Assembly (NCBI GenBank): GCA_035294085.1
Contig: DATGLP010000011.1
Coordinates: forward strand, 1 to 48,594
From: Acidimicrobiales bacterium
Lineage (GTDB): Bacteria > Actinomycetota > Acidimicrobiia > Acidimicrobiales > Bog-793
DNA: 48,594 bases
Direction: 5' to 3'
Shown here: positions 1-48,594 of the stretch, in pieces
Position numbering within the stretch: the stretch's first letter is position 1
How the letters are laid out: each line of letters opens with the position of its first letter
Translations under genes and position numbers: made by a program
Notes under the pieces: model-generated
Told to the model about the DNA's origin: nothing
Database searches by the model: none
Seen by the model: the letters and a program-made list of their open reading frames with translations, nothing else

Positions 1-182
1 TGCTCGGGGTGCCCACCGCCTACCTCGCCCACGACAAGCCCGACGCCATCCTCGCCCGCCTCGGCCTCGACGGCCCCGGCATCGCTCGTGCCGCCCTCGA
101 GGCCCTCGAGCGCCTCGGCACCGGGCGCGGCGCGGGCGCGCTCGGCGCGGCGCTCGCGGCGCGCCCGATGGTGGCGAGATGA
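1..182 (+). CDS. dxs: 1-deoxy-D-xylulose-5-phosphate synthase, C-terminal end (partial)
   Basis: Only the last 59 codons are present; the gene begins outside the window. The frame reads LGVPTAYLAHDKPDAILA and continues with LGLDGPGIA. This is the usual end of Dxs (LG-P-x-F-x-x-H-G...LA-x-x-GLD-x-x-GI). Dxs condenses pyruvate and glyceraldehyde-3-phosphate in the first step of the MEP pathway, in the cytosol. It stops at TGA 180-182, and the hpnC ATG at 179 overlaps it in an ATGA junction. It is therefore probably the precursor-supplying gene of the hopanoid operon. A dxs copy inside hopanoid clusters is known in other actinobacteria. Identification rests on a short tail only. Confidence 0.75.
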   Translation, partial: LGVPTAYLAHDKPDAILARLGLDGPGIARAALEALERLGTGRGAGALGAALAARPMVAR

Positions 183-1060
183 CGAGCAGCCTCCGGACGC
201 GGCCCGCCCTGACGCGAGACGCGAGCTTCGAGCTGGGCTCGGTGCTCGCCAAGGCCCGAGGCGAGAACTTCCCCGTCGCGTCCCGCCTCCTGCCGGTGAG
301 GGTGCGCCGCCAGCTGCTCGCGATCTACGGCTTCGCACGCTTCGTCGACGACGTCGGCGACCTCGCGCCCGGCGATCGCCTCGCCGCGCTCGAGTGGGCG
401 GAGGCCGAGCTCGACCGGGCGCTCGACGGGCGAGCGACCCACCCCGTCTTCGTCGCGGCCGGCCGCCTCGCTGCCGAGCTCGGCCTCGACCGGCGTCCCT
501 TCGCCGACCTCATCGCCGCGAACCGGCTCGACCAGGAGGTGAAGCGCTACCCGACCTGGGAGGCGCTCGAGCACTACTGCAGCCTGTCCGCCAACCCGGT
601 CGGCCGCCTCGTGCTCGCCGTGTTCGGCCAGCCAAGTGCCGAGGCAGCCGTGCTCTCTGACCGGATCTGCACCGCCTTGCAGGTCGTCGAGCACCTGCAG
701 GACGTCCGCGAGGACTTCGCGGCCGGCCGCGTCTACCTGCCCGCGGAGGACCTCGCCCGATTCGGGGTGGAGGAGGCCGACCTCGCCGCAGCCGCGGCGA
801 GCCCGCGCCTGCGGCGCGCCGTTGCGTTCGAGGCCGGGCGCGCGCGCCGCCTCCTCGTGGCTGGCGCGCCGCTCATCGGCCTCGTGCCAGGCGCCGGGCG
901 CGTCGCGATCGCCGGCTTCGTCGGCGGCGGGCTCGCCCAGCTCGACGCGCTCGAGGCCGCCGCCTACGACGTCCTCGCGCGGCCGGTGAAGGCGCGGCGG
1001 GCAGCCGTCGCGCGCTGGACCGTGCGGGTCGCCCTCGGCAGGGGAGCCGGCTCGAGATGA
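179..1060 (+). CDS. hpnC: HpnC, squalene synthase-like prenyltransferase
   Basis: A 293-residue protein of the trans-isoprenyl diphosphate synthase, squalene/phytoene synthase type. In the known HpnCDE route, HpnC and HpnD turn two farnesyl diphosphates into hydroxysqualene through presqualene diphosphate, and HpnE reduces this to squalene. The two aspartate-rich motifs are visible: DDVGD at residues 57-61, and D-V-R-E-D at 175-179 followed by GRVYLPAEDL. Family knowledge assigns HpnC to the presqualene diphosphate to hydroxysqualene step. It overlaps dxs by 4 bases and hpnD by 4 bases, so translation is probably coupled. The two synthase genes in tandem, plus hpnE, support this assignment over phytoene synthase. 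Confidence 0.9.
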   Translation: MTSSLRTRPALTRDASFELGSVLAKARGENFPVASRLLPVRVRRQLLAIYGFARFVDDVGDLAPGDRLAALEWAEAELDRALDGRATHPVFVAAGRLAAELGLDRRPFADLIAANRLDQEVKRYPTWEALEHYCSLSANPVGRLVLAVFGQPSAEAAVLSDRICTALQVVEHLQDVREDFAAGRVYLPAEDLARFGVEEADLAAAAASPRLRRAVAFEAGRARRLLVAGAPLIGLVPGAGRVAIAGFVGGGLAQLDALEAAAYDVLARPVKARRAAVARWTVRVALGRGAGSR

Positions 1061-1908
1061 CCGACCTCGCCCTCGCCTACGAGCGCTGCGAGCTCATCAC
1101 GCGCACCGAGGCGCGCAACTTCGCCTACGGGATCCGGCTGCTTCCCGCGCCCAAGCGCAGGGCCATGTCGGCGCTGTACGCCTTCGCGCGGCGCGTCGAC
1201 GACATCGGTGACGGGGCGGCCCCGGTCGCCGACAAGCTCGCCGCGCTCGCCCGGGTGCGCGGCGACCTGGCGGCGCTGGCCGCGGGGGTGCCGCCGGCTG
1301 GCGACGACGTCCTCGTCGCGCTGGCAGACGCCGCCCAGCGCTACCCCATCCCGCTCTCGGCCCTCGGCGAGCTCGTCACCGGCTGCGAGATGGACTGCCG
1401 GCTGCAGCGCTACGAGACCTTCGACGACCTCCTCGTCTACTGCCGGTGCGTGGCGGGTTCCATCGGGCGCCTCTCCCTCGCCGTGTTCGGCTCCTCGGAT
1501 CCCGAGGCGCCGCGTCTCGCCGACACGCTCGGTGCGGCGCTGCAGCTCACGAACATCCTGCGCGACGTCGTGGAGGACCGCGAGCTGATGGGGCGGGTCT
1601 ACCTCCCGGCCGAGGACCTCGACCGCTTCGGCTGCGCCCCGGACGCGAGCGGCCCGCCGGCGGCGCTCGTCGACCTGATCCGGTTCGAGGCGAGCCGGGC
1701 CCGGTCCCGCTACGAGGAGGGGCTCGGGCTCCTCGACCTGCTCGACCGGCGCTCTCGGGCCTGCGTCGCGGCGATGGCCGGCATCTACCGCCGGCTCCTC
1801 GAGCGCATCGAGTCCGACCCGCTCGCCGTCGTCGACCGCCGCGTCTCGCTGCCGACCTGGGAGAAGGCGTGGGTGGCGGCACGCAGCCTCGCTGGGGTCG
1901 GCGCGTGA
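1057..1908 (+). CDS. hpnD: HpnD, presqualene diphosphate synthase
   Basis: A 283-residue squalene/phytoene synthase family protein, the second of the tandem pair. The first Asp-rich motif is DDIGD at residues 48-52. The second is D-V-V-E-D at 170-174, followed by GRVYLPAEDL. Family knowledge makes HpnD the enzyme that condenses two farnesyl diphosphates into presqualene diphosphate. The ATG at 1057 overlaps the hpnC stop (ATGA), and its own TGA overlaps the GTG of hpnE (GTGA). Which paralogue performs which half-reaction is taken from gene order and the closer resemblance to HpnD. It is not proven by residues alone. Confidence 0.9.
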   Translation: MTDLALAYERCELITRTEARNFAYGIRLLPAPKRRAMSALYAFARRVDDIGDGAAPVADKLAALARVRGDLAALAAGVPPAGDDVLVALADAAQRYPIPLSALGELVTGCEMDCRLQRYETFDDLLVYCRCVAGSIGRLSLAVFGSSDPEAPRLADTLGAALQLTNILRDVVEDRELMGRVYLPAEDLDRFGCAPDASGPPAALVDLIRFEASRARSRYEEGLGLLDLLDRRSRACVAAMAGIYRRLLERIESDPLAVVDRRVSLPTWEKAWVAARSLAGVGA

Positions 1909-3296
1909 GCCGTCCGGAGGTCGCGGTGGTGGGCGGCGGGCTCGCCGGACTGAGCGCGGCGATCGCGCTCGTCGACGCGGGCGCGAGCGTCGCGCTCTTC
2001 GAGGCGCGCCCCCGCCTCGGCGGCGCGACCTGGTCCTTCGAGCGCAACGGGCTCATGTTCGACAACGGCCAGCACGTCCACCTCCGGTGCTGCAGCGCCT
2101 ACCGCCGGTTTCTCGAGCGACTCGGGACCGCGCACCTGGCGCCGCTCGACCGCCTCGAGCTGCCGGTCGTCGCCCCGGGGCGGGGCGGCGGCGGACCGGC
2201 GACGGCGTGGATTCGGCGCTCGCGCCTGCCCGCTCCGCTCCACCTCCTGCCCTCGCTCCTCGCCTACCGCCACCTCCCCTTCCCGGCGCGGCTCGCGGCG
2301 CTGCGCGCGCTCGGCGCGCTCCGCCGGGTGCACCTTCGCGACCCGCTCCTCGACGCCGAGACCTTCGCCTCCTTCCTCGCCCGCCACGGCCAGCGCCCCC
2401 GTGCCGTCGAGGCGCTGTTCGACCTCGTGACGCTGCCGACGACGAACCTCCACGCCGGGGAGGTCTCCCTCGCCCTCGCGGCGAAGGTCTTCAAGACCGG
2501 GCTGCTCGAGGAGGCGGACGCGGCCGACCTCGGGTGGGCGCGCGTCCCGCTTTCGGCGCTGCACGCGCAGCCCGCCGCGGCGCTCCTCGAGCGAGCCGGC
2601 GCCCGCGTGCGCCGGCGGGCGAAGGTCGCCGCCTTGGACTGGCGACCCGGCGAGCGAGCCGTCGACGGGGTCGTCGTCGACGGCGAGCGATGCCGCGCCG
2701 ACGCGGTCATCCTCGCCGTCCCCCACGACGCCGCCGCGAGGCTGCTCGGCCCCCTCGTCGGCGCGCGGGGTGCCGACCCCGCACAGCTCGGCGCCTCGCC
2801 GATCCTCGACGTCCACCTCGTCTACGGGCGGCGGGTGACGCACCACCGCGTCGCGGCCGGCGTGGACAGCCCGGTGCAGTTCGTCTTCGATCGCAGCGAG
2901 GCCGCGGGCCTCCCGCCCGGCGAGGGCCAGTGCCTCGCCGTGTCGGTCTCGGGGGCCGCCCGGGAGGTCGGCGAGCGGCCGGAGCGCCTGATCGAGCGCT
3001 ACCGTGGCGCCCTCGAGGAGCTCTTCCCGCTCGCGCGGGGCGCCCCGCTGCTCGACGCCGTGGTGAGCCGCGAGCGAGCCGCGACCTTCGCCGGCGTGCC
3101 GGGGAGCGCGCGCCTGCGCTGGCCGACGACGACGCCGGCCTCGAACCTGTTCCTCGCCGGGGCGTGGACCGACACCGGCTGGCCGGCGACGATGGAGGGC
3201 GCGGTGCGCAGCGGGACCGCTGCTGCGGCCGCGGCGCTCGCCGTCCTCGGCCGTACCCGGGCGCTCCCGGCTCGAGCCGAGGGGGTGGTGGCGTGA
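1905..3296 (+). CDS. hpnE: HpnE, FAD-dependent hydroxysqualene dehydroxylase
   Basis: A 463-residue flavoprotein of the phytoene desaturase/amine oxidase fold. The N-terminal dinucleotide-binding motif V-V-G-G-G-L-A-G is at residues 8-15, followed by the acidic ribose-binding residue in LFEARPRLGG. The C-terminal FAD motif reads NLFLAGAWTDTGWPATMEGA. In the hopanoid route HpnE reduces hydroxysqualene to squalene. The chosen start is GTG 1905, which overlaps the hpnD TGA. An open frame runs further upstream, but that part is only the shadow of hpnD. The 3' end overlaps the polyprenyl synthase start in another GTGA junction. Confidence 0.9.
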   Translation: MSRPEVAVVGGGLAGLSAAIALVDAGASVALFEARPRLGGATWSFERNGLMFDNGQHVHLRCCSAYRRFLERLGTAHLAPLDRLELPVVAPGRGGGGPATAWIRRSRLPAPLHLLPSLLAYRHLPFPARLAALRALGALRRVHLRDPLLDAETFASFLARHGQRPRAVEALFDLVTLPTTNLHAGEVSLALAAKVFKTGLLEEADAADLGWARVPLSALHAQPAAALLERAGARVRRRAKVAALDWRPGERAVDGVVVDGERCRADAVILAVPHDAAARLLGPLVGARGADPAQLGASPILDVHLVYGRRVTHHRVAAGVDSPVQFVFDRSEAAGLPPGEGQCLAVSVSGAAREVGERPERLIERYRGALEELFPLARGAPLLDAVVSRERAATFAGVPGSARLRWPTTTPASNLFLAGAWTDTGWPATMEGAVRSGTAAAAAALAVLGRTRALPARAEGVVA

Positions 3297-4315
3297 TACC
3301 GACGGCGAGCGTGCCGGAGGTGCTGGCTCGGGCGCGCGGCCTCGTCGGCCCCGCGCTGCGGCGGGCCGTCGCGACGCTCTCGCCCGAGCTGCGCCCCCTC
3401 GCCGAGTACCACCTCGGCTGGCGCGACGCGTCGGGCGACGCCGTCGAGAGCGACGGCGGGAAGGGGATCCGGCCGGCGCTCGCCGTCCTGTCCGCCGAGG
3501 CGGTGGGCGCGCCGGGGGAGGTCGGCGTGCCCGGCGCCGTCGCGGTCGAGCTCGTCCACAACTTCTCGCTCATCCACGACGACGTGATCGACGAGGACGC
3601 GGAGCGTCGGCATCGCCCCACGGTGTGGGCGCTCTTCGGCGTCGGGCAGGCGGTGATCGTCGGCGACGCCCTCATCGCGCTCGCCCAGCAGGTCGTGCTC
3701 GGTCCCGACGCGGCGGCCGGCGCCGGGCGCGCCGCGCGCTGCCTCGCCGACGCCACGGCGGCGATGATCGCGGGCCAGGCGCTCGACATGGCCTTCGAGA
3801 CGGTGCCGGCGATCGACGTGGCAGGGTGCCTCGCGATGGAGGCCGGCAAGACCGGCGCCCTCCTCGGCTGCGCCGCCTCCCTCGGCGCGATCCTCGCCGG
3901 CGCGCCCGCCGAGACCGTCTCGGCCCTCGACCGCTACGGCGTCGAGCTCGGCCTCGCCTTCCAGGCGGTCGACGACCTGCTCGGCATCTGGGGCGACCCC
4001 GCCGTGACGGGCAAGCCTGCCTGGAGCGACCTGCGTCAGCGGAAGAAGACCCTCCCGGTCGTGGCGGCCCTCGCGGCCGGCGGGGCGCGCGCCGAGGAGC
4101 TCGCCGCCCTGCTGGCGAGCGAGCACCTCGAGGAGGCGCAGGTCGCCCGCGCGGCCCAGCTGGTCGAGGCCTGCGGCGGGCGGTCCGCCGCGACCGCCGA
4201 GGCGCGCCGCCGGCTCGACGCCGCCCTCGGCGCGCTCGGGGAGGTCGCCCTCGTCGAGCGGACGCGCGCCGAGCTCACCGAGCTGGCGCGCTTCGTCGTG
4301 GAGCGGGAGTTCTGA
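3293..4315 (+). CDS. Polyprenyl (farnesyl/geranylgeranyl-type) diphosphate synthase
   Basis: A 340-residue trans-polyprenyl synthase. The first aspartate-rich motif is DDVID at residues 96-100, preceded by VHNFSLIH. The second, D-D-L-L-G-I-W-G-D, starts at residue 227. A GKGIRPAL motif at the isopentenyl diphosphate site lies upstream. Between hpnE and the cyclase gene, its likely job is to make the farnesyl diphosphate that HpnD/HpnC consume. Chain length cannot be fixed from sequence alone, so a geranylgeranyl product remains possible. It starts at GTG 3293, inside the hpnE stop, and ends in a TGATG junction with the cyclase. Confidence 0.88.
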   Translation: MIPTASVPEVLARARGLVGPALRRAVATLSPELRPLAEYHLGWRDASGDAVESDGGKGIRPALAVLSAEAVGAPGEVGVPGAVAVELVHNFSLIHDDVIDEDAERRHRPTVWALFGVGQAVIVGDALIALAQQVVLGPDAAAGAGRAARCLADATAAMIAGQALDMAFETVPAIDVAGCLAMEAGKTGALLGCAASLGAILAGAPAETVSALDRYGVELGLAFQAVDDLLGIWGDPAVTGKPAWSDLRQRKKTLPVVAALAAGGARAEELAALLASEHLEEAQVARAAQLVEACGGRSAATAEARRRLDAALGALGEVALVERTRAELTELARFVVEREF

Positions 4316-6300
4316 TGCGCGCGGCCCGGTCGTCCGCCGAGACCCCCCTCGACGCCGCCGCGCTCGCCGACGCGACGCGACGCGCGCGCGAGCACCTCCT
4401 CTCGCTCCAGTCGGCGCAGGGCTGGTGGAAGGGCGAGCTCGAGACGAACGTCACGATGGACGCTGAGGACCTCCTGCTGCGCGAGTTCCTCGGCGTGCGC
4501 AGCGACGACGACACGGCGGCCGCCGCGCGCTGGATCCGCTCGCACCAGCGCGAGGACGGGACCTGGGCGACCTTCTACGGGGGGCCGGGCGACCTGTCGA
4601 CGACGGTCGAGGCGTACGTGGCGCTGCGGCTGGCAGGCGACGATCCCGGCGCTGCCCACATGGCGAGGGCCGCAGCCTTCGTGCGCGAGCGCGGGGGGCT
4701 CGAGGCGAGCCGCGTGTTCACCCGCCTGTGGCTCGCCCTGTTCGGGTGGTACCCGTGGGAGGAGCTCCCCGCGATCCCTCCCGAGGTGGTGCTCCTGCCG
4801 AGCTGGTTCCCCTTCTCGATCTACGAGTTCGGCTGCTGGGCCCGCCAGACGGTCGTCGCCCTCACGATCGTCGCCGCCTACCGGCCGGTGCGGGCAGCGC
4901 CCTTCGCCCTCGACGAGCTGCGCACGAACCGGCGCCCGCCCGCGGCGCGGCCCGGACTGCGCACCTGGAAGGAGCGGTTCGTGCTCCTGGACCGCCTGCT
5001 GCACGGCTACGAGCACCTCGCTCGGCGCACCCCGCTGCGCCAGACCCTGCGGGCCGCGTCGCTCGCCGCCGCCGAGCGGTGGGTGGTGCGCCGCCAGGAG
5101 GCCGACGGCAGCTGGGGCGGGATCCAGCCGCCGTGGGTGTACTCGATCCTCGCCCTCCACCTGCGGGGCTACCCGCTCGACCACCCGGTGCTCGCGAGGG
5201 CCTTCGAGGGCCTCGAGCGCTTCTTGGTCCGCAAGGACGGGATGCGCTGGCTCGAGGCGTGCCAGTCCCCCGTGTGGGACACCGCGCTCGCCCTCATCGC
5301 CCTCACCGACGCGGGCGTGCCGCCCGAGGACGAGCGACTGGGTCGCGCCGCGTCGTGGCTCCTCGCCGAGGAGGTGCGCCACCGGGGCGACTGGGCCCTC
5401 CGGCGGCCCCACGTGCCGACCGGGGGGTGGGCCTTCGAGTTCGCCAACGACAACTACCCCGACGTCGACGACACCGCCGAGGTCGTCATGGCGCTGCGCC
5501 GGGTGCCCGCGCCCGACCGGGAGGCGACGGAGGCGGCGATCCGCCGAGGCGTCGCGTGGGTCGAGGGGATGGTCTCCGCCGACGGGGCGTGGGGAGCCTT
5601 CGACGCCGACAACGACCTCGAGATCCTCTACGAGCTCCCCTTCTGTGACTTCGGGGCGGTCATCGACCCGCCGAGCGCGGACGTCACCGCGCACGTCGTC
5701 GAGATGCTGGCGGCCGAGCCAGCTGCCGATCCCGAGCTGCTCCGGCGGGGGGTCGACTGGCTGGTCGCCCACCAGGAGGACGACGGCGCCTGGTTCGGCC
5801 GCTGGGGCGTGAACTACGTCTACGGCACCGGCGCGGCGGTGCCGGCCCTCGTGCGCGCCGGGATTCGCCCCGACCACCCGGCCATCCGGCGCGCCGTCGC
5901 GTTCCTCGAGGCCCACCAGAACGAAGACGGCGGCTTCGGCGAGGACATCCGCTCCTACGACGACCCGTCGCTGCGCGCGACGGGCACCTCGACCGCCTCG
6001 CAGACCGCCTGGGCGCTGCTCGCCCTCGTCGCGGCGGGCGAGGCCGGCTCGCCGACCGCCCGTCGTGCAGCCGAGTTCCTCGTCTCGACCCAGCGCGAGG
6101 ACGGAACCTGGGACGAGCCCTTCTACACCGGGACCGGGTTCCCCGGCGACTTCTACCTCAACTACCACCTGTACCGGCTCGTCTTCCCGCTCAGCGCGCT
6201 CGGGCGACTGTGCCGCGCGCTCGGCGTGCCACTGGAGGCCGAGAGGCCAGGGCGGACCTCGGCCGGCGGGTTCGGCCGGCGCGAGGAGGCGGCGTCGTGA
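4315..6300 (+). CDS. shc: Squalene-hopene cyclase
   Basis: A 661-residue class II triterpene cyclase of normal family length. It protonates squalene and folds it to hopene/hopanol at the inner membrane face. The catalytic DXDD motif is DVDD at residues 383-386, followed by T-A-E. Several QW-type repeats are visible, including QREDGTWATF near the N-terminus, QEADGSWGG, HQNEDGGFGE and TQREDGTWDE near the C-terminus. The terminal G-F-P-G-D-F-Y-L-N-Y-H-L-Y-R block is typical of the family. The ATG at 4315 shares its A with the preceding TGA. This is the defining enzyme of the operon. Also called hpnF. Confidence 0.97.
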   Translation: MRAARSSAETPLDAAALADATRRAREHLLSLQSAQGWWKGELETNVTMDAEDLLLREFLGVRSDDDTAAAARWIRSHQREDGTWATFYGGPGDLSTTVEAYVALRLAGDDPGAAHMARAAAFVRERGGLEASRVFTRLWLALFGWYPWEELPAIPPEVVLLPSWFPFSIYEFGCWARQTVVALTIVAAYRPVRAAPFALDELRTNRRPPAARPGLRTWKERFVLLDRLLHGYEHLARRTPLRQTLRAASLAAAERWVVRRQEADGSWGGIQPPWVYSILALHLRGYPLDHPVLARAFEGLERFLVRKDGMRWLEACQSPVWDTALALIALTDAGVPPEDERLGRAASWLLAEEVRHRGDWALRRPHVPTGGWAFEFANDNYPDVDDTAEVVMALRRVPAPDREATEAAIRRGVAWVEGMVSADGAWGAFDADNDLEILYELPFCDFGAVIDPPSADVTAHVVEMLAAEPAADPELLRRGVDWLVAHQEDDGAWFGRWGVNYVYGTGAAVPALVRAGIRPDHPAIRRAVAFLEAHQNEDGGFGEDIRSYDDPSLRATGTSTASQTAWALLALVAAGEAGSPTARRAAEFLVSTQREDGTWDEPFYTGTGFPGDFYLNYHLYRLVFPLSALGRLCRALGVPLEAERPGRTSAGGFGRREEAAS

Positions 6301-6917
6301 GCCGTCCCCTCTTCCTCACCCCCCTGCGCCTCGAGGCGCGCGCCGTGCGGCGGGGCGCTCCGGAGGCCGAGATCGTCCAGATCGGCATGGGCCCGGTGCG
6401 CGCCACTGCGGCCCGGGCTCGCGTCACCGCTGCGCACGAGGCCGGCCGGCCCATCCTGCTCCTCGGCTTCGGCGGCGCACTCGCGAGCTCGCTCGCGCCG
6501 GGCGACCTCGTGGTCGCGACCTCGCTCGGCTCGATCGACACGGACGAGCGCGTCGAGCTGCCCGCCGGCGAGGAGGCGGCCGCGACGCTCGAGGCGGCCG
6601 GCATCTCCGCGCGCCTCGCCCCGATCGTGTCCTCCGCCGTGCTCGTGCGCGGCCTCGAGGCTCGGCAGCGGGCGGCGGCGAGCGGTGCGGCGGTGGTCGA
6701 CATGGAGTCGCTGTGGTGCGCGCCGCTGGTGAGGCGGCATCGCTTCGCTGTCGTGCGCGCGGTCGTGGACGTGCCCGGTGCCGAGGTGCGCTCGCTCGCC
6801 ACGCCCGCTGCCGCGTGGAGGGCGTACCGCTCGCTCGCGAGAGCGGCGCGCGCGCTCGCCGAGTGGTCCCCGAGTACCGTCGACGAGCGTCGGCTCCAGG
6901 AGGTCGGTGATACCTGA
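6297..6917 (+). CDS. hpnG: HpnG, hopanoid-associated nucleoside phosphorylase
   Basis: A 206-residue protein of the nucleoside phosphorylase/MTA-SAH nucleosidase fold. The glycine-rich LLLGFGGAL segment and VVDMESLW (the M-E-S of nucleoside phosphorylases) are present. In hopanoid pathways HpnG removes adenine from adenosylhopane to give ribosylhopane. It therefore acts after HpnH even though it lies upstream of it. GTG 6297 overlaps the cyclase TGA, and its TGA overlaps the hpnH ATG (TGATG). The short length is normal for HpnG. Confidence 0.9.
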   Translation: MSRPLFLTPLRLEARAVRRGAPEAEIVQIGMGPVRATAARARVTAAHEAGRPILLLGFGGALASSLAPGDLVVATSLGSIDTDERVELPAGEEAAATLEAAGISARLAPIVSSAVLVRGLEARQRAAASGAAVVDMESLWCAPLVRRHRFAVVRAVVDVPGAEVRSLATPAAAWRAYRSLARAARALAEWSPSTVDERRLQEVGDT

Positions 6918-7924
6918 TGGGCATCCCACTACGCCAGAACCTGCGCATGGCCGCCTACCTCATGAAGCAGCGGCTGCGTGGCATCGAGAAGTACCCGCTC
7001 ATCGTCGAGCTCGAGCCGCTGTTCGTGTGCAACCTCGCCTGTCCCGGGTGCGGGAAGATTCAGTACCCGACGGAGGTCCTCCGCCGCCGGCTCACGCCCG
7101 AGGAGGCCTTCGCCGCGATCGAGGAGAGCGGCGCGCCGATGGTCTCCGTCGCGGGAGGCGAGCCCCTCCTGCACCCGCAGATCGAGGAGATCGTCTCCGG
7201 CCTGATCGCCCGCAAGCGCTTCGTGTACCTGTGCACGAATGCCGTCCTGCTGCGCCGCAAGCTGGACAGGTTCCGGCCGTCGCCGTACTTCTCGTGGGTC
7301 GTGCACCTCGACGGCCTGAAGGAGCGCCACGACCAGGCGGTGGACCGACCGGGGGTGTTCGAGGAAGCCGTGGCGGCGATCCGCGAGGCGAAGGCCCGCG
7401 GCTTCCGGGTCACGACGAACTCGACGTTCTTCTCCACAGACTCGCCGAAGACCGTGCGGGAGGTGCTCGACTTCTTGAACGACGAGCTCGAGGTCGACGC
7501 GATGATGATCTCGCCGGCCTACGCCTACGAGAAGGCCCCCGACCAGGAGCACTTCCTCGGAGTGGCCCAGACGCGCCAGCTGTTCAAGGAGGCGTTCGCC
7601 GAGGGCCGGCGCAGGAGGTGGCGGCTCAACCACACGCCGCTGTTCCTCGACTTCCTCGAGGGGAAGGTCGACTACGAGTGCACGCCGTGGGGCATTCCGA
7701 GCTACTCGATCTTCGGCTGGCAGCGCCCTTGCTACCTCATGGCCGACGGCTACGCGAAGACGTACAAGGAGCTCATCGAGACGACCGACTGGGAGAAGTA
7801 CGGACGGGGACGAGACCCGCGCTGCGACAACTGCATGGCGCACTGCGGCTACGAGCCCTCGGCCGTGGCGGCGACCACGAGGTCGCTTCGCGAGTCCCTG
7901 CGCGCCGCCTTCGGGACGCACTAG
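6917..7924 (+). CDS. hpnH: HpnH, radical SAM adenosyl-hopene transferase
   Basis: A 335-residue radical SAM enzyme. The [4Fe-4S] cysteines C38, C42 and C45 lie in F-V-C-N-L-A-C-P-G-C-G-K, followed by the VAGGEPLLHP region. C-terminal cysteines (RCDNCMAHCGYEPSA) form the HpnH-specific tail. HpnH joins the 5'-deoxyadenosyl group to hopene, the first step to extended hopanoids. This is the last gene of the coupled operon, ending at TAG 7922-7924. No aminotransferase or glycosyltransferase for hopanoid head groups follows, so the series here stops at ribosylhopane unless other loci contribute. Confidence 0.95.
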   Translation: MGIPLRQNLRMAAYLMKQRLRGIEKYPLIVELEPLFVCNLACPGCGKIQYPTEVLRRRLTPEEAFAAIEESGAPMVSVAGGEPLLHPQIEEIVSGLIARKRFVYLCTNAVLLRRKLDRFRPSPYFSWVVHLDGLKERHDQAVDRPGVFEEAVAAIREAKARGFRVTTNSTFFSTDSPKTVREVLDFLNDELEVDAMMISPAYAYEKAPDQEHFLGVAQTRQLFKEAFAEGRRRRWRLNHTPLFLDFLEGKVDYECTPWGIPSYSIFGWQRPCYLMADGYAKTYKELIETTDWEKYGRGRDPRCDNCMAHCGYEPSAVAATTRSLRESLRAAFGTH

Positions 7925-7992
7925 CGCCGATCGGCCACCGCAACGAGCGCTTCGGCCGACGATCGCGGCGTGACGCGTAGGCTGGGGCCGCC

Positions 7993-8067
<75 letters not shown>

Positions 8068-8080
8068 GTAAAAACGCAGG

Positions 8081-8997
8081 TCAGCGGCTCGCGAACGGCT
8101 GGTGACGAGCGCTGCGGAGGGTAGATGTCAGCCGTTTGTCAGCGTCTCGGCTGAACAGGCTCGCCGACAGCTGCTCGCCGGCCCGATGCCCCGTGGACAG
8201 GGTCACGTGCTGGTAGATCGCCATGGCGATGCTCGGGCTCGCGTCGCCAGTCAGCTCGCTCACCACCTTCGCCGGGACGGCTGCGGCGAGAATCAGCGAG
8301 CACGCGGTGTGGCGCGTGTCGTGCAGGCGGTTCGGTCGCAGGCCCGCCTCTCGCACGAGCGCCCGGAAGCGGTCGGTGAAGGTATCCGGATGGAGCGGGC
8401 GGCCCAGCCCGTCGGCGAAGACGTAATCCGTACCCTCTCGGCGCCGCCAGCAAGCGATCCTCCGCTTGCTGGCGGCGCCGGGCGCGAAGGAGCGAGACGA
8501 GGTGGGCGTCCAGGGGCCCAGGCGCTGGCTGGTCGCGGTCTTGGGCGTCGTCTCGAGTGTCGCCCCCTTCACCGTGACGCGGGCCCGCGTGACGCCGGGC
8601 TCGCCGGGGTCGAGGTCGATCTAGTCCCAGCACAAGCCCGCCGCCCCGTCCCGGCGCATCGGGCGCGAGAGGAAGAGGGCCCAGGCCGCCCCGAGGGGTC
8701 GCCCCGGACGTAGTCGAGGAAGCGGTGCGCTTCGTCGGGGTTCCATGACGCCGTCGGCGTTTGCGAGCGCCGAGGGGCGGCGACGGCCGCAAGGGGATCG
8801 CGGGCGAGCAGGCCGTTCGCGTCGCCCAGCGCGTGGCCGTCTCGAGCACGACGACGGCGGCCTGCGCGGTGCGAGACGAGACTCCGGCGCAGCCCTTCGC
8901 GCTCGTGACCCGTCCCCCCCTTGTTGGCCACCCGCTCTTGGAGCTGTAGCTGCTGTCGGTGGAGCCGCTGCTCGACGAACTGGATCGGGCTGATCAA
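8081..8997 (-). pseudogene. Tyrosine recombinase (phage-type integrase), degraded
   Basis: Minus-strand remains of an integrase reading toward tRNA-Ala. The C-terminal catalytic part is clear in one frame (8081-8572): RLHDTRHTACSLILAA gives the H-x-x-R box, and AIYQHVT carries the nucleophile tyrosine. Upstream pieces lie in other frames: SWNPDEAHRFLDYV and ALFLSRPMRRDGAAGLCWD, the latter ending at an in-frame TAG before IDLDPG. At least one frameshift and one nonsense codon break the gene. The N-terminal DNA-binding part is missing where the IS3 remnant begins. Position beside the tRNA 3' end fits its former role of integrating the island there. Confidence 0.85.
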
Positions 8998-9038
8998 GCC
9001 GTGAGCACGGTGGGGCGCTACACGTCATCGGCGATCGG

Positions 9039-10070
9039 TCAGTCTTCGGTGGCGACGTTGGCCTCGACCAAGCTGTCGAGCTGCTGGGCGTTCAGGAGCT
9101 CGTCGCGCATCGTGGCGTTGAACGACTCGATCCAGGCGTTCTGCCAGGGTGAGCCCAGATCGATCGAGACGGTGCCGGCGCCGGTGCACGAGCAGCAGTC
9201 GGCGACAGCCTAGGCGATGCACTCGCCGCTGTGGTCCAAGCGCAGGTACCTCGGGGTGGCGCGTTCCACGGCGGTTCTCTCGAGCACGGCGACGACCTGG
9301 TCGGCGTCGATGAAGCGTGGAACCTCCGTGGCGAGCGCCTCACGCCTGAACTCGTCGACGACGTTCAGGAACGTGAGCATGCTCCCGCCTGCGGTCTGGT
9401 CGAACGGGAGGTCACACGCCCCCGCCACGTCAGGGGCGATCGGACAGAACGCGCCGATGGCCACGCCGATGCCCTGAAGCGGTCGCCTCGTCTTCCGGTA
9501 GGGCACGCTCAGGCCTCCTTTCCCGCCACAGGCGCTGGACGCGCTCGCGATTCGCCCGCCAGCCGGCCTCCTTGGCCGGCAGATCGGCCCGGCGCCAGCC
9601 TCTGCGGGGTCGCCGGCGGGCGACGGCGCGCAGGAACGCCCGCAGCGAGCTCCTCGTCGCTCGGGATCGCTGCGGGGAGGCGCTGGGTGGACCCGGGCTG
9701 GCCAACGGCGAGACAGGCCTGGCGTCCGGCGGCCCCGAACTGCTCGCGGAGGTCCACGACGGCCCCCACCTGCGGTTCGGGGTCACGGACTTCCCCGGTT
9801 CAGCTCCTTCAACGTCGATGTCGAGGGCCTGGTCGGCCACGACGCGCTTCAGGCGGGCGTTCTCGCGCTCGACCTCCTCGAGCTCGATGCGTTTGGCGTC
9901 GTCGGCCTGCATCCCGCCGTCCTGGTTCCGCCAGCAGTGGAAGGTCGACTCGGTGACCTCGAGGTGCGGGGACACCTCCTCGACGGTTCTGCCCTGGGCG
10001 AGGAGCTTGTCGGCCTCGGCGGGCTTGCGGACGATCTGCTCGGGCGTGTGCCAGCGGCGTTTCGTCGTGT
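9039..10070 (-). pseudogene. IS3-family insertion sequence (orfA/orfB), degraded
   Basis: Reading on the minus strand from about 10070, the orfA part has RRWHTPEQIVRKPAEADK and HLEVTESTFHCWRNQ, then a leucine-zipper-like run ending RLKRVVADQALDID. The orfB parts follow in different frames: WRRADLPAKEAGWRANRERV, CDLPFDQTAGG, LTFLNVVDEFRREALA, and GSPWQNAWIESFNATMRDEL with the catalytic glutamate region. A TAG falls between HSGECIA and AVADC. The final TGA is at 9039-9041. The orfA frame has no usable start. Several frameshifts make it non-functional. The type of orfA resembles the IS407-like group. Terminal repeats could not be placed. Confidence 0.85.
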
Positions 10071-10319
10071 GCTGTCATCCTTCTCCCATCGTGGGGGCTC
10101 GGACTCGCACAACGGGTGGATCGATTCACGGGGATTCGGTCACTCGCGCTGCGCATGAAGGTCACCAAGGCGTCCACGTCCGCCGGCGTGAGCGCACTAG
10201 CAGCGAGCGCTCGCCTCCACCGAGATTCTCGCCATCAGCATGCATGAGCGTGTGGATTTGACCGGAAGGTGCTGCTAGACCTCTATGCGAGTACGTCTCT
10301 CGGCGGGACAGGAGAGGCT

Positions 10320-11624
10320 ATGACTCGTCAGACGGACGGCCTAGGAATGCTCAGCGCGGGCCAACTGGTCTCGGGAAGGTACGAGGTCCAAAGGCGTATC
10401 TCCGAAGGCGAACGTAGGAGAACGTACCTGGCCTACGACAACAAGATGCGAAGGCCCGTTGCCCTTTCAGTGCTGAGACCGGAATGTGCTCATCTCGACC
10501 CCGAAGGTGTCGAGCGAGAAGGCACGGTGCTAGGACGAGTCGGGACTCACGACAACATCGTCTCCGTATTCGACTTCGATCGAGACGGCTCAGTGCAGTT
10601 TGTCGTGTTCGAGTACCTAGGAGGCGGAACCCTCGCTGAACTTATCATCAGGGAGGGTTCATTACCACCGGAACAACTCCTCCGGCTGAGTCGTCAGGTA
10701 TGTCGTGGGCTGGCTCACCTCCACAACAAGGGTCTCCTCCATCGAGATGTCTGCGCAAAGAACGTCCTTCTAGACGAACGAGGAAATGCCCATCTCGGTG
10801 ACTTCGATTCAGCTATCTGGTTAGACGACCCGGACCCGGATCTCCCGAGCACGCCGAATCCTTACTCAGCACCGGAGTCGAAGGGGATGCGCGCTTCGCG
10901 AGATCGTCGTTCTGACCTCTATTCGCTCGGTTGCCTTCTCTACGTGATGGCGCTCGGGACAGTCGAGGTCGGAGGTCTTCGTCAGCTTCGCGAGGCGCGG
11001 CGGGATCTTCCTTCTTCCTTCGCAGACTTGGTTGAGTGCCTGCTCGCTGACGATCCGGATGGGCGTCCGGATGATGCCGATCAAGTTCTGCGCTGGCTCG
11101 ACGACATCCGAAAGGCCTCCAATCTGGATGCACTTATCCGCGCTGGGGAGAGTCAGCAGGTCGAGTTCAAAGCCTCGCTGCACCACCCCTATGGCAGCGT
11201 ACCATCGGCGGGTGCAGAAGAAGGAATGAGACGCAAACTGTGGCTTGAGGTCACCAAGACCATCGCCGCGTTTCTGAACAGCGATGGAGGAATCCTCCTC
11301 ATCGGAGTTGATGACCAGGGACGCATCCTCGGAGTCGAATCAGACCTTCCATACGTTAAGAAACACACGCTGGACTCTTGGCTGCTTTCACTGCAGCAGG
11401 TTATTGTTAACGATCTTGGCACAGATGTGTTCAGCTCGATCCGCATTTCGCTCGTCCCTCACGGGGACGTCCACGTAGCCGTTATATCTTGTCCGAAACG
11501 GTCTGTTGAGACGTGGTTAGGTACGACAGGGCATGAGGCGTTCTACGTGCGCGCTGGGAACGGGACGCGTGAGCTTACAGGATCCAGGCTTATTACGTAT
11601 ATCCGCGAACATTTTCATTCATAG
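10320..11624 (+). CDS. Protein kinase-like domain fused to a Schlafen AlbA_2 domain
   Basis: An intact 434-residue protein. Residues about 21-262 have a Ser/Thr kinase fold: H-R-D at 141-143, N148, D-F-D at 161-163 in place of DFG, and A-P-E at 184-186. The glycine loop (ISEGERRRTYLA) keeps one glycine, and the usual VAxK lysine is Ser50 (VALSVL), so it may be a pseudokinase or an atypical kinase. Residues about 272-424 are an AlbA_2 (Schlafen-type nucleic-acid-binding) domain with GES...EFKAS, GGILLIGVDDQG and FYVRAGNGTREL. The start ATG 10320 has AGGAG five bases upstream. GC content is clearly lower than in the flanking genes, and IS remnants lie on both sides, indicating transfer. A role in defence or stress signalling is inference. 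No membrane segment is visible. Confidence 0.85.
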   Translation: MTRQTDGLGMLSAGQLVSGRYEVQRRISEGERRRTYLAYDNKMRRPVALSVLRPECAHLDPEGVEREGTVLGRVGTHDNIVSVFDFDRDGSVQFVVFEYLGGGTLAELIIREGSLPPEQLLRLSRQVCRGLAHLHNKGLLHRDVCAKNVLLDERGNAHLGDFDSAIWLDDPDPDLPSTPNPYSAPESKGMRASRDRRSDLYSLGCLLYVMALGTVEVGGLRQLREARRDLPSSFADLVECLLADDPDGRPDDADQVLRWLDDIRKASNLDALIRAGESQQVEFKASLHHPYGSVPSAGAEEGMRRKLWLEVTKTIAAFLNSDGGILLIGVDDQGRILGVESDLPYVKKHTLDSWLLSLQQVIVNDLGTDVFSSIRISLVPHGDVHVAVISCPKRSVETWLGTTGHEAFYVRAGNGTRELTGSRLITYIREHFHS

Positions 11625-11631
11625 CTTTGCT

Positions 11632-11647
11632 TGGGAGTCGGCTCCCA
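11632..11647 (+). terminator. Hairpin just after the kinase-AlbA_2 gene
   Basis: TGGGAG-TCGG-CTCCCA, a perfect 6-bp stem with a 4-nt loop, starts 8 bases after the stop codon. It has no downstream T-run, so intrinsic termination would be weak. Position supports a terminator or an mRNA 3'-end stabiliser. Confidence 0.4.
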
Positions 11648-11759
11648 GACTTGACCCGAGCAGGAGCGCGACCGGACTGCGACGTAGGCGTCGCCGGAGC
11701 GCGTGGCGGGAGTGGCGGCCGCACACCCCGCCCGTTCGGGAGTGGCGGGAGAAGGGAGC

Positions 11760-12840
11760 CCCAGACGGAAGAGGAGACGGACGGGGAAAGGTCCCGAGGA
11801 GTGGATCCTCCAGCAGCTGATCGAGGCCGAGGCCACGGAACGGATCGGCGCCGGCCGCTACGAGCGCTCCGAGGACCGCGTCACCCAGCGCAACGGCTAC
11901 CGCCGGCGCCTGCTGTCCACCCCCGCCGGGGACGTGCAGCTCGGGATCCCGAAGCTTCGCGAGGAAGCTTCTTCCCGAGCCTCATCGCCCGGCGTGGGCG
12001 CATCGACCGGGTCCTGTTCGCCGTGCTCAGCGAGGCCGACGTCCCGGGAGTCTCGGCGAGGACGGTCGACCACCTGGTGGCCGCGCACGGGGTGGCCTCG
12101 GGGATCTCCACGTCCGAGGTGAGCCGGATCTGTGCAGGCCTCGACAAAGAGCTCGAGGAGTCCCGAGACCGCCCGTTGGACTACGTGCGGTTCCCGCCGT
12201 CTTCGCCGACGCGGCCGACGTGGAGGGCCGAGTCCGAGGCCGGGTGGTCTCGAGGCCCGTCGTGGTGGCAACCAGTGTCACCGTCCGCGGCGAGCAGGAG
12301 GTGCTCGGCATCGAGGTGGGAGACACCGAGGACCCGGCCTTCTCGGGGGCCCCCTCGAGGGCCTGCGGGCTCGGGAACTGGGGGGTCCAGCTCTGATCTC
12401 CTGCCACCACCTGGGACTCAAGGAGGCCATCGCCTCGGTCCTCCTCGGGGTGTCCTGGCAAGGATGTCGGGGGCACTCCATGAGAGACATGCTCTCGAGG
12501 GTTCCGAAGGCCTCGGCCGAGATGGTCGCTGCCGCCAGCTTGACGAGGTCACCCAGACGCTCTGGCGAGGATGCCCGCCGATGCCGCTTCGGACCTGCTC
12601 GCATTCACCAGCTTCCCAGAGGTCCACGAGCGCAGGATCGGGTTGACCAACCCGTCGGCACGTCTGAACGGCGAGATCGAGCGGCGGACCAACGTGGTGG
12701 GCATCTTCCCCAACGACGCGGCAGGCGCTCGCCTCGTCACCGCCGTCGTGGTCGAGTTCCACGACGAGTGGGCCGTCGTCGAACGCCGCGTCCTGTGGGA
12801 GGAGTCTCCGGAGATGATCGGCGTGATGCAAGGGCCACCG
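11760..12840 (+). pseudogene. IS256-family (mutator type) transposase, degraded
   Basis: Pieces of one transposase lie in all three plus frames. In order they are: ILQQLIEAEATERIGAGRYE, RNGYRRRLLSTPAGDVQLGI with PKLREEA, FFPSLIARRGRIDRVLFAVL, GISTSEVSRICAGLDKELEE, a damaged catalytic core around HHLGLKEAIASVLLG, and the C-terminal TNPSARLNGEIERRTNVVGI with FPNDAAGARLV and HDEWAV. These match the ordered conserved blocks of IS256 transposases. At least three frameshifts separate them, so it is inactive. It closes the island on the side away from tRNA-Ala. Confidence 0.85.
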
Positions 12841-12973
12841 CTCACCGCCAGAGCTTGCAAGGCACTCGCGTTCACGGCGCTACACACTGATGCAGGCGGC
12901 GAGGTCCAGACCGGAACCGAAACGACACCACTGCGCGGGTGCACCCCGGCGGCAGCGAGCGACGCCCGCTCCG

Positions 12974-14200
12974 CTACGCGGCGCCGTTGTCCCGACGGAA
13001 CAGTCCCCGTCGAGCGGCGTGCGTCGAGCCGGACGTGTCTCGCTCCGACGAGGAGTCGAACGGGAGGCCGTCGAAGACGCGCGCGAGCGGCTCGCTGGCC
13101 AACGCAGGAAGGTCGGCCCGATCCTCGTCGGTCGCCGTCTCGGCGTGTGCCGGGGGTCCGGGCACGGAGTCGGCACCCGCGGCGTCGCGCGCCTCCTCGA
13201 GCTCGGAGAGGCCCACCGCGATGGACCGCACCTCGTCCACGAGGCGACCCAACGCATCGAGGCAGGGCGCCGGCGGATCGGGGCGCTGCTCGAGCCGGAG
13301 CAGCGTCTCGCGCACCGCCGCAGTCGCCTGCGCAATCTGGTCGGTCCCCTCCTCGAGGTGCTCAAGCTGCATGCGGACGCTGCCGAGCTCCTCGGCGAGC
13401 CGGCCGAACGCGTCGAGCGACGGCGCAGGCTGGCGCGCGACGCCCTCGAGCGTCTGGAGGCGCAGCCCGAGGGCCCGCACCTCGTCGACGAGCCGAGACA
13501 GCGCTGCATCCGGCAGCCCGCGAGGTGTCGAGAACACGTCGGAGCTGCGAACGAGGTCGATGACCGCGCGCGTCGCCTCAGCGAGCTGACTCGTTCCCTG
13601 CTCCAGGCCATCCAGGCGCGCGCCGAGGGTGCGCAGCTCCTCGGAGAGGGAGGTGAGCGTGGCGCTGAGCACCGACACGCCCTCGACCTGCTCGCTCGCC
13701 TGCGTCGCGCCCGGTGAGGCGGCGTCGCGCTGGTGCGAGCCGCTTCGCAGCGCGAGCGCGTGGGCCAGGGATGCGAGCGCATCGGACGCCGGGCCGACTC
13801 CCTCCGGCGATCTGTACGGGGTGGCCGCGCCGTCGAGCTCGAGGGCCCGCAGTCGCTGCTCGATCTCCGCGACCCACTCGGCGAGGCCGAGAAGCCCCTG
13901 CGCGAGCAGCTCGTCGCGTGGCGGGTCGCTGCCGGCAGCGCGCGGGACCGGTGGCGAGGCCTGCAGGTCCTCGAGTTCGGCTGGGGGAGCGACTCCCCAC
14001 GCCGGCGCCGTCGCCAGCCGAGGTGCCGAGCCGTAGGCTCCCTCGCGGCGCGCCAGCCTCGCCTCGAGCGCGGCGATCCGGTGGAGCACCCGACTGAGGG
14101 GGTCGTCGAGACGGGCGTCCCGCTGGCCGGTGTCGAGCCTCGCCTCGAGCGCGGCGATCCGGTGGAGGACGTCAGCGAGCCTCTTGTCCACCTGCGTCAC
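12974..14200 (-). CDS. Predicted coiled-coil protein, function unknown
   Basis: A 408-residue protein on the minus strand, not matched to a named family. From the chosen GTG start (14200) it begins VTQVDKRLADVLHRIAALEA. A second copy of VLHRIAALEARL follows 27 residues later. The middle and C-terminal parts repeat heptad-like segments such as LSEELRTLGARLDGLEQG, VDEVRALGLRLQTLEG, LAEELGSVRMQLEHLEEG and VDEVRSIAVGLSELEEA. This indicates long helical coiled coils with no signal peptide or membrane segment. An open frame extends 48 codons upstream, but a WhiG/FliA-like promoter at 14252-14279 lies inside that extension, which favours the GTG. It is divergent from the Tad operon, so a scaffold or regulatory role in the pilus machine is a guess from context. 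Confidence 0.65.
   Translation of the reverse strand: MTQVDKRLADVLHRIAALEARLDTGQRDARLDDPLSRVLHRIAALEARLARREGAYGSAPRLATAPAWGVAPPAELEDLQASPPVPRAAGSDPPRDELLAQGLLGLAEWVAEIEQRLRALELDGAATPYRSPEGVGPASDALASLAHALALRSGSHQRDAASPGATQASEQVEGVSVLSATLTSLSEELRTLGARLDGLEQGTSQLAEATRAVIDLVRSSDVFSTPRGLPDAALSRLVDEVRALGLRLQTLEGVARQPAPSLDAFGRLAEELGSVRMQLEHLEEGTDQIAQATAAVRETLLRLEQRPDPPAPCLDALGRLVDEVRSIAVGLSELEEARDAAGADSVPGPPAHAETATDEDRADLPALASEPLARVFDGLPFDSSSERDTSGSTHAARRGLFRRDNGAA
14056..14167. repeat. Two direct 31-bp repeats within the coiled-coil gene
   Basis: The same 31 bases occur at 14056-14086 and 14137-14167, 81 bp apart (27 codons). They encode the duplicated HRIAALEARL segment near the protein's N-terminus. 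The near-perfect nucleotide identity suggests a recent internal duplication or gene conversion. Confidence 0.85.
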
Positions 14201-14251
14201 TCCCCGCCGGCCCGAGCGCTGGCGCTCGCCGACACCGGCGAGCTGTCTGTG

Positions 14252-14279
14252 TAGTCGGCACCTGGCGAGGCGACCTTTA
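14252..14279 (-). promoter_or_regulatory. WhiG/FliA-type promoter for the coiled-coil gene
   Basis: On the minus strand the sequence reads TAAA (14279-14276), 16 nt, then GCCGACTA (14259-14252). The known WhiG/FliA consensus is TAAA - 15 or 16 nt - GCCGATAA, so this has a perfect -35 and 6 of 8 in the -10. Expected transcription start is near 14245, about 45 nt before GTG 14200. AT-rich tetramers are rare in this DNA, which makes the match more telling. Confidence 0.55.
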
Positions 14280-14356
14280 GGGTCTGGATACGGGCGGCCT
14301 GGGGAGGCTCGCCGAGGAGGCGGGACCTGGTCCGGCGCGAGCAACCATCCCGAGCC

Positions 14357-14384
14357 TTAACGGGCTCATTCCTGCTGTCGATAC
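14357..14384 (+). promoter_or_regulatory. WhiG/FliA-type promoter for the Tad pilus operon
   Basis: TTAA (14357-14360), 16 nt, then GTCGATAC (14377-14384). It matches the consensus at 3 of 4 and 6 of 8 positions with the same spacing as the divergent site. Expected start of transcription is near 14391, about 100 nt before the cpaB GTG at 14492. The -35 tetramer also lies in a small inverted repeat (GAGCC...GGCTC). Confidence 0.5.
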
Positions 14385-14491
14385 CACAGCGATGGCCACG
14401 ACGGTTGCCGTGTCTCTGGGGCGCCGCGGCGGCTGGCCGAGCGGGCAGCTACCCGCTCGTCTCGGCTGCCGCCGCCACTGAAGGAGCAGCG

Positions 14492-15262
14492 GTGCGGCGG
14501 AGGCGAGCGCTCGTCGTCGTACTCGCGCTCGCGATCGGTGGCCTCGCCGGGGGCGCGGCCTACCTCTACCTGCAAGGCGTGCAGGTGCGTGCCTACGACG
14601 GCGCGCATCTCGTCGACGTCTACGTCGCGAACGGCACGATCCCGCGCGGTACGACGGGAGCGGACGCCATCGGGTCGGGGTTGATCCAGTCGACCAAGAT
14701 GCCGCTGCGTCTCCGCCCTCCCGGTGCGGTGACGACGCTCGCCAGCATTCGCGACGCCGTCGCGGTCACCGACATCCCTCCGCAGCAGGTGATCGTCGCC
14801 GGCCTGTTCGCCCAGCCAGCCACCCAGGCCGGCGCGGCGGCCCAGCTGATCCCGAAGGGCGACGTCGCCATCACGATCTCCACCGACGCGGTGCACGGCG
14901 TCGCGGGCCTCGTCGAGCCAGGCGACCACGTCGACCTCCTCGTGCAGCTCGACGACGGCGCCAAGGAGGCGTTCCTCTACCAGGAGGTGCCCGTGCTCGC
15001 CGTCGGGAGCGCGCTCGCCGAGCCGGCCGTGCACACCACCTCGGCGCAGGCTGCGAGCCCCGGTTCGCAGGCCCCAGCGACCGAGCTCGTCACCTTCGCC
15101 GTCCCACCCGCGGCAGCAGCGCGCATCGCCATGGCCGAGAGCGACGCAGGTGGGATCTCCGGCAGCATCTACCTGGCGCTCGACCCCCCGGGTGGCGTGC
15201 CCGCCGCCGTGCCGCCCGTCTCCAGCGCGAGTGTGCTCCCGCCGGGCCTGACGCCTCGCTAG
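14492..15262 (+). CDS. cpaB: CpaB/RcpC-family Flp pilus assembly protein
   Basis: A 256-residue protein with an N-terminal membrane anchor (RRRRALVVVLALAIGGLAGG). A SAF-like domain follows (VYVANGTIPRGTTGADAIGS and the AVAVTDIPPQQVIVAGLF region), then the CpaB core (PKGDVAITISTDAVHGVAGL, VEPGDHVDLLV). CpaB proteins sit at the outer face of the Tad machine and interact with the secretion channel or cell wall. The GTG at 14492 has AAGGAG five bases upstream. An in-frame extension upstream to 14405 has no ribosome site. It is the first gene of the tad operon, 13 bp before tadZ. Confidence 0.85.
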   Translation: MRRRRALVVVLALAIGGLAGGAAYLYLQGVQVRAYDGAHLVDVYVANGTIPRGTTGADAIGSGLIQSTKMPLRLRPPGAVTTLASIRDAVAVTDIPPQQVIVAGLFAQPATQAGAAAQLIPKGDVAITISTDAVHGVAGLVEPGDHVDLLVQLDDGAKEAFLYQEVPVLAVGSALAEPAVHTTSAQAASPGSQAPATELVTFAVPPAAAARIAMAESDAGGISGSIYLALDPPGGVPAAVPPVSSASVLPPGLTPR

Positions 15263-15275
15263 GCAAGGCGATGAC

Positions 15276-16508
15276 GTGACCGCGAGCGCCGATCGCCTCC
15301 CGCCGCTCCTCGGCCCCCCGCTCGAGGCGCCAGGCCCGCTCGTCGCCGTCGTCGAGCGCGAGCCGGAGGTGCGTCGTCGCATCCGCGACGCGCTGCCCGG
15401 CGCCGACGTCATGGCGCTGTCGTCGCTCGACGAGCTCGTGGACGTCGGGCTGCAGCGCGTGTCGGTGATCGTCGTGGTGCTCGGACCGTCCCAGGTCGAA
15501 CCGGGCCCTCTCCAGCGCTTCGGATCGCTCGCGCGGCTGCGATCCGGCCTCGGCGGGATCCTCGTCGTCGAGACCGTCGGTCCGGAGGTGATGGGGATGG
15601 CGCTTCGCGCCGGGCTCGACGACGCCATCGCCGTGCAGAACCTCGACTCCCAGCTGCTCTCGGCGGTGCAGGCCCTCGGCCAGCGGCTCGACGAGGACGT
15701 CGCCGGGATCGTGCAGCTGCGCCAGCTCAACAGGGCGACCGAGTCTCGCGGCCGGGTGACGACCGTCTTCTCGCCGAAGGGCGGCGTGGGCAAGTCCGTC
15801 GTCGCGGTCAACCTCGCCGCGGCGCTCGCCCGTCGGTCGCCGGAGCCGGTGGTGGTCCTCGACCTCGATCTCCAGTTCGGCGATGTTGCCGTGATGGTGC
15901 GGCTGCAGCCGGCCCACAACGTCACCGAGGTCGTCGCCGCCGAGCGCGCCGAGCGCATCGACGGCGAGCTGGTGCACAGCCTCCTCGTTCGCCACCCTTC
16001 GAGCGGCGTGTTCGTCCTCGCGGCGCCCCCCGAGCCGTCGCTCGTCGACAGCGTGGACGCGAAGGTCGTCTCACGGCTCGTGGCCGTCCTGCGCTCGATG
16101 GCGTCGCGGGTGGTCGTGGACACACCGTCCGTCCTCAGTGACGCCATCTTGCAGGTCCTCGATGACTCCGACGACATCGCGTTCGTCGTCGGGATGGACG
16201 TTCCGTCGGTGAAGAACGCGCGCATCGGCCTGCACGCGCTCCGGCTGGTCGGCATCGACGAGCGCCGGATCCTCCTCGTCCTCAACCGTGCCGACTCCAA
16301 GGTGAACCTCTCCGTCCGAGACGTCGAGCGAGCGCTCAGGATGAAGGTCGCGGTGAGCCTCCCGTCCGACGTGCTCGTCACGCAGTCGGTCAACAAGGGG
16401 ATTCCCGCGGTCCTCGAGTACGAGCGCTCTGGCTTCGCCCGCGCCATCGACCAGCTCGTCGAAGTCGTGCGCGGCCGCTCGGGTGCTGCCGTCGAGAGGG
16501 AGGCGTGA
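15276..16508 (+). CDS. tadZ: TadZ/CpaE-like pilus localisation ATPase
   Basis: A 410-residue protein with two parts. Residues about 20-140 resemble a degenerate response-regulator receiver domain (LVAVVEREPEVRRRIRDALP). Residues about 160-400 are a ParA/MinD ATPase. The deviant Walker A motif SPKGGVGKS is near residues 166-174, and VVVLDLDLQFGDVAVM follows. TadZ proteins place the Tad machine at its site in the cell, often a pole, and recruit other Tad proteins. It starts at GTG 15276 and ends one base before the tadA GTG at 16510. Confidence 0.88.
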   Translation: MTASADRLPPLLGPPLEAPGPLVAVVEREPEVRRRIRDALPGADVMALSSLDELVDVGLQRVSVIVVVLGPSQVEPGPLQRFGSLARLRSGLGGILVVETVGPEVMGMALRAGLDDAIAVQNLDSQLLSAVQALGQRLDEDVAGIVQLRQLNRATESRGRVTTVFSPKGGVGKSVVAVNLAAALARRSPEPVVVLDLDLQFGDVAVMVRLQPAHNVTEVVAAERAERIDGELVHSLLVRHPSSGVFVLAAPPEPSLVDSVDAKVVSRLVAVLRSMASRVVVDTPSVLSDAILQVLDDSDDIAFVVGMDVPSVKNARIGLHALRLVGIDERRILLVLNRADSKVNLSVRDVERALRMKVAVSLPSDVLVTQSVNKGIPAVLEYERSGFARAIDQLVEVVRGRSGAAVEREA

Positions 16509-16509
16509 G

Positions 16510-17859
16510 GTGAGCCTGTTCGAGCGCCTCCGCGACGGCCAGGTGCCGAGCGCGCTGCGGACGGAGCAGCTGGAGGCGTTGCGTCGGCGGATCCACCAGC
16601 GGGTGATCGCCGAGCTCGGGCCGCAGCTCTCGGACGCGGGCTCGGACGACGGCGAGCTCGGACCCGCCGTGCAGCAGCTGCTCAACCAGGCGCTGCGAGA
16701 GGAGGCGACACCCCTCTCTGGCGCTGACAAGCAGCAGCTCGTCCGGGACCTCACCGACGACATCCTCGGGCACGGGCCCATCGAGCCCTACCTGCGCGAC
16801 CAGAGCGTGAGCGAGATCATGGTGAACGGTCCTCGCCTCGTGTACGTCGAGCGTGCCGGGCGCCTGGAGCTGACGGGCGTCACCTTCATCGACGAGGAGC
16901 ACCTCCGTCGCACGATCGAGCGGATCGTCTCGCTCGTCGGTCGGCGCATCGACGAGTCCTCGCCGATGGTCGATGCTCGTCTCCCGGACGGGTCGCGCGT
17001 GAACGCCGTCTACCCGCCGCTCGCGATCGGGGGACCCTTCCTCACGGTCCGCAAGTTCATGGCCGAGCCGCTGTCGGTCGACGACCTCTTCGAGCTGAGG
17101 ACGGCGACCCCTGCGTCGATGGCATTCCTCGAGGCCTGCGTGAAGGGCCGGATGAACATCGCGATCTCCGGCGGGACGAGCACCGGGAAGACGACCCTCC
17201 TCAACGTGCTCTCGTCGTTCATCCCCGACACCGAACGGATCGTGACCATCGAGGACTCCAAGGAGCTCCAGCTCCGCCAGCGCCACGTGCTGCCGCTCGA
17301 GGCGCGCCCGCCGAACTCCGAGGGACGCGGCGAGGTCAGCATCCGGCAGCTCGTGCGCAACGCGCTGCGCATGCGGCCGGACCGGATCGTTGTCGGGGAG
17401 TGCCGGTCGGGTGAGGCCCTCGACATGCTCCAGGCGATGAACACGGGCCACGAGGGCTCGCTCACGACGGTGCACGCGAACAGTCCTCGCGATGCGCTGT
17501 CGCGCATCGAGACGATGACCTTGATGGCCGGCTTCGACCTCCCCGTGCGAGCGATACGCGAGCAGATGGCCTCGGCCCTGGACGTCATCGTCCAGCTGAG
17601 TCGCCTGCGAGACGGGAGCCGCAGGATCACGCACATCACCGAGGTGGAGCGGATGGAGGGCGACGTCATCGTCCTCCAGGACGTCTTCCTCTTCGACTAC
17701 GGCATGGGTCTCGACGGCGACGGGCGTCCCCGCGGGCAGCTCAAGGCGACGGGCCTGCGACCGCATCTCGTGGAGCGGCTGGCCGATCGCGGGATCGCGC
17801 TCGCGCCGGGTCTGTTCGACTCCGAGGGTTTCGTACGCGCGCCGGTGGGTCGGCGGTGA
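16510..17859 (+). CDS. tadA: TadA/CpaF-family secretion ATPase
   Basis: A 449-residue PilT/VirB11-type ATPase that powers Flp pilus assembly at the cytoplasmic membrane. Walker A (SGGTSTGKTT) is at about residues 220-229. The Asp box lies in RIVTIEDSKELQL and Walker B in RPDRIVVGECRSGEALDMLQ near 291. The His box TTVHANSPRDAL follows. The N-terminal domain carries the EPYLRDQSVSEIMVNGP segment typical of CpaF. Start GTG 16510; an open frame begins further upstream but overlaps tadZ. Its stop overlaps the tadB start by 4 bases. Confidence 0.93.
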   Translation: MSLFERLRDGQVPSALRTEQLEALRRRIHQRVIAELGPQLSDAGSDDGELGPAVQQLLNQALREEATPLSGADKQQLVRDLTDDILGHGPIEPYLRDQSVSEIMVNGPRLVYVERAGRLELTGVTFIDEEHLRRTIERIVSLVGRRIDESSPMVDARLPDGSRVNAVYPPLAIGGPFLTVRKFMAEPLSVDDLFELRTATPASMAFLEACVKGRMNIAISGGTSTGKTTLLNVLSSFIPDTERIVTIEDSKELQLRQRHVLPLEARPPNSEGRGEVSIRQLVRNALRMRPDRIVVGECRSGEALDMLQAMNTGHEGSLTTVHANSPRDALSRIETMTLMAGFDLPVRAIREQMASALDVIVQLSRLRDGSRRITHITEVERMEGDVIVLQDVFLFDYGMGLDGDGRPRGQLKATGLRPHLVERLADRGIALAPGLFDSEGFVRAPVGRR

Positions 17860-18908
17860 GCGGCCCGGTCCGCCTCGTCGAGTCGTTCGCGGCGCGCGCC
17901 TACCTCGACGCGCGCAGCTGGCTCGGCCTCGCCGGCGGCCGCCTCGGACCGGCCGTCGTCGCCGCGTTGAGCGTGCTCGCTGCCGTGCTCGTCTCCTACG
18001 GCCTCGTGCACCTCCTCGCGCGCCCGACCGACGAGCTCGAGGAGGTCCTCCGCCCCTACCGGCTGCTTCCCGAGCAGGCGCCGAGGGGCCAGGGCGCGGG
18101 GCAGCTGACGCGCCCCGCCCTGGCGCACGTCGCCGCGCTGCTCGTGCGCATCGTCGAGTCGCGAGGGCTGCGCCCCGTCCTCGAGTCGAAGCTCGCGCGT
18201 GCCGCCGTCCCGCTGGACGTGGGCGAGTTCCTCCTCGTGTGCTCGGGAGCGGTCGTCGTGCTCGGAGGCCTCGGAGGGCTCCTCGCCGGCGTCGTGGGCC
18301 TCCTCGCCGGGATCGCGCTGGCCTGCGCCGCCCCCTTCGGCTTCCTCGAGGTCCGGGCCGGGCGTCGGCACCGTCTCTTCGAGGCGCAGCTCCCCGACGT
18401 CCTCAAGCTCGTTGCGAGCTCGCTGCGTGCCGGGTTCTCCCTGCTGCAGAGCCTCAACGGGGTTGCCGACCAGGTCGAGGACCCGATGCGCCAGGAGCTG
18501 CGCCTCGCGCTGTCGCGCTCGCGCCTCGGCGAGCCGCTCGAGGACGCGCTCGGCGGCGTCGCGGACGCGACCGGCAGCCGGGACTTCGCCTGGACCGTGA
18601 TGGCGATCCGGATCCAGCGCGAGGTGGGCGGGAACCTCGCCGAGGTCCTTGACACCGTCGCCGCGACGATGACCGAGCGCGCGCGGCTCCGGCGCGAGGT
18701 GCGCACCCTCACCGCGGAGGGACGGATCAGCGCGCTGATCCTCGCCGCACTCCCGGTGCTCCTCGGGGGGTTCATCTTCCTGGCGAACCGTCCGTACCTG
18801 GCGCTGCTCTTCACGACCGTTCCCGGCGAGCTCGCCCTCGTCGGCGGCCTCCTCCTCGAGGGCGTGGGGGCCTGGTGGATGCGCCGGACGATCCAGATCG
18901 AGGTGTGA
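17856..18908 (+). CDS. tadB: TadB-like inner-membrane platform protein
   Basis: A 350-residue type II secretion F-domain (GspF-like) membrane protein. It has an N-terminal membrane helix near residues 30-50 and a central membrane pair around VVVLGGLGGLLAGVVGLLAG. The conserved cytoplasmic part is LPDVLKLVASSLRAGFSLLQ, with GEPLEDALGGVADATG and QREVGGNLAEVLDTVAAT. Two helices follow at the C-terminus. TadB and TadC form the platform on which TadA acts. It overlaps tadA by 4 bases (GTGA), and tadC starts one base after its stop. Confidence 0.9.
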   Translation: MSGPVRLVESFAARAYLDARSWLGLAGGRLGPAVVAALSVLAAVLVSYGLVHLLARPTDELEEVLRPYRLLPEQAPRGQGAGQLTRPALAHVAALLVRIVESRGLRPVLESKLARAAVPLDVGEFLLVCSGAVVVLGGLGGLLAGVVGLLAGIALACAAPFGFLEVRAGRRHRLFEAQLPDVLKLVASSLRAGFSLLQSLNGVADQVEDPMRQELRLALSRSRLGEPLEDALGGVADATGSRDFAWTVMAIRIQREVGGNLAEVLDTVAATMTERARLRREVRTLTAEGRISALILAALPVLLGGFIFLANRPYLALLFTTVPGELALVGGLLLEGVGAWWMRRTIQIEV

Positions 18909-18909
18909 C

Positions 18910-19833
18910 GTGCTCGTCGGCACGTGCGCTGCAGCGACGCTCGCGGTCGCCCTGCTCGTGTGGGCGGCGAGCCTGCGCACGACCGAGCAGGCGGCGGTGC
19001 GTGCGACCCTGCGAGTCGCTCTCGACCCGGCCGTGGTCAAGCTGGCCTCGTCCGAGCGGAGCCACCCGGTTCCCTCGTTCGCCGAGCGCGTCGTCCTACC
19101 GCTGTGCTCCTGGCTCGCGAAGCTGGCGCTGCGCTTCACGCCCAAGGGCTACGTTGCCGCCGTCCGGCGACGCCTCGTCCTCGCGGGCAGCCCGCAGCCC
19201 GAGGCCCTCCAGCGCTTCCTCGGCGCGCGCGTCGCCACGCTGCTCGTCGCCCCGTTGCTCTTCCCGCTCGCCGCACTGGCGCCGCTGCGCGGTGGCTCGG
19301 CGACGCTGCTCGCACTCGGGGGCGCGGCGCTCCTCGTGCTCGCGCCGGAGGCGGTGCTGAACCGACGAGTCGCCCGCCGCCAGGAGCAGATCCGGCGCCA
19401 GCTCGCCGACATGATCGACCTTCTGACCATCGGCGTCGAGGCGGGCCTCGGCTTCGAGCAGGCCCTCAGCCGCACCGTCGTCGCCGTCCCCGGCCCGCTC
19501 GCCGAGGAGTTCGCTCGGCTCCTCGGCGAGACCCGCATCGGGGCGAACCGGCGGGAGTCGTTCGAGCGGCTCGTCGACCGCACCGACGTCCCCGAGCTGC
19601 GCTCGTTCGTCGTCGCGCTCGGCCAGGCGGAGTCGTTCGGCATCTCGATCGTCCAGATCCTGCGCTCGCAGTCGGTCGAGATCCGGACGGCTCGCCGCCA
19701 GCACGCGCAGGAGAAGGCGCAGAAGGCGCCGGTGAAGATGCTCTTCCCCCTCGTCTTCTGCATCATGCCCGCCCTGTTCGTCGTCGTCGTCGGGCCTGCC
19801 GCGATCGAGATCTTCCGGACCATCGTGAGGTGA
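18910..19833 (+). CDS. tadC: TadC-like inner-membrane platform protein
   Basis: A 307-residue GspF-type membrane protein, the partner of TadB. Visible family blocks are QIRRQLADMIDLLTIGVEAG with LGFEQALSR, and FVVALGQAESFGISIVQILR. The latter is followed by R-A-R-R-Q-H-A-Q-E-K-A-Q-K-A-P-V-K-M-L-F-type sequence and the C-terminal hydrophobic helix (VFCIMPALFVVVVGPAAIEI). The QEKAQKAPVKM...P motif is characteristic of TadC. Start is GTG 18910. TadE follows after 7 bp. Confidence 0.9.
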   Translation: MLVGTCAAATLAVALLVWAASLRTTEQAAVRATLRVALDPAVVKLASSERSHPVPSFAERVVLPLCSWLAKLALRFTPKGYVAAVRRRLVLAGSPQPEALQRFLGARVATLLVAPLLFPLAALAPLRGGSATLLALGGAALLVLAPEAVLNRRVARRQEQIRRQLADMIDLLTIGVEAGLGFEQALSRTVVAVPGPLAEEFARLLGETRIGANRRESFERLVDRTDVPELRSFVVALGQAESFGISIVQILRSQSVEIRTARRQHAQEKAQKAPVKMLFPLVFCIMPALFVVVVGPAAIEIFRTIVR

Positions 19834-19840
19834 GGGGAGC

Positions 19841-20419
19841 GTGCGCTCGCTGGTCCCGATGCCTGCGCGCGGCGAGCCACGGCGTGGCGGGCCGCTGCGC
19901 GGCGACCGGTCCAGCGCGGGGCCGGTGCGCGACGAGCGCGGGGCGGCGCTCGTCGAGTTCGCGCTCGCGCTCCCCGTGTTCGTGGCGCTGCTCCTCGGGA
20001 TGTTCACCGGTGGGATCGCCTACCTCCACCAAGAGGAGCTGACGAACGCCGCCCGCGAGGCAGCCCGCTACGGCTCGGTCCTTCCGCCCGACCAGTGCGA
20101 CTCGGCTGGAGCGTGCGGCGGGCTCGACTGGGCGCAGCTCGTCCAGCAGGTCGCCGTCGAGCGCTCCGACGGGACGCTCGTGGCGTCGCAGGTGTGCGTC
20201 GCTCTCGTCTCCGGCCCCGGCAGCTCGCCCGTCGCCTACGACTCGTCGCACACGACGGCCGGCGGGACGAGCCCGTGCTTCGACGACGGCAGCTCCGACA
20301 CCGGCTTCCGGGTCCAGGTGTCGCTCACGCGAAGCGACACGCTCGACGCCTTCTTCTTCTCGCACGCGCTCGAGCTGACCTCCCACGCCATCGCACGCTA
20401 CGAGGTGCCGGTCAATTGA
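19841..20419 (+). CDS. tadE: TadE-like minor pilin (pseudopilin)
   Basis: A 192-residue protein. After a basic N-terminus of about 30 residues comes the TadE block ERGAALVEFALALPVFVALL, a hydrophobic segment starting with the glutamate expected at +5 after G-A processing. TadE proteins are processed by the prepilin peptidase and are needed for pilus assembly. The remaining extracytoplasmic part has cysteines (DQCDSAGACGG) that could form disulfides. The stop at 20417-20419 overlaps the TTG start of the next gene. Confidence 0.88.
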   Translation: MRSLVPMPARGEPRRGGPLRGDRSSAGPVRDERGAALVEFALALPVFVALLLGMFTGGIAYLHQEELTNAAREAARYGSVLPPDQCDSAGACGGLDWAQLVQQVAVERSDGTLVASQVCVALVSGPGSSPVAYDSSHTTAGGTSPCFDDGSSDTGFRVQVSLTRSDTLDAFFFSHALELTSHAIARYEVPVN

Positions 20420-22161
20420 GCTCGACGCGTTCGCGCTGGCGGCGCGACGACTCCGGCGCCTTCCTCGTCGTCTGGCTCGTCGCCCTCGGCGCGATCGTCG
20501 GCATGTGCGCGCTCGTCGTCAACGTCGGGCAGCTCACGTCGGCCGGCGCGTTCGACCAGTCGGTGGTGGACCTCGCCGTTCTCGCTGCGGGCCCCGACCT
20601 CTCCGCGTCCCCGCCCGACTACCTCGCGGCCTGCGAGAGCGTCGTCTCCTACCTCACGACGGACGCCAACGCCCCGCCGATCGGCCCGATCGATGCGCAG
20701 GCCTTCTGCACCGAGAGCGGGAACAACGTCACGCAGACGACGTGCAGCGGCGGCACGATCGCCGAGGCCGAGCCCTCCGTCACCGTGAACGGCTACACCG
20801 TCAGCCTGCACTTCCCCGTGCCCGAGAGCGAGATCGAGGATCCGAACTACGGCGTGGGACGCGACGACGGGGCGCCGTGCCAGCGCATGCGGCTGGTCCT
20901 GTCGAGGGCGAGCCCGAGCCTGTTCGGGGCGTTCGGCGGGCCCGCGAACGTCGTGACGACGCGCTCGGCGACGGTTCGGGCGAGCGATGGCGCCAGCCAG
21001 CTCGTCCCCGCGCTCTGGCTGCTCGACCCCTTCGGCTGCACCTCGCTCGCGATATCGGGCGGGAGCCAGGTCGCCGTCGGGACGAGCGCCGACGCGGGTT
21101 CCGTGAGCATCGACTCGGACGGGACGGCGTGCAACTCCAACCAGTACACGCTCTCGGTGTCCGGCTCGGGGAGCCAGCTCGAGGCGCTGAGCAGCGCGAC
21201 CGGGTCCGGCGTGATCGCCCTCGAGGCGCTGCCGCCGGGCGCCTCGACGTGCGTCGCGCCGGCGTGCAACCCGGCGGACGTGAGCGCAGGGCGCGTCAGT
21301 CCCCAGCCGGTGAACCAGGCGGAACGCTCGACGCGCGCGCTCGTCGACGCCCGCTACGACTGCGGGATCCGCACGATCGACTACTACGGTCTCGTCCTCG
21401 ACGAGCACTGCACGTCCGCGCCGGCGTACATGGACAACCTGGCGGCCGCGATCGGCACCACCGGGTTGCCGCCGGGTGGCTTCGAGCGGTGGTCGTCGCA
21501 GTACTCGTGCTCGCCGACCGGCACCGTCGTCGTCGCGGGGAACTGGTGGGTGGACTGCCCGGGCGGCTTCAGCCTCGGCAACGGCACGACGGTCGAGTTC
21601 ACCGGCGGCAACGTCGTGTTCGACGGCGGGATCACGATGACCGGCGGGACGCTCGAGTTCAACACGGCGAACCCCTCCGCGTCGCTCCCCCCGGGCTGCG
21701 AACCGCCGCTCGTCGCCACCTTCGGTGCCTGCGCTGGCGCCTCGAGCGCGGCTGCCGCCTTCGTCTACCTACGCAGTGGCGACCTGAGCGTGCGCGGCGG
21801 CCAGCTCGTCCTCGAGCACGTGCTCGTCGACCAGGTCGCCGGCTCGATCGACCTCACGGGGAGCGCCCTGCCGCCGACGTGGATCGCCCCCGCCGAGGGT
21901 CCCTTCGCGGGCCTCGCGCTCTGGTCGCAGGAGACTGCCACCTACACGCTGAACGGAGGCAGCTCGCTCGAGCTGGACGGGATCTTCTTCACGCCTGGCG
22001 CGACGCCCCTGAAGCTCACCGGAGGCGGGAACTGGGGCCAGGTCCACGCGCAGCTGATCTCTCGACAGCTGCTCGTCACCGGCGGCGGGGTGCTCGACAT
22101 GAGCCCGGACGCGACGGAGGCGATCCGGGCGCCGCTCGTCGCCGGCGAGCTCATCCGCTGA
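20416..22161 (+). CDS. TadG-like pilus-assembly protein with a large extracellular domain
   Basis: A 581-residue protein. The N-terminus has RRDDSGAFLVVWLVALGAIV, a Tad-like (TadG/TadF) processing and membrane segment. Then follows VNVGQLTSAGAFDQSVVDLA, typical of the domain. About 530 residues outside the membrane are rich in Gly, Ser, Thr and spaced cysteines, with repetitive beta-type stretches (NGTTVEFTGGNVVFDGGITM with TGGTLEFN). No von Willebrand domain is evident. The probable start is TTG 20416, overlapping the tadE TGA. The open frame before that is only the shadow of tadE. It may be a tip adhesin or assembly factor. Its 3' end overlaps the convergent gene by 11 bp. Confidence 0.75.
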   Translation: MSSTRSRWRRDDSGAFLVVWLVALGAIVGMCALVVNVGQLTSAGAFDQSVVDLAVLAAGPDLSASPPDYLAACESVVSYLTTDANAPPIGPIDAQAFCTESGNNVTQTTCSGGTIAEAEPSVTVNGYTVSLHFPVPESEIEDPNYGVGRDDGAPCQRMRLVLSRASPSLFGAFGGPANVVTTRSATVRASDGASQLVPALWLLDPFGCTSLAISGGSQVAVGTSADAGSVSIDSDGTACNSNQYTLSVSGSGSQLEALSSATGSGVIALEALPPGASTCVAPACNPADVSAGRVSPQPVNQAERSTRALVDARYDCGIRTIDYYGLVLDEHCTSAPAYMDNLAAAIGTTGLPPGGFERWSSQYSCSPTGTVVVAGNWWVDCPGGFSLGNGTTVEFTGGNVVFDGGITMTGGTLEFNTANPSASLPPGCEPPLVATFGACAGASSAAAAFVYLRSGDLSVRGGQLVLEHVLVDQVAGSIDLTGSALPPTWIAPAEGPFAGLALWSQETATYTLNGGSSLELDGIFFTPGATPLKLTGGGNWGQVHAQLISRQLLVTGGGVLDMSPDATEAIRAPLVAGELIR

Positions 22162-23833
22162 TCCGCGCCCGCCGGGGTCGGCGTCCCGGCGTGGTGCGGG
22201 CACGCCGGCCGGCGCGTCGCCTCGACTCGGCCTTCCCCGGGCGAGGCCTTGCAGGCGCTCGGCCCCCCGCCAGCTCGACGCTGCCCACTCCCGGGGGCAC
22301 GTGCCACGCGAGCGCCAGCACGCCTGCACCACGGGCCACCACCACTGCCCGGAGCGACCGCTCGAGGCGGCGGCCGATGTCGCGCTCGCCGGCGCTCGCG
22401 CCGGGGAACAGGAGGAAGACGACGAGCCTCCCGGTGACGGGGAAGCGCTGGCCGGCGCGGATGAAGGAGTAGACGTGCGCGCGTCGCCAGAAGCGGCCGA
22501 CGAGGCCCTGGTCGGCGATGACCTCCGCCCGCTCGGACAGCCGGCGGTCGACCGCGGCGAGCGTCGCGGCCGTCCGGCGGCTGAAGAGCCAGGCGCCGGG
22601 CACGGCCGCCGATGCGACGGCGCCGAGCGCCACGACCGAGCACAGGGCCAGCGCGCACGCCGTCCTCGCGACCTCGTGGCGTTCGCGCGCCAGGAAGGCG
22701 GCGGCGAGCGAGGCGGAACCGACGGCCAGGAAGGGCTGCGCAGGCCAGCTCTGGAAGGCGCCCGCGAGGTCGACGAAGCCGGGCTGCGAGCTCAGGGCGT
22801 TCGGCACGAGGACGAGGACGAGGGCGGCGGCGCCCCAGGGGGACGCGGCGCCAGCAATGCCCGCGGCGACGACGCAGGCGAGGAGGAAGGGCAGGTGGCG
22901 CCCGAGGAGCGCCGCAGCGGCCGGCAGGTGCGTGGCGACGCCGAGGAGCAGCGCACCGAGGCCGACGTGGCCCTGGCCGCTGGGTAGGAGGTAGCCGTAG
23001 ATCGAGCGCAGGGTCTGCCCGCCCCGACCGACCAGGCCGAGGCGGAGCACGCACGCGAGCCCGGCGGCGCCGACGGCGGCGACCACCGCGCCGCCGTGGC
23101 GGGTCCGTCGCCCCGCGAGGAGCGCGCCAGCGCCGGCGACGAGGACGTAGAGGCTCCCGAGTGCCTCCGCGGCCATGGCGAGCGGCACCCAGACGGCGAC
23201 CCATCCGTGCCGGGCGCGCCACAGGTCGCGCCCCGCCGCCAGCGCGAAGAGCGCAGCGAAGGCCTCGAAGTGGACGGGGAAGGCCGCCGTCTCCCACGCG
23301 AACGGGTTGACGGCGAAGACGAGCGCGAGCCCGGCAACGATGGCGTCGGCTCGCCGGGGCCGGTGCGCGAGCCGCTCGAGGACGATGTCGCGTGCCCAGC
23401 GCAGCGCGACGAGCTCGGTGGCGACGACGGCCGCGTCCTGCGCCCAGGAGAGGAGGTTCGGGTCCGCCACGACGCGCCCGACGAGCGCGAGCGGATACAG
23501 GGCGAGGTCCAGGTTGTTGTGGAGGAAGCGCACGCGAAAGACGGTGAGGTAGGGGTCGAGCGACCCGTGCCCGATCGCCGACCACGCCTGGGCGTAGCCG
23601 GCGAAGTCGTTCGTGAGGCTGTAGCGGCGGTACTCGAGGAGGTTCACGAGGACCATCCCGGCCAGCTGCAGCGCGAGCAGGCCGTCCGCTCCCCGGAGGA
23701 CCACGCGCAGACGGGGCAGCCTGGCCTCGCTCTCGTCTCGGGCGCCGCGTGCCCCGACGCGCAGCGCCGTCGCGCCGGCGAGGCGACGCGCGGGCGGCGC
23801 CGCCAGCTCGTGGGAGGGCCGGCCCACGCCCAC
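22151..23833 (-). CDS. DUF2079-type multi-pass membrane protein
   Basis: A 560-residue integral membrane protein with roughly ten hydrophobic segments. It carries the DUF2079 signature early: LVNLLEYRRYSLTNDFAGYA, SIGHGSLDPYLTVFRVRFLH and NNLDLALYPLALVGRVVADP. It later has VFAVNPFAWETAAFPVHFEA. Members are predicted membrane glycosyltransferase-like proteins of the GT-C type. No catalytic assignment is possible here. It starts at GTG 23833, one base from the stop of the upstream gene, so the two minus-strand genes are probably co-transcribed. Confidence 0.75.
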   Translation of the reverse strand: MGVGRPSHELAAPPARRLAGATALRVGARGARDESEARLPRLRVVLRGADGLLALQLAGMVLVNLLEYRRYSLTNDFAGYAQAWSAIGHGSLDPYLTVFRVRFLHNNLDLALYPLALVGRVVADPNLLSWAQDAAVVATELVALRWARDIVLERLAHRPRRADAIVAGLALVFAVNPFAWETAAFPVHFEAFAALFALAAGRDLWRARHGWVAVWVPLAMAAEALGSLYVLVAGAGALLAGRRTRHGGAVVAAVGAAGLACVLRLGLVGRGGQTLRSIYGYLLPSGQGHVGLGALLLGVATHLPAAAALLGRHLPFLLACVVAAGIAGAASPWGAAALVLVLVPNALSSQPGFVDLAGAFQSWPAQPFLAVGSASLAAAFLARERHEVARTACALALCSVVALGAVASAAVPGAWLFSRRTAATLAAVDRRLSERAEVIADQGLVGRFWRRAHVYSFIRAGQRFPVTGRLVVFLLFPGASAGERDIGRRLERSLRAVVVARGAGVLALAWHVPPGVGSVELAGGRAPARPRPGKAESRRRAGRRARTTPGRRPRRARISG

Positions 23834-25864
23834 CTACTGCTGCCAGGGCGCGCCGCAGGCGTGCGGGCTCGTCGCTCCGCCGGACGGAGCCCTGCTCGTG
23901 CGCACGGTCGTGGAGGTGGGAGGCTCCGGCGAGCCACGCCGGGCACTGCCCCGAAGCCTCGGGATCGGCGGGCGCCAGGGCACGCTCGCTTCGCCGGCAC
24001 GCGTGCGGCCGCTGGCGCTCGTGGCGACCGCCGAGCTCGGCGTCCCGACCGGCGTCGACGACGTCACGACGCGGCTGGTCGCCCACCACCGCGGGGTGGA
24101 CGCGAACCCGGTGGCGCTCGTCCTGCACGCCAGTGGGTCGCTCATCGAGGCGAAGCTCGACATCGTCGCGCTCGGTGCGCTGCGGGTGCCGCCGCGGCGC
24201 GGCACCTCGCTCCTCGCCTCGTTCGTCGCCGGCCGGTTCGCGCCGGCCGCGCCGTCGATCGCCCATTTCCTGCGACTGGTAGCCGGAGGCGATCGCCCGT
24301 CCGCGCGCGCCGGAACCGTCGTGCGGCGCTCGAACAGATCGGACCCCGCCCGACGCGCCAGCAGCACCCAGCGCGTGTCGTGCGTCAGGTAGACGGCGAG
24401 CGGGGTCGCCGCGGGCCAGAGCACGTAGCGGACGTCCCACCGGGCGAGCGTCGGGTCCGGACTGACGCGCAGCGCGGCGACCTGCACCCACTGCTCGAGC
24501 ACCCCCGTGCCGAAGTAGAGATCGGTCCGCCCGTCGACGAACACGGGGATGCCGAGGTGGATCAGGTAGTCGTCCCAGCCGTAGGTGGAGAAGACGCGGC
24601 CGCGCAGCGCCTGCAGGCGCTCGGCGGCCGCGACGGGCAGGCCTGCTGCCGGTGTGCCGGCGGGGACGTGGGGACCCACGAGGAGGCCTCCTGCGAGGCA
24701 GACGGCCGCCGGCAAGCTGAGGCGTGAGGAGCGCGCGCTCGTGCGCACGAAGAGCGCCAGTCCTGCGGCGAGATTGCACCAGGCGAGGCAGAGGTAGGGG
24801 ACGAAGCGCTGGGCGCGCAGCGCGAGCAGGAGCGTGACGGCCCACAGGACGAGGTCGGCGGTGTCGAGGCTGCGGCGCGAGCGCGAGGCGAGCGCCACCG
24901 TGAGCAGCACGGGGCCGAGCACGAGGGCGAGGAGTGCCCACGAGTGGAAGTTCGGCGACTGCCACTCCTCGACGAGGCGCGCGAGCTGCGGCGAGGTGGC
25001 CACCGTGTAGACGTAGGCGAGGAGCCGGGGGCCGTGCGGGTTGAGGAAGGTCGCCGTGGCGCTCGCCCCGAGCGCCGCCGCTGCGGCGGCCGCTGACGGG
25101 CGCGGCGCCCGTGCCGGCGCGAGTCGCGCGAGGAGGGCCGAACGCGCCGTCTCGAGGGCCAGCGCGCCGAGCCCGAGCAGGAAGCTGCCGTGGACGTTCG
25201 CCCACACGAAGAACAGGGGCGGGAGGGCGACGAGCCAGACAGGACGTCCACGGGCGAGGCCGAGGAGGGCGAGCTCGCACGCGAAGAGGAGGTAGCTGAT
25301 CACCTGCGGGCGGGGCGCGTCGCCGAGGGCGAGGCCGCCGCCCGCCACGAGCGACAGCAGGGCGCACGTCGTCCAGCTGGCGCCGACCGAGCGCCAGCGC
25401 CAGAGGCTGACGGCGAGCGCTGCGACGCACGACCCGGCGGGCACGAGCCAGAACGCCAGGTTGCCGATGGCGTGCACGAGCCCTGCTAGCAGGACCTGGA
25501 AGCCCCACTCGTCGTCGAACCACGGGTGCCCGCGCACCGTGTAGGAGAAGACATCCCTGCGGATGACGGCGTGATGGCTGAGCATCCACTGACCCGCTGC
25601 GAGGTGCCAGAAGACGTCGGTGTCGAGCCCGGAGTGCATGACGACGCGTGCCAGCGCTGCCGCCACGCCGGCGATCACGACCCACGCGGGGTGCAGCGCG
25701 GCGCGCGACCAGCTCGGCGCGCGCGCGTCGCCTCCGGGCGCTCGGGCAGGTCCCGCTCGACCGGGCAACGGACCGCTGAGGGCGGCGGTGCGGGGCCGTC
25801 GCGTCGCGGCGGGCGACGAGGCCGGGGCGCGCAGCGCACCGAGTCCGTCGGGCGTTCGTCCCAC
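23834..25864 (-). CDS. Multi-pass membrane protein, putative GT-C-like glycosyltransferase
   Basis: About 676 residues with around ten membrane segments. The N-terminal luminal motif DTDVFWHLAAGQWML with D-E-W-G-F-Q after it resembles GT-C enzymes, where the first loop acidic residues bind the lipid-phosphate sugar. Later HGSFLLGLGA, LNPHGPRLLAYV and GWDDYLIHLGIPVFVDGRTD are common in actinobacterial homologues. The predicted start is GTG 25864, leaderless from the promoter at 25872-25899. ATG 25873 is the alternative. The last 150 residues (from about 24290) are Ser/Thr/Arg-rich and do not look like a folded domain, and an opposite-strand frame there looks better. The stop nonetheless abuts the next gene's start. 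Natural substrate unknown. Confidence 0.7.
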   Translation of the reverse strand: MGRTPDGLGALRAPASSPAATRRPRTAALSGPLPGRAGPARAPGGDARAPSWSRAALHPAWVVIAGVAAALARVVMHSGLDTDVFWHLAAGQWMLSHHAVIRRDVFSYTVRGHPWFDDEWGFQVLLAGLVHAIGNLAFWLVPAGSCVAALAVSLWRWRSVGASWTTCALLSLVAGGGLALGDAPRPQVISYLLFACELALLGLARGRPVWLVALPPLFFVWANVHGSFLLGLGALALETARSALLARLAPARAPRPSAAAAAAALGASATATFLNPHGPRLLAYVYTVATSPQLARLVEEWQSPNFHSWALLALVLGPVLLTVALASRSRRSLDTADLVLWAVTLLLALRAQRFVPYLCLAWCNLAAGLALFVRTSARSSRLSLPAAVCLAGGLLVGPHVPAGTPAAGLPVAAAERLQALRGRVFSTYGWDDYLIHLGIPVFVDGRTDLYFGTGVLEQWVQVAALRVSPDPTLARWDVRYVLWPAATPLAVYLTHDTRWVLLARRAGSDLFERRTTVPARADGRSPPATSRRKWAIDGAAGANRPATNEARSEVPRRGGTRSAPSATMSSFASMSDPLACRTSATGFASTPRWWATSRVVTSSTPVGTPSSAVATSASGRTRAGEASVPWRPPIPRLRGSARRGSPEPPTSTTVRTSRAPSGGATSPHACGAPWQQ
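23898..24392 (+). CDS. Possible antisense gene, unrecognised
   Basis: A 164-codon frame opposite the odd C-terminal part of the membrane protein. Its composition is protein-like (LVATAELGVPTGVDDVTTRL, VALVLHASGSLIEAKLDIVA), and third positions are mostly G or C. The opposite frame shares the same third positions, so codon bias cannot separate the two. The frame stays open upstream of the GTG at 23898 without a clear start. No family recognised. It may be only a shadow. Confidence 0.25.
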   Translation: MRTVVEVGGSGEPRRALPRSLGIGGRQGTLASPARVRPLALVATAELGVPTGVDDVTTRLVAHHRGVDANPVALVLHASGSLIEAKLDIVALGALRVPPRRGTSLLASFVAGRFAPAAPSIAHFLRLVAGGDRPSARAGTVVRRSNRSDPARRASSTQRVSCVR

Positions 25865-25871
25865 GCGAGCC

Positions 25872-25899
25872 ATATCGTCAGGCAGCGCCGCGAAGTCAA
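25872..25899 (-). promoter_or_regulatory. Housekeeping-type promoter giving a leaderless transcript
   Basis: On the minus strand TTGACT (25899-25894), a 17-nt spacer, and GATATG (25877-25872) are followed after 6-7 nt by GTG 25864. The -10 covers the alternative ATG at 25873, so translation probably begins at the GTG of a leaderless mRNA. Leaderless genes are common in actinobacteria. Confidence 0.4.
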
Positions 25900-25959
25900 C
25901 AGAGGCGCCGGTCCTCACGCCGCTCGCCCCTCGCGCCCGAGCACGGTGCCTGCAGGTGC

Positions 25960-25987
25960 TTAATCGCCTCGCAGGAGCGGCCGATCC
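25960..25987 (+). promoter_or_regulatory. WhiG/FliA-type promoter for the histidine kinase operon
   Basis: TTAA (25960-25963), 16 nt, GCCGATCC (25980-25987). The first six -10 bases match the consensus GCCGATAA, and the -35 has one mismatch. Expected transcription start is about 25994, upstream of both candidate starts of the kinase gene. Confidence 0.5.
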
Positions 25988-26019
25988 TTCCTGAGCGGCA
26001 CGCCGCCGTCGCTTCGGCC

Positions 26020-27327
26020 ATGGGGAACCGTACGCACAGCACGCAGTCGTGGCAGGGCGAGGAGCGCGCCTGCCTCGCTGCGGGCGCGCGCTCGCGGACG
26101 GCCGCCCGCTCCACGGCTGGCGGAGGCAGCCCGAGGCTCGACCGTGTCGAGGCACGATCGCCCCGAGACGGCGTCCGAGGCGGTGCCCCAGCGGTGCCCC
26201 GCGCCGGCCCGCTCGGCGCCGTCACGACGGCGGTTCGCTGGGCGGCACTCCTCCTCGTCGTGTTCGTCGCACTCGGAACCCGCCTGCCGGCGCGCGCCCT
26301 CTTCGCGATCGGCGCGCTCGCGCTCTACACGTTCGTCCGCGCGAGCGCGCCGTCGCCGCCGCGGCGACGCGCGCTGTCGATCGGTGCCGTGAGCCTCGAG
26401 GCAGGGCTGCTGCTCGTGCTCAGCTTCGCGTCCGGGGCCTGGAGCTCTCCGATCCTCCTCGCGCTCGGTGCGTCGTTCCTCGTGGCCGGGTTGGAGGCCG
26501 GGATCGCCGGTGTCGTCGCAGCGACGGGGACCACCGTCGTCGGGGCGGTGTCGTGGATCGGCGTGACGGGAGCCGTCGCCGGGACGCTGCGGGTGGCCGC
26601 GTCGGTCGCGTCGCTCGCGTGCATCGGTGCGATCGGCGCGTACGGACGCGGGGTGCACGAGCGCGAGGCCTCGGCGGCGAGCGAGGTCGCCGGGCGAGCA
26701 TCCGCGGCTGCCGAGCGCGGGCGGCTGGCACGCGAGCTCCACGACCGGCTCGGCCAGTCGCTCGTCGCGATCGCGCTCGGCCTCGATCGGCTCTGCGACA
26801 CGACGCCCGCTGCCGCACGCGAGCGCGGCGAGCTCGAGGTGCTCGTCTCGGAGCTGCACCACGTCGTGCGCCTCGTGCGCGAGCAGCTGTGGGACCTGCG
26901 AAGCGCACGTGAGCCCGACGCTGCCCTCGAGGAGGAGCTGCGCGAGCTCCTCGGGCGCGTGTCGCTTCGCTCGGGAGTTCGTACCCGGTTCGAGGTGACG
27001 GGATCGCACCGGCTCGAGCCAGCCGTCGAGGAGGAGCTGTGGCAGATTGCTCGCGAGGCGGTCCTCAACGCGGAGCGCCATGCGCGCGCGGACCTCATCT
27101 CGGTGCGCGTGGAGCGCGACGTTGGCGAGGTGCGCGTCGAGGTCTGCGACGACGGGCGTGGCCTCGACGGCACCGGCGAACGGCCGAGCTCCTTCGGCAT
27201 CCTCGGCATGCGCGAGCGGGCGCGCTCGATCGGCGCAGTGCTCGACATCGCCGACCGTACGGGCGGAGGTACGACCGTCACGATCGTGCGGAGGAGCGAC
27301 CAGGGTGACGCGGCTGCTGCTCGCTGA
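26020..27327 (+). CDS. Sensor histidine kinase (HisKA_3 type, NarL-family partner)
   Basis: Up to 435 residues. The N-terminal half holds four to six hydrophobic segments (from WAALLLVVFVALGTRL onward) with no obvious extracellular sensor domain. The dimerisation helix carries RLARELHDRLGQSLVAIALG with the likely phosphorylated His241. The ATP-binding domain has the N box (EAVLNAERHARADLI) and the G boxes (DDGRGLDG and FGILGMRERARSIGAVLDI). The first 58 residues are low complexity. GTG 26194 is an equally good start, and neither has a strong ribosome site. It overlaps the response regulator by 23 bp. Context suggests it controls the pilus. Confidence 0.88.
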   Translation: MGNRTHSTQSWQGEERACLAAGARSRTAARSTAGGGSPRLDRVEARSPRDGVRGGAPAVPRAGPLGAVTTAVRWAALLLVVFVALGTRLPARALFAIGALALYTFVRASAPSPPRRRALSIGAVSLEAGLLLVLSFASGAWSSPILLALGASFLVAGLEAGIAGVVAATGTTVVGAVSWIGVTGAVAGTLRVAASVASLACIGAIGAYGRGVHEREASAASEVAGRASAAAERGRLARELHDRLGQSLVAIALGLDRLCDTTPAAARERGELEVLVSELHHVVRLVREQLWDLRSAREPDAALEEELRELLGRVSLRSGVRTRFEVTGSHRLEPAVEEELWQIAREAVLNAERHARADLISVRVERDVGEVRVEVCDDGRGLDGTGERPSSFGILGMRERARSIGAVLDIADRTGGGTTVTIVRRSDQGDAAAAR

Positions 27328-27961
27328 GGACCACACCGTCGTGCGCGAGGCGCTGCGCGCGTCCCTCCAGGAGGCGGGGTTCGAGGTCGTCGGCGCGGTC
27401 GGCGACGGGGTCGCGGCGGTGTCGTGCGCGCTGGCGACGTTGCCGGACGTCGTCCTCATGGACGTGTCGCTGCCCGCGAGCGACGGGATCAGCGCGACGC
27501 GCGAGCTCACGGCTCGCGTGCCCGCGGTGCGCGTCGTCGTCCTCACGATGTTCGACGACGACGAGACGCGCCAGCGCGCCGCCGACGCTGGCGCGGCGGG
27601 TTACCTCGTGAAGGATTGCCCGATGTCCCGTCTCGTCGCCGTCGTGCGGTCGGTCGCCGAGGGCGCGACGGGACTGCCGGCGTCGTCGTGGGCGCGCGGC
27701 GATCGGGGCAGCCGCCGCCACGAGCTGACCAGACGGGAGATCGAGGTCCTGAGGCTCGCCGGCGCGGGCGCCTCCACGGCCGAGATCGCGCGCCACCTGT
27801 TCGTCAGTGCGCGCACCGCGAAGAACCACCTCGCATCGATCTACTCGAAGCTCGGCGTCCGGGACCGCACGCAGGCCGTGCTCGCGGGGCTACGCCTGGG
27901 GATCGTCGAGCTGCCGGGTGGCGCCGCTGCCCGAGGTGGCGCCGAGACGCGGCCGTCGTGA
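27305..27961 (+). CDS. LuxR/NarL-family response regulator
   Basis: A 218-residue regulator. The receiver domain starts VTRLLLAEDHTVVREALRAS, with the phosphoacceptor Asp53 in VLMDVSLP and the conserved lysine in GYLVKDCP. The C-terminal LuxR helix-turn-helix reads ELTRREIEVLRLAGAGASTA, then EIARHLFVSARTAKNHLASI. The GTG start at 27305 lies inside the kinase gene, so the pair is translationally coupled. As the kinase's partner it should bind DNA as a dimer when phosphorylated. Its targets are unknown; the pilin gene 700 bp downstream and the tad operon are natural candidates. Confidence 0.92.
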   Translation: MTRLLLAEDHTVVREALRASLQEAGFEVVGAVGDGVAAVSCALATLPDVVLMDVSLPASDGISATRELTARVPAVRVVVLTMFDDDETRQRAADAGAAGYLVKDCPMSRLVAVVRSVAEGATGLPASSWARGDRGSRRHELTRREIEVLRLAGAGASTAEIARHLFVSARTAKNHLASIYSKLGVRDRTQAVLAGLRLGIVELPGGAAARGGAETRPS

Positions 27962-28655
27962 TCGCGTCGTCGAGCTCGGCGCCGACGGCTGGTCGCTGGG
28001 GTGGCGACCGACGAGGGAGGCTGCGACCGTGGCTTCGGGAGGGCGGCAGGCCGGCGCCGGGTGCGACGGAGCCGAGGGAGCGGTCAGGGCCGAACGCGGG
28101 ACCGAGGCCTGTCGCTGTGGCGACCTCGACGGAGCGCCGGCCGCCGCTTCGAGCCCTTGCACCCGGCGGGGACAGCCGCCGAGCCCGCGACGCGCGCCTC
28201 GTGCGGGCGGCGTCTCGGCACGACCCGTCCCCGAGCGCGGGCGCCGGGGACTGGACCCGGAGGCATCCCGCGCCGACGCCCGGAGCCGGCGGCGCGAGCG
28301 AGGTCGGGGCGGCGCGGCGATCCCGCGCCCCCGGTGCGCACGGGGTCCTCGAGGGCCGTGTCCCGAGCACGGCATGGCTGCGGGCTCTCGGTACGGGACA
28401 CTGTCGGCGGTGGGCGCCGGGCTCCTTGCCGGCTGCGCCGCGTCACGAACCTGCCTCGACCCGCCTGCGTCCCGGGTGCGCCACCCCGGTTCCGCCGACG
28501 CGCTCGCTCGCGGTGCGCGAGGTGCGTCGCCGGTGCCGGAATTGGGCCGAACGGACCATGAAGTCGCGTCCGCTGCGTGCCGAGGAGGTGGTGGGCTCGC
28601 CGAGAGGGCACCGTGCCCTCGAGGCGAGGGCCGCCGACAAGGAAAGGGAGCGAAG
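27962..28655. other. Long non-coding leader region before the Flp pilin gene
   Basis: About 690 bp without a convincing gene. All open frames here have Arg/Pro/Gly-rich compositions typical of GC-rich shadows. It contains the weak promoter candidate at 28559-28586 and the pilin ribosome-binding site GGAAAGGGAG. Room for regulator binding upstream of an abundant pilin is plausible, but no clear repeats were seen. Confidence 0.5.
28559..28586 (+). promoter_or_regulatory. Weak WhiG/FliA-type promoter candidate for the Flp pilin
   Basis: TGAA (28559-28562), 16 nt, GCCGAGGA (28579-28586): 3 of 4 and 6 of 8 consensus matches with the spacing seen at the other sites. Predicted start about 28594, giving a 62-nt leader. 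It is weaker than the others because it lacks the TA-rich end of the -10. Confidence 0.28.
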
Positions 28656-28859
28656 ATGCTGGACAAGGTGGCTCTGTGGCAGGTCGCGATCCGTTCCTGG
28701 CTCGCAGCGCTGAAGTCCGACGAGTCGGGCGCGAGCCTCGTGGAGTACGCGCTGCTCCTCGCGCTCATCGCCGTGGTCGCGATCGGTGCGCTCGTCTTCC
28801 TCGGCCACTCGGTGAGCAACACGCTGAACAACGTGGGCAACAACATCGCCAATCCGTAG
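28656..28859 (+). CDS. flp: Flp/Fap-type major pilin
   Basis: A 67-residue prepilin, the usual size for Flp. The type IVb processing site is after Gly25: SDESG then ASLVEYALLLALIAVVAIGA. It has the conserved Glu at +5 and Tyr at +6 of the mature pilin and a single hydrophobic helix. The short tail ends NTLNNVGNNIANP. The start ATG 28656 has a strong GGAAAGGGAG ribosome site. It lies 6.5 kb from the tad operon but close to the prepilin peptidase that should process it. A long inverted repeat directly downstream probably ends the transcript. Confidence 0.95.
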   Translation: MLDKVALWQVAIRSWLAALKSDESGASLVEYALLLALIAVVAIGALVFLGHSVSNTLNNVGNNIANP

Positions 28860-28864
28860 GAGAC

Positions 28865-28913
28865 GGCGGGCAGCCGGCGCCAGTCGACCCGGCTGGGGCG
28901 CTGGCTGCCCGCC
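28865..28913 (+). terminator. Inverted repeat downstream of the pilin gene
   Basis: GGCGGGCAGCC (28865-28875) pairs perfectly with GGCTGCCCGCC (28903-28913) across a 27-nt loop, five bases after the pilin stop. There is no T-run, but strong GC hairpins are the common 3' ends in such genomes. It may also stabilise an abundant pilin mRNA. Confidence 0.5.
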
Positions 28914-29315
28914 ACCGGACGGTGAGGGACCCCTTCGGATGGCCGAGCGCGACGGGAAGCGGTGTGCAGACCTCGAGTGGCTGCCGATGGAAGGCCGCGC
29001 CGAGCGAGCGGGTTCGCCGCCGTCTCCGCCGCGTCGGTTCTGCCTCGCGTCGCCTCGCCCGAGTGCCGGCCAGGGACCTGGGCTCGCCGCCCGCCGCGAC
29101 GCGCCGAGCGGCGAGCGGTGGCGCCGTCGCGCTCGCTGCCGGCGTCGCCACGCTCGCTGCCGGCGCCTGCGGGGTCGCGGCTGACGGCGCGACGAGACCG
29201 CGGCAGCGTCGCCGGCGAGGGTGCGCGCCGAAGCCCAGCGGGTGCGCCTCGCGAGGCAGGGCGCGGACATGCTCGCGGGCGGCGCTCGAGACGTGTCGTG
29301 CCGAGCGGCTGCTCG
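28914..29315. other. Non-coding stretch between pilin terminator and prepilin peptidase 3' end
   Basis: No supported gene. The only pattern seen is a 15-bp direct repeat, CGCTCGCTGCCGGCG, at 29130-29144 and 29151-29165, of unknown meaning. Confidence 0.4.
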
Positions 29316-29933
29316 TCAGCGCGCCGGGAGCTGCGCCGCCGCGAGCAGGAACGCCGCGAGCGTCCCGAGGGCGAGGAAGGGGCCGAACGCGATCACGCTG
29401 CGGACGCTGAGGCGTCTCGTGGCGAGTCCCACGAGCGCCGCCGCGCCGGCGAGCACGGCGCTGAGCGAACCGCCGAGGACGACGACGCGGTAGCCGAGCC
29501 AGCCGAGGAACGCCGCGCACGCGGCAGCCATCCGGACGTCCCCGAAGCCGACCGCCCGCGGGCTCGCGAGGTGCAGGAGGAGGAAGGCGGCGAAAGCCGC
29601 GCACCCCGCGGTCGCGGACCGTCCGAGGGCACCCCAGCGGTGCATCCCGGCCGATGCCACCGCGAGCGTCGGCGCACCGGCCGTGAGCGCTGCGTACACC
29701 GTGCGGCGCGGGAGGCGGAGCGAGCGAAGATCCGCGAGCGCGAGGGACGCGAGCGCGGCCCCGAGGACGAGCCCGGCGGGCGCGAGCCACCACGACCCGA
29801 GCGTGCCGGTCGCGAGCGCGACGACGAGTCCCGCTGCGAGGGGCGTGCGCCGTGGCGATGCGCCGACCGCGCCGGCCTGCCGGCGGAGGCTCGGCGGCGA
29901 CGGCCGGCCGGGCAGGACGCGCTGGTGCGGCAC
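29316..29933 (-). CDS. Prepilin peptidase, A24 family (TadV/CpaA-like)
   Basis: A 205-residue membrane protein of about six helices. The two catalytic aspartates of A24 aspartic peptidases are visible: Asp68 in LALADLRSLRLPRR and Asp132 in the GxGD motif VGFGDVRM. The N-terminal methyltransferase domain of PilD is absent, as usual for TadV/CpaA. It should cut the Flp pilin after Gly25 and also process the TadE and TadG-like proteins. The start at 29933 (GTG or later) is 12 bp after the sigma factor stop on the same strand, so both are probably one transcript. Confidence 0.9.
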   Translation of the reverse strand: MPHQRVLPGRPSPPSLRRQAGAVGASPRRTPLAAGLVVALATGTLGSWWLAPAGLVLGAALASLALADLRSLRLPRRTVYAALTAGAPTLAVASAGMHRWGALGRSATAGCAAFAAFLLLHLASPRAVGFGDVRMAAACAAFLGWLGYRVVVLGGSLSAVLAGAAALVGLATRRLSVRSVIAFGPFLALGTLAAFLLAAAQLPAR

Positions 29934-29945
29934 CGCGCCAGCCTG

Positions 29946-30812
29946 TCAGCGCGGTGTCCGGCGGGTCGCGACGCAGGGCCGGGAAGCGCCCGTCGTGCAC
30001 GCCTCCCGTTCCGTCGCGCTCAGTAGGCCTCGGAGCTTCCGCATCGCGGCAGCCTCGATCTGGCAGATCCGTGCGTTCGTCACGCCGAGGACCGCCGCCA
30101 CCTGCTGCTGGGTGAGGCCCGAGAGGTAGCGGAGGGTGATGACGGTGCGCTGGCGGTCGACGAGGCGCTCGATCGCGGCGCGCAGGCTCGAAGAGCGCTC
30201 GGCGTCGAGCACGCGGCGCTCGGGCTCGTCGTCGTCGTCGCTGCCGACCTTGCCCACCGGCCAGCAGCGTGCGAGGACGTCCGCGGACACGCCGTGCTGG
30301 TAGAGGTGCACGAGGCGTGACGACTCGAGGTCCTGCAGCAGATGAAGTCCGGCGCGGGGGTCCAGGTCGAGCGAGGAGAGGACCTCGGCGTGCTCGGGTG
30401 GGCGCCCGAGCTCGCTGGCGAGCTCGTCGAACGCCGTGCGGTAGGCGGCGACGCGCCGGCGGACCGTCCGCGGGAGCCAGTCGAGCCGGCGCAGCTCGTC
30501 GATGATGGCGCCGCGGACTCGGTAGCTGGCGTAGGCGGGGAAGCGTGCGACGTCGCTCGCCTCGTCGCACTTCTCGATGGCGTCGATGAGGCCGAACACG
30601 CCGAAGCTGTGCAGGTCCTCCGCGTCTGCGGTCGCGCGGATGTGCGCTGGGAGGCGGACCACGACGGCATGGATGATCGGCTCGTAGGCGAGCAGGAGGC
30701 GATTGCGCGCCTGGGGGTCGCGCCCGTCCCAGTACCGTCGCCAGAGCTGCGCGAGGTCGGGCTGCGCGCGAGGAGACGAGGGGAGGACGCAGCTGTCCTG
30801 CATCGTGCCCAT
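29946..30812 (-). CDS. Sigma-70 family factor, WhiG/FliA type (group 3)
   Basis: A 288-residue alternative sigma factor. Region 2 is visible in ADAEDLHSFGVFGLIDAIEK and ARFPAYASYRVRGAIIDELR, followed by LDWLPRTVRRR, a hallmark of FliA/WhiG/SigD. Region 3 follows, then region 4 in VDRQRTVITLRYLSGLTQQQ and VAAVLGVTNARICQIEAAAM. The start ATG 30812 has AGGAGG eight bases upstream. No flagellar genes are in the window, and several WhiG/FliA-like promoters lie in front of pilus-related genes, so pilus control is the inferred role. No anti-sigma gene is adjacent. An inverted repeat lies 50-80 bp upstream. Confidence 0.92.
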   Translation of the reverse strand: MGTMQDSCVLPSSPRAQPDLAQLWRRYWDGRDPQARNRLLLAYEPIIHAVVVRLPAHIRATADAEDLHSFGVFGLIDAIEKCDEASDVARFPAYASYRVRGAIIDELRRLDWLPRTVRRRVAAYRTAFDELASELGRPPEHAEVLSSLDLDPRAGLHLLQDLESSRLVHLYQHGVSADVLARCWPVGKVGSDDDDEPERRVLDAERSSSLRAAIERLVDRQRTVITLRYLSGLTQQQVAAVLGVTNARICQIEAAAMRKLRGLLSATEREACTTGASRPCVATRRTPR

Positions 30813-30862
30813 GTCGCTGCCTCCTCGCTTCCTCCGCGCCGGCGGCGGGTGATCACGCGCTC

Positions 30863-30894
30863 CACGCTGAGTGGCGGCATCGTCACTCAACGTG
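30863..30894. promoter_or_regulatory. Inverted-repeat operator candidate upstream of the sigma factor gene
   Basis: CACGCTGAGTG (30863-30873) and CACTCAACGTG (30884-30894) form an inverted repeat with 10 of 11 matches. The half-sites are 21 bp centre to centre, two turns of DNA on one face, which fits a dimeric regulator. It lies in the divergent region between the WhiG/FliA-like and ECF sigma genes, 51-82 bp before the former's start. Confidence 0.5.
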
Positions 30895-31049
30895 GTAATA
30901 GACGCTCGGGGCGCCACGAGGTTGCGGTTGGCGCGGCGAGATTTCCGGAACGATCCGGCCGAGCGCGTTCGGCGCGTCTCGCTCCCGCGCGTCCGGCCGC
31001 AGCAGGTCCGCCGTGGCTCGCGCGAGCGCGCCGCTGCGTGCGGCCCCGC

Positions 31050-31077
31050 TTAACCCGCGGCCTGGACGCGCCGTTAA
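31050..31077 (+). promoter_or_regulatory. WhiG/FliA-type promoter for the ECF sigma gene
   Basis: TTAA (31050-31053), 16 nt, GCCGTTAA (31070-31077). The -10 matches GCCGATAA at 7 of 8 and the -35 at 3 of 4, making it the best of the set. Expected start about 31084, giving a 50-nt leader before ATG 31135. Confidence 0.6.
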
Positions 31078-31134
31078 CGCGCGTGTAGCGCCGCGCCTGG
31101 CGGGCGCGCCGCACGCGGGTCGGCTGGGAGGCAG

Positions 31135-32874
31135 ATGGGCGGTCCATGCGGCTGGGGCACCCGCCCCAGTCCGGCGGCGCATGGTCCCGACGAGGGCTCG
31201 ACGAGCGAGGCCACCGCCTCGCCAGTTGGCGCGGACGCCCTCGACTCGGCGCTCGTCGAGAAGGCGCGCACGGGCAGCCGCGACGCCTTCGCCGTCCTCT
31301 ACGGCCGGCACTACGTCCGCGTGCTGCAGTTCTGCCATGGTCGGCTCGGCAACTGGGACGACGCCGAGGACGCCGCGCAGGAGGCGTTCCTGCGGGCCCG
31401 CCGCGCGATCGCGCGCGGCGTCGAGGTGCAGCGCTTCGGGGCGTGGATCCAGGCGATCGCTGCCAACCTGTGCTTCGACTCCCTGCGCCGGCGGGGCCGC
31501 ACCGTCCCCTTCGTCGGCCTCGCCGTGCGATCGGACCGCTGCCTCGACGACGGTCCCGAGGAGGCCCTCGTCGCCCGGGACGAGGCCGCCAGCGCCTCGC
31601 GTGCCTTCGAGCGCATCTCGCCGCGCTTCCGGGAGGTGCTGCGCCTTCGCGAGCACGCGGGCTGGAGCTACGAGCGCATCGCGCACCACGAGCAGCTCGA
31701 GCTGAGCGCGGTGAAGTCCCTGCTGTGGCGGGCCCGGCAGGCGCTCCGACGCGAGTACCTGCTCATCTGCGCGAAGGACTCCCTCGCCGTCGCCGTGCTC
31801 GGCAGCTCGCTCCTGCGCTGGCGCGTGCTCCGCGAGTCGCTCCAGCGCGCCTGCGCCGCGCGCCTCGCCGCGCCGCTCGAGGGGCTCGCTCCGGTCGGTG
31901 CCAGCGCTGCCTCGATCTCGGTCGGCGTGCCCCTGCTGCTCGGCCTGTGGAGCGTCGCACCCGAGCCGGCGCACGCCGGACGCCCCGCCCAGCTGTCCGC
32001 CGCGCCGAGCATCACGGCCCGCTTCGCTCCGATTGCTCCGGACGCAGCGAGGCTCGGCCCGCGACTCGCGGCGCCGACGGGCGTGCCTCGGGCGCAGCGG
32101 CCTCCGCTTGTGCGCGAGCGCCTGCAGCGGCGACCGCACGGCGCGCCCGCTGGCCCGTCTCGCGCCCGAGGCGACCCCGCCGAGGTTGCGCCGAGCACGG
32201 TCGCGAACGCGCCGGGCCTCGCCACATCGGACGGCCCGCCGCGCTCCCTGCCCGCTCCCGCAGCGGGCCGGCGCGTCGAGGGCGATGCGGCGCCGGGTCC
32301 CGGCCCGCCCCCCGGTCCGCACGGCGGTCCGACCGCGCGCGCCGGTGCGGAACCGCCGGGCGGCTGGCGCGGGCACGGCGCACGTCCGAGCCCGAGCCGT
32401 CTCGCCGTCGACAGGCGGGTTCCGGGTGTGCTCGCCGGTTCGCGTCCGCCGGGGGGCGGCGCACCCGCGACGACTGGCACGGCAACCGGTCAGGAGCCGA
32501 GCCAGCCGGCGGTCACCGCCTGGCGCACGCGAGGCGGTCCCGCAGGCTCGTCCTGGCGTCCGAGCGCCGGGCGTGCGCCACGGCCGTGGGACGACCCTCG
32601 CGCCGGGCGAGGGGCATCTGCCGCTGGCCCGGCGCCGCCGGTGGCGACGAGCGCGCCGGGCACGGACGCGCCCGGCGTGCCCTCGCCCGGCACGGCGGCA
32701 CCCGGATCCGGTGAACCGCCGCCACCCCCACCGGGCGCGCCCGCGCCCGGCGCGTCGGAGGATCCCGGAGCCGCTGCCGGCGCGGGCCCCGCGGCGCCGC
32801 CGGGTGCGCAGACGGGCCCTCCCCCGGCCCCGGGGGGCGGGGCACGGGGGCGCCCGCACGGCCCGGGACGGTAG
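31135..32874 (+). CDS. ECF sigma factor with membrane segment and long Pro-rich tail
   Basis: A 579-residue protein. Residues about 38-125 are sigma region 2 (AFAVLYGRHYVRVLQFCHGR, GNWDDAEDAAQEAFLRARRA, FGAWIQAIAANLCFDSLRRR). About 160-205 is region 4 (RISPRFREVLRLREHAGWSY, ERIAHHEQLELSAVKSLLWR). After a linker, one hydrophobic segment (SISVGVPLLLGLWSVAPEPA) could cross the membrane. The remaining 290 residues are Pro/Gly/Ala/Arg-rich with no fold. Normal ECF factors are about 180 residues, so the tail is unusual and may tether or autoinhibit the factor. The ATG 31135 has GGGAGG upstream. A shorter real protein with a read-through-like tail cannot be excluded, though the frame is continuous. 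Confidence 0.8.
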   Translation: MGGPCGWGTRPSPAAHGPDEGSTSEATASPVGADALDSALVEKARTGSRDAFAVLYGRHYVRVLQFCHGRLGNWDDAEDAAQEAFLRARRAIARGVEVQRFGAWIQAIAANLCFDSLRRRGRTVPFVGLAVRSDRCLDDGPEEALVARDEAASASRAFERISPRFREVLRLREHAGWSYERIAHHEQLELSAVKSLLWRARQALRREYLLICAKDSLAVAVLGSSLLRWRVLRESLQRACAARLAAPLEGLAPVGASAASISVGVPLLLGLWSVAPEPAHAGRPAQLSAAPSITARFAPIAPDAARLGPRLAAPTGVPRAQRPPLVRERLQRRPHGAPAGPSRARGDPAEVAPSTVANAPGLATSDGPPRSLPAPAAGRRVEGDAAPGPGPPPGPHGGPTARAGAEPPGGWRGHGARPSPSRLAVDRRVPGVLAGSRPPGGGAPATTGTATGQEPSQPAVTAWRTRGGPAGSSWRPSAGRAPRPWDDPRAGRGASAAGPAPPVATSAPGTDAPGVPSPGTAAPGSGEPPPPPPGAPAPGASEDPGAAAGAGPAAPPGAQTGPPPAPGGGARGRPHGPGR

Positions 32875-32895
32875 TCGCCGGCGGCTCTCGCGTCC

Positions 32896-33825
32896 TCAGC
32901 TCGGTGCCCGCGGGTTCGTCGTTCGTCCGGCGGCGGAGAAGCGCGCGACGAAGGCCTCCTCGACCGATGGGGACGTCCAGGTGATCGCGCCGAGGTCGCA
33001 CCCGGCGAGCGCATCCCGCAGCGTGCGGTCGCTCGCCTCGTCGCGCCGCAGCGGGACGCGCACCTGCCTGCCGTGGAGCGTCGCCGCTGGCCAGCGGGCT
33101 TTCAGCTGGCGGAAGGCGAGCTGCCAGGGGCTGGCGTCCACCTGCGCGACGGTGAGGCCGGCGGACTCGACGATGGCGCGCGGCGTGCCGAGCGCGACGA
33201 GGCGTCCGTCGGCGAGCAGTGCCAGCCGGTCGCACTGCTCGGCCTCGGCCATGACGTGCGTGGTGACGAGCGCGGTGACCCCCTCGCTCGCGAGGTCGCG
33301 GACGAACCGCCACGCCTCGAGGCGGGCCGCGGGGTCCATGCCGCTCGTCGGCTCGTCGAGCAGGACGAGCTCCGGCCGGTGGACGAGGGTTGCGGCGAGC
33401 GCGGTCCGCTGGCGCAGGCCCGTGGGCAGCGTGCCGACCTGGCGCCCTGCCACCTCGCCGAGCTCGAGGCGCTCGAGGACGGTCCGGGTGCGCGCGGGGT
33501 CGGAGGCGCCGTACACGGCGGCGAAGAACGCGACGTTCTCGCTCACGGTGAGCTCCTCGTACAGGCCGAAGGCCTGGGACACGTAGCCGACGCGCGCCTT
33601 CAGGCGGGCGCGATCGCGCCGCAGGTCGAGCCCGAGGACGGCGGCCTCGCCACCGCTCGGCGCGTAGAGGCCGCACAGGAGACGTACGAGGGTCGTCTTG
33701 CCCGCCCCGTTCGGCCCGAGGAGGCCGAACACCTCGCCGGTCTCGACCTCCAGGCTGACCCGGTCGACGGCGACGACGTCGCGAAAGCGTCTCGTCAGCT
33801 CGTGCGTGGCGATGGCCGCGCTCAT
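32896..33825 (-). CDS. ABC transporter ATP-binding protein
   Basis: A 309-residue ATPase. Walker A is FGLLGPNGAGKTT, the Q-loop region reads YVSQAFGLYEELTV and Walker B is LVLLDEPTSGMD. The signature reads LPTGLRQR rather than LSGGQxQR, a noticeable deviation. An 80-residue C-terminal extension follows, as in drug-export ATPases (CcmA/YbhF-like). With the adjacent ATPase and the ABC-2 permease it resembles a split YbhF-YbhSR exporter. It is the last gene of the minus-strand run and converges on the ECF sigma gene, 21 bp apart. Confidence 0.88.
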   Translation of the reverse strand: MSAAIATHELTRRFRDVVAVDRVSLEVETGEVFGLLGPNGAGKTTLVRLLCGLYAPSGGEAAVLGLDLRRDRARLKARVGYVSQAFGLYEELTVSENVAFFAAVYGASDPARTRTVLERLELGEVAGRQVGTLPTGLRQRTALAATLVHRPELVLLDEPTSGMDPAARLEAWRFVRDLASEGVTALVTTHVMAEAEQCDRLALLADGRLVALGTPRAIVESAGLTVAQVDASPWQLAFRQLKARWPAATLHGRQVRVPLRRDEASDRTLRDALAGCDLGAITWTSPSVEEAFVARFSAAGRTTNPRAPS

Positions 33826-33963
33826 GGAAGCACCGCTGGTCCGCGCCGCCCTCGTCGCCGACGCCGGGCACGGAGCGGGCCAGTCCTGCCGGATCGGCCG
33901 CCGCGTGTCACGGCACGGACCCTCTCCCGGAGGGGGACGAGCCGCTCGCCGGCCGGATCGGGG

Positions 33964-34650
33964 TCACCGGCGCATGGCGGCGAGGAAGGCGGCCTCGAGC
34001 GTCGGCAGCGAGCCCTGCACGTCCTCCAGTCCGCCGCGCGCGAGCACCCGTCCCGCGTGGAGGAAGACAGCCGTCTCGCAGCGGCTCGCCTCGTCGAAGT
34101 CGGCCGTCGCGACGAGGATCGTCGTGCCGTCGGCGTGGAGGTGCTCGACGAGCGTCCACAGGTCCCGCCGAGCGACCGGGTCGAGGCCGGTCGTCGGCTC
34201 GTCGAGGAGGACGACGGCAGGCAGGTGGACGATCGAGCAGGCGAGGGTGAGCCGCTGGCGCATCCCCCCCGACAGCGCGCCGGCGCGCCTCGCGCGGAGG
34301 TGCTCGAGCCCGGTGAAGGCGAGGAGCTCCGTGCTCCGCGAGGCGAGCGTGCGGCCGGCCATCCCGTGCAGCGCGGCGAAGAAGGCCAGGTTCTCCTCGA
34401 CCGTGAGATCCTCGTAGAGGTGGAAGCCCTGGGGGGCGAGGCCGAGCGACGCGCGCCCGTGGGCGAGCTGGACGCGCCCCTCGTCGGGGCGGTAGAGGCC
34501 GGCGACGAGCCGGAGCAGCGTCGTCTTGCCGGCCCCGTCCTCGCCGACGACGCCGCACAGCTCGCCGGGCTCGATCACGAGGTCGACCCCTCCGAGCGCG
34601 GACCTCCTGCCGAAGCGCTTCACGAGCCCGGTCGCCTCGATCTCGGCCAC
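33964..34650 (-). CDS. ABC transporter ATP-binding protein
   Basis: A 228-residue ATPase. Walker A is VVGEDGAGKTT (Glu-Asp in place of the usual Pro-Asn), the signature is LSGGMRQRL and Walker B is VVLLDEPTTGLD. It is shorter than its neighbour and lacks a C-terminal extension. The pair looks like the two halves of a YbhF-type double ATPase encoded separately, 138 bp apart. They probably pair as a heterodimer with the permease at 35330-36487. Substrate unknown. Confidence 0.9.
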   Translation of the reverse strand: MAEIEATGLVKRFGRRSALGGVDLVIEPGELCGVVGEDGAGKTTLLRLVAGLYRPDEGRVQLAHGRASLGLAPQGFHLYEDLTVEENLAFFAALHGMAGRTLASRSTELLAFTGLEHLRARRAGALSGGMRQRLTLACSIVHLPAVVLLDEPTTGLDPVARRDLWTLVEHLHADGTTILVATADFDEASRCETAVFLHAGRVLARGGLEDVQGSLPTLEAAFLAAMRR

Positions 34651-35329
34651 GACGCTCGCTAGGCCGTGAGGCCGGCCGCCGAGGCGCGGCCGGAGCCGGC
34701 GGAGGATGCCCGGTCGATGGCGCCGAGGAGCGGCGGAGGCCCGGTCAGCCGTCGGATGCGGGCCGCCGGGGAGGCGAACCGCCCCTGGCGAAGGCGGTCG
34801 TGCGGTCGCGCCCGAGCAGGGATGGCGCTCGCCGCGCGGCGCTGCGGCCGTACCTCGTGGCCGACGTGGCGAGGCCCCGTCCGTTCTCGGGCGGGGCGTG
34901 CCCGGCTCTCGCTTCCTCGCTGGCGAGGGCCGGGCGGGCGCAGCCCGTGCGCCGCTCGCGCGCCTCGCACGGTCCTCGACGGACCGGCGCGATCACCTGG
35001 GAGCCGCTGCGAACGCTCCGGGACGCGCACCCCACCAGCTTGCACGCGACGCGGTGGCGAGGGCGAGCGCTCGGGCCGCGGTCGCCGGCTCGGAGCGCTG
35101 CGCCGGCGGCACCGGGCAACTCGCCGTCGCTGCCGAGGCGCGCGCCCGGCGCCGCGACGCGAGGGTGGGGGCATCCGTCAGCGAGCGCTCCTGGCGAGCG
35201 TGCTCGAGGCGCAAGGTCACCGGCGCGAAGGATATGGACGAGACGGGGCGACCTTCCCGACGGACCACCCCAGCGGACCGAAGGACCGACGTCGACAGGA
35301 CCGCTCGAGCTCTCGCCGTCACGAAGGCG
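34651..35329. other. Gap of about 680 bp in the ABC exporter cluster, no recognisable gene
   Basis: Open frames on both strands are Arg/Cys/Trp/Pro-rich and match no domain. In comparable exporters a membrane-fusion (HlyD-like) gene or a second permease would be expected here. Nothing of either is legible. It could be decayed coding DNA or a long spacer. Confidence 0.4.
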
Positions 35330-36487
35330 TCAGTCGAGGCGCCGACGGAACGTCACGACGGCGAGCGACGTGTAGGCGACGGCCATCCCGACGAGGACGG
35401 CGAGGTCCCGCCAGATGTCACCGAGCCCGACCCCCTTCAGGAACAGCCCGCGAGCTGCGGGGGTGAAGAAGGTGAGGGGCGAGACCTCGCTCACCCAGCG
35501 GATCCCCCACGGGATCGCGCGCAGGGGGAAGAGGGCGCCGGAGAGGAGGATCTGGGGAAGCAGGACGAAGGTGGCGGTCTGGAGCGCCTGGCGCTGGTTC
35601 TGGGCGACGCTCGAGATCAAGAGGCCGATCGCGAGGGCCGAGACGAGGTAGAAGATGGCGGCGAGGAGCAGGGCGAGCGGGCTGCCGCGCAACGGGACGG
35701 CGAAGAGGAGCGCGCCGAGCACGGTGATCACGACCGCGTCGAAGAGCGTCACGAGGCCGTAGGGCGCGAGCTTGCCGGCCATCAGCTCGAGGCGGCGGAC
35801 CGGCGTCATCATCAGCTGCTCGAGCGTCCCGGTCTCACGCTCGCGCACGACGCCGAGCGCCGTCGCGACCGTCCCCACCCAGAGCATGATCATGCCCACC
35901 TCCGCCGGCACCATGACGTCGGCCGAGCGCAGCGTGGGATTGAAGAGGATCTCGACGGGCACCGGCGCCGTCGCGCCCGGCGCGGCGAGCGACTGCAGGT
36001 ACTCGAGCGCGCTGCGAGCCGTGAAGGCGTCGCTGCCGTCGACGAGGACGGCGCGCGGCGCTCCCGCCGCGTCGACGACGACCGCCACCGAGGTCCGGCC
36101 CTGGGTGAGGTCGGCGCGCCCCGCGGCGATCGTCGGGGCGACGCGGGCTGCCACGATGAAGTGGCCACCGGCGCGCAGCGCTCGCCGCACGAGCGCGCTG
36201 TCGTGGCCGACGAGCTCCGCAGGGATCCCGCTCACCTCGAGGCGCACGCCGTAGCCGAAGATGACGAGCAGGACGAGCGGCATCGCGAGCATGAGCACGA
36301 GGCTCCGCCGGTCGCGGCGGAGCTGGATGAGCTCCTTGCGCGCGATGGCGCCGAGGCGCCGTGCGCTCGCGCGCAGCGCGCTCCAGCGCGCGGCCGCGCT
36401 CGCCCGGACGCCGGTCGGACCGCCAGGCCTCGAGCGCGGTGTGCCGTTGGGTTCCTCGCGCCCAGCGCGTGGTCCGATCGCGTCCAC
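35330..36487 (-). CDS. ABC-2 type transporter permease (YbhS/YbhR-like)
   Basis: A 385-residue permease. A cytoplasmic helix with RRLGAIARKELIQLRRDRRS precedes the first membrane segment (LVLMLAMPLVLLVIFGYGVR). A large external domain of about 130 residues follows. The ABC-2 core has GVVRERETGTLEQLMMTPVR and five membrane helices. The YSVLLPQ-type LPQILLSGALFPLRAIPWGI and W-V-S-E-V-S-P-L-T motif is typical of drug/linearmycin-type exporters. It should form the pore with the ATPases downstream. The start is uncertain by up to about 35 codons. Confidence 0.9.
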   Translation of the reverse strand: MDAIGPRAGREEPNGTPRSRPGGPTGVRASAAARWSALRASARRLGAIARKELIQLRRDRRSLVLMLAMPLVLLVIFGYGVRLEVSGIPAELVGHDSALVRRALRAGGHFIVAARVAPTIAAGRADLTQGRTSVAVVVDAAGAPRAVLVDGSDAFTARSALEYLQSLAAPGATAPVPVEILFNPTLRSADVMVPAEVGMIMLWVGTVATALGVVRERETGTLEQLMMTPVRRLELMAGKLAPYGLVTLFDAVVITVLGALLFAVPLRGSPLALLLAAIFYLVSALAIGLLISSVAQNQRQALQTATFVLLPQILLSGALFPLRAIPWGIRWVSEVSPLTFFTPAARGLFLKGVGLGDIWRDLAVLVGMAVAYTSLAVVTFRRRLD

Positions 36488-36508
36488 GGTCGTGCCGGGA
36501 CCGCGCGC

Positions 36509-37675
36509 CTAGCGCTCGTCCGCCCGCGGGAGGACGACCTCCTCGACGATGAGGTAGACGGCCGCCGCGACGGGAATGGCCACGAGCGCGCCGACGAGGC
36601 CGAGGAGCGCGGCGCCGAGCAGCGTGGCGATGATCGTGAGGCCGGGCGAGATGCGCACGGTGTGCTGCATGACCCTCGGGTTGAGCAGGTAGTCCTCGAA
36701 GAAGCGGTAGGCGACGTAGAAGGCGGCCGTCGCGATCGCGATCGGGACGCCGCGGGTCAGCGCGACGAGCGAGACGACGATTCCCGCGATGGTCGAGCCC
36801 ACCACGGGGATGAGGTCGAAGAGGGCGACGAAGAGCGCGAGGAGCAGCGGGTAGGGGACGCCGAAGCCGAGGAGCCAGACGTAGGTCCCGACGCCCGAGA
36901 CGAGCGAGGTGAACAGGTTGCCGAGCATGAAGCCGCCGATGCGGCTGAACACCTCGTCGGTGAGCAGCGCGACCCGCTCCCGCCGGCTGCGGGGGATCAG
37001 GCCGAGCCACAGCTCGCGCACGGCGGGCAGGGCGACGAGGAAGTAGATGGTGAGCGCGACGACGCTCGCGGTGGCGGCGCCGAAGGACAGGATCTTCTTC
37101 CCCGCGCCGACGACACCGCCGGCCAGGGGCAGGTGCAGGTTCGACGAGCTCTCCTCGAGGTAGTGGGTGAGGTGCAGGTGGACGAGCAGGCTGCCGAGCC
37201 ACCCCCTGCCCGCGATGAGGTCCCGCTTGTAGCGCGGGTAGTTGACGGCGAGCGCGTGCGCCTCGTGGGTGATCGGCGGGACCGCCGCGGCGACGAAGGC
37301 GGCCACGACGCCGAGGAAGCAGCAGGTGACGACGACCACGGCAGCCCCTCGGCTGAGGCCGCGCCGGCACAGCCACTCGAGCGCCGGGTTCAGCCCGACG
37401 GCGATGAACAGCGAGATGCCGATGATGACGAGCACGCCGCTCACGTCGTAGAGGCCGCGCACGAGCAGGTAGGCCACGGCCACGCCGAGGGCCCCCGTGA
37501 GGCCGAGGTAGAAGGGATGGCGCCGGTTGAAGGGGCGCCCGAGCAGGCCGAGCGGGCCCTCTGCGCTGGCCGGCTCGGCCGCCTCGCCCGCCGTCCCTGG
37601 GAGCACGAGGCGGGGGCTCCCGTCCGCGCGCTCCGGGCGCTCCCCCGCGCCGACGGCCTCGCCGGGGCCGATCAC
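36509..37675 (-). CDS. AI-2E family (PerM-like) membrane permease
   Basis: About 388 residues with seven to eight membrane segments. It contains the family blocks LFIAVGLNPALEWLCRRGLS, YFLVALPAVRELWLGLIPRS, FALFDLIPVVGSTIAGI-like sequence (ALFDLIPVVGSTIAGIVVSL) and YLLNPRVMQHTVRISPGLTI. The name AI-2E comes from the TqsA member; most homologues have unknown substrates, and some exchange ions. The start is uncertain: GTG 37675 or GTG 37702 fit best. The frame further upstream is low complexity. It is 21 bp upstream of the ABC permease on the same strand, so co-transcription is likely. Confidence 0.88.
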   Translation of the reverse strand: MIGPGEAVGAGERPERADGSPRLVLPGTAGEAAEPASAEGPLGLLGRPFNRRHPFYLGLTGALGVAVAYLLVRGLYDVSGVLVIIGISLFIAVGLNPALEWLCRRGLSRGAAVVVVTCCFLGVVAAFVAAAVPPITHEAHALAVNYPRYKRDLIAGRGWLGSLLVHLHLTHYLEESSSNLHLPLAGGVVGAGKKILSFGAATASVVALTIYFLVALPAVRELWLGLIPRSRRERVALLTDEVFSRIGGFMLGNLFTSLVSGVGTYVWLLGFGVPYPLLLALFVALFDLIPVVGSTIAGIVVSLVALTRGVPIAIATAAFYVAYRFFEDYLLNPRVMQHTVRISPGLTIIATLLGAALLGLVGALVAIPVAAAVYLIVEEVVLPRADER

Positions 37676-37952
37676 CGGTGCACGCCAGGGCGCGTGGCGC
37701 ACGGCGGGCGCGACCAACCACCGGGCGCCCGCGTCCGCCCGCCCGGCCTTGCCGCGGCGCGCACGTCGCCGTGAACTCGCCCGTCGTACACCAGGCGCCC
37801 ATTGTCGCCGATCGGCGCGCGGTGCGCGCCCGTGGGCGAGCCGGCCGCGACGCGCCCGCGTCCGGCCACCCCGGCCTCGTGCTCGCGGCGGCGCCCACTC
37901 GCTAGGGTGGGCGAGCGTTCGCACGAGGCATCGGAGGGGCGCGACGAGGCCA

Positions 37953-39329
37953 GTGGGGCGAGCACGCGTGCTGGTCTGCGGAAGGGGGCCGAGCACCGGG
38001 TCCCCTCGCGGCCCTGGTCTCGCAGCGCTCGGCCTCGCCGTCGCCGCGCTCGTGGCCGCGGCGGGCGTGCCGGCGTACGCGAGCGGTCTCGTGCTCGCCG
38101 GCGACCTCCCGCCTGCCGAGTCGGGCGCCCCGTACGCTGCGACGCTTCGCGCCTCGGGCGGCACCCCGCCGTACGCCTTCAGTGCCCAGGGCCTGCCTGG
38201 AGGGCTCTCCCTCGCCCAGAGCGGCGCCGTGAGCGGCACGCCGCGCGCTGCGGGGACCTTCGTCGTGGACGTCGAGGTCACCGACCAGCAGGGGCTCAGG
38301 GCATCGACCGCGCTCGACCTCACCGTGGCACCGGGCCCCACGATCACCACCGCCTCGCTACCGACGGCGACCGCCGGCGCGGACTACGACGCCGAGCTGA
38401 CCGCGAGCGGGGGCCAGCCCCCCTACACCTGGTCCGTCGCGAGCGGTCCGGTTCCGCCCGGGACGCTCCTGTCCTCCGAGGGCGTCCTCTCCGGCAGGCC
38501 GGGCGGCCCCGGTCGGGACACGCTCGACGTCGAGGTGACCGACGCCCTCGGCTCGAGCGCGACGCGCGTCCTCACGCTCGTCGTCGTCGCGCCGCCACCA
38601 CCGCCCCAGGAGGTCGCGCTCGCGAGCGCGAGCGGCCAGGTGCTCCTGCTCGGCGCGCAGGCCGAGACGCTGCGCGCCCCGCGCCCGCCCCGCTCGCGCC
38701 TCGCGGGCATCGCGGGGTCGGCGGTGGCAGGCGCCCTGTACGCCGCCTGGCGTGACGGCCGGGTGGTCGGCGTGGGCACGCGCGGCCTCGGCTCCGTTCC
38801 CGCCCGTCGCCTCGCCTCGCCGGTCGTCGGGATCGCCGCGGACGGCTCGCGCCCGGGCTACTGGCTCGTCACGGCGCGCGGCCAGGTGTACGGCTTCGGC
38901 GCGGCCCGGCGACTGGGCCCGGTCGTGCTCGGGCGACGGACGGGACCCGTCGTGGGCATCGCGGCGGCGCGCGGCGGCTACCTGCTCGCGACGGCGCGGG
39001 GCGCCGTGGTCGCGGTCGGGCCCGCGCCGCGCGGCCGGCGCCCAGGCGGGCTCGCCGGCCGCGTGGTTGGCATCGCCGCCGAGCGGTCGGGCCCCGGCTA
39101 CTGGCTCCTCACGGCGCGCGGCCGCGTGTACGGCTTCGACGGCGCCCCGCGCCTCGGGTCCGTGCGCACGGCGCGAGCGGTCGCCATCGCGGCCGCGCCG
39201 AGAGGAGTCGGCTACTTCGTCGCGACCGCCGCGGGCGGCCTCTACGCCTTCGGGAGCGCCCGGCTCCCGTCGGGCGAGCCGCGGGCCGTCGTCGGCGCAC
39301 GGGTCGTGGCGCTCGCCGCCACGGGCTGA
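37953..39329 (+). CDS. Secreted protein: two Ig-like (He_PIG) domains plus G-Y-W-L repeat domain
   Basis: A 458-residue protein. A signal peptide (GLAALGLAVAALVAAAGVPA, cut near AYA-SG) is followed by two putative-Ig domains, about 46-127 and 130-212. Each has the P-x-G-x-x-Y...L-x-A-S-G-G-x-P-P-Y pattern and a VEVTD-x-x-G strand. A PPPPPQ linker leads to about 240 residues of repeats built on VVGIAA...GYWL(V/L)TARG(Q/R)VYGFGAA. Such repeats are widespread in Acidimicrobiia and related actinobacteria and probably fold as a beta-propeller. The start is GTG 37953, with GGAGGGG upstream and a TAGGGT -10 at 37903-37908; GTG 37968 is possible. Likely a surface or extracellular binding protein. Confidence 0.82.
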   Translation: MGRARVLVCGRGPSTGSPRGPGLAALGLAVAALVAAAGVPAYASGLVLAGDLPPAESGAPYAATLRASGGTPPYAFSAQGLPGGLSLAQSGAVSGTPRAAGTFVVDVEVTDQQGLRASTALDLTVAPGPTITTASLPTATAGADYDAELTASGGQPPYTWSVASGPVPPGTLLSSEGVLSGRPGGPGRDTLDVEVTDALGSSATRVLTLVVVAPPPPPQEVALASASGQVLLLGAQAETLRAPRPPRSRLAGIAGSAVAGALYAAWRDGRVVGVGTRGLGSVPARRLASPVVGIAADGSRPGYWLVTARGQVYGFGAARRLGPVVLGRRTGPVVGIAAARGGYLLATARGAVVAVGPAPRGRRPGGLAGRVVGIAAERSGPGYWLLTARGRVYGFDGAPRLGSVRTARAVAIAAAPRGVGYFVATAAGGLYAFGSARLPSGEPRAVVGARVVALAATG

Positions 39330-39493
39330 AGCCCGCGGTCGCGGCGCAGGAGGTTCGGGCGAGTCGCCCACGAAGCGTCTCGCGTGCCTGGCACCGGCGC
39401 CCGGCTCGTTCGCCAGGCGCGCCTCGCCACGAGGATCCACCAGCTCGGGTCCCGTCGAGGCCATCATTGGTTCCTCGAGGCGGAGGTGCGGCC

Positions 39494-40039
39494 GTGGCCA
39501 AGCAGGGCAGGAACGCGCGCTGCAGGTGCGGGAGCGGCCGGAAGGCGAAGCACTGCTGCGATTCGCCGTCTGGCCCGCCGCGGGAGGTGCTCGAGCGCGC
39601 CTTTCTCGCGCGAGCGGCGAGCGAGGGCCGCTGGGCGCTCGCGGCCGTCGACGAGGAGGACCTCGAGGCCCTCCTGGACGAGCTGCCGCTCCTCGTCCGA
39701 CGCTTCCCCGAGCTCGCCGTGCAGCTGCCCGCGCTCGTCGACCCGGCGCTCGAGCGCCTGCTCGTCGCCTGCGAGACCGGCGTTCGCCGGACCGGCGAGG
39801 TGGCGCTCGCCGACGTCGCCAGGCGCTTCGACACCGCCGCGGAACGCGCACGGCTCGCCCGGGACGTCCTCCGGCTGCGCGAGGAGGGGCGCCTCAGCGA
39901 CACTCTCGCCGCGGTGGCCCTCCTCGACCTCGCCGACGAGGACGCGATCCCCCTGCTCGTGCTGGGCGCCGTGCTCGAGGCGGCGAGGGTGCGCGCACGG
40001 CTCACCCCGACGCCCGCCGGCCTGCTCGTCGCGTCGTAG
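39494..40039 (+). CDS. SEC-C motif protein
   Basis: A 181-residue protein. The N-terminus carries a SEC-C zinc-binding motif, NARCRCGSGRKAKHCCDSP, like the SecA C-terminal tail that contacts SecB and ribosomes. The rest is helical and acidic with no recognised domain (VDEEDLEALLDELPLLVRRF). The start GTG 39494 has GGAGGTG at ideal distance; an ATG 27 bases upstream has none. It lies about 100 bp before purF on the same strand. Function unknown; SEC-C proteins are often linked with protein quality control or export. Confidence 0.8.
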   Translation: MAKQGRNARCRCGSGRKAKHCCDSPSGPPREVLERAFLARAASEGRWALAAVDEEDLEALLDELPLLVRRFPELAVQLPALVDPALERLLVACETGVRRTGEVALADVARRFDTAAERARLARDVLRLREEGRLSDTLAAVALLDLADEDAIPLLVLGAVLEAARVRARLTPTPAGLLVAS

Positions 40040-40131
40040 GCGGGTCGCGCTCGAGGCCGCCGCTTCCGTCCCGCACGCCGAGCTCGAGGAGGGCGCCGGG
40101 CAGCCTCGGCCGGTGCGCGGCTCTCCGGTGG

Positions 40132-40137
40132 CACAAT
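40132..40137 (+). promoter_or_regulatory. -10 box for a likely leaderless purF transcript
   Basis: CACAAT ends 6 bases before the purF GTG at 40144. That is the distance expected when transcription starts on the initiation codon. No ribosome-binding sequence or -35 is visible, which fits actinobacterial leaderless mRNAs. Confidence 0.35.
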
Positions 40138-40143
40138 GGGGTC

Positions 40144-41577
40144 GTGCGCGAGGCGTGTGGCGTCTTCGGGGTCTTCGCGCCCGGCGCCGACGTGCCGAGG
40201 CTCGTCTTCGACGGCCTCTTCGCCCTCCAGCACCGTGGCCAGGAGTCCGCCGGGATGGCCGTGACCGACGGCGAGACGATCACGGTGGTGAAGGACATGG
40301 GTCTCGTCACCTCGGTCTTCGACGCCCGTACGCTCGCGTCGCTCCAGGGGCACGCCGCGCTCGGCCACGTGCGTTACTCGACGAACGGGCCGAGCACGTG
40401 GCAGAACGCCCAGCCCGTCTACCGCGCGGTCGGCAGGGCCGGCTTCGCCCTCGGCCACAACGGGAACCTCACGAACGTGGCGGCGCTCGAGGCCGAGGCG
40501 GGCATGCTCCCCGGCATGACGACCTCCGACAGCGACCTCATCGCCGAGCTCGTCGCGCGGGCCTCGCCCCTCGACGAGGACGCCGCCGCGGACGGCCGCG
40601 ATCTCGAGCGGACCCTCCTCGCCGTGCTGCCGAGGCTCGAGGGGGCGTTCTCGCTCGGGGTACTCGACGCGAGCCGGCTGATCGCCGTGCGCGACCCCAA
40701 TGGCTTCCGGCCGCTGTGCCTCGGCCGCCTCGCGCCCTCCGGCGGCCGGGAGGCCGGCTGGGTCGTCGCCTCCGAGAGCCCCGCCCTCGACGTCGTCGGG
40801 GCGGAGCTCGTGCGCGAGCTCGACCCTGGCGAGATGCTCGTCATCGACGCGGACGGGCCCCGCTCGCTGCGGCCGTTCCCGCCCGAGCGCGTCGAGCCGA
40901 GGCTGTGCATCTTCGAGTTCGTCTACTTCGCCCGGCCCGACAGCCTGCTCCTCGGTCGCGAGGTGCACGCGGCGCGCCACCGCATGGGCGAGGTGCTCGC
41001 GACGGAGGCACCCGCGGACGCCGACGTCGTCATCGGGATCCCCGACTCCGGCGTGCCCGCGGCCGTCGGCTTCTCGGCGCGAAGCGGTATTCCCTTCGGC
41101 CACGGGCTCGTGAAGAACCGGTACATCGGGAGGACCTTCATCGTTCCGACCCAGGAGGCGCGCGTCGCCGGCGTCCGGCGGAAGCTGAACCCGCTGCGCG
41201 AGACGATCGCCGGCCGCCGACTCGTCGTCGTCGACGACTCGATCGTCCGGGGAACGACGACGCGCGAGCTCGTGCGCATGCTGCGCGAGGCGGGGGCGTC
41301 CGAGGTCCACCTGCGCATCTCGTCGCCTCCGTTCCGCTGGCCCTGCTTCTACGGCATCGACACGCCCGATCGGGCGGAGCTGCTCGCCGCGCTCATGGGG
41401 GTCGACGAGATCGCGGGCCACCTCGGGGCGGACTCCGTTGCCTACCTCTCCCTCGAGGGCCTCGTCGAGGCCATCGGGGCGGGCAGCTCCGGGTTCTGCG
41501 CGGCGTGCCTGACCGGCGAGTACCCGACGCCGGTCCCGGTCCGCGACCGAGGCCTCGCGGCAGCGGTGCTCGCCTGA
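40144..41577 (+). CDS. purF: Amidophosphoribosyltransferase
   Basis: A 477-residue enzyme that makes 5-phosphoribosylamine from PRPP and glutamine, committing to purine synthesis. The glutaminase domain starts VREACGVFGVFAPG; Cys5 becomes the N-terminal nucleophile after propeptide removal. FALQHRGQESAGMA and the GHNGNL motif follow. The phosphoribosyltransferase PRPP loop is RLVVVDDSIVRGTTT. The four cysteines of the [4Fe-4S] type (LCIFEF, PCFYGID and FCAAC) are all present, as in the Bacillus enzyme. Start GTG 40144 (see the -10 box). purL or purM do not follow; the next 970 bp have no gene. Confidence 0.96.
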   Translation: MREACGVFGVFAPGADVPRLVFDGLFALQHRGQESAGMAVTDGETITVVKDMGLVTSVFDARTLASLQGHAALGHVRYSTNGPSTWQNAQPVYRAVGRAGFALGHNGNLTNVAALEAEAGMLPGMTTSDSDLIAELVARASPLDEDAAADGRDLERTLLAVLPRLEGAFSLGVLDASRLIAVRDPNGFRPLCLGRLAPSGGREAGWVVASESPALDVVGAELVRELDPGEMLVIDADGPRSLRPFPPERVEPRLCIFEFVYFARPDSLLLGREVHAARHRMGEVLATEAPADADVVIGIPDSGVPAAVGFSARSGIPFGHGLVKNRYIGRTFIVPTQEARVAGVRRKLNPLRETIAGRRLVVVDDSIVRGTTTRELVRMLREAGASEVHLRISSPPFRWPCFYGIDTPDRAELLAALMGVDEIAGHLGADSVAYLSLEGLVEAIGAGSSGFCAACLTGEYPTPVPVRDRGLAAAVLA

Positions 41578-42550
41578 GCGGCTCGCGTCGCCCCCCACGG
41601 CGTCGGCGCGTCGGTACTCGCAGCCCGCTCGAGCGCCGGCGGCGAGCTCGGGATCGAGCCTCGCGTCTGGCGCCGTTGGGACCTCGACGCATGCGGACCT
41701 CGACGCTCGCCCCCGGTACCGAGCGTGGAGGAGGTCGTCGGCTCCTGTGAGGTCGCCGACGGCATGCTCGTCGGCGCTGGCCGTGGCGATGTCGGTCGGT
41801 CGGCGTGACGAGCCGCCACCCTGCTTCGGCCTGCTCCGGCAGCGCCTGCGACGAGGTGCTCGGCCGAGCGCCAGGCGCCTCGCTCGCGCAGACGCTCGTC
41901 CCAGGCTCGCGACACCTTCCGCCGGCGCCCCGGCGGCGCTCCGGCCACCGCTCGCCCGTCCGGGTCGGGCTGCCGCGGCGGTTCCTGGGCCCGTCCGTGC
42001 GCGAAGGCGACGTCGTGCGGGAACCGCTCCTCGCCCCGGGGACGACCGCGCTCCGGCGTCCCGTACCCGAGCCGGCGCGTCGGGCGGGCGGCGCGCGAGC
42101 GCGCCGAGAACCGCCGCGGGCTTCGGCCGTCTCGTCTGGACGGTCGTCCGGCGAGCAGGACGGCTGGGTTCGGGGTGCGGACCTCCACGCGACGCGTTCG
42201 CGGCGCGGCGGTGAGGGGCGTCGGCCCCGCCGCGGCCCGCTCGGCGCAACGCGGGCCGTCTCCGGTGCTCCCTCGGGCCGCGTCCTGCCCGCGCTCGCGC
42301 CGCCCAGGCTCGCGCGCGGCGGGCGCGGCGGCGTGGATCACCCGGGAGGTTCCTCCCCGAGCACCTGCCAGGCGCCGCGCTCCGAACTCGGAGCCGGCCT
42401 CCCGCCTCGCGCGTGGGGCGGGCTCGCGCCGGCGCGTCCTGCGCACCGGGCACGGGCGGCCGGACGTCGCGAGCGCTCCCGCCCCGGCGCGTCTGGCGGG
42501 CCGGGCCCCGCGCCCCGGCGGTCATCCGTTAGCGTGGCCGCGCGAGGCGC
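41578..42550. other. Gene-free GC-rich stretch between purF and the mct operon
   Basis: About 970 bp. Frames on both strands are long because stop codons are rare, but their Arg/Pro/Ala-rich translations match no family. A TAGCGT box at 42530-42535 may be the -10 of the downstream genes. purM, which often follows purF in actinobacteria, is absent. Confidence 0.45.
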
Positions 42551-42763
42551 GTGCCTCGGTCCGACGGTCCGAGCAGACGGGAGGTGGCCAAGCTGCCCGG
42601 TGGAGGGCTCCGCGAGCGGTCCGGGGAGGCGCCGGCGCCCGACCCGGCGACGGAGGCCGCCAGCCGGCTCGGCGGGGGCCGCTCGACGGGAGCGGCTGGT
42701 CCGACCGAGGGCGTTCCCCGGGACGCCGCCCGCGCGCCCGGTGGGTTCATGGGGCAGCTGTGA
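42551..42763 (+). CDS. Small hypothetical protein coupled to mct
   Basis: A 70-residue frame starting with GTG, 15 bp after a TAGCGT box. It is polar and Gly/Pro/Arg-rich with no recognised fold. Its stop overlaps the mct GTG in a GTGA junction, the coupling style of real gene pairs here. It may be a leader peptide or only an open stretch of GC-rich DNA. Confidence 0.3.
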   Translation: MPRSDGPSRREVAKLPGGGLRERSGEAPAPDPATEAASRLGGGRSTGAAGPTEGVPRDAARAPGGFMGQL

Positions 42764-43947
42764 CCCTCGCAGGTGCGAGCGTCGTCGAGCTGTCGGCGTT
42801 CGTCGCCGCGCCCCTCGCGGGGATGACCCTCGCCGGCCTCGGTGCGGACGTGATCCGCGTGGACCCTCCGGGCGGGGGGCTCGACTACCACCGCTGGCCG
42901 CGCTCGCGCGCGGGCGACAGCCTCTTCTGGCACGGACTGAACCGCGGCAAGCGCTCTGTCGTCCTCGACTGGCGGCGCGACGAGGGGCGCGAGCTCGTCG
43001 CGGCCCTCGTCGCGCGCCCGGGCCCCGGGAGCGGGATCCTCCTCACCAACCTCGGTGCGAGGGGCACCCTCTCGCACGGCGCGCTGCGCACGCGACGCGA
43101 GGACGTCATCAGCGTCGAGATCGAGGGCTACCGTGACGGCGCGATCGCGGTCGACTACACGATCGCGGCGCGCTCGGGCATCCCGTTCCTCACAGGACCG
43201 ACCGGGACGGTCGGGCCCGTGAACTCGCCCCTGCCGTCCTGGGACGTGGCGACGGGCTTCTGCGCTGCGCTCGCCGTCGTGAGCGCTCTGCGCCAGCGCG
43301 AGCGGACCGGGAGGGGCAGCGCGACGCTGATCGCCCTCGCGGACGTGGCGGTGAGCGTCCTCGCGTCGCTCGGCTTCGTCGACGAGCAGGAGCGGGCCGA
43401 GCAGCCCCGCGTGCGGGACGGCAACTACCTCTACGGCGCGTTCGGGCGCGACTTCACGCTCAGCGACGGGTCGAGGGTGATGCTCGTGGCGCTCACGGCC
43501 CGGCAGTGGCGCGCCCTCGTCGCTGCCTTCGGCATCGCCGAGGAGGTCGAAGCGCTCGAGCGGGACCGGGGGCTGGACCTGAGCGACGAGGGCGACCGCT
43601 ACCGGGCGCGCGCCGAGATCGCTCGGCTCCTCGAGCGGCGCTGCGCGTGCCTCGAGCCGGCAGCCGTCCTCGAGGCGCTCGAGCGCCACGAGGCGTGCTG
43701 GAGCCGCTACGAGACCGCGCCCGAGCTCGCCCGCGCGCTCCTCGGGACGCGCCCCCCGGATGGGGAGGGCCTCGTCCGGGACGTCCCTCTCCCGCTGCGC
43801 CTCGACGGGACCGAACCTTCGCCGGTGGGCGCCGCCCCCGAGCTGGGCCGGGACACCGAGGCGGTCCTCGCCGACCTGCTCAGCCTGAGCGCGCGCGAGA
43901 TCGGACGACTGCGCGACGCCGGCATCGCCGGGACGGGGCGGCCGTGA
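42760..43947 (+). CDS. mct: Mesaconyl-CoA C1-C4 CoA transferase (class III CoA transferase)
   Basis: A 395-residue CaiB/BaiF-type CoA transferase. Blocks close to Chloroflexus Mct as remembered include VVELSAFVAAPLAGMTLAGL followed by GADVIR, GGGLDYHRWP, FWHGLNRGKRS and NYLYGAFGRDF. The likely catalytic aspartate is Asp162 in WDVATGF. Mct moves CoA within mesaconyl-CoA from C1 to C4, a step of the 3-hydroxypropionate bi-cycle's glyoxylate branch. The pairing with a Meh-like hydratase directly downstream (4-bp GTGA overlap) strongly supports this over other family-III activities. No mesaconyl-C1-CoA hydratase or malyl-CoA lyase is in the window. Confidence 0.83.
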   Translation: MTLAGASVVELSAFVAAPLAGMTLAGLGADVIRVDPPGGGLDYHRWPRSRAGDSLFWHGLNRGKRSVVLDWRRDEGRELVAALVARPGPGSGILLTNLGARGTLSHGALRTRREDVISVEIEGYRDGAIAVDYTIAARSGIPFLTGPTGTVGPVNSPLPSWDVATGFCAALAVVSALRQRERTGRGSATLIALADVAVSVLASLGFVDEQERAEQPRVRDGNYLYGAFGRDFTLSDGSRVMLVALTARQWRALVAAFGIAEEVEALERDRGLDLSDEGDRYRARAEIARLLERRCACLEPAAVLEALERHEACWSRYETAPELARALLGTRPPDGEGLVRDVPLPLRLDGTEPSPVGAAPELGRDTEAVLADLLSLSAREIGRLRDAGIAGTGRP

Positions 43948-44771
43948 GCGCACCCGGGCTGGAGGTGGCCGTCGACGAGCTCGCGCCGGACGGCGCGCGG
44001 CGCCTCGGGGCGACCATCGGCGACCCCCGTCCGTTTGCTGCCGGCGACGAGCTGCCGTTGCTGTGGCACTGGGCCTACTTCGCGGCGCTCGTCCCGACGT
44101 CCGGGCTCGGTCCGGACGGCCACCCGCCGAGGACGGACGCGTACGTGGGCCGCTTCCCCCGTCGAATGGCCGGTGGCGGGAGCGTCGAGCGCCGCGGCCC
44201 GCTCGTTATCGGGCGACCGGCGCAGCGCCGCTCCGAGGTCGAGCGCGCCGAGGAGGTGCGCGGGCGCAGCGGCGACCTGGCGATCGTCACGTGGCGCCAC
44301 GAGTACCTCCAGGACGGTGCGGTCGTCCGTGTCGAGCGCCAGCACCTCGTCTACCGGGGAGCGCCCACCCCACCCGCGCCGGCGTCTCCGGCTGGCTCAC
44401 CGCCGCCGGCGCCCAGCCCGAGCGAGGGATTCCGCCGTCGGCTCGGCTTCGACCCCGTGCTGCTCTTCCGGTACTCGGCCGCAACGTGGAACTCGCACCG
44501 CATCCACTACGACCGCTCCTACGTGGTCGGCGTCGAGGGCTACCGAGGCCTGCTCGTGCACGGGCCGCTCCTCGCCACGCTGCTCGCGGCCGAGGCGGAG
44601 GCGGAGCTCGGGCCGCTCGCGCGCGTCGAGTACCGGGCGCGCGCCCCGGTGTTCGACGACGACACCGTCGACGTGCTCGCGACGTCCGCCGAGCGCGGGG
44701 CGATGACGCTCGAGGCGCGCAAGCCGGGAGGCGAGGTGGCGATGACCCTCGAGGCGCATGGCCTCGACTGA
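43944..44771 (+). CDS. meh: Mesaconyl-C4-CoA hydratase (MaoC/FAS1-dehydratase-like)
   Basis: A 275-residue double hot-dog hydratase. The N-terminal half has LPLLWHWAYFAALVPTSGLG and DGHPP. The C-terminal half has the catalytic hydratase motif WNSHRIHYDRSY, then GVEGYRGLLVHGPLLATLL, as in HTD2/MaoC enzymes. In the 3-hydroxypropionate bi-cycle Meh hydrates mesaconyl-C4-CoA to citramalyl-CoA. The mct overlap supports that substrate; without it another acyl-CoA would be equally possible. It overlaps the DNA glycosylase start by 14 bp. Confidence 0.8.
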   Translation: MSAPGLEVAVDELAPDGARRLGATIGDPRPFAAGDELPLLWHWAYFAALVPTSGLGPDGHPPRTDAYVGRFPRRMAGGGSVERRGPLVIGRPAQRRSEVERAEEVRGRSGDLAIVTWRHEYLQDGAVVRVERQHLVYRGAPTPPAPASPAGSPPPAPSPSEGFRRRLGFDPVLLFRYSAATWNSHRIHYDRSYVVGVEGYRGLLVHGPLLATLLAAEAEAELGPLARVEYRARAPVFDDDTVDVLATSAERGAMTLEARKPGGEVAMTLEAHGLD

Positions 44772-45471
44772 GGCCGCCGCGGCGCGCCCCGCGCCCGATC
44801 CCGCCGTGCTGCCCTCGCCGGGCGCCGAGGCGCCACGCGTCCGGTCGCTGCGCGCCGCGGCGCAGCTCCTCTCGGCGCGCGACCCCGTCGTCGCGGCGCT
44901 CCTCGGCGCGCTGGGGCCCCCTCGGCTGCGGCCGCCCCAGCCGAGCCACTTCGCGGCGCTCGTGCGCGCGATCGTCTACCAGCAGCTGGCAGGGCCTGCC
45001 GCAGCCGCCATCCACGGGCGGCTCGTCGGCGCGCTCGGGGACGTCGAGCCCCGAGCCGTCCTGTCGGCCTCGGCCGCGCAGCTGCGGGCCGTGGGACTCT
45101 CGGCCGGCAAGGTCGCCTCCCTCGTCGACCTCGCACGGCGGGTCGACGAGGGCACGCTCGTCCTCGACTCGAGCCTCTCGAGGCTCGGCGACGAGGAGAT
45201 CGTGCGCCGGCTCTCGACGGTGCGGGGGATCGGCCGGTGGACGGCGGAGATGTTCCTCCTCTTCCAGCTGCGACGGCTCGACGTGTGGCCGACGGGCGAT
45301 CTCGGGGTCCGCCGGGGCTACGGCCTCGCCTGGGGGGTCCCGATGCCGCCTGCGCGCCAGCTCGAGGCGCTCGGCGACCGTTTCCGCCCCTACCGCTCGA
45401 TCGTCGCCTGGTACTGCTGGCGGGCCTGCGAGCTCTACGCCCGTCAGGACGGGCGGGCGCTCACGGGCTGA
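44758..45471 (+). CDS. DNA-3-methyladenine glycosylase II (HhH-GPD family)
   Basis: A 237-residue base-excision repair enzyme of the AlkA/Mag type. The family core starts FAALVRAIVYQQLAGPAAAA. The helix-hairpin-helix is LSTVRGIGRWTAEMFLLF, and the catalytic aspartate is Asp181 in WPTGDLGVRRGYG. It removes alkylated bases from DNA. The N-terminal beta domain of E. coli AlkA is missing, as in short bacterial and yeast Mag-like forms. The ATG 44758 lies inside the meh gene, so it is likely in the same transcript although unrelated in function. Confidence 0.92.
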   Translation: MASTEAAAARPAPDPAVLPSPGAEAPRVRSLRAAAQLLSARDPVVAALLGALGPPRLRPPQPSHFAALVRAIVYQQLAGPAAAAIHGRLVGALGDVEPRAVLSASAAQLRAVGLSAGKVASLVDLARRVDEGTLVLDSSLSRLGDEEIVRRLSTVRGIGRWTAEMFLLFQLRRLDVWPTGDLGVRRGYGLAWGVPMPPARQLEALGDRFRPYRSIVAWYCWRACELYARQDGRALTG

Positions 45472-45613
45472 CGGGCGCGTCGGCACCTCGCCCCTCGCGG
45501 GCAGGCCTCGCCGGCGGCCGCCGTGCCCCGCGCGGCGATCGCCTAGGATCGTGCGGCCCCTGCGGCGAGTGCCGGCGCCGACGTGCGCTCCTGCAGGTGC
45601 GAGGAGGAGTCGA

Positions 45614-45688
45614 GGACCTGTGGTGCAGTTCGGAGTGCACGCCGGCCTGTCAAGCCGGAGGTCGCGGGTTCAAATCCCGTCAGGTCCG
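45614..45688 (+). tRNA. tRNA-Asp (anticodon GTC)
   Basis: A 75-nt cloverleaf. The acceptor GGACCTG/CAGGTCC is fully paired, with D stem GTGC/GCAC. The anticodon stem CCGGC/GCCGG has loop CTGTCAA, and the T arm is GCGGGTTCAAATCCCGT. CCA is not encoded. A TAGGAT box at 45544-45549 is a possible -10. Confidence 0.96.
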
Positions 45689-45764
45689 CGCGCTGGCGTC
45701 AGCCGGCTCGCTCCGTTCGCGCGCACTACGGCGCGCCCGACGGACGAGCAGGCCGAGCCGGCGG

Positions 45765-45840
45765 GGTCGGGTAGCTCAGTTGGCAGAGCGCGCGCCTGAA
45801 AAGCGCGAGGTCACCGGATCGACGCCGGTCCCGACCACCA
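45765..45840 (+). tRNA. tRNA-Phe (anticodon GAA)
   Basis: A 76-nt cloverleaf including encoded CCA. The acceptor GGTCGGG/CCCGACC is fully paired, with D stem GCTC/GAGC. The anticodon stem CGCGC/GCGCG has loop CTGAAAA, and the T arm is CCGGATCGACGCCGG. It is 76 bp downstream of tRNA-Asp, probably one transcript. GC content drops after it, where gene fragments and an IS begin. Confidence 0.96.
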
Positions 45841-45959
45841 TGGGGGATGGTTCACGTAGGAACCCCCTGGGCAGTTCACGGCCTGGCCAACAATTGGGCG
45901 ACGTGTCCCTTGGCGAACCCAAGTTGAGTGATTCGCCACGCGGCGTTCGTCGAGTTCTG

Positions 45960-46490
45960 GCCCCTTTCCTTCTGCTTCCTTCCGGCGACCAACGGATCGT
46001 CTTCAAGAAGATACGCAAGGATCCCAGGCGGAATCGCCATCTGCTTCCCTCGGTTTTCCAGGACGCTCCGAGTTGCAAGGATGCAGGAACCGAAGGCCGT
46101 TGTTGCGGTCCGAGCTTCGCGCTACCACGCCCCTTCGGTGTCCTTGCCTTCGTACGGCAGCTCGCTCAGCCAGTGGCCAACGAAGTCGACTTCCCTCCCC
46201 GTGGCGGACCTGTAGTACAGGACGGCATCAGCCTCCTTGAGCGAACCGGGGGCCTCTCGCCCGTGGGCACGAAGGCGGGCCGTCCCGAGCTGTCGCTCGG
46301 TCAACATCGGGTAGTCCGGCGGCTCGACCTCAGTACGGCGAAGGTGTGCGAGTCGGGCGTGTAGCGGGTCGATGAAGTAGAGCTTCATCTGCGAGGCGAG
46401 GTCCGGACGACCGCCGTCGCTGTGGTAGCACGGCCATGTCACGAACGCGTCCTGAAGACGCGTCAGTCGCAGGGTCAGACCCACATGGCC
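45960..46490 (-). pseudogene. DUF4143-type ATPase, C-terminal fragment
   Basis: Minus-strand remains of the DUF4143 domain found after an AAA ATPase in a large prokaryotic family. Visible blocks are LRLTRLQDAFVTWPCYHSDG, QMKLYFIDPLHARLAHLRR, EADAVLYYRSATGREVDFVG and, after an in-frame TAG at 46122-46124, REARTATTAFGSCILATRSV and IPPGILAYLLEDDP. The N-terminal ATPase part is missing, cut off where the IS110 leader region begins. Base composition is lower in GC than neighbours, suggesting acquired DNA next to tRNA-Phe. Confidence 0.75.
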
Positions 46491-46499
46491 CCTGGCCGG

Positions 46500-46696
46500 G
46501 GCCGCCACGGCGGATGAGAATGGTGCCGGTCGCCCGCCGAGCCCGGAAACTCATTGGTGCCACGAGCCCGCGGGTCAGACTGGTGCAGGGGCCTGCAGGC
46601 ACCACGGATTGTTCCTTCGAGGACGTACCTCAGATTCTCCAACACCACACAGGTCCCAGGGGCGGCCGCCAGCGAGCAGGACACTCGGGATGGGCG
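46500..46696 (+). ncRNA. IS110 upstream non-coding region, candidate bridge RNA
   Basis: About 197 bp of non-coding DNA directly upstream of the IS110 recombinase. In the IS110 group the long left-end leader encodes the bridge RNA that pairs with donor and target DNA. A hairpin-forming stretch around GGTGCAGGGGCCTGCAGGCACC-type sequence lies at 46582-46603. TGGTGC occurs three times (46521, 46555, 46581). Element ends and RNA limits cannot be fixed here; the RNA assignment is inference from the family. Confidence 0.35.
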
Positions 46697-47944
46697 ATGG
46701 AGATCATCGTGGAGCGCTGTGCGGCGCTCGACGTCCACAAGGACAGCCTCATGGCGGCAGTGCGTCTGCCGGGCGAGAAGAAAGGGCGCCGCACCGAGGT
46801 GCGCCAGTTCCGGACCTGGACCTCCTCGCTACGTGAGCTGCGAGCGTGGCTCGTCGCTCACGGCGTCACCCAGGTGGCGATGGAGGCGACGGGCGTCTAC
46901 TGGAAGCCGCCCTGGCACGTGCTCGCTCCCGAGCCGAGCTTCGAGCTGCTGTTGGTCAACGCCCAGCACGTGAAGAACCTCCCGGGACGAAAGACCGACG
47001 TCTCGGACGCGCAGTGGCTCGCATCTCTCCTCGAGTGCGGGCTGCTCCGAGGCAGCTTCGTCCCCGACCCGGTGATGAGCCGGCTGCGGGACCTGACCCG
47101 GCACCGCAAGAAGCTCGCAGAAGCGCGCGGACGCGAGACCCAGCGCATCCAAAAGGTCCTCGAGGACGCCGGCATCAAGCTCGACTCGGTCGTCTCCGAC
47201 GTCCTCGGCAAGGGGCCGCGCGCCATGATCGAGGCGCTCATCGCCGGCGAGCGTGACCCGAACGTGCTCGCCGAGATGGCCCTGACGCGCACTCGGGCGA
47301 GGATCCCCGAGCTGCGCCTGGCGCTCGAAGGCGGCTTCGACGAGCACCACGCCTTCATGCTCTCCACCCACCTCGCCACCGTCGACCACCTGAGCGCCCA
47401 GATCGCCAGGCTCGACGAGCGCCTGGAGGTGGAGATCGCCCCTTTTGCTCGCCAGGTTGAACGGCTCTGCACCGTGGTCGGCATCGGAAAGGTGACCGCC
47501 CAAGCCATCGTCGCCGAGATCGGGGTGGACATGGGCCGGTTCCCGACGGCCGCCCACCTCGCCAGCTGGGCAGGCATGTGCCCGGGGAACCACGAGTCCG
47601 CGGGCAAGCGCCGCTCGGGAAGGGCCCGCAAGGGCAACGCCGCTCTCCGCTCGGCGCTCATCGAAGCGGCCTGGTCGGCCTCCCACTCAAAAAACAGCTA
47701 CTACGCCGCTCAATATCGCCGCTTCTGCCGTCGCTTCGGCAAGAAGAGCGAGTCCAAGGCGATCTTCGTCGTCGCCCACTCGATGCTCGTCACCATCTGG
47801 CACATGCTCGCGAACGACACCGACGACGCCGATCTCGGCGGGGACTTCTTCGACCGCCGCGGCGACAACGAGCGACATGCTCGACGCCTCGCCCACCAGA
47901 TCGAGCGCCTCGGCTACAAGGTCACCGTCGAACCCGCCGCCTGA
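46697..47944 (+). mobile_element. IS110-family element, intact transposase/recombinase gene
   Basis: A 415-residue recombinase. The N-terminal DEDD (RuvC-like) domain starts CAALDVHKDSLMAAVRLPG with Asp12. VAMEATGVYWKPPW and the D-x-x-D of RKTDVSDAQWLASLLECGLL follow. The C-terminal Transposase_20 domain has VERLCTVVGIGKVTAQAIVA and LASWAGMCPGNHESAGKRRS, containing the expected serine. Length is normal and the frame undamaged, unlike every other mobile gene in the window, so this is probably the youngest insertion. An in-frame extension upstream of ATG 46697 is not needed. Confidence 0.93.
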
Positions 47945-47958
47945 GGAACCCACACACC

Positions 47959-47991
47959 GGGGCTCACGCCCCGAGCGGGGCTCTGCCCCGC
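47959..47991. repeat. Two tandem GC hairpins after the IS110 gene
   Basis: GGGGC-TCAC-GCCCC (47959-47972) and GCGGGGC-TCT-GCCCCGC (47975-47991) follow the stop by 14 bases. They may end the recombinase transcript or lie at the element's right end. Confidence 0.5.
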
Positions 47992-48163
47992 GCCCCGACG
48001 TCGCGCGCCCACGCGCGCGGACAACTCACGTCATTCTCACCTCAGAGATCGAGGTTCGTTCCACAGACGTATCGATGCGCCGGCAATGTGCATTCGTCCC
48101 GATGCGCATCACCGAGTTCTCTGAATTGGGGTTGCGGTCGTTGGGAATTAGCCCGAGAAGTCG

Positions 48164-48376
48164 GTGCGGGATCCGTGGCGCAGCGCCTCGGTCAAGATCG
48201 TAGGTGGACCTGCCCTTCTGGTGATGTCAACGCGCGTGCTGTTGATCAACGACGACGGTCGCGCTCGGCAGGCATGCGCTCCCGCTGACGGTTCGATCCG
48301 CGCGTCCGGGCCCACGCGTCGCTTCCGGCGATTCAAGACGGCTGTCTCCAGCGTCGGCTTGAGCAGAGTCAAATGA
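48164..48376 (+). other. Lower-GC stretch with a short unassigned frame
   Basis: From 47992 to 48472 no gene is convincing. One 70-codon frame contains, from an internal ATG at 48224, MSTRVLLINDDG. This recalls the N-terminus of SurE nucleotidases, but the next residues (RARQACAPADG) do not continue that family. Either a gene fragment or chance. Confidence 0.2.
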
Positions 48377-48472
48377 CGCCCTTGGGGCGTCGAGCCGGTT
48401 CATGTAAGCAACGCCGCGTATCGGTTACCCTGAAGCGGTCTCTACCGCGAGACAACTACCCAAGGCTGGCCG

Positions 48473-48594
48473 ATGTCCCCACATGCGGTTCTTCTCCGTT
48501 GCTCCCACGTCGCCTCCGTCGTCCTCATTGCCGCAGCAGGCTTCATGCTGCCAATGGTCGCCAGAAATACGCCGGCCTTTGCCGATACGGCACC
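48473..48594 (+). CDS. Secreted protein, N-terminal end (partial)
   Basis: The last 40 codons of the window start at ATG 48473. They read as a signal peptide: MSPHAVLLR, a hydrophobic stretch VASVVLIAAAGFMLPMV, and a possible cleavage after A-F-A. The gene runs out of the window, so no family can be named. Codon use is less GC-biased than the rest, fitting the lower-GC tract here. Confidence 0.5.
   Translation, partial: MSPHAVLLRCSHVASVVLIAAAGFMLPMVARNTPAFADTA

What the first reader, a model, noticed from the sequence alone, without database searches (positions are those of the whole stretch)
10320..11624. Kinase-fold protein fused to a Schlafen AlbA_2 domain in a tRNA-linked island
Seen: an intact 434-residue protein with a kinase fold (HRD, N148, APE) followed by a complete AlbA_2 domain (EFKAS, GGILLIGVDDQG, FYVRAGNGTREL). 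The VAxK lysine is Ser50, the glycine loop is degenerate and DFG is DFD. Known: AlbA_2 domains bind nucleic acid and occur in Schlafen-like and transcriptional proteins; bacterial kinases act in phage-defence systems. Inference: a stand-alone sensor whose (pseudo)kinase part controls a nucleic-acid-binding or cleaving part, possibly anti-phage. The intact frame amid broken mobile genes and its distinct base composition suggest retention under selection.
Basis: partly seen in the sequence, partly recalled or inferred. Interest (0 to 1): 0.78.

Follow-up and report, generated by a model that had tools for sequence, protein, structure and literature searches.

The report
Kinase-Schlafen fusion, probable phage-defence effector
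An intact, horizontally acquired bacterial gene joins an unusual kinase domain lacking its standard catalytic lysine to a Schlafen-type (tRNA-cutting family) domain, and its nearest domain relatives lie among phage-defence genes, so it is probably a one-protein antiviral sensor and effector, although no activity has been tested.

Summary
In detail: window 10320-11624 is an intact 434-aa fusion of a PknB-fold kinase domain and a C-terminal AlbA_2 domain, both modelled with high confidence. Four distinct full-length versions come from four families of one actinobacterial order. All share Lys-to-Ser in VAxK, HRD, N and DFD, so the odd kinase is conserved, not decayed. Kinases without the VAxK lysine carry Lys/Arg where WNK kinases moved theirs (14/14 against 0/29 canonical; one or two origins); here it is Arg33. 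The AlbA_2 domain matches the SAMD9 tRNase and Schlafen RNase domains, E/E/D triad intact (E277, E282, D332). Of 21 related AlbA_2 proteins scanned in the phylum, 17 carry the domain at the C-terminus of defence proteins (HsdR, BrxL, GmrSD, ProA-like), one in a BREX operon. One full-length homologue sits in a type I restriction island. GC3 0.60, against roughly 0.8-0.95 for host genes, and a tRNA-adjacent broken integrase indicate acquisition. Best reading: a stand-alone sensor-effector that stops infected cells by RNA cleavage under kinase-domain control. Catalysis, RNA cleavage and phage protection are untested. New variant of a known kind.

The parts
7993..8067 (+). tRNA-Ala (TGC), left edge of the mobile island
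   Evidence: ARAGORN, Rfam
8081..8572 (-). tyrosine recombinase (integrase) C-terminal fragment, broken
   Evidence: Pfam Phage_integrase 1.1e-11
9210..9975 (-). transposase fragments (rve core and HTH_Tnp_1), broken
   Evidence: Pfam; the rve hit is below the curated cut-off
10310..10317 (+). Shine-Dalgarno-like AGGAGAGG before the start codon
   Evidence: sequence
10320..11624 (+). kinase-AlbA_2 fusion gene, 434 aa
10380..11084 (+). atypical Ser/Thr kinase domain (residues 21-255), PknB fold
   Evidence: Pfam; PknB Z 31.0, rmsd 1.6 over 242 residues
10416..10418 (+). Arg33, basic residue at the WNK1 Lys233 position of the glycine loop (Lys in the L035 and L037 homologues)
10467..10469 (+). 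Ser50 in place of the VAxK lysine, invariant in the family
10740..10763 (+). catalytic loop H141-R142-D143 to N148 (HRDVCAKN)
10800..10808 (+). metal-binding motif DFD (residues 161-163) in place of DFG
11148..11576 (+). C-terminal Schlafen AlbA_2 domain (residues 277-419)
   Evidence: Pfam; SAMD9 tRNase domain Z 12.7, SLFN14 Z 10.0, SLFN13 Z 9.6
11148..11165 (+). Glu277 and Glu282, first two residues of the Schlafen-type triad
   Evidence: alignments
11313..11315 (+). Asp332, third residue of the Schlafen-type triad
   Evidence: alignments
11703..12944 (+). Mutator-family transposase, broken; right part of the island
   Evidence: Pfam Transposase_mut on two separate frames

Best explanation
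The gene encodes a self-contained, horizontally spread defence protein. Its N-terminal domain is a PknB-fold kinase of a 'no-K' type: the usual ATP-gripping lysine of strand 3 is replaced by serine and a basic residue sits on strand 2, as in WNK kinases. Its C-terminal domain is a Schlafen/SAMD9-type AlbA_2 domain with a complete carboxylate triad. The most likely working is that the kinase part senses infection, by nucleotide binding, (auto)phosphorylation or contact with a phage product, and changes its packing on the AlbA_2 part, releasing cleavage of tRNA or rRNA that halts translation and aborts infection. Shown: both domains, their conservation, the intact triad, the position of the basic residue, the defence associations and the foreign origin. 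Inferred: RNA cleavage, the signal, kinase activity or its absence, and phage protection.
For: Both domains modelled confidently. AlbA_2 model: SAMD9 tRNase domain Z 12.7 and Schlafens 7.1-10, against 5.0 for the best other fold; profile hits SLFN14 at 1.3e-10 and SLFN11-13. Triad E277/E282/D332 invariant in all full-length members and at least 90% conserved in 25 related domains; the equivalent residues are needed for SLFN13 RNase activity (PMC5862951), and E198/D243 for the SAMD9L translation block and antiviral action (PMC11221667). 17 of 21 related AlbA_2 proteins scanned carry the domain C-terminal to HsdR, BrxL, GmrSD-like or ProA-like proteins, one in an operon with BrxB, BrxC, PglX and PglZ. 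Homologue L037 lies directly after hsdM of a type I system and before an ImmA/IrrE gene and DUF4411; L036 is identical. Schlafen RNases are described as back-up effectors in BREX loci, with a preprint on anti-phage bacterial Schlafens cited (PMC12839542). Acquisition and selection.
Against: Nothing was assayed. Bacterial AlbA_2 domains are often annotated as DNA-binding and their triad is widely conserved, so the triad alone does not prove RNase activity. Only one of four distinct loci is a clear defence island; L035 lies by def-fmt-rpe and L076 near a tRNA among metabolic genes. The window's Arg33 in place of Lys, and DFD in place of DFG, may impair catalysis. The gene was not found full length in viral, phage or plasmid collections.
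Confidence: 0.6

Rival explanations
1. It is a kinase-coupled nucleic-acid-binding regulator: AlbA_2 binds DNA or RNA without cutting, and the kinase part tunes binding or phosphorylates partners; not a defence effector.
For: AlbA_2 is described as DNA-binding in pAgo proteins (PMC6299218) and SAMD9 has a DNA-bound structure in the PDB (7ksp). Two of four loci have no defence neighbours.
Against: Related AlbA_2 domains are mostly fused to restriction and BREX proteins. Patchy occurrence, four of 397 genomes in the order, and foreign composition are unlike a housekeeping regulator.
Confidence: 0.2
2. It is an addiction or toxin module serving the mobile element that carries it, with the kinase domain as built-in antitoxin; phage protection is secondary or absent.
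For: Remnants of an integrase and transposases surround an intact gene; the homologue in L037 is followed by an ImmA/IrrE gene and a DUF4411 gene.
Against: No conserved partner gene travels with it in the four loci. Toxin and defence roles overlap, and the fusions of the same module to BrxL and GmrSD favour defence.
Confidence: 0.12
3. Variant of the best explanation: a pure pseudokinase scaffold. The N-terminal part transfers no phosphate and acts only as a nucleotide- or protein-binding sensor for the AlbA_2 part.
For: Lys-to-Ser, DFD, loss of the HRDxK lysine and a poor glycine loop in the window. PglW is described as carrying an inactive kinase before an active one (PMC12839542).
Against: Catalytic D143, N148, D161 and helix-C E67 are invariant; lysine sits at the WNK position in two of the four distinct versions and in L077.
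Confidence: 0.4
4. A decaying orphan: a leftover without function in a broken island.
For: All neighbouring mobile genes are broken; L078 shows that a related AlbA_2 gene can decay.
Against: Full-length frame, ribosome-binding site, all conserved motifs and a codon-position pattern of purifying selection.
Confidence: 0.08

Closest known systems
SAMD9/SAMD9L AlbA_2 tRNase domain (animals)
   Same: single AlbA_2 lobe, same fold (Z 12.7), E/E/D triad, effector domain in a larger antiviral protein
   Different: no kinase domain there; SAMD9 has other sensory domains; sequence identity about 20%
Schlafen RNases SLFN11/12/13/14
   Same: AlbA_2 fold and carboxylate triad
   Different: they pair two lobes in one chain and most continue with further domains; here one lobe follows a kinase
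Bacterial Schlafen effectors of BREX loci (PMC12839542)
   Same: prokaryotic Schlafen RNase superfamily tied to phage defence
   Different: [quoted passage not shown] here a Ser/Thr-type kinase is N-terminal
MADS kinase MAD6
   Same: top NCBIfam model; Ser/Thr kinase of a defence system
   Different: 135.8 bits against a cut-off of 460; only the kinase part matches and no MADS partner genes were seen beside it
PD-T4-6 and PglW kinases
   Same: defence-associated Ser/Thr kinases, strong domain-level hits
   Different: different domain make-up; the hits reflect the common kinase fold
WNK kinases (eukaryotes)
   Same: no strand-3 lysine, basic residue at the same glycine-loop position (PMC1821047)
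   Different: DFD motif, Arg in the window, bacterial origin, no known activity

Membership tests
Schlafen AlbA_2 (PF04326) | Pfam score above the curated cut-off | tested here: met
   54 bits against 25.3
Schlafen AlbA_2 (PF04326) | Schlafen/SAMD9 fold | tested here: met
   Z 12.7 to the SAMD9 tRNase domain, 7.1-10.0 to SLFNs, next other fold 5.0
Schlafen RNases | three-carboxylate active site | tested here: met
   E277, E282, D332 align with the ES, EFK and second Asp of GVDD in SLFN14; that these are E206/E211/D249 was counted from the alignment
Schlafen RNases | RNA cleavage | not testable with these tools
   needs purified protein
Vertebrate Schlafen core | two AlbA_2-like lobes in one chain | tested here: not met
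   one AlbA_2 domain only
PknB-type Ser/Thr kinases | bilobal kinase fold | tested here: met
   PknB Z 31.0, rmsd 1.6 over 242 residues
PknB-type Ser/Thr kinases | VAIK lysine and DFG | tested here: not met
   VALS and DFD, invariant in the family
WNK-like kinases | catalytic lysine moved to the glycine loop | tested here: inconclusive
   Lys in L035, L037 and L077, Arg in the window and L076; geometry could not be measured
MADS MAD6 | NCBIfam cut-off for NF047741 | tested here: not met
   135.8 bits against 460
BREX PglW | NCBIfam cut-off for NF033442 | tested here: not met
   56 bits against 990
PD-T4-6 | full-length match to a PD-T4-6 protein | tested here: inconclusive
   kinase domain only, best E 1.9e-40; the library gives no cut-off and many related kinases score

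The most novel reading that the evidence does not exclude
A one-protein bacterial antiviral system in which a kinase that independently moved its catalytic lysine, as WNK kinases did, directly gates a SAMD9/Schlafen-type tRNase; the kinase half is one of several interchangeable front ends (BrxL, GmrSD, HsdR, ProA-like) joined to the same C-terminal RNase module.
Probability: 0.3. Interest if true: 0.75.

Novelty: new variant of a known kind. Interest (0 to 1): 0.58.

Why it matters
If true, a Schlafen/SAMD9-type RNase is put under direct control of a kinase domain in a single small bacterial protein, giving a compact model for how AlbA_2 effectors of animal antiviral proteins are switched on. 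It also offers a bacterial test of lysine relocation in kinases: a 2007 survey called WNK the only functional eukaryotic-type kinase family lacking the strand-3 lysine (PMC1821047), and here bacterial kinases show the same exchange. The wider pattern, one AlbA_2 module attached to the end of HsdR, BrxL, GmrSD and others, suggests a shared back-up effector of many defence systems.

Tried and rejected
Viral contigs: no relative, with the protein and with alignment A1. Phages and plasmids: only the kinase part or partial matches, none covering 80%. Two further phylum searches failed because a locus id is not accepted as centre; so rarity outside the window's phylum rests only on one pattern-based scan of genome contigs, which would miss distant members. 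No attachment-site repeat of the tRNA end was found in 7900-16500. The Fisher test of the lysine exchange (p 1e-11) is not a measure of independent events: on the tree the no-K kinases form two groups, one or two origins. Several paper searches gave nothing on kinase-AlbA_2 fusions; the preprint on bacterial Schlafens is not held. Whether this domain pair is already listed in InterPro could not be checked.

Full report
1. The observation. Window 10320-11624 (+) is an open frame of 434 residues with AGGAGAGG just before its ATG. Pfam finds Pkinase (4e-32, residues 21-255) and SLFN_AlbA_2 (3e-14, residues 277-419), both above their cut-offs. AlphaFold2 gives pLDDT 93.5 and pTM 0.84 for the whole and 92.4/0.89 for the AlbA_2 part. 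The kinase part superposes on PknB with Z 31.0, rmsd 1.6 over 242 residues.

2. Surroundings. tRNA-Ala is at 7993-8067. An integrase fragment, transposase fragments and a broken Mutator-family transposase flank the gene; the host Tad pilus genes follow from 14405. GC3 of the gene is 0.60, against roughly 0.8-0.95 for most long ORFs in the window. This is a small, mostly broken mobile island with one intact gene; no repeat of the tRNA end marking the other border was seen.

3. The family. A genome scan and whole-genome searches gave full-length homologues in four metagenome-assembled genomes (L035, L036, L037, L076/L048) at 50-58% identity. L036 and L037 carry an identical gene, and L037 is the same contig as G790, so there are four distinct versions including the window's, from families f1, f6, f92 and f93 of one order: 4 of 397 genomes sampled. 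Ser50, HRD, N148, DFD, helix-C Glu67 and the AlbA_2 triad are invariant. The window and L076 genes differ at 33%, 22% and 63% of first, second and third codon positions: the protein has been kept by selection.

4. The kinase half. The VAxK lysine is Ser in the family. At the glycine-loop position where WNK1 carries its moved lysine (Lys233; PMC1821047), L035, L037 and L077 have Lys, the window and L076 Arg. Among 43 distinct kinases fetched, all 14 without the VAxK lysine have Lys or Arg there and none of 29 with it do. On a tree the no-K kinases form two supported groups, this family plus L077, and a group of zinc-ribbon-kinase-AAA_16 proteins, so there were one or two origins. Whether Arg33 and DFD allow catalysis is unknown; the kinase may be active, weakly active or only a sensor.

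5. The AlbA_2 half. The model's best matches are DIP2311 (3lmm, Z 14.3), SAMD9 (12.8 and, named as tRNase domain, 12.7) and Schlafens (7.1-10.0); the next fold scores 5.0. A profile of 25 related domains finds SLFN14, SLFN11, SLFN12, SLFN13 and SLFN5. The triad corresponds to E277, E282 and D332. In SLFN13 mutating any of the three lowers RNase activity, and either glutamate abolishes it; in SAMD9L, E198 and D243 are needed for antiviral action and translation arrest.

6. Defence links. Of 21 AlbA_2 proteins of the phylum that resemble the window's domain and were scanned, 17 carry it at the C-terminus of a defence protein: HsdR-type type I restriction subunits, BrxL, GmrSD-like proteins (some with weak scores) and one MTES_1575/AAA_12 protein that matches anti-phage ProA over the part held. 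One BrxL-AlbA_2 gene ends an operon BrxB-BrxC-PglX-PglZ. In L037 the kinase-AlbA_2 gene follows hsdR, hsdS and hsdM and precedes an ImmA/IrrE-type gene and DUF4411. L035 lies before def-fmt-rpe (named from their sequences) and L076 near tRNA-Val with metabolic genes. In L077 a kinase of the same no-K clade is joined to a second kinase beside a SIR2-like gene.

7. Interpretation. The simplest account is a stand-alone defence protein with a replaceable front half and a Schlafen/SAMD9-type RNase half. The pTM of 0.84 suggests a defined packing of the two halves, which would allow gating, but this is inference. A pure binding regulator, an addiction module and a pure pseudokinase scaffold remain open.

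8. Known or new. Each half belongs to a known family; bacterial Schlafens in defence are already reported (PMC12839542 and the preprint it cites). The fusion fails the MAD6 and PglW cut-offs. I found no description of the kinase-AlbA_2 fusion or of the BrxL-AlbA_2 fusion in the papers searched, but the library is partial. I rate it a new variant of a known kind.

Noticed in passing
L082:1939-14348 (G134:C4); also L011, L024, L033: BrxL proteins whose C-terminus is an AlbA_2 (Schlafen-type) domain, where other BrxL proteins carry a Lon-like or HKD domain; in L082 the gene ends a BrxB-BrxC-PglX-PglZ operon.
   Followed up: partly
L018, L019, L021, L022, L026, L028, L029, L034; L007, L010, L014, L015; L009: The same AlbA_2 module at the C-terminus of HsdR-type subunits, GmrSD-like proteins and a ProA-like helicase-nuclease: a recurrent end module of defence proteins in this phylum.
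   Followed up: partly
L077:3179-6432 (G531:C74): Tandem kinase protein (no-K kinase plus ordinary kinase), MAD6-like but below its cut-off, encoded next to a SIR2-like gene on the opposite strand.
   Followed up: partly
L050-L058: Zinc-ribbon, no-K kinase, AAA_16 proteins with Ala/Gly for the VAxK lysine and Lys in the glycine loop; some are shorter without the ATPase.
   Followed up: partly
L037:1676-13099: Type I restriction locus with TcmP, a rSAM_mob_pairA-like protein and small genes between hsdS and hsdM; the hsdS gene holds two nearly identical halves.
   Followed up: no
L078:3131-3907 (G591:C15): A truncated AlbA_2 frame, 44% identical to the window's domain, lacking the first motif: probably a decayed relative.
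   Followed up: partly
window 11190-11220: The window copy lacks about 13 residues of a loop in the AlbA_2 domain that its full-length homologues share.
   Followed up: no
window 14405-19833: Tad/Flp pilus assembly genes (RcpC/CpaB, ParA-type, T2SSE, two T2SSF) directly beyond the island.
   Followed up: no
window 45614-47944: tRNA-Asp and tRNA-Phe followed by an intact IS110-family transposase frame.
   Followed up: no
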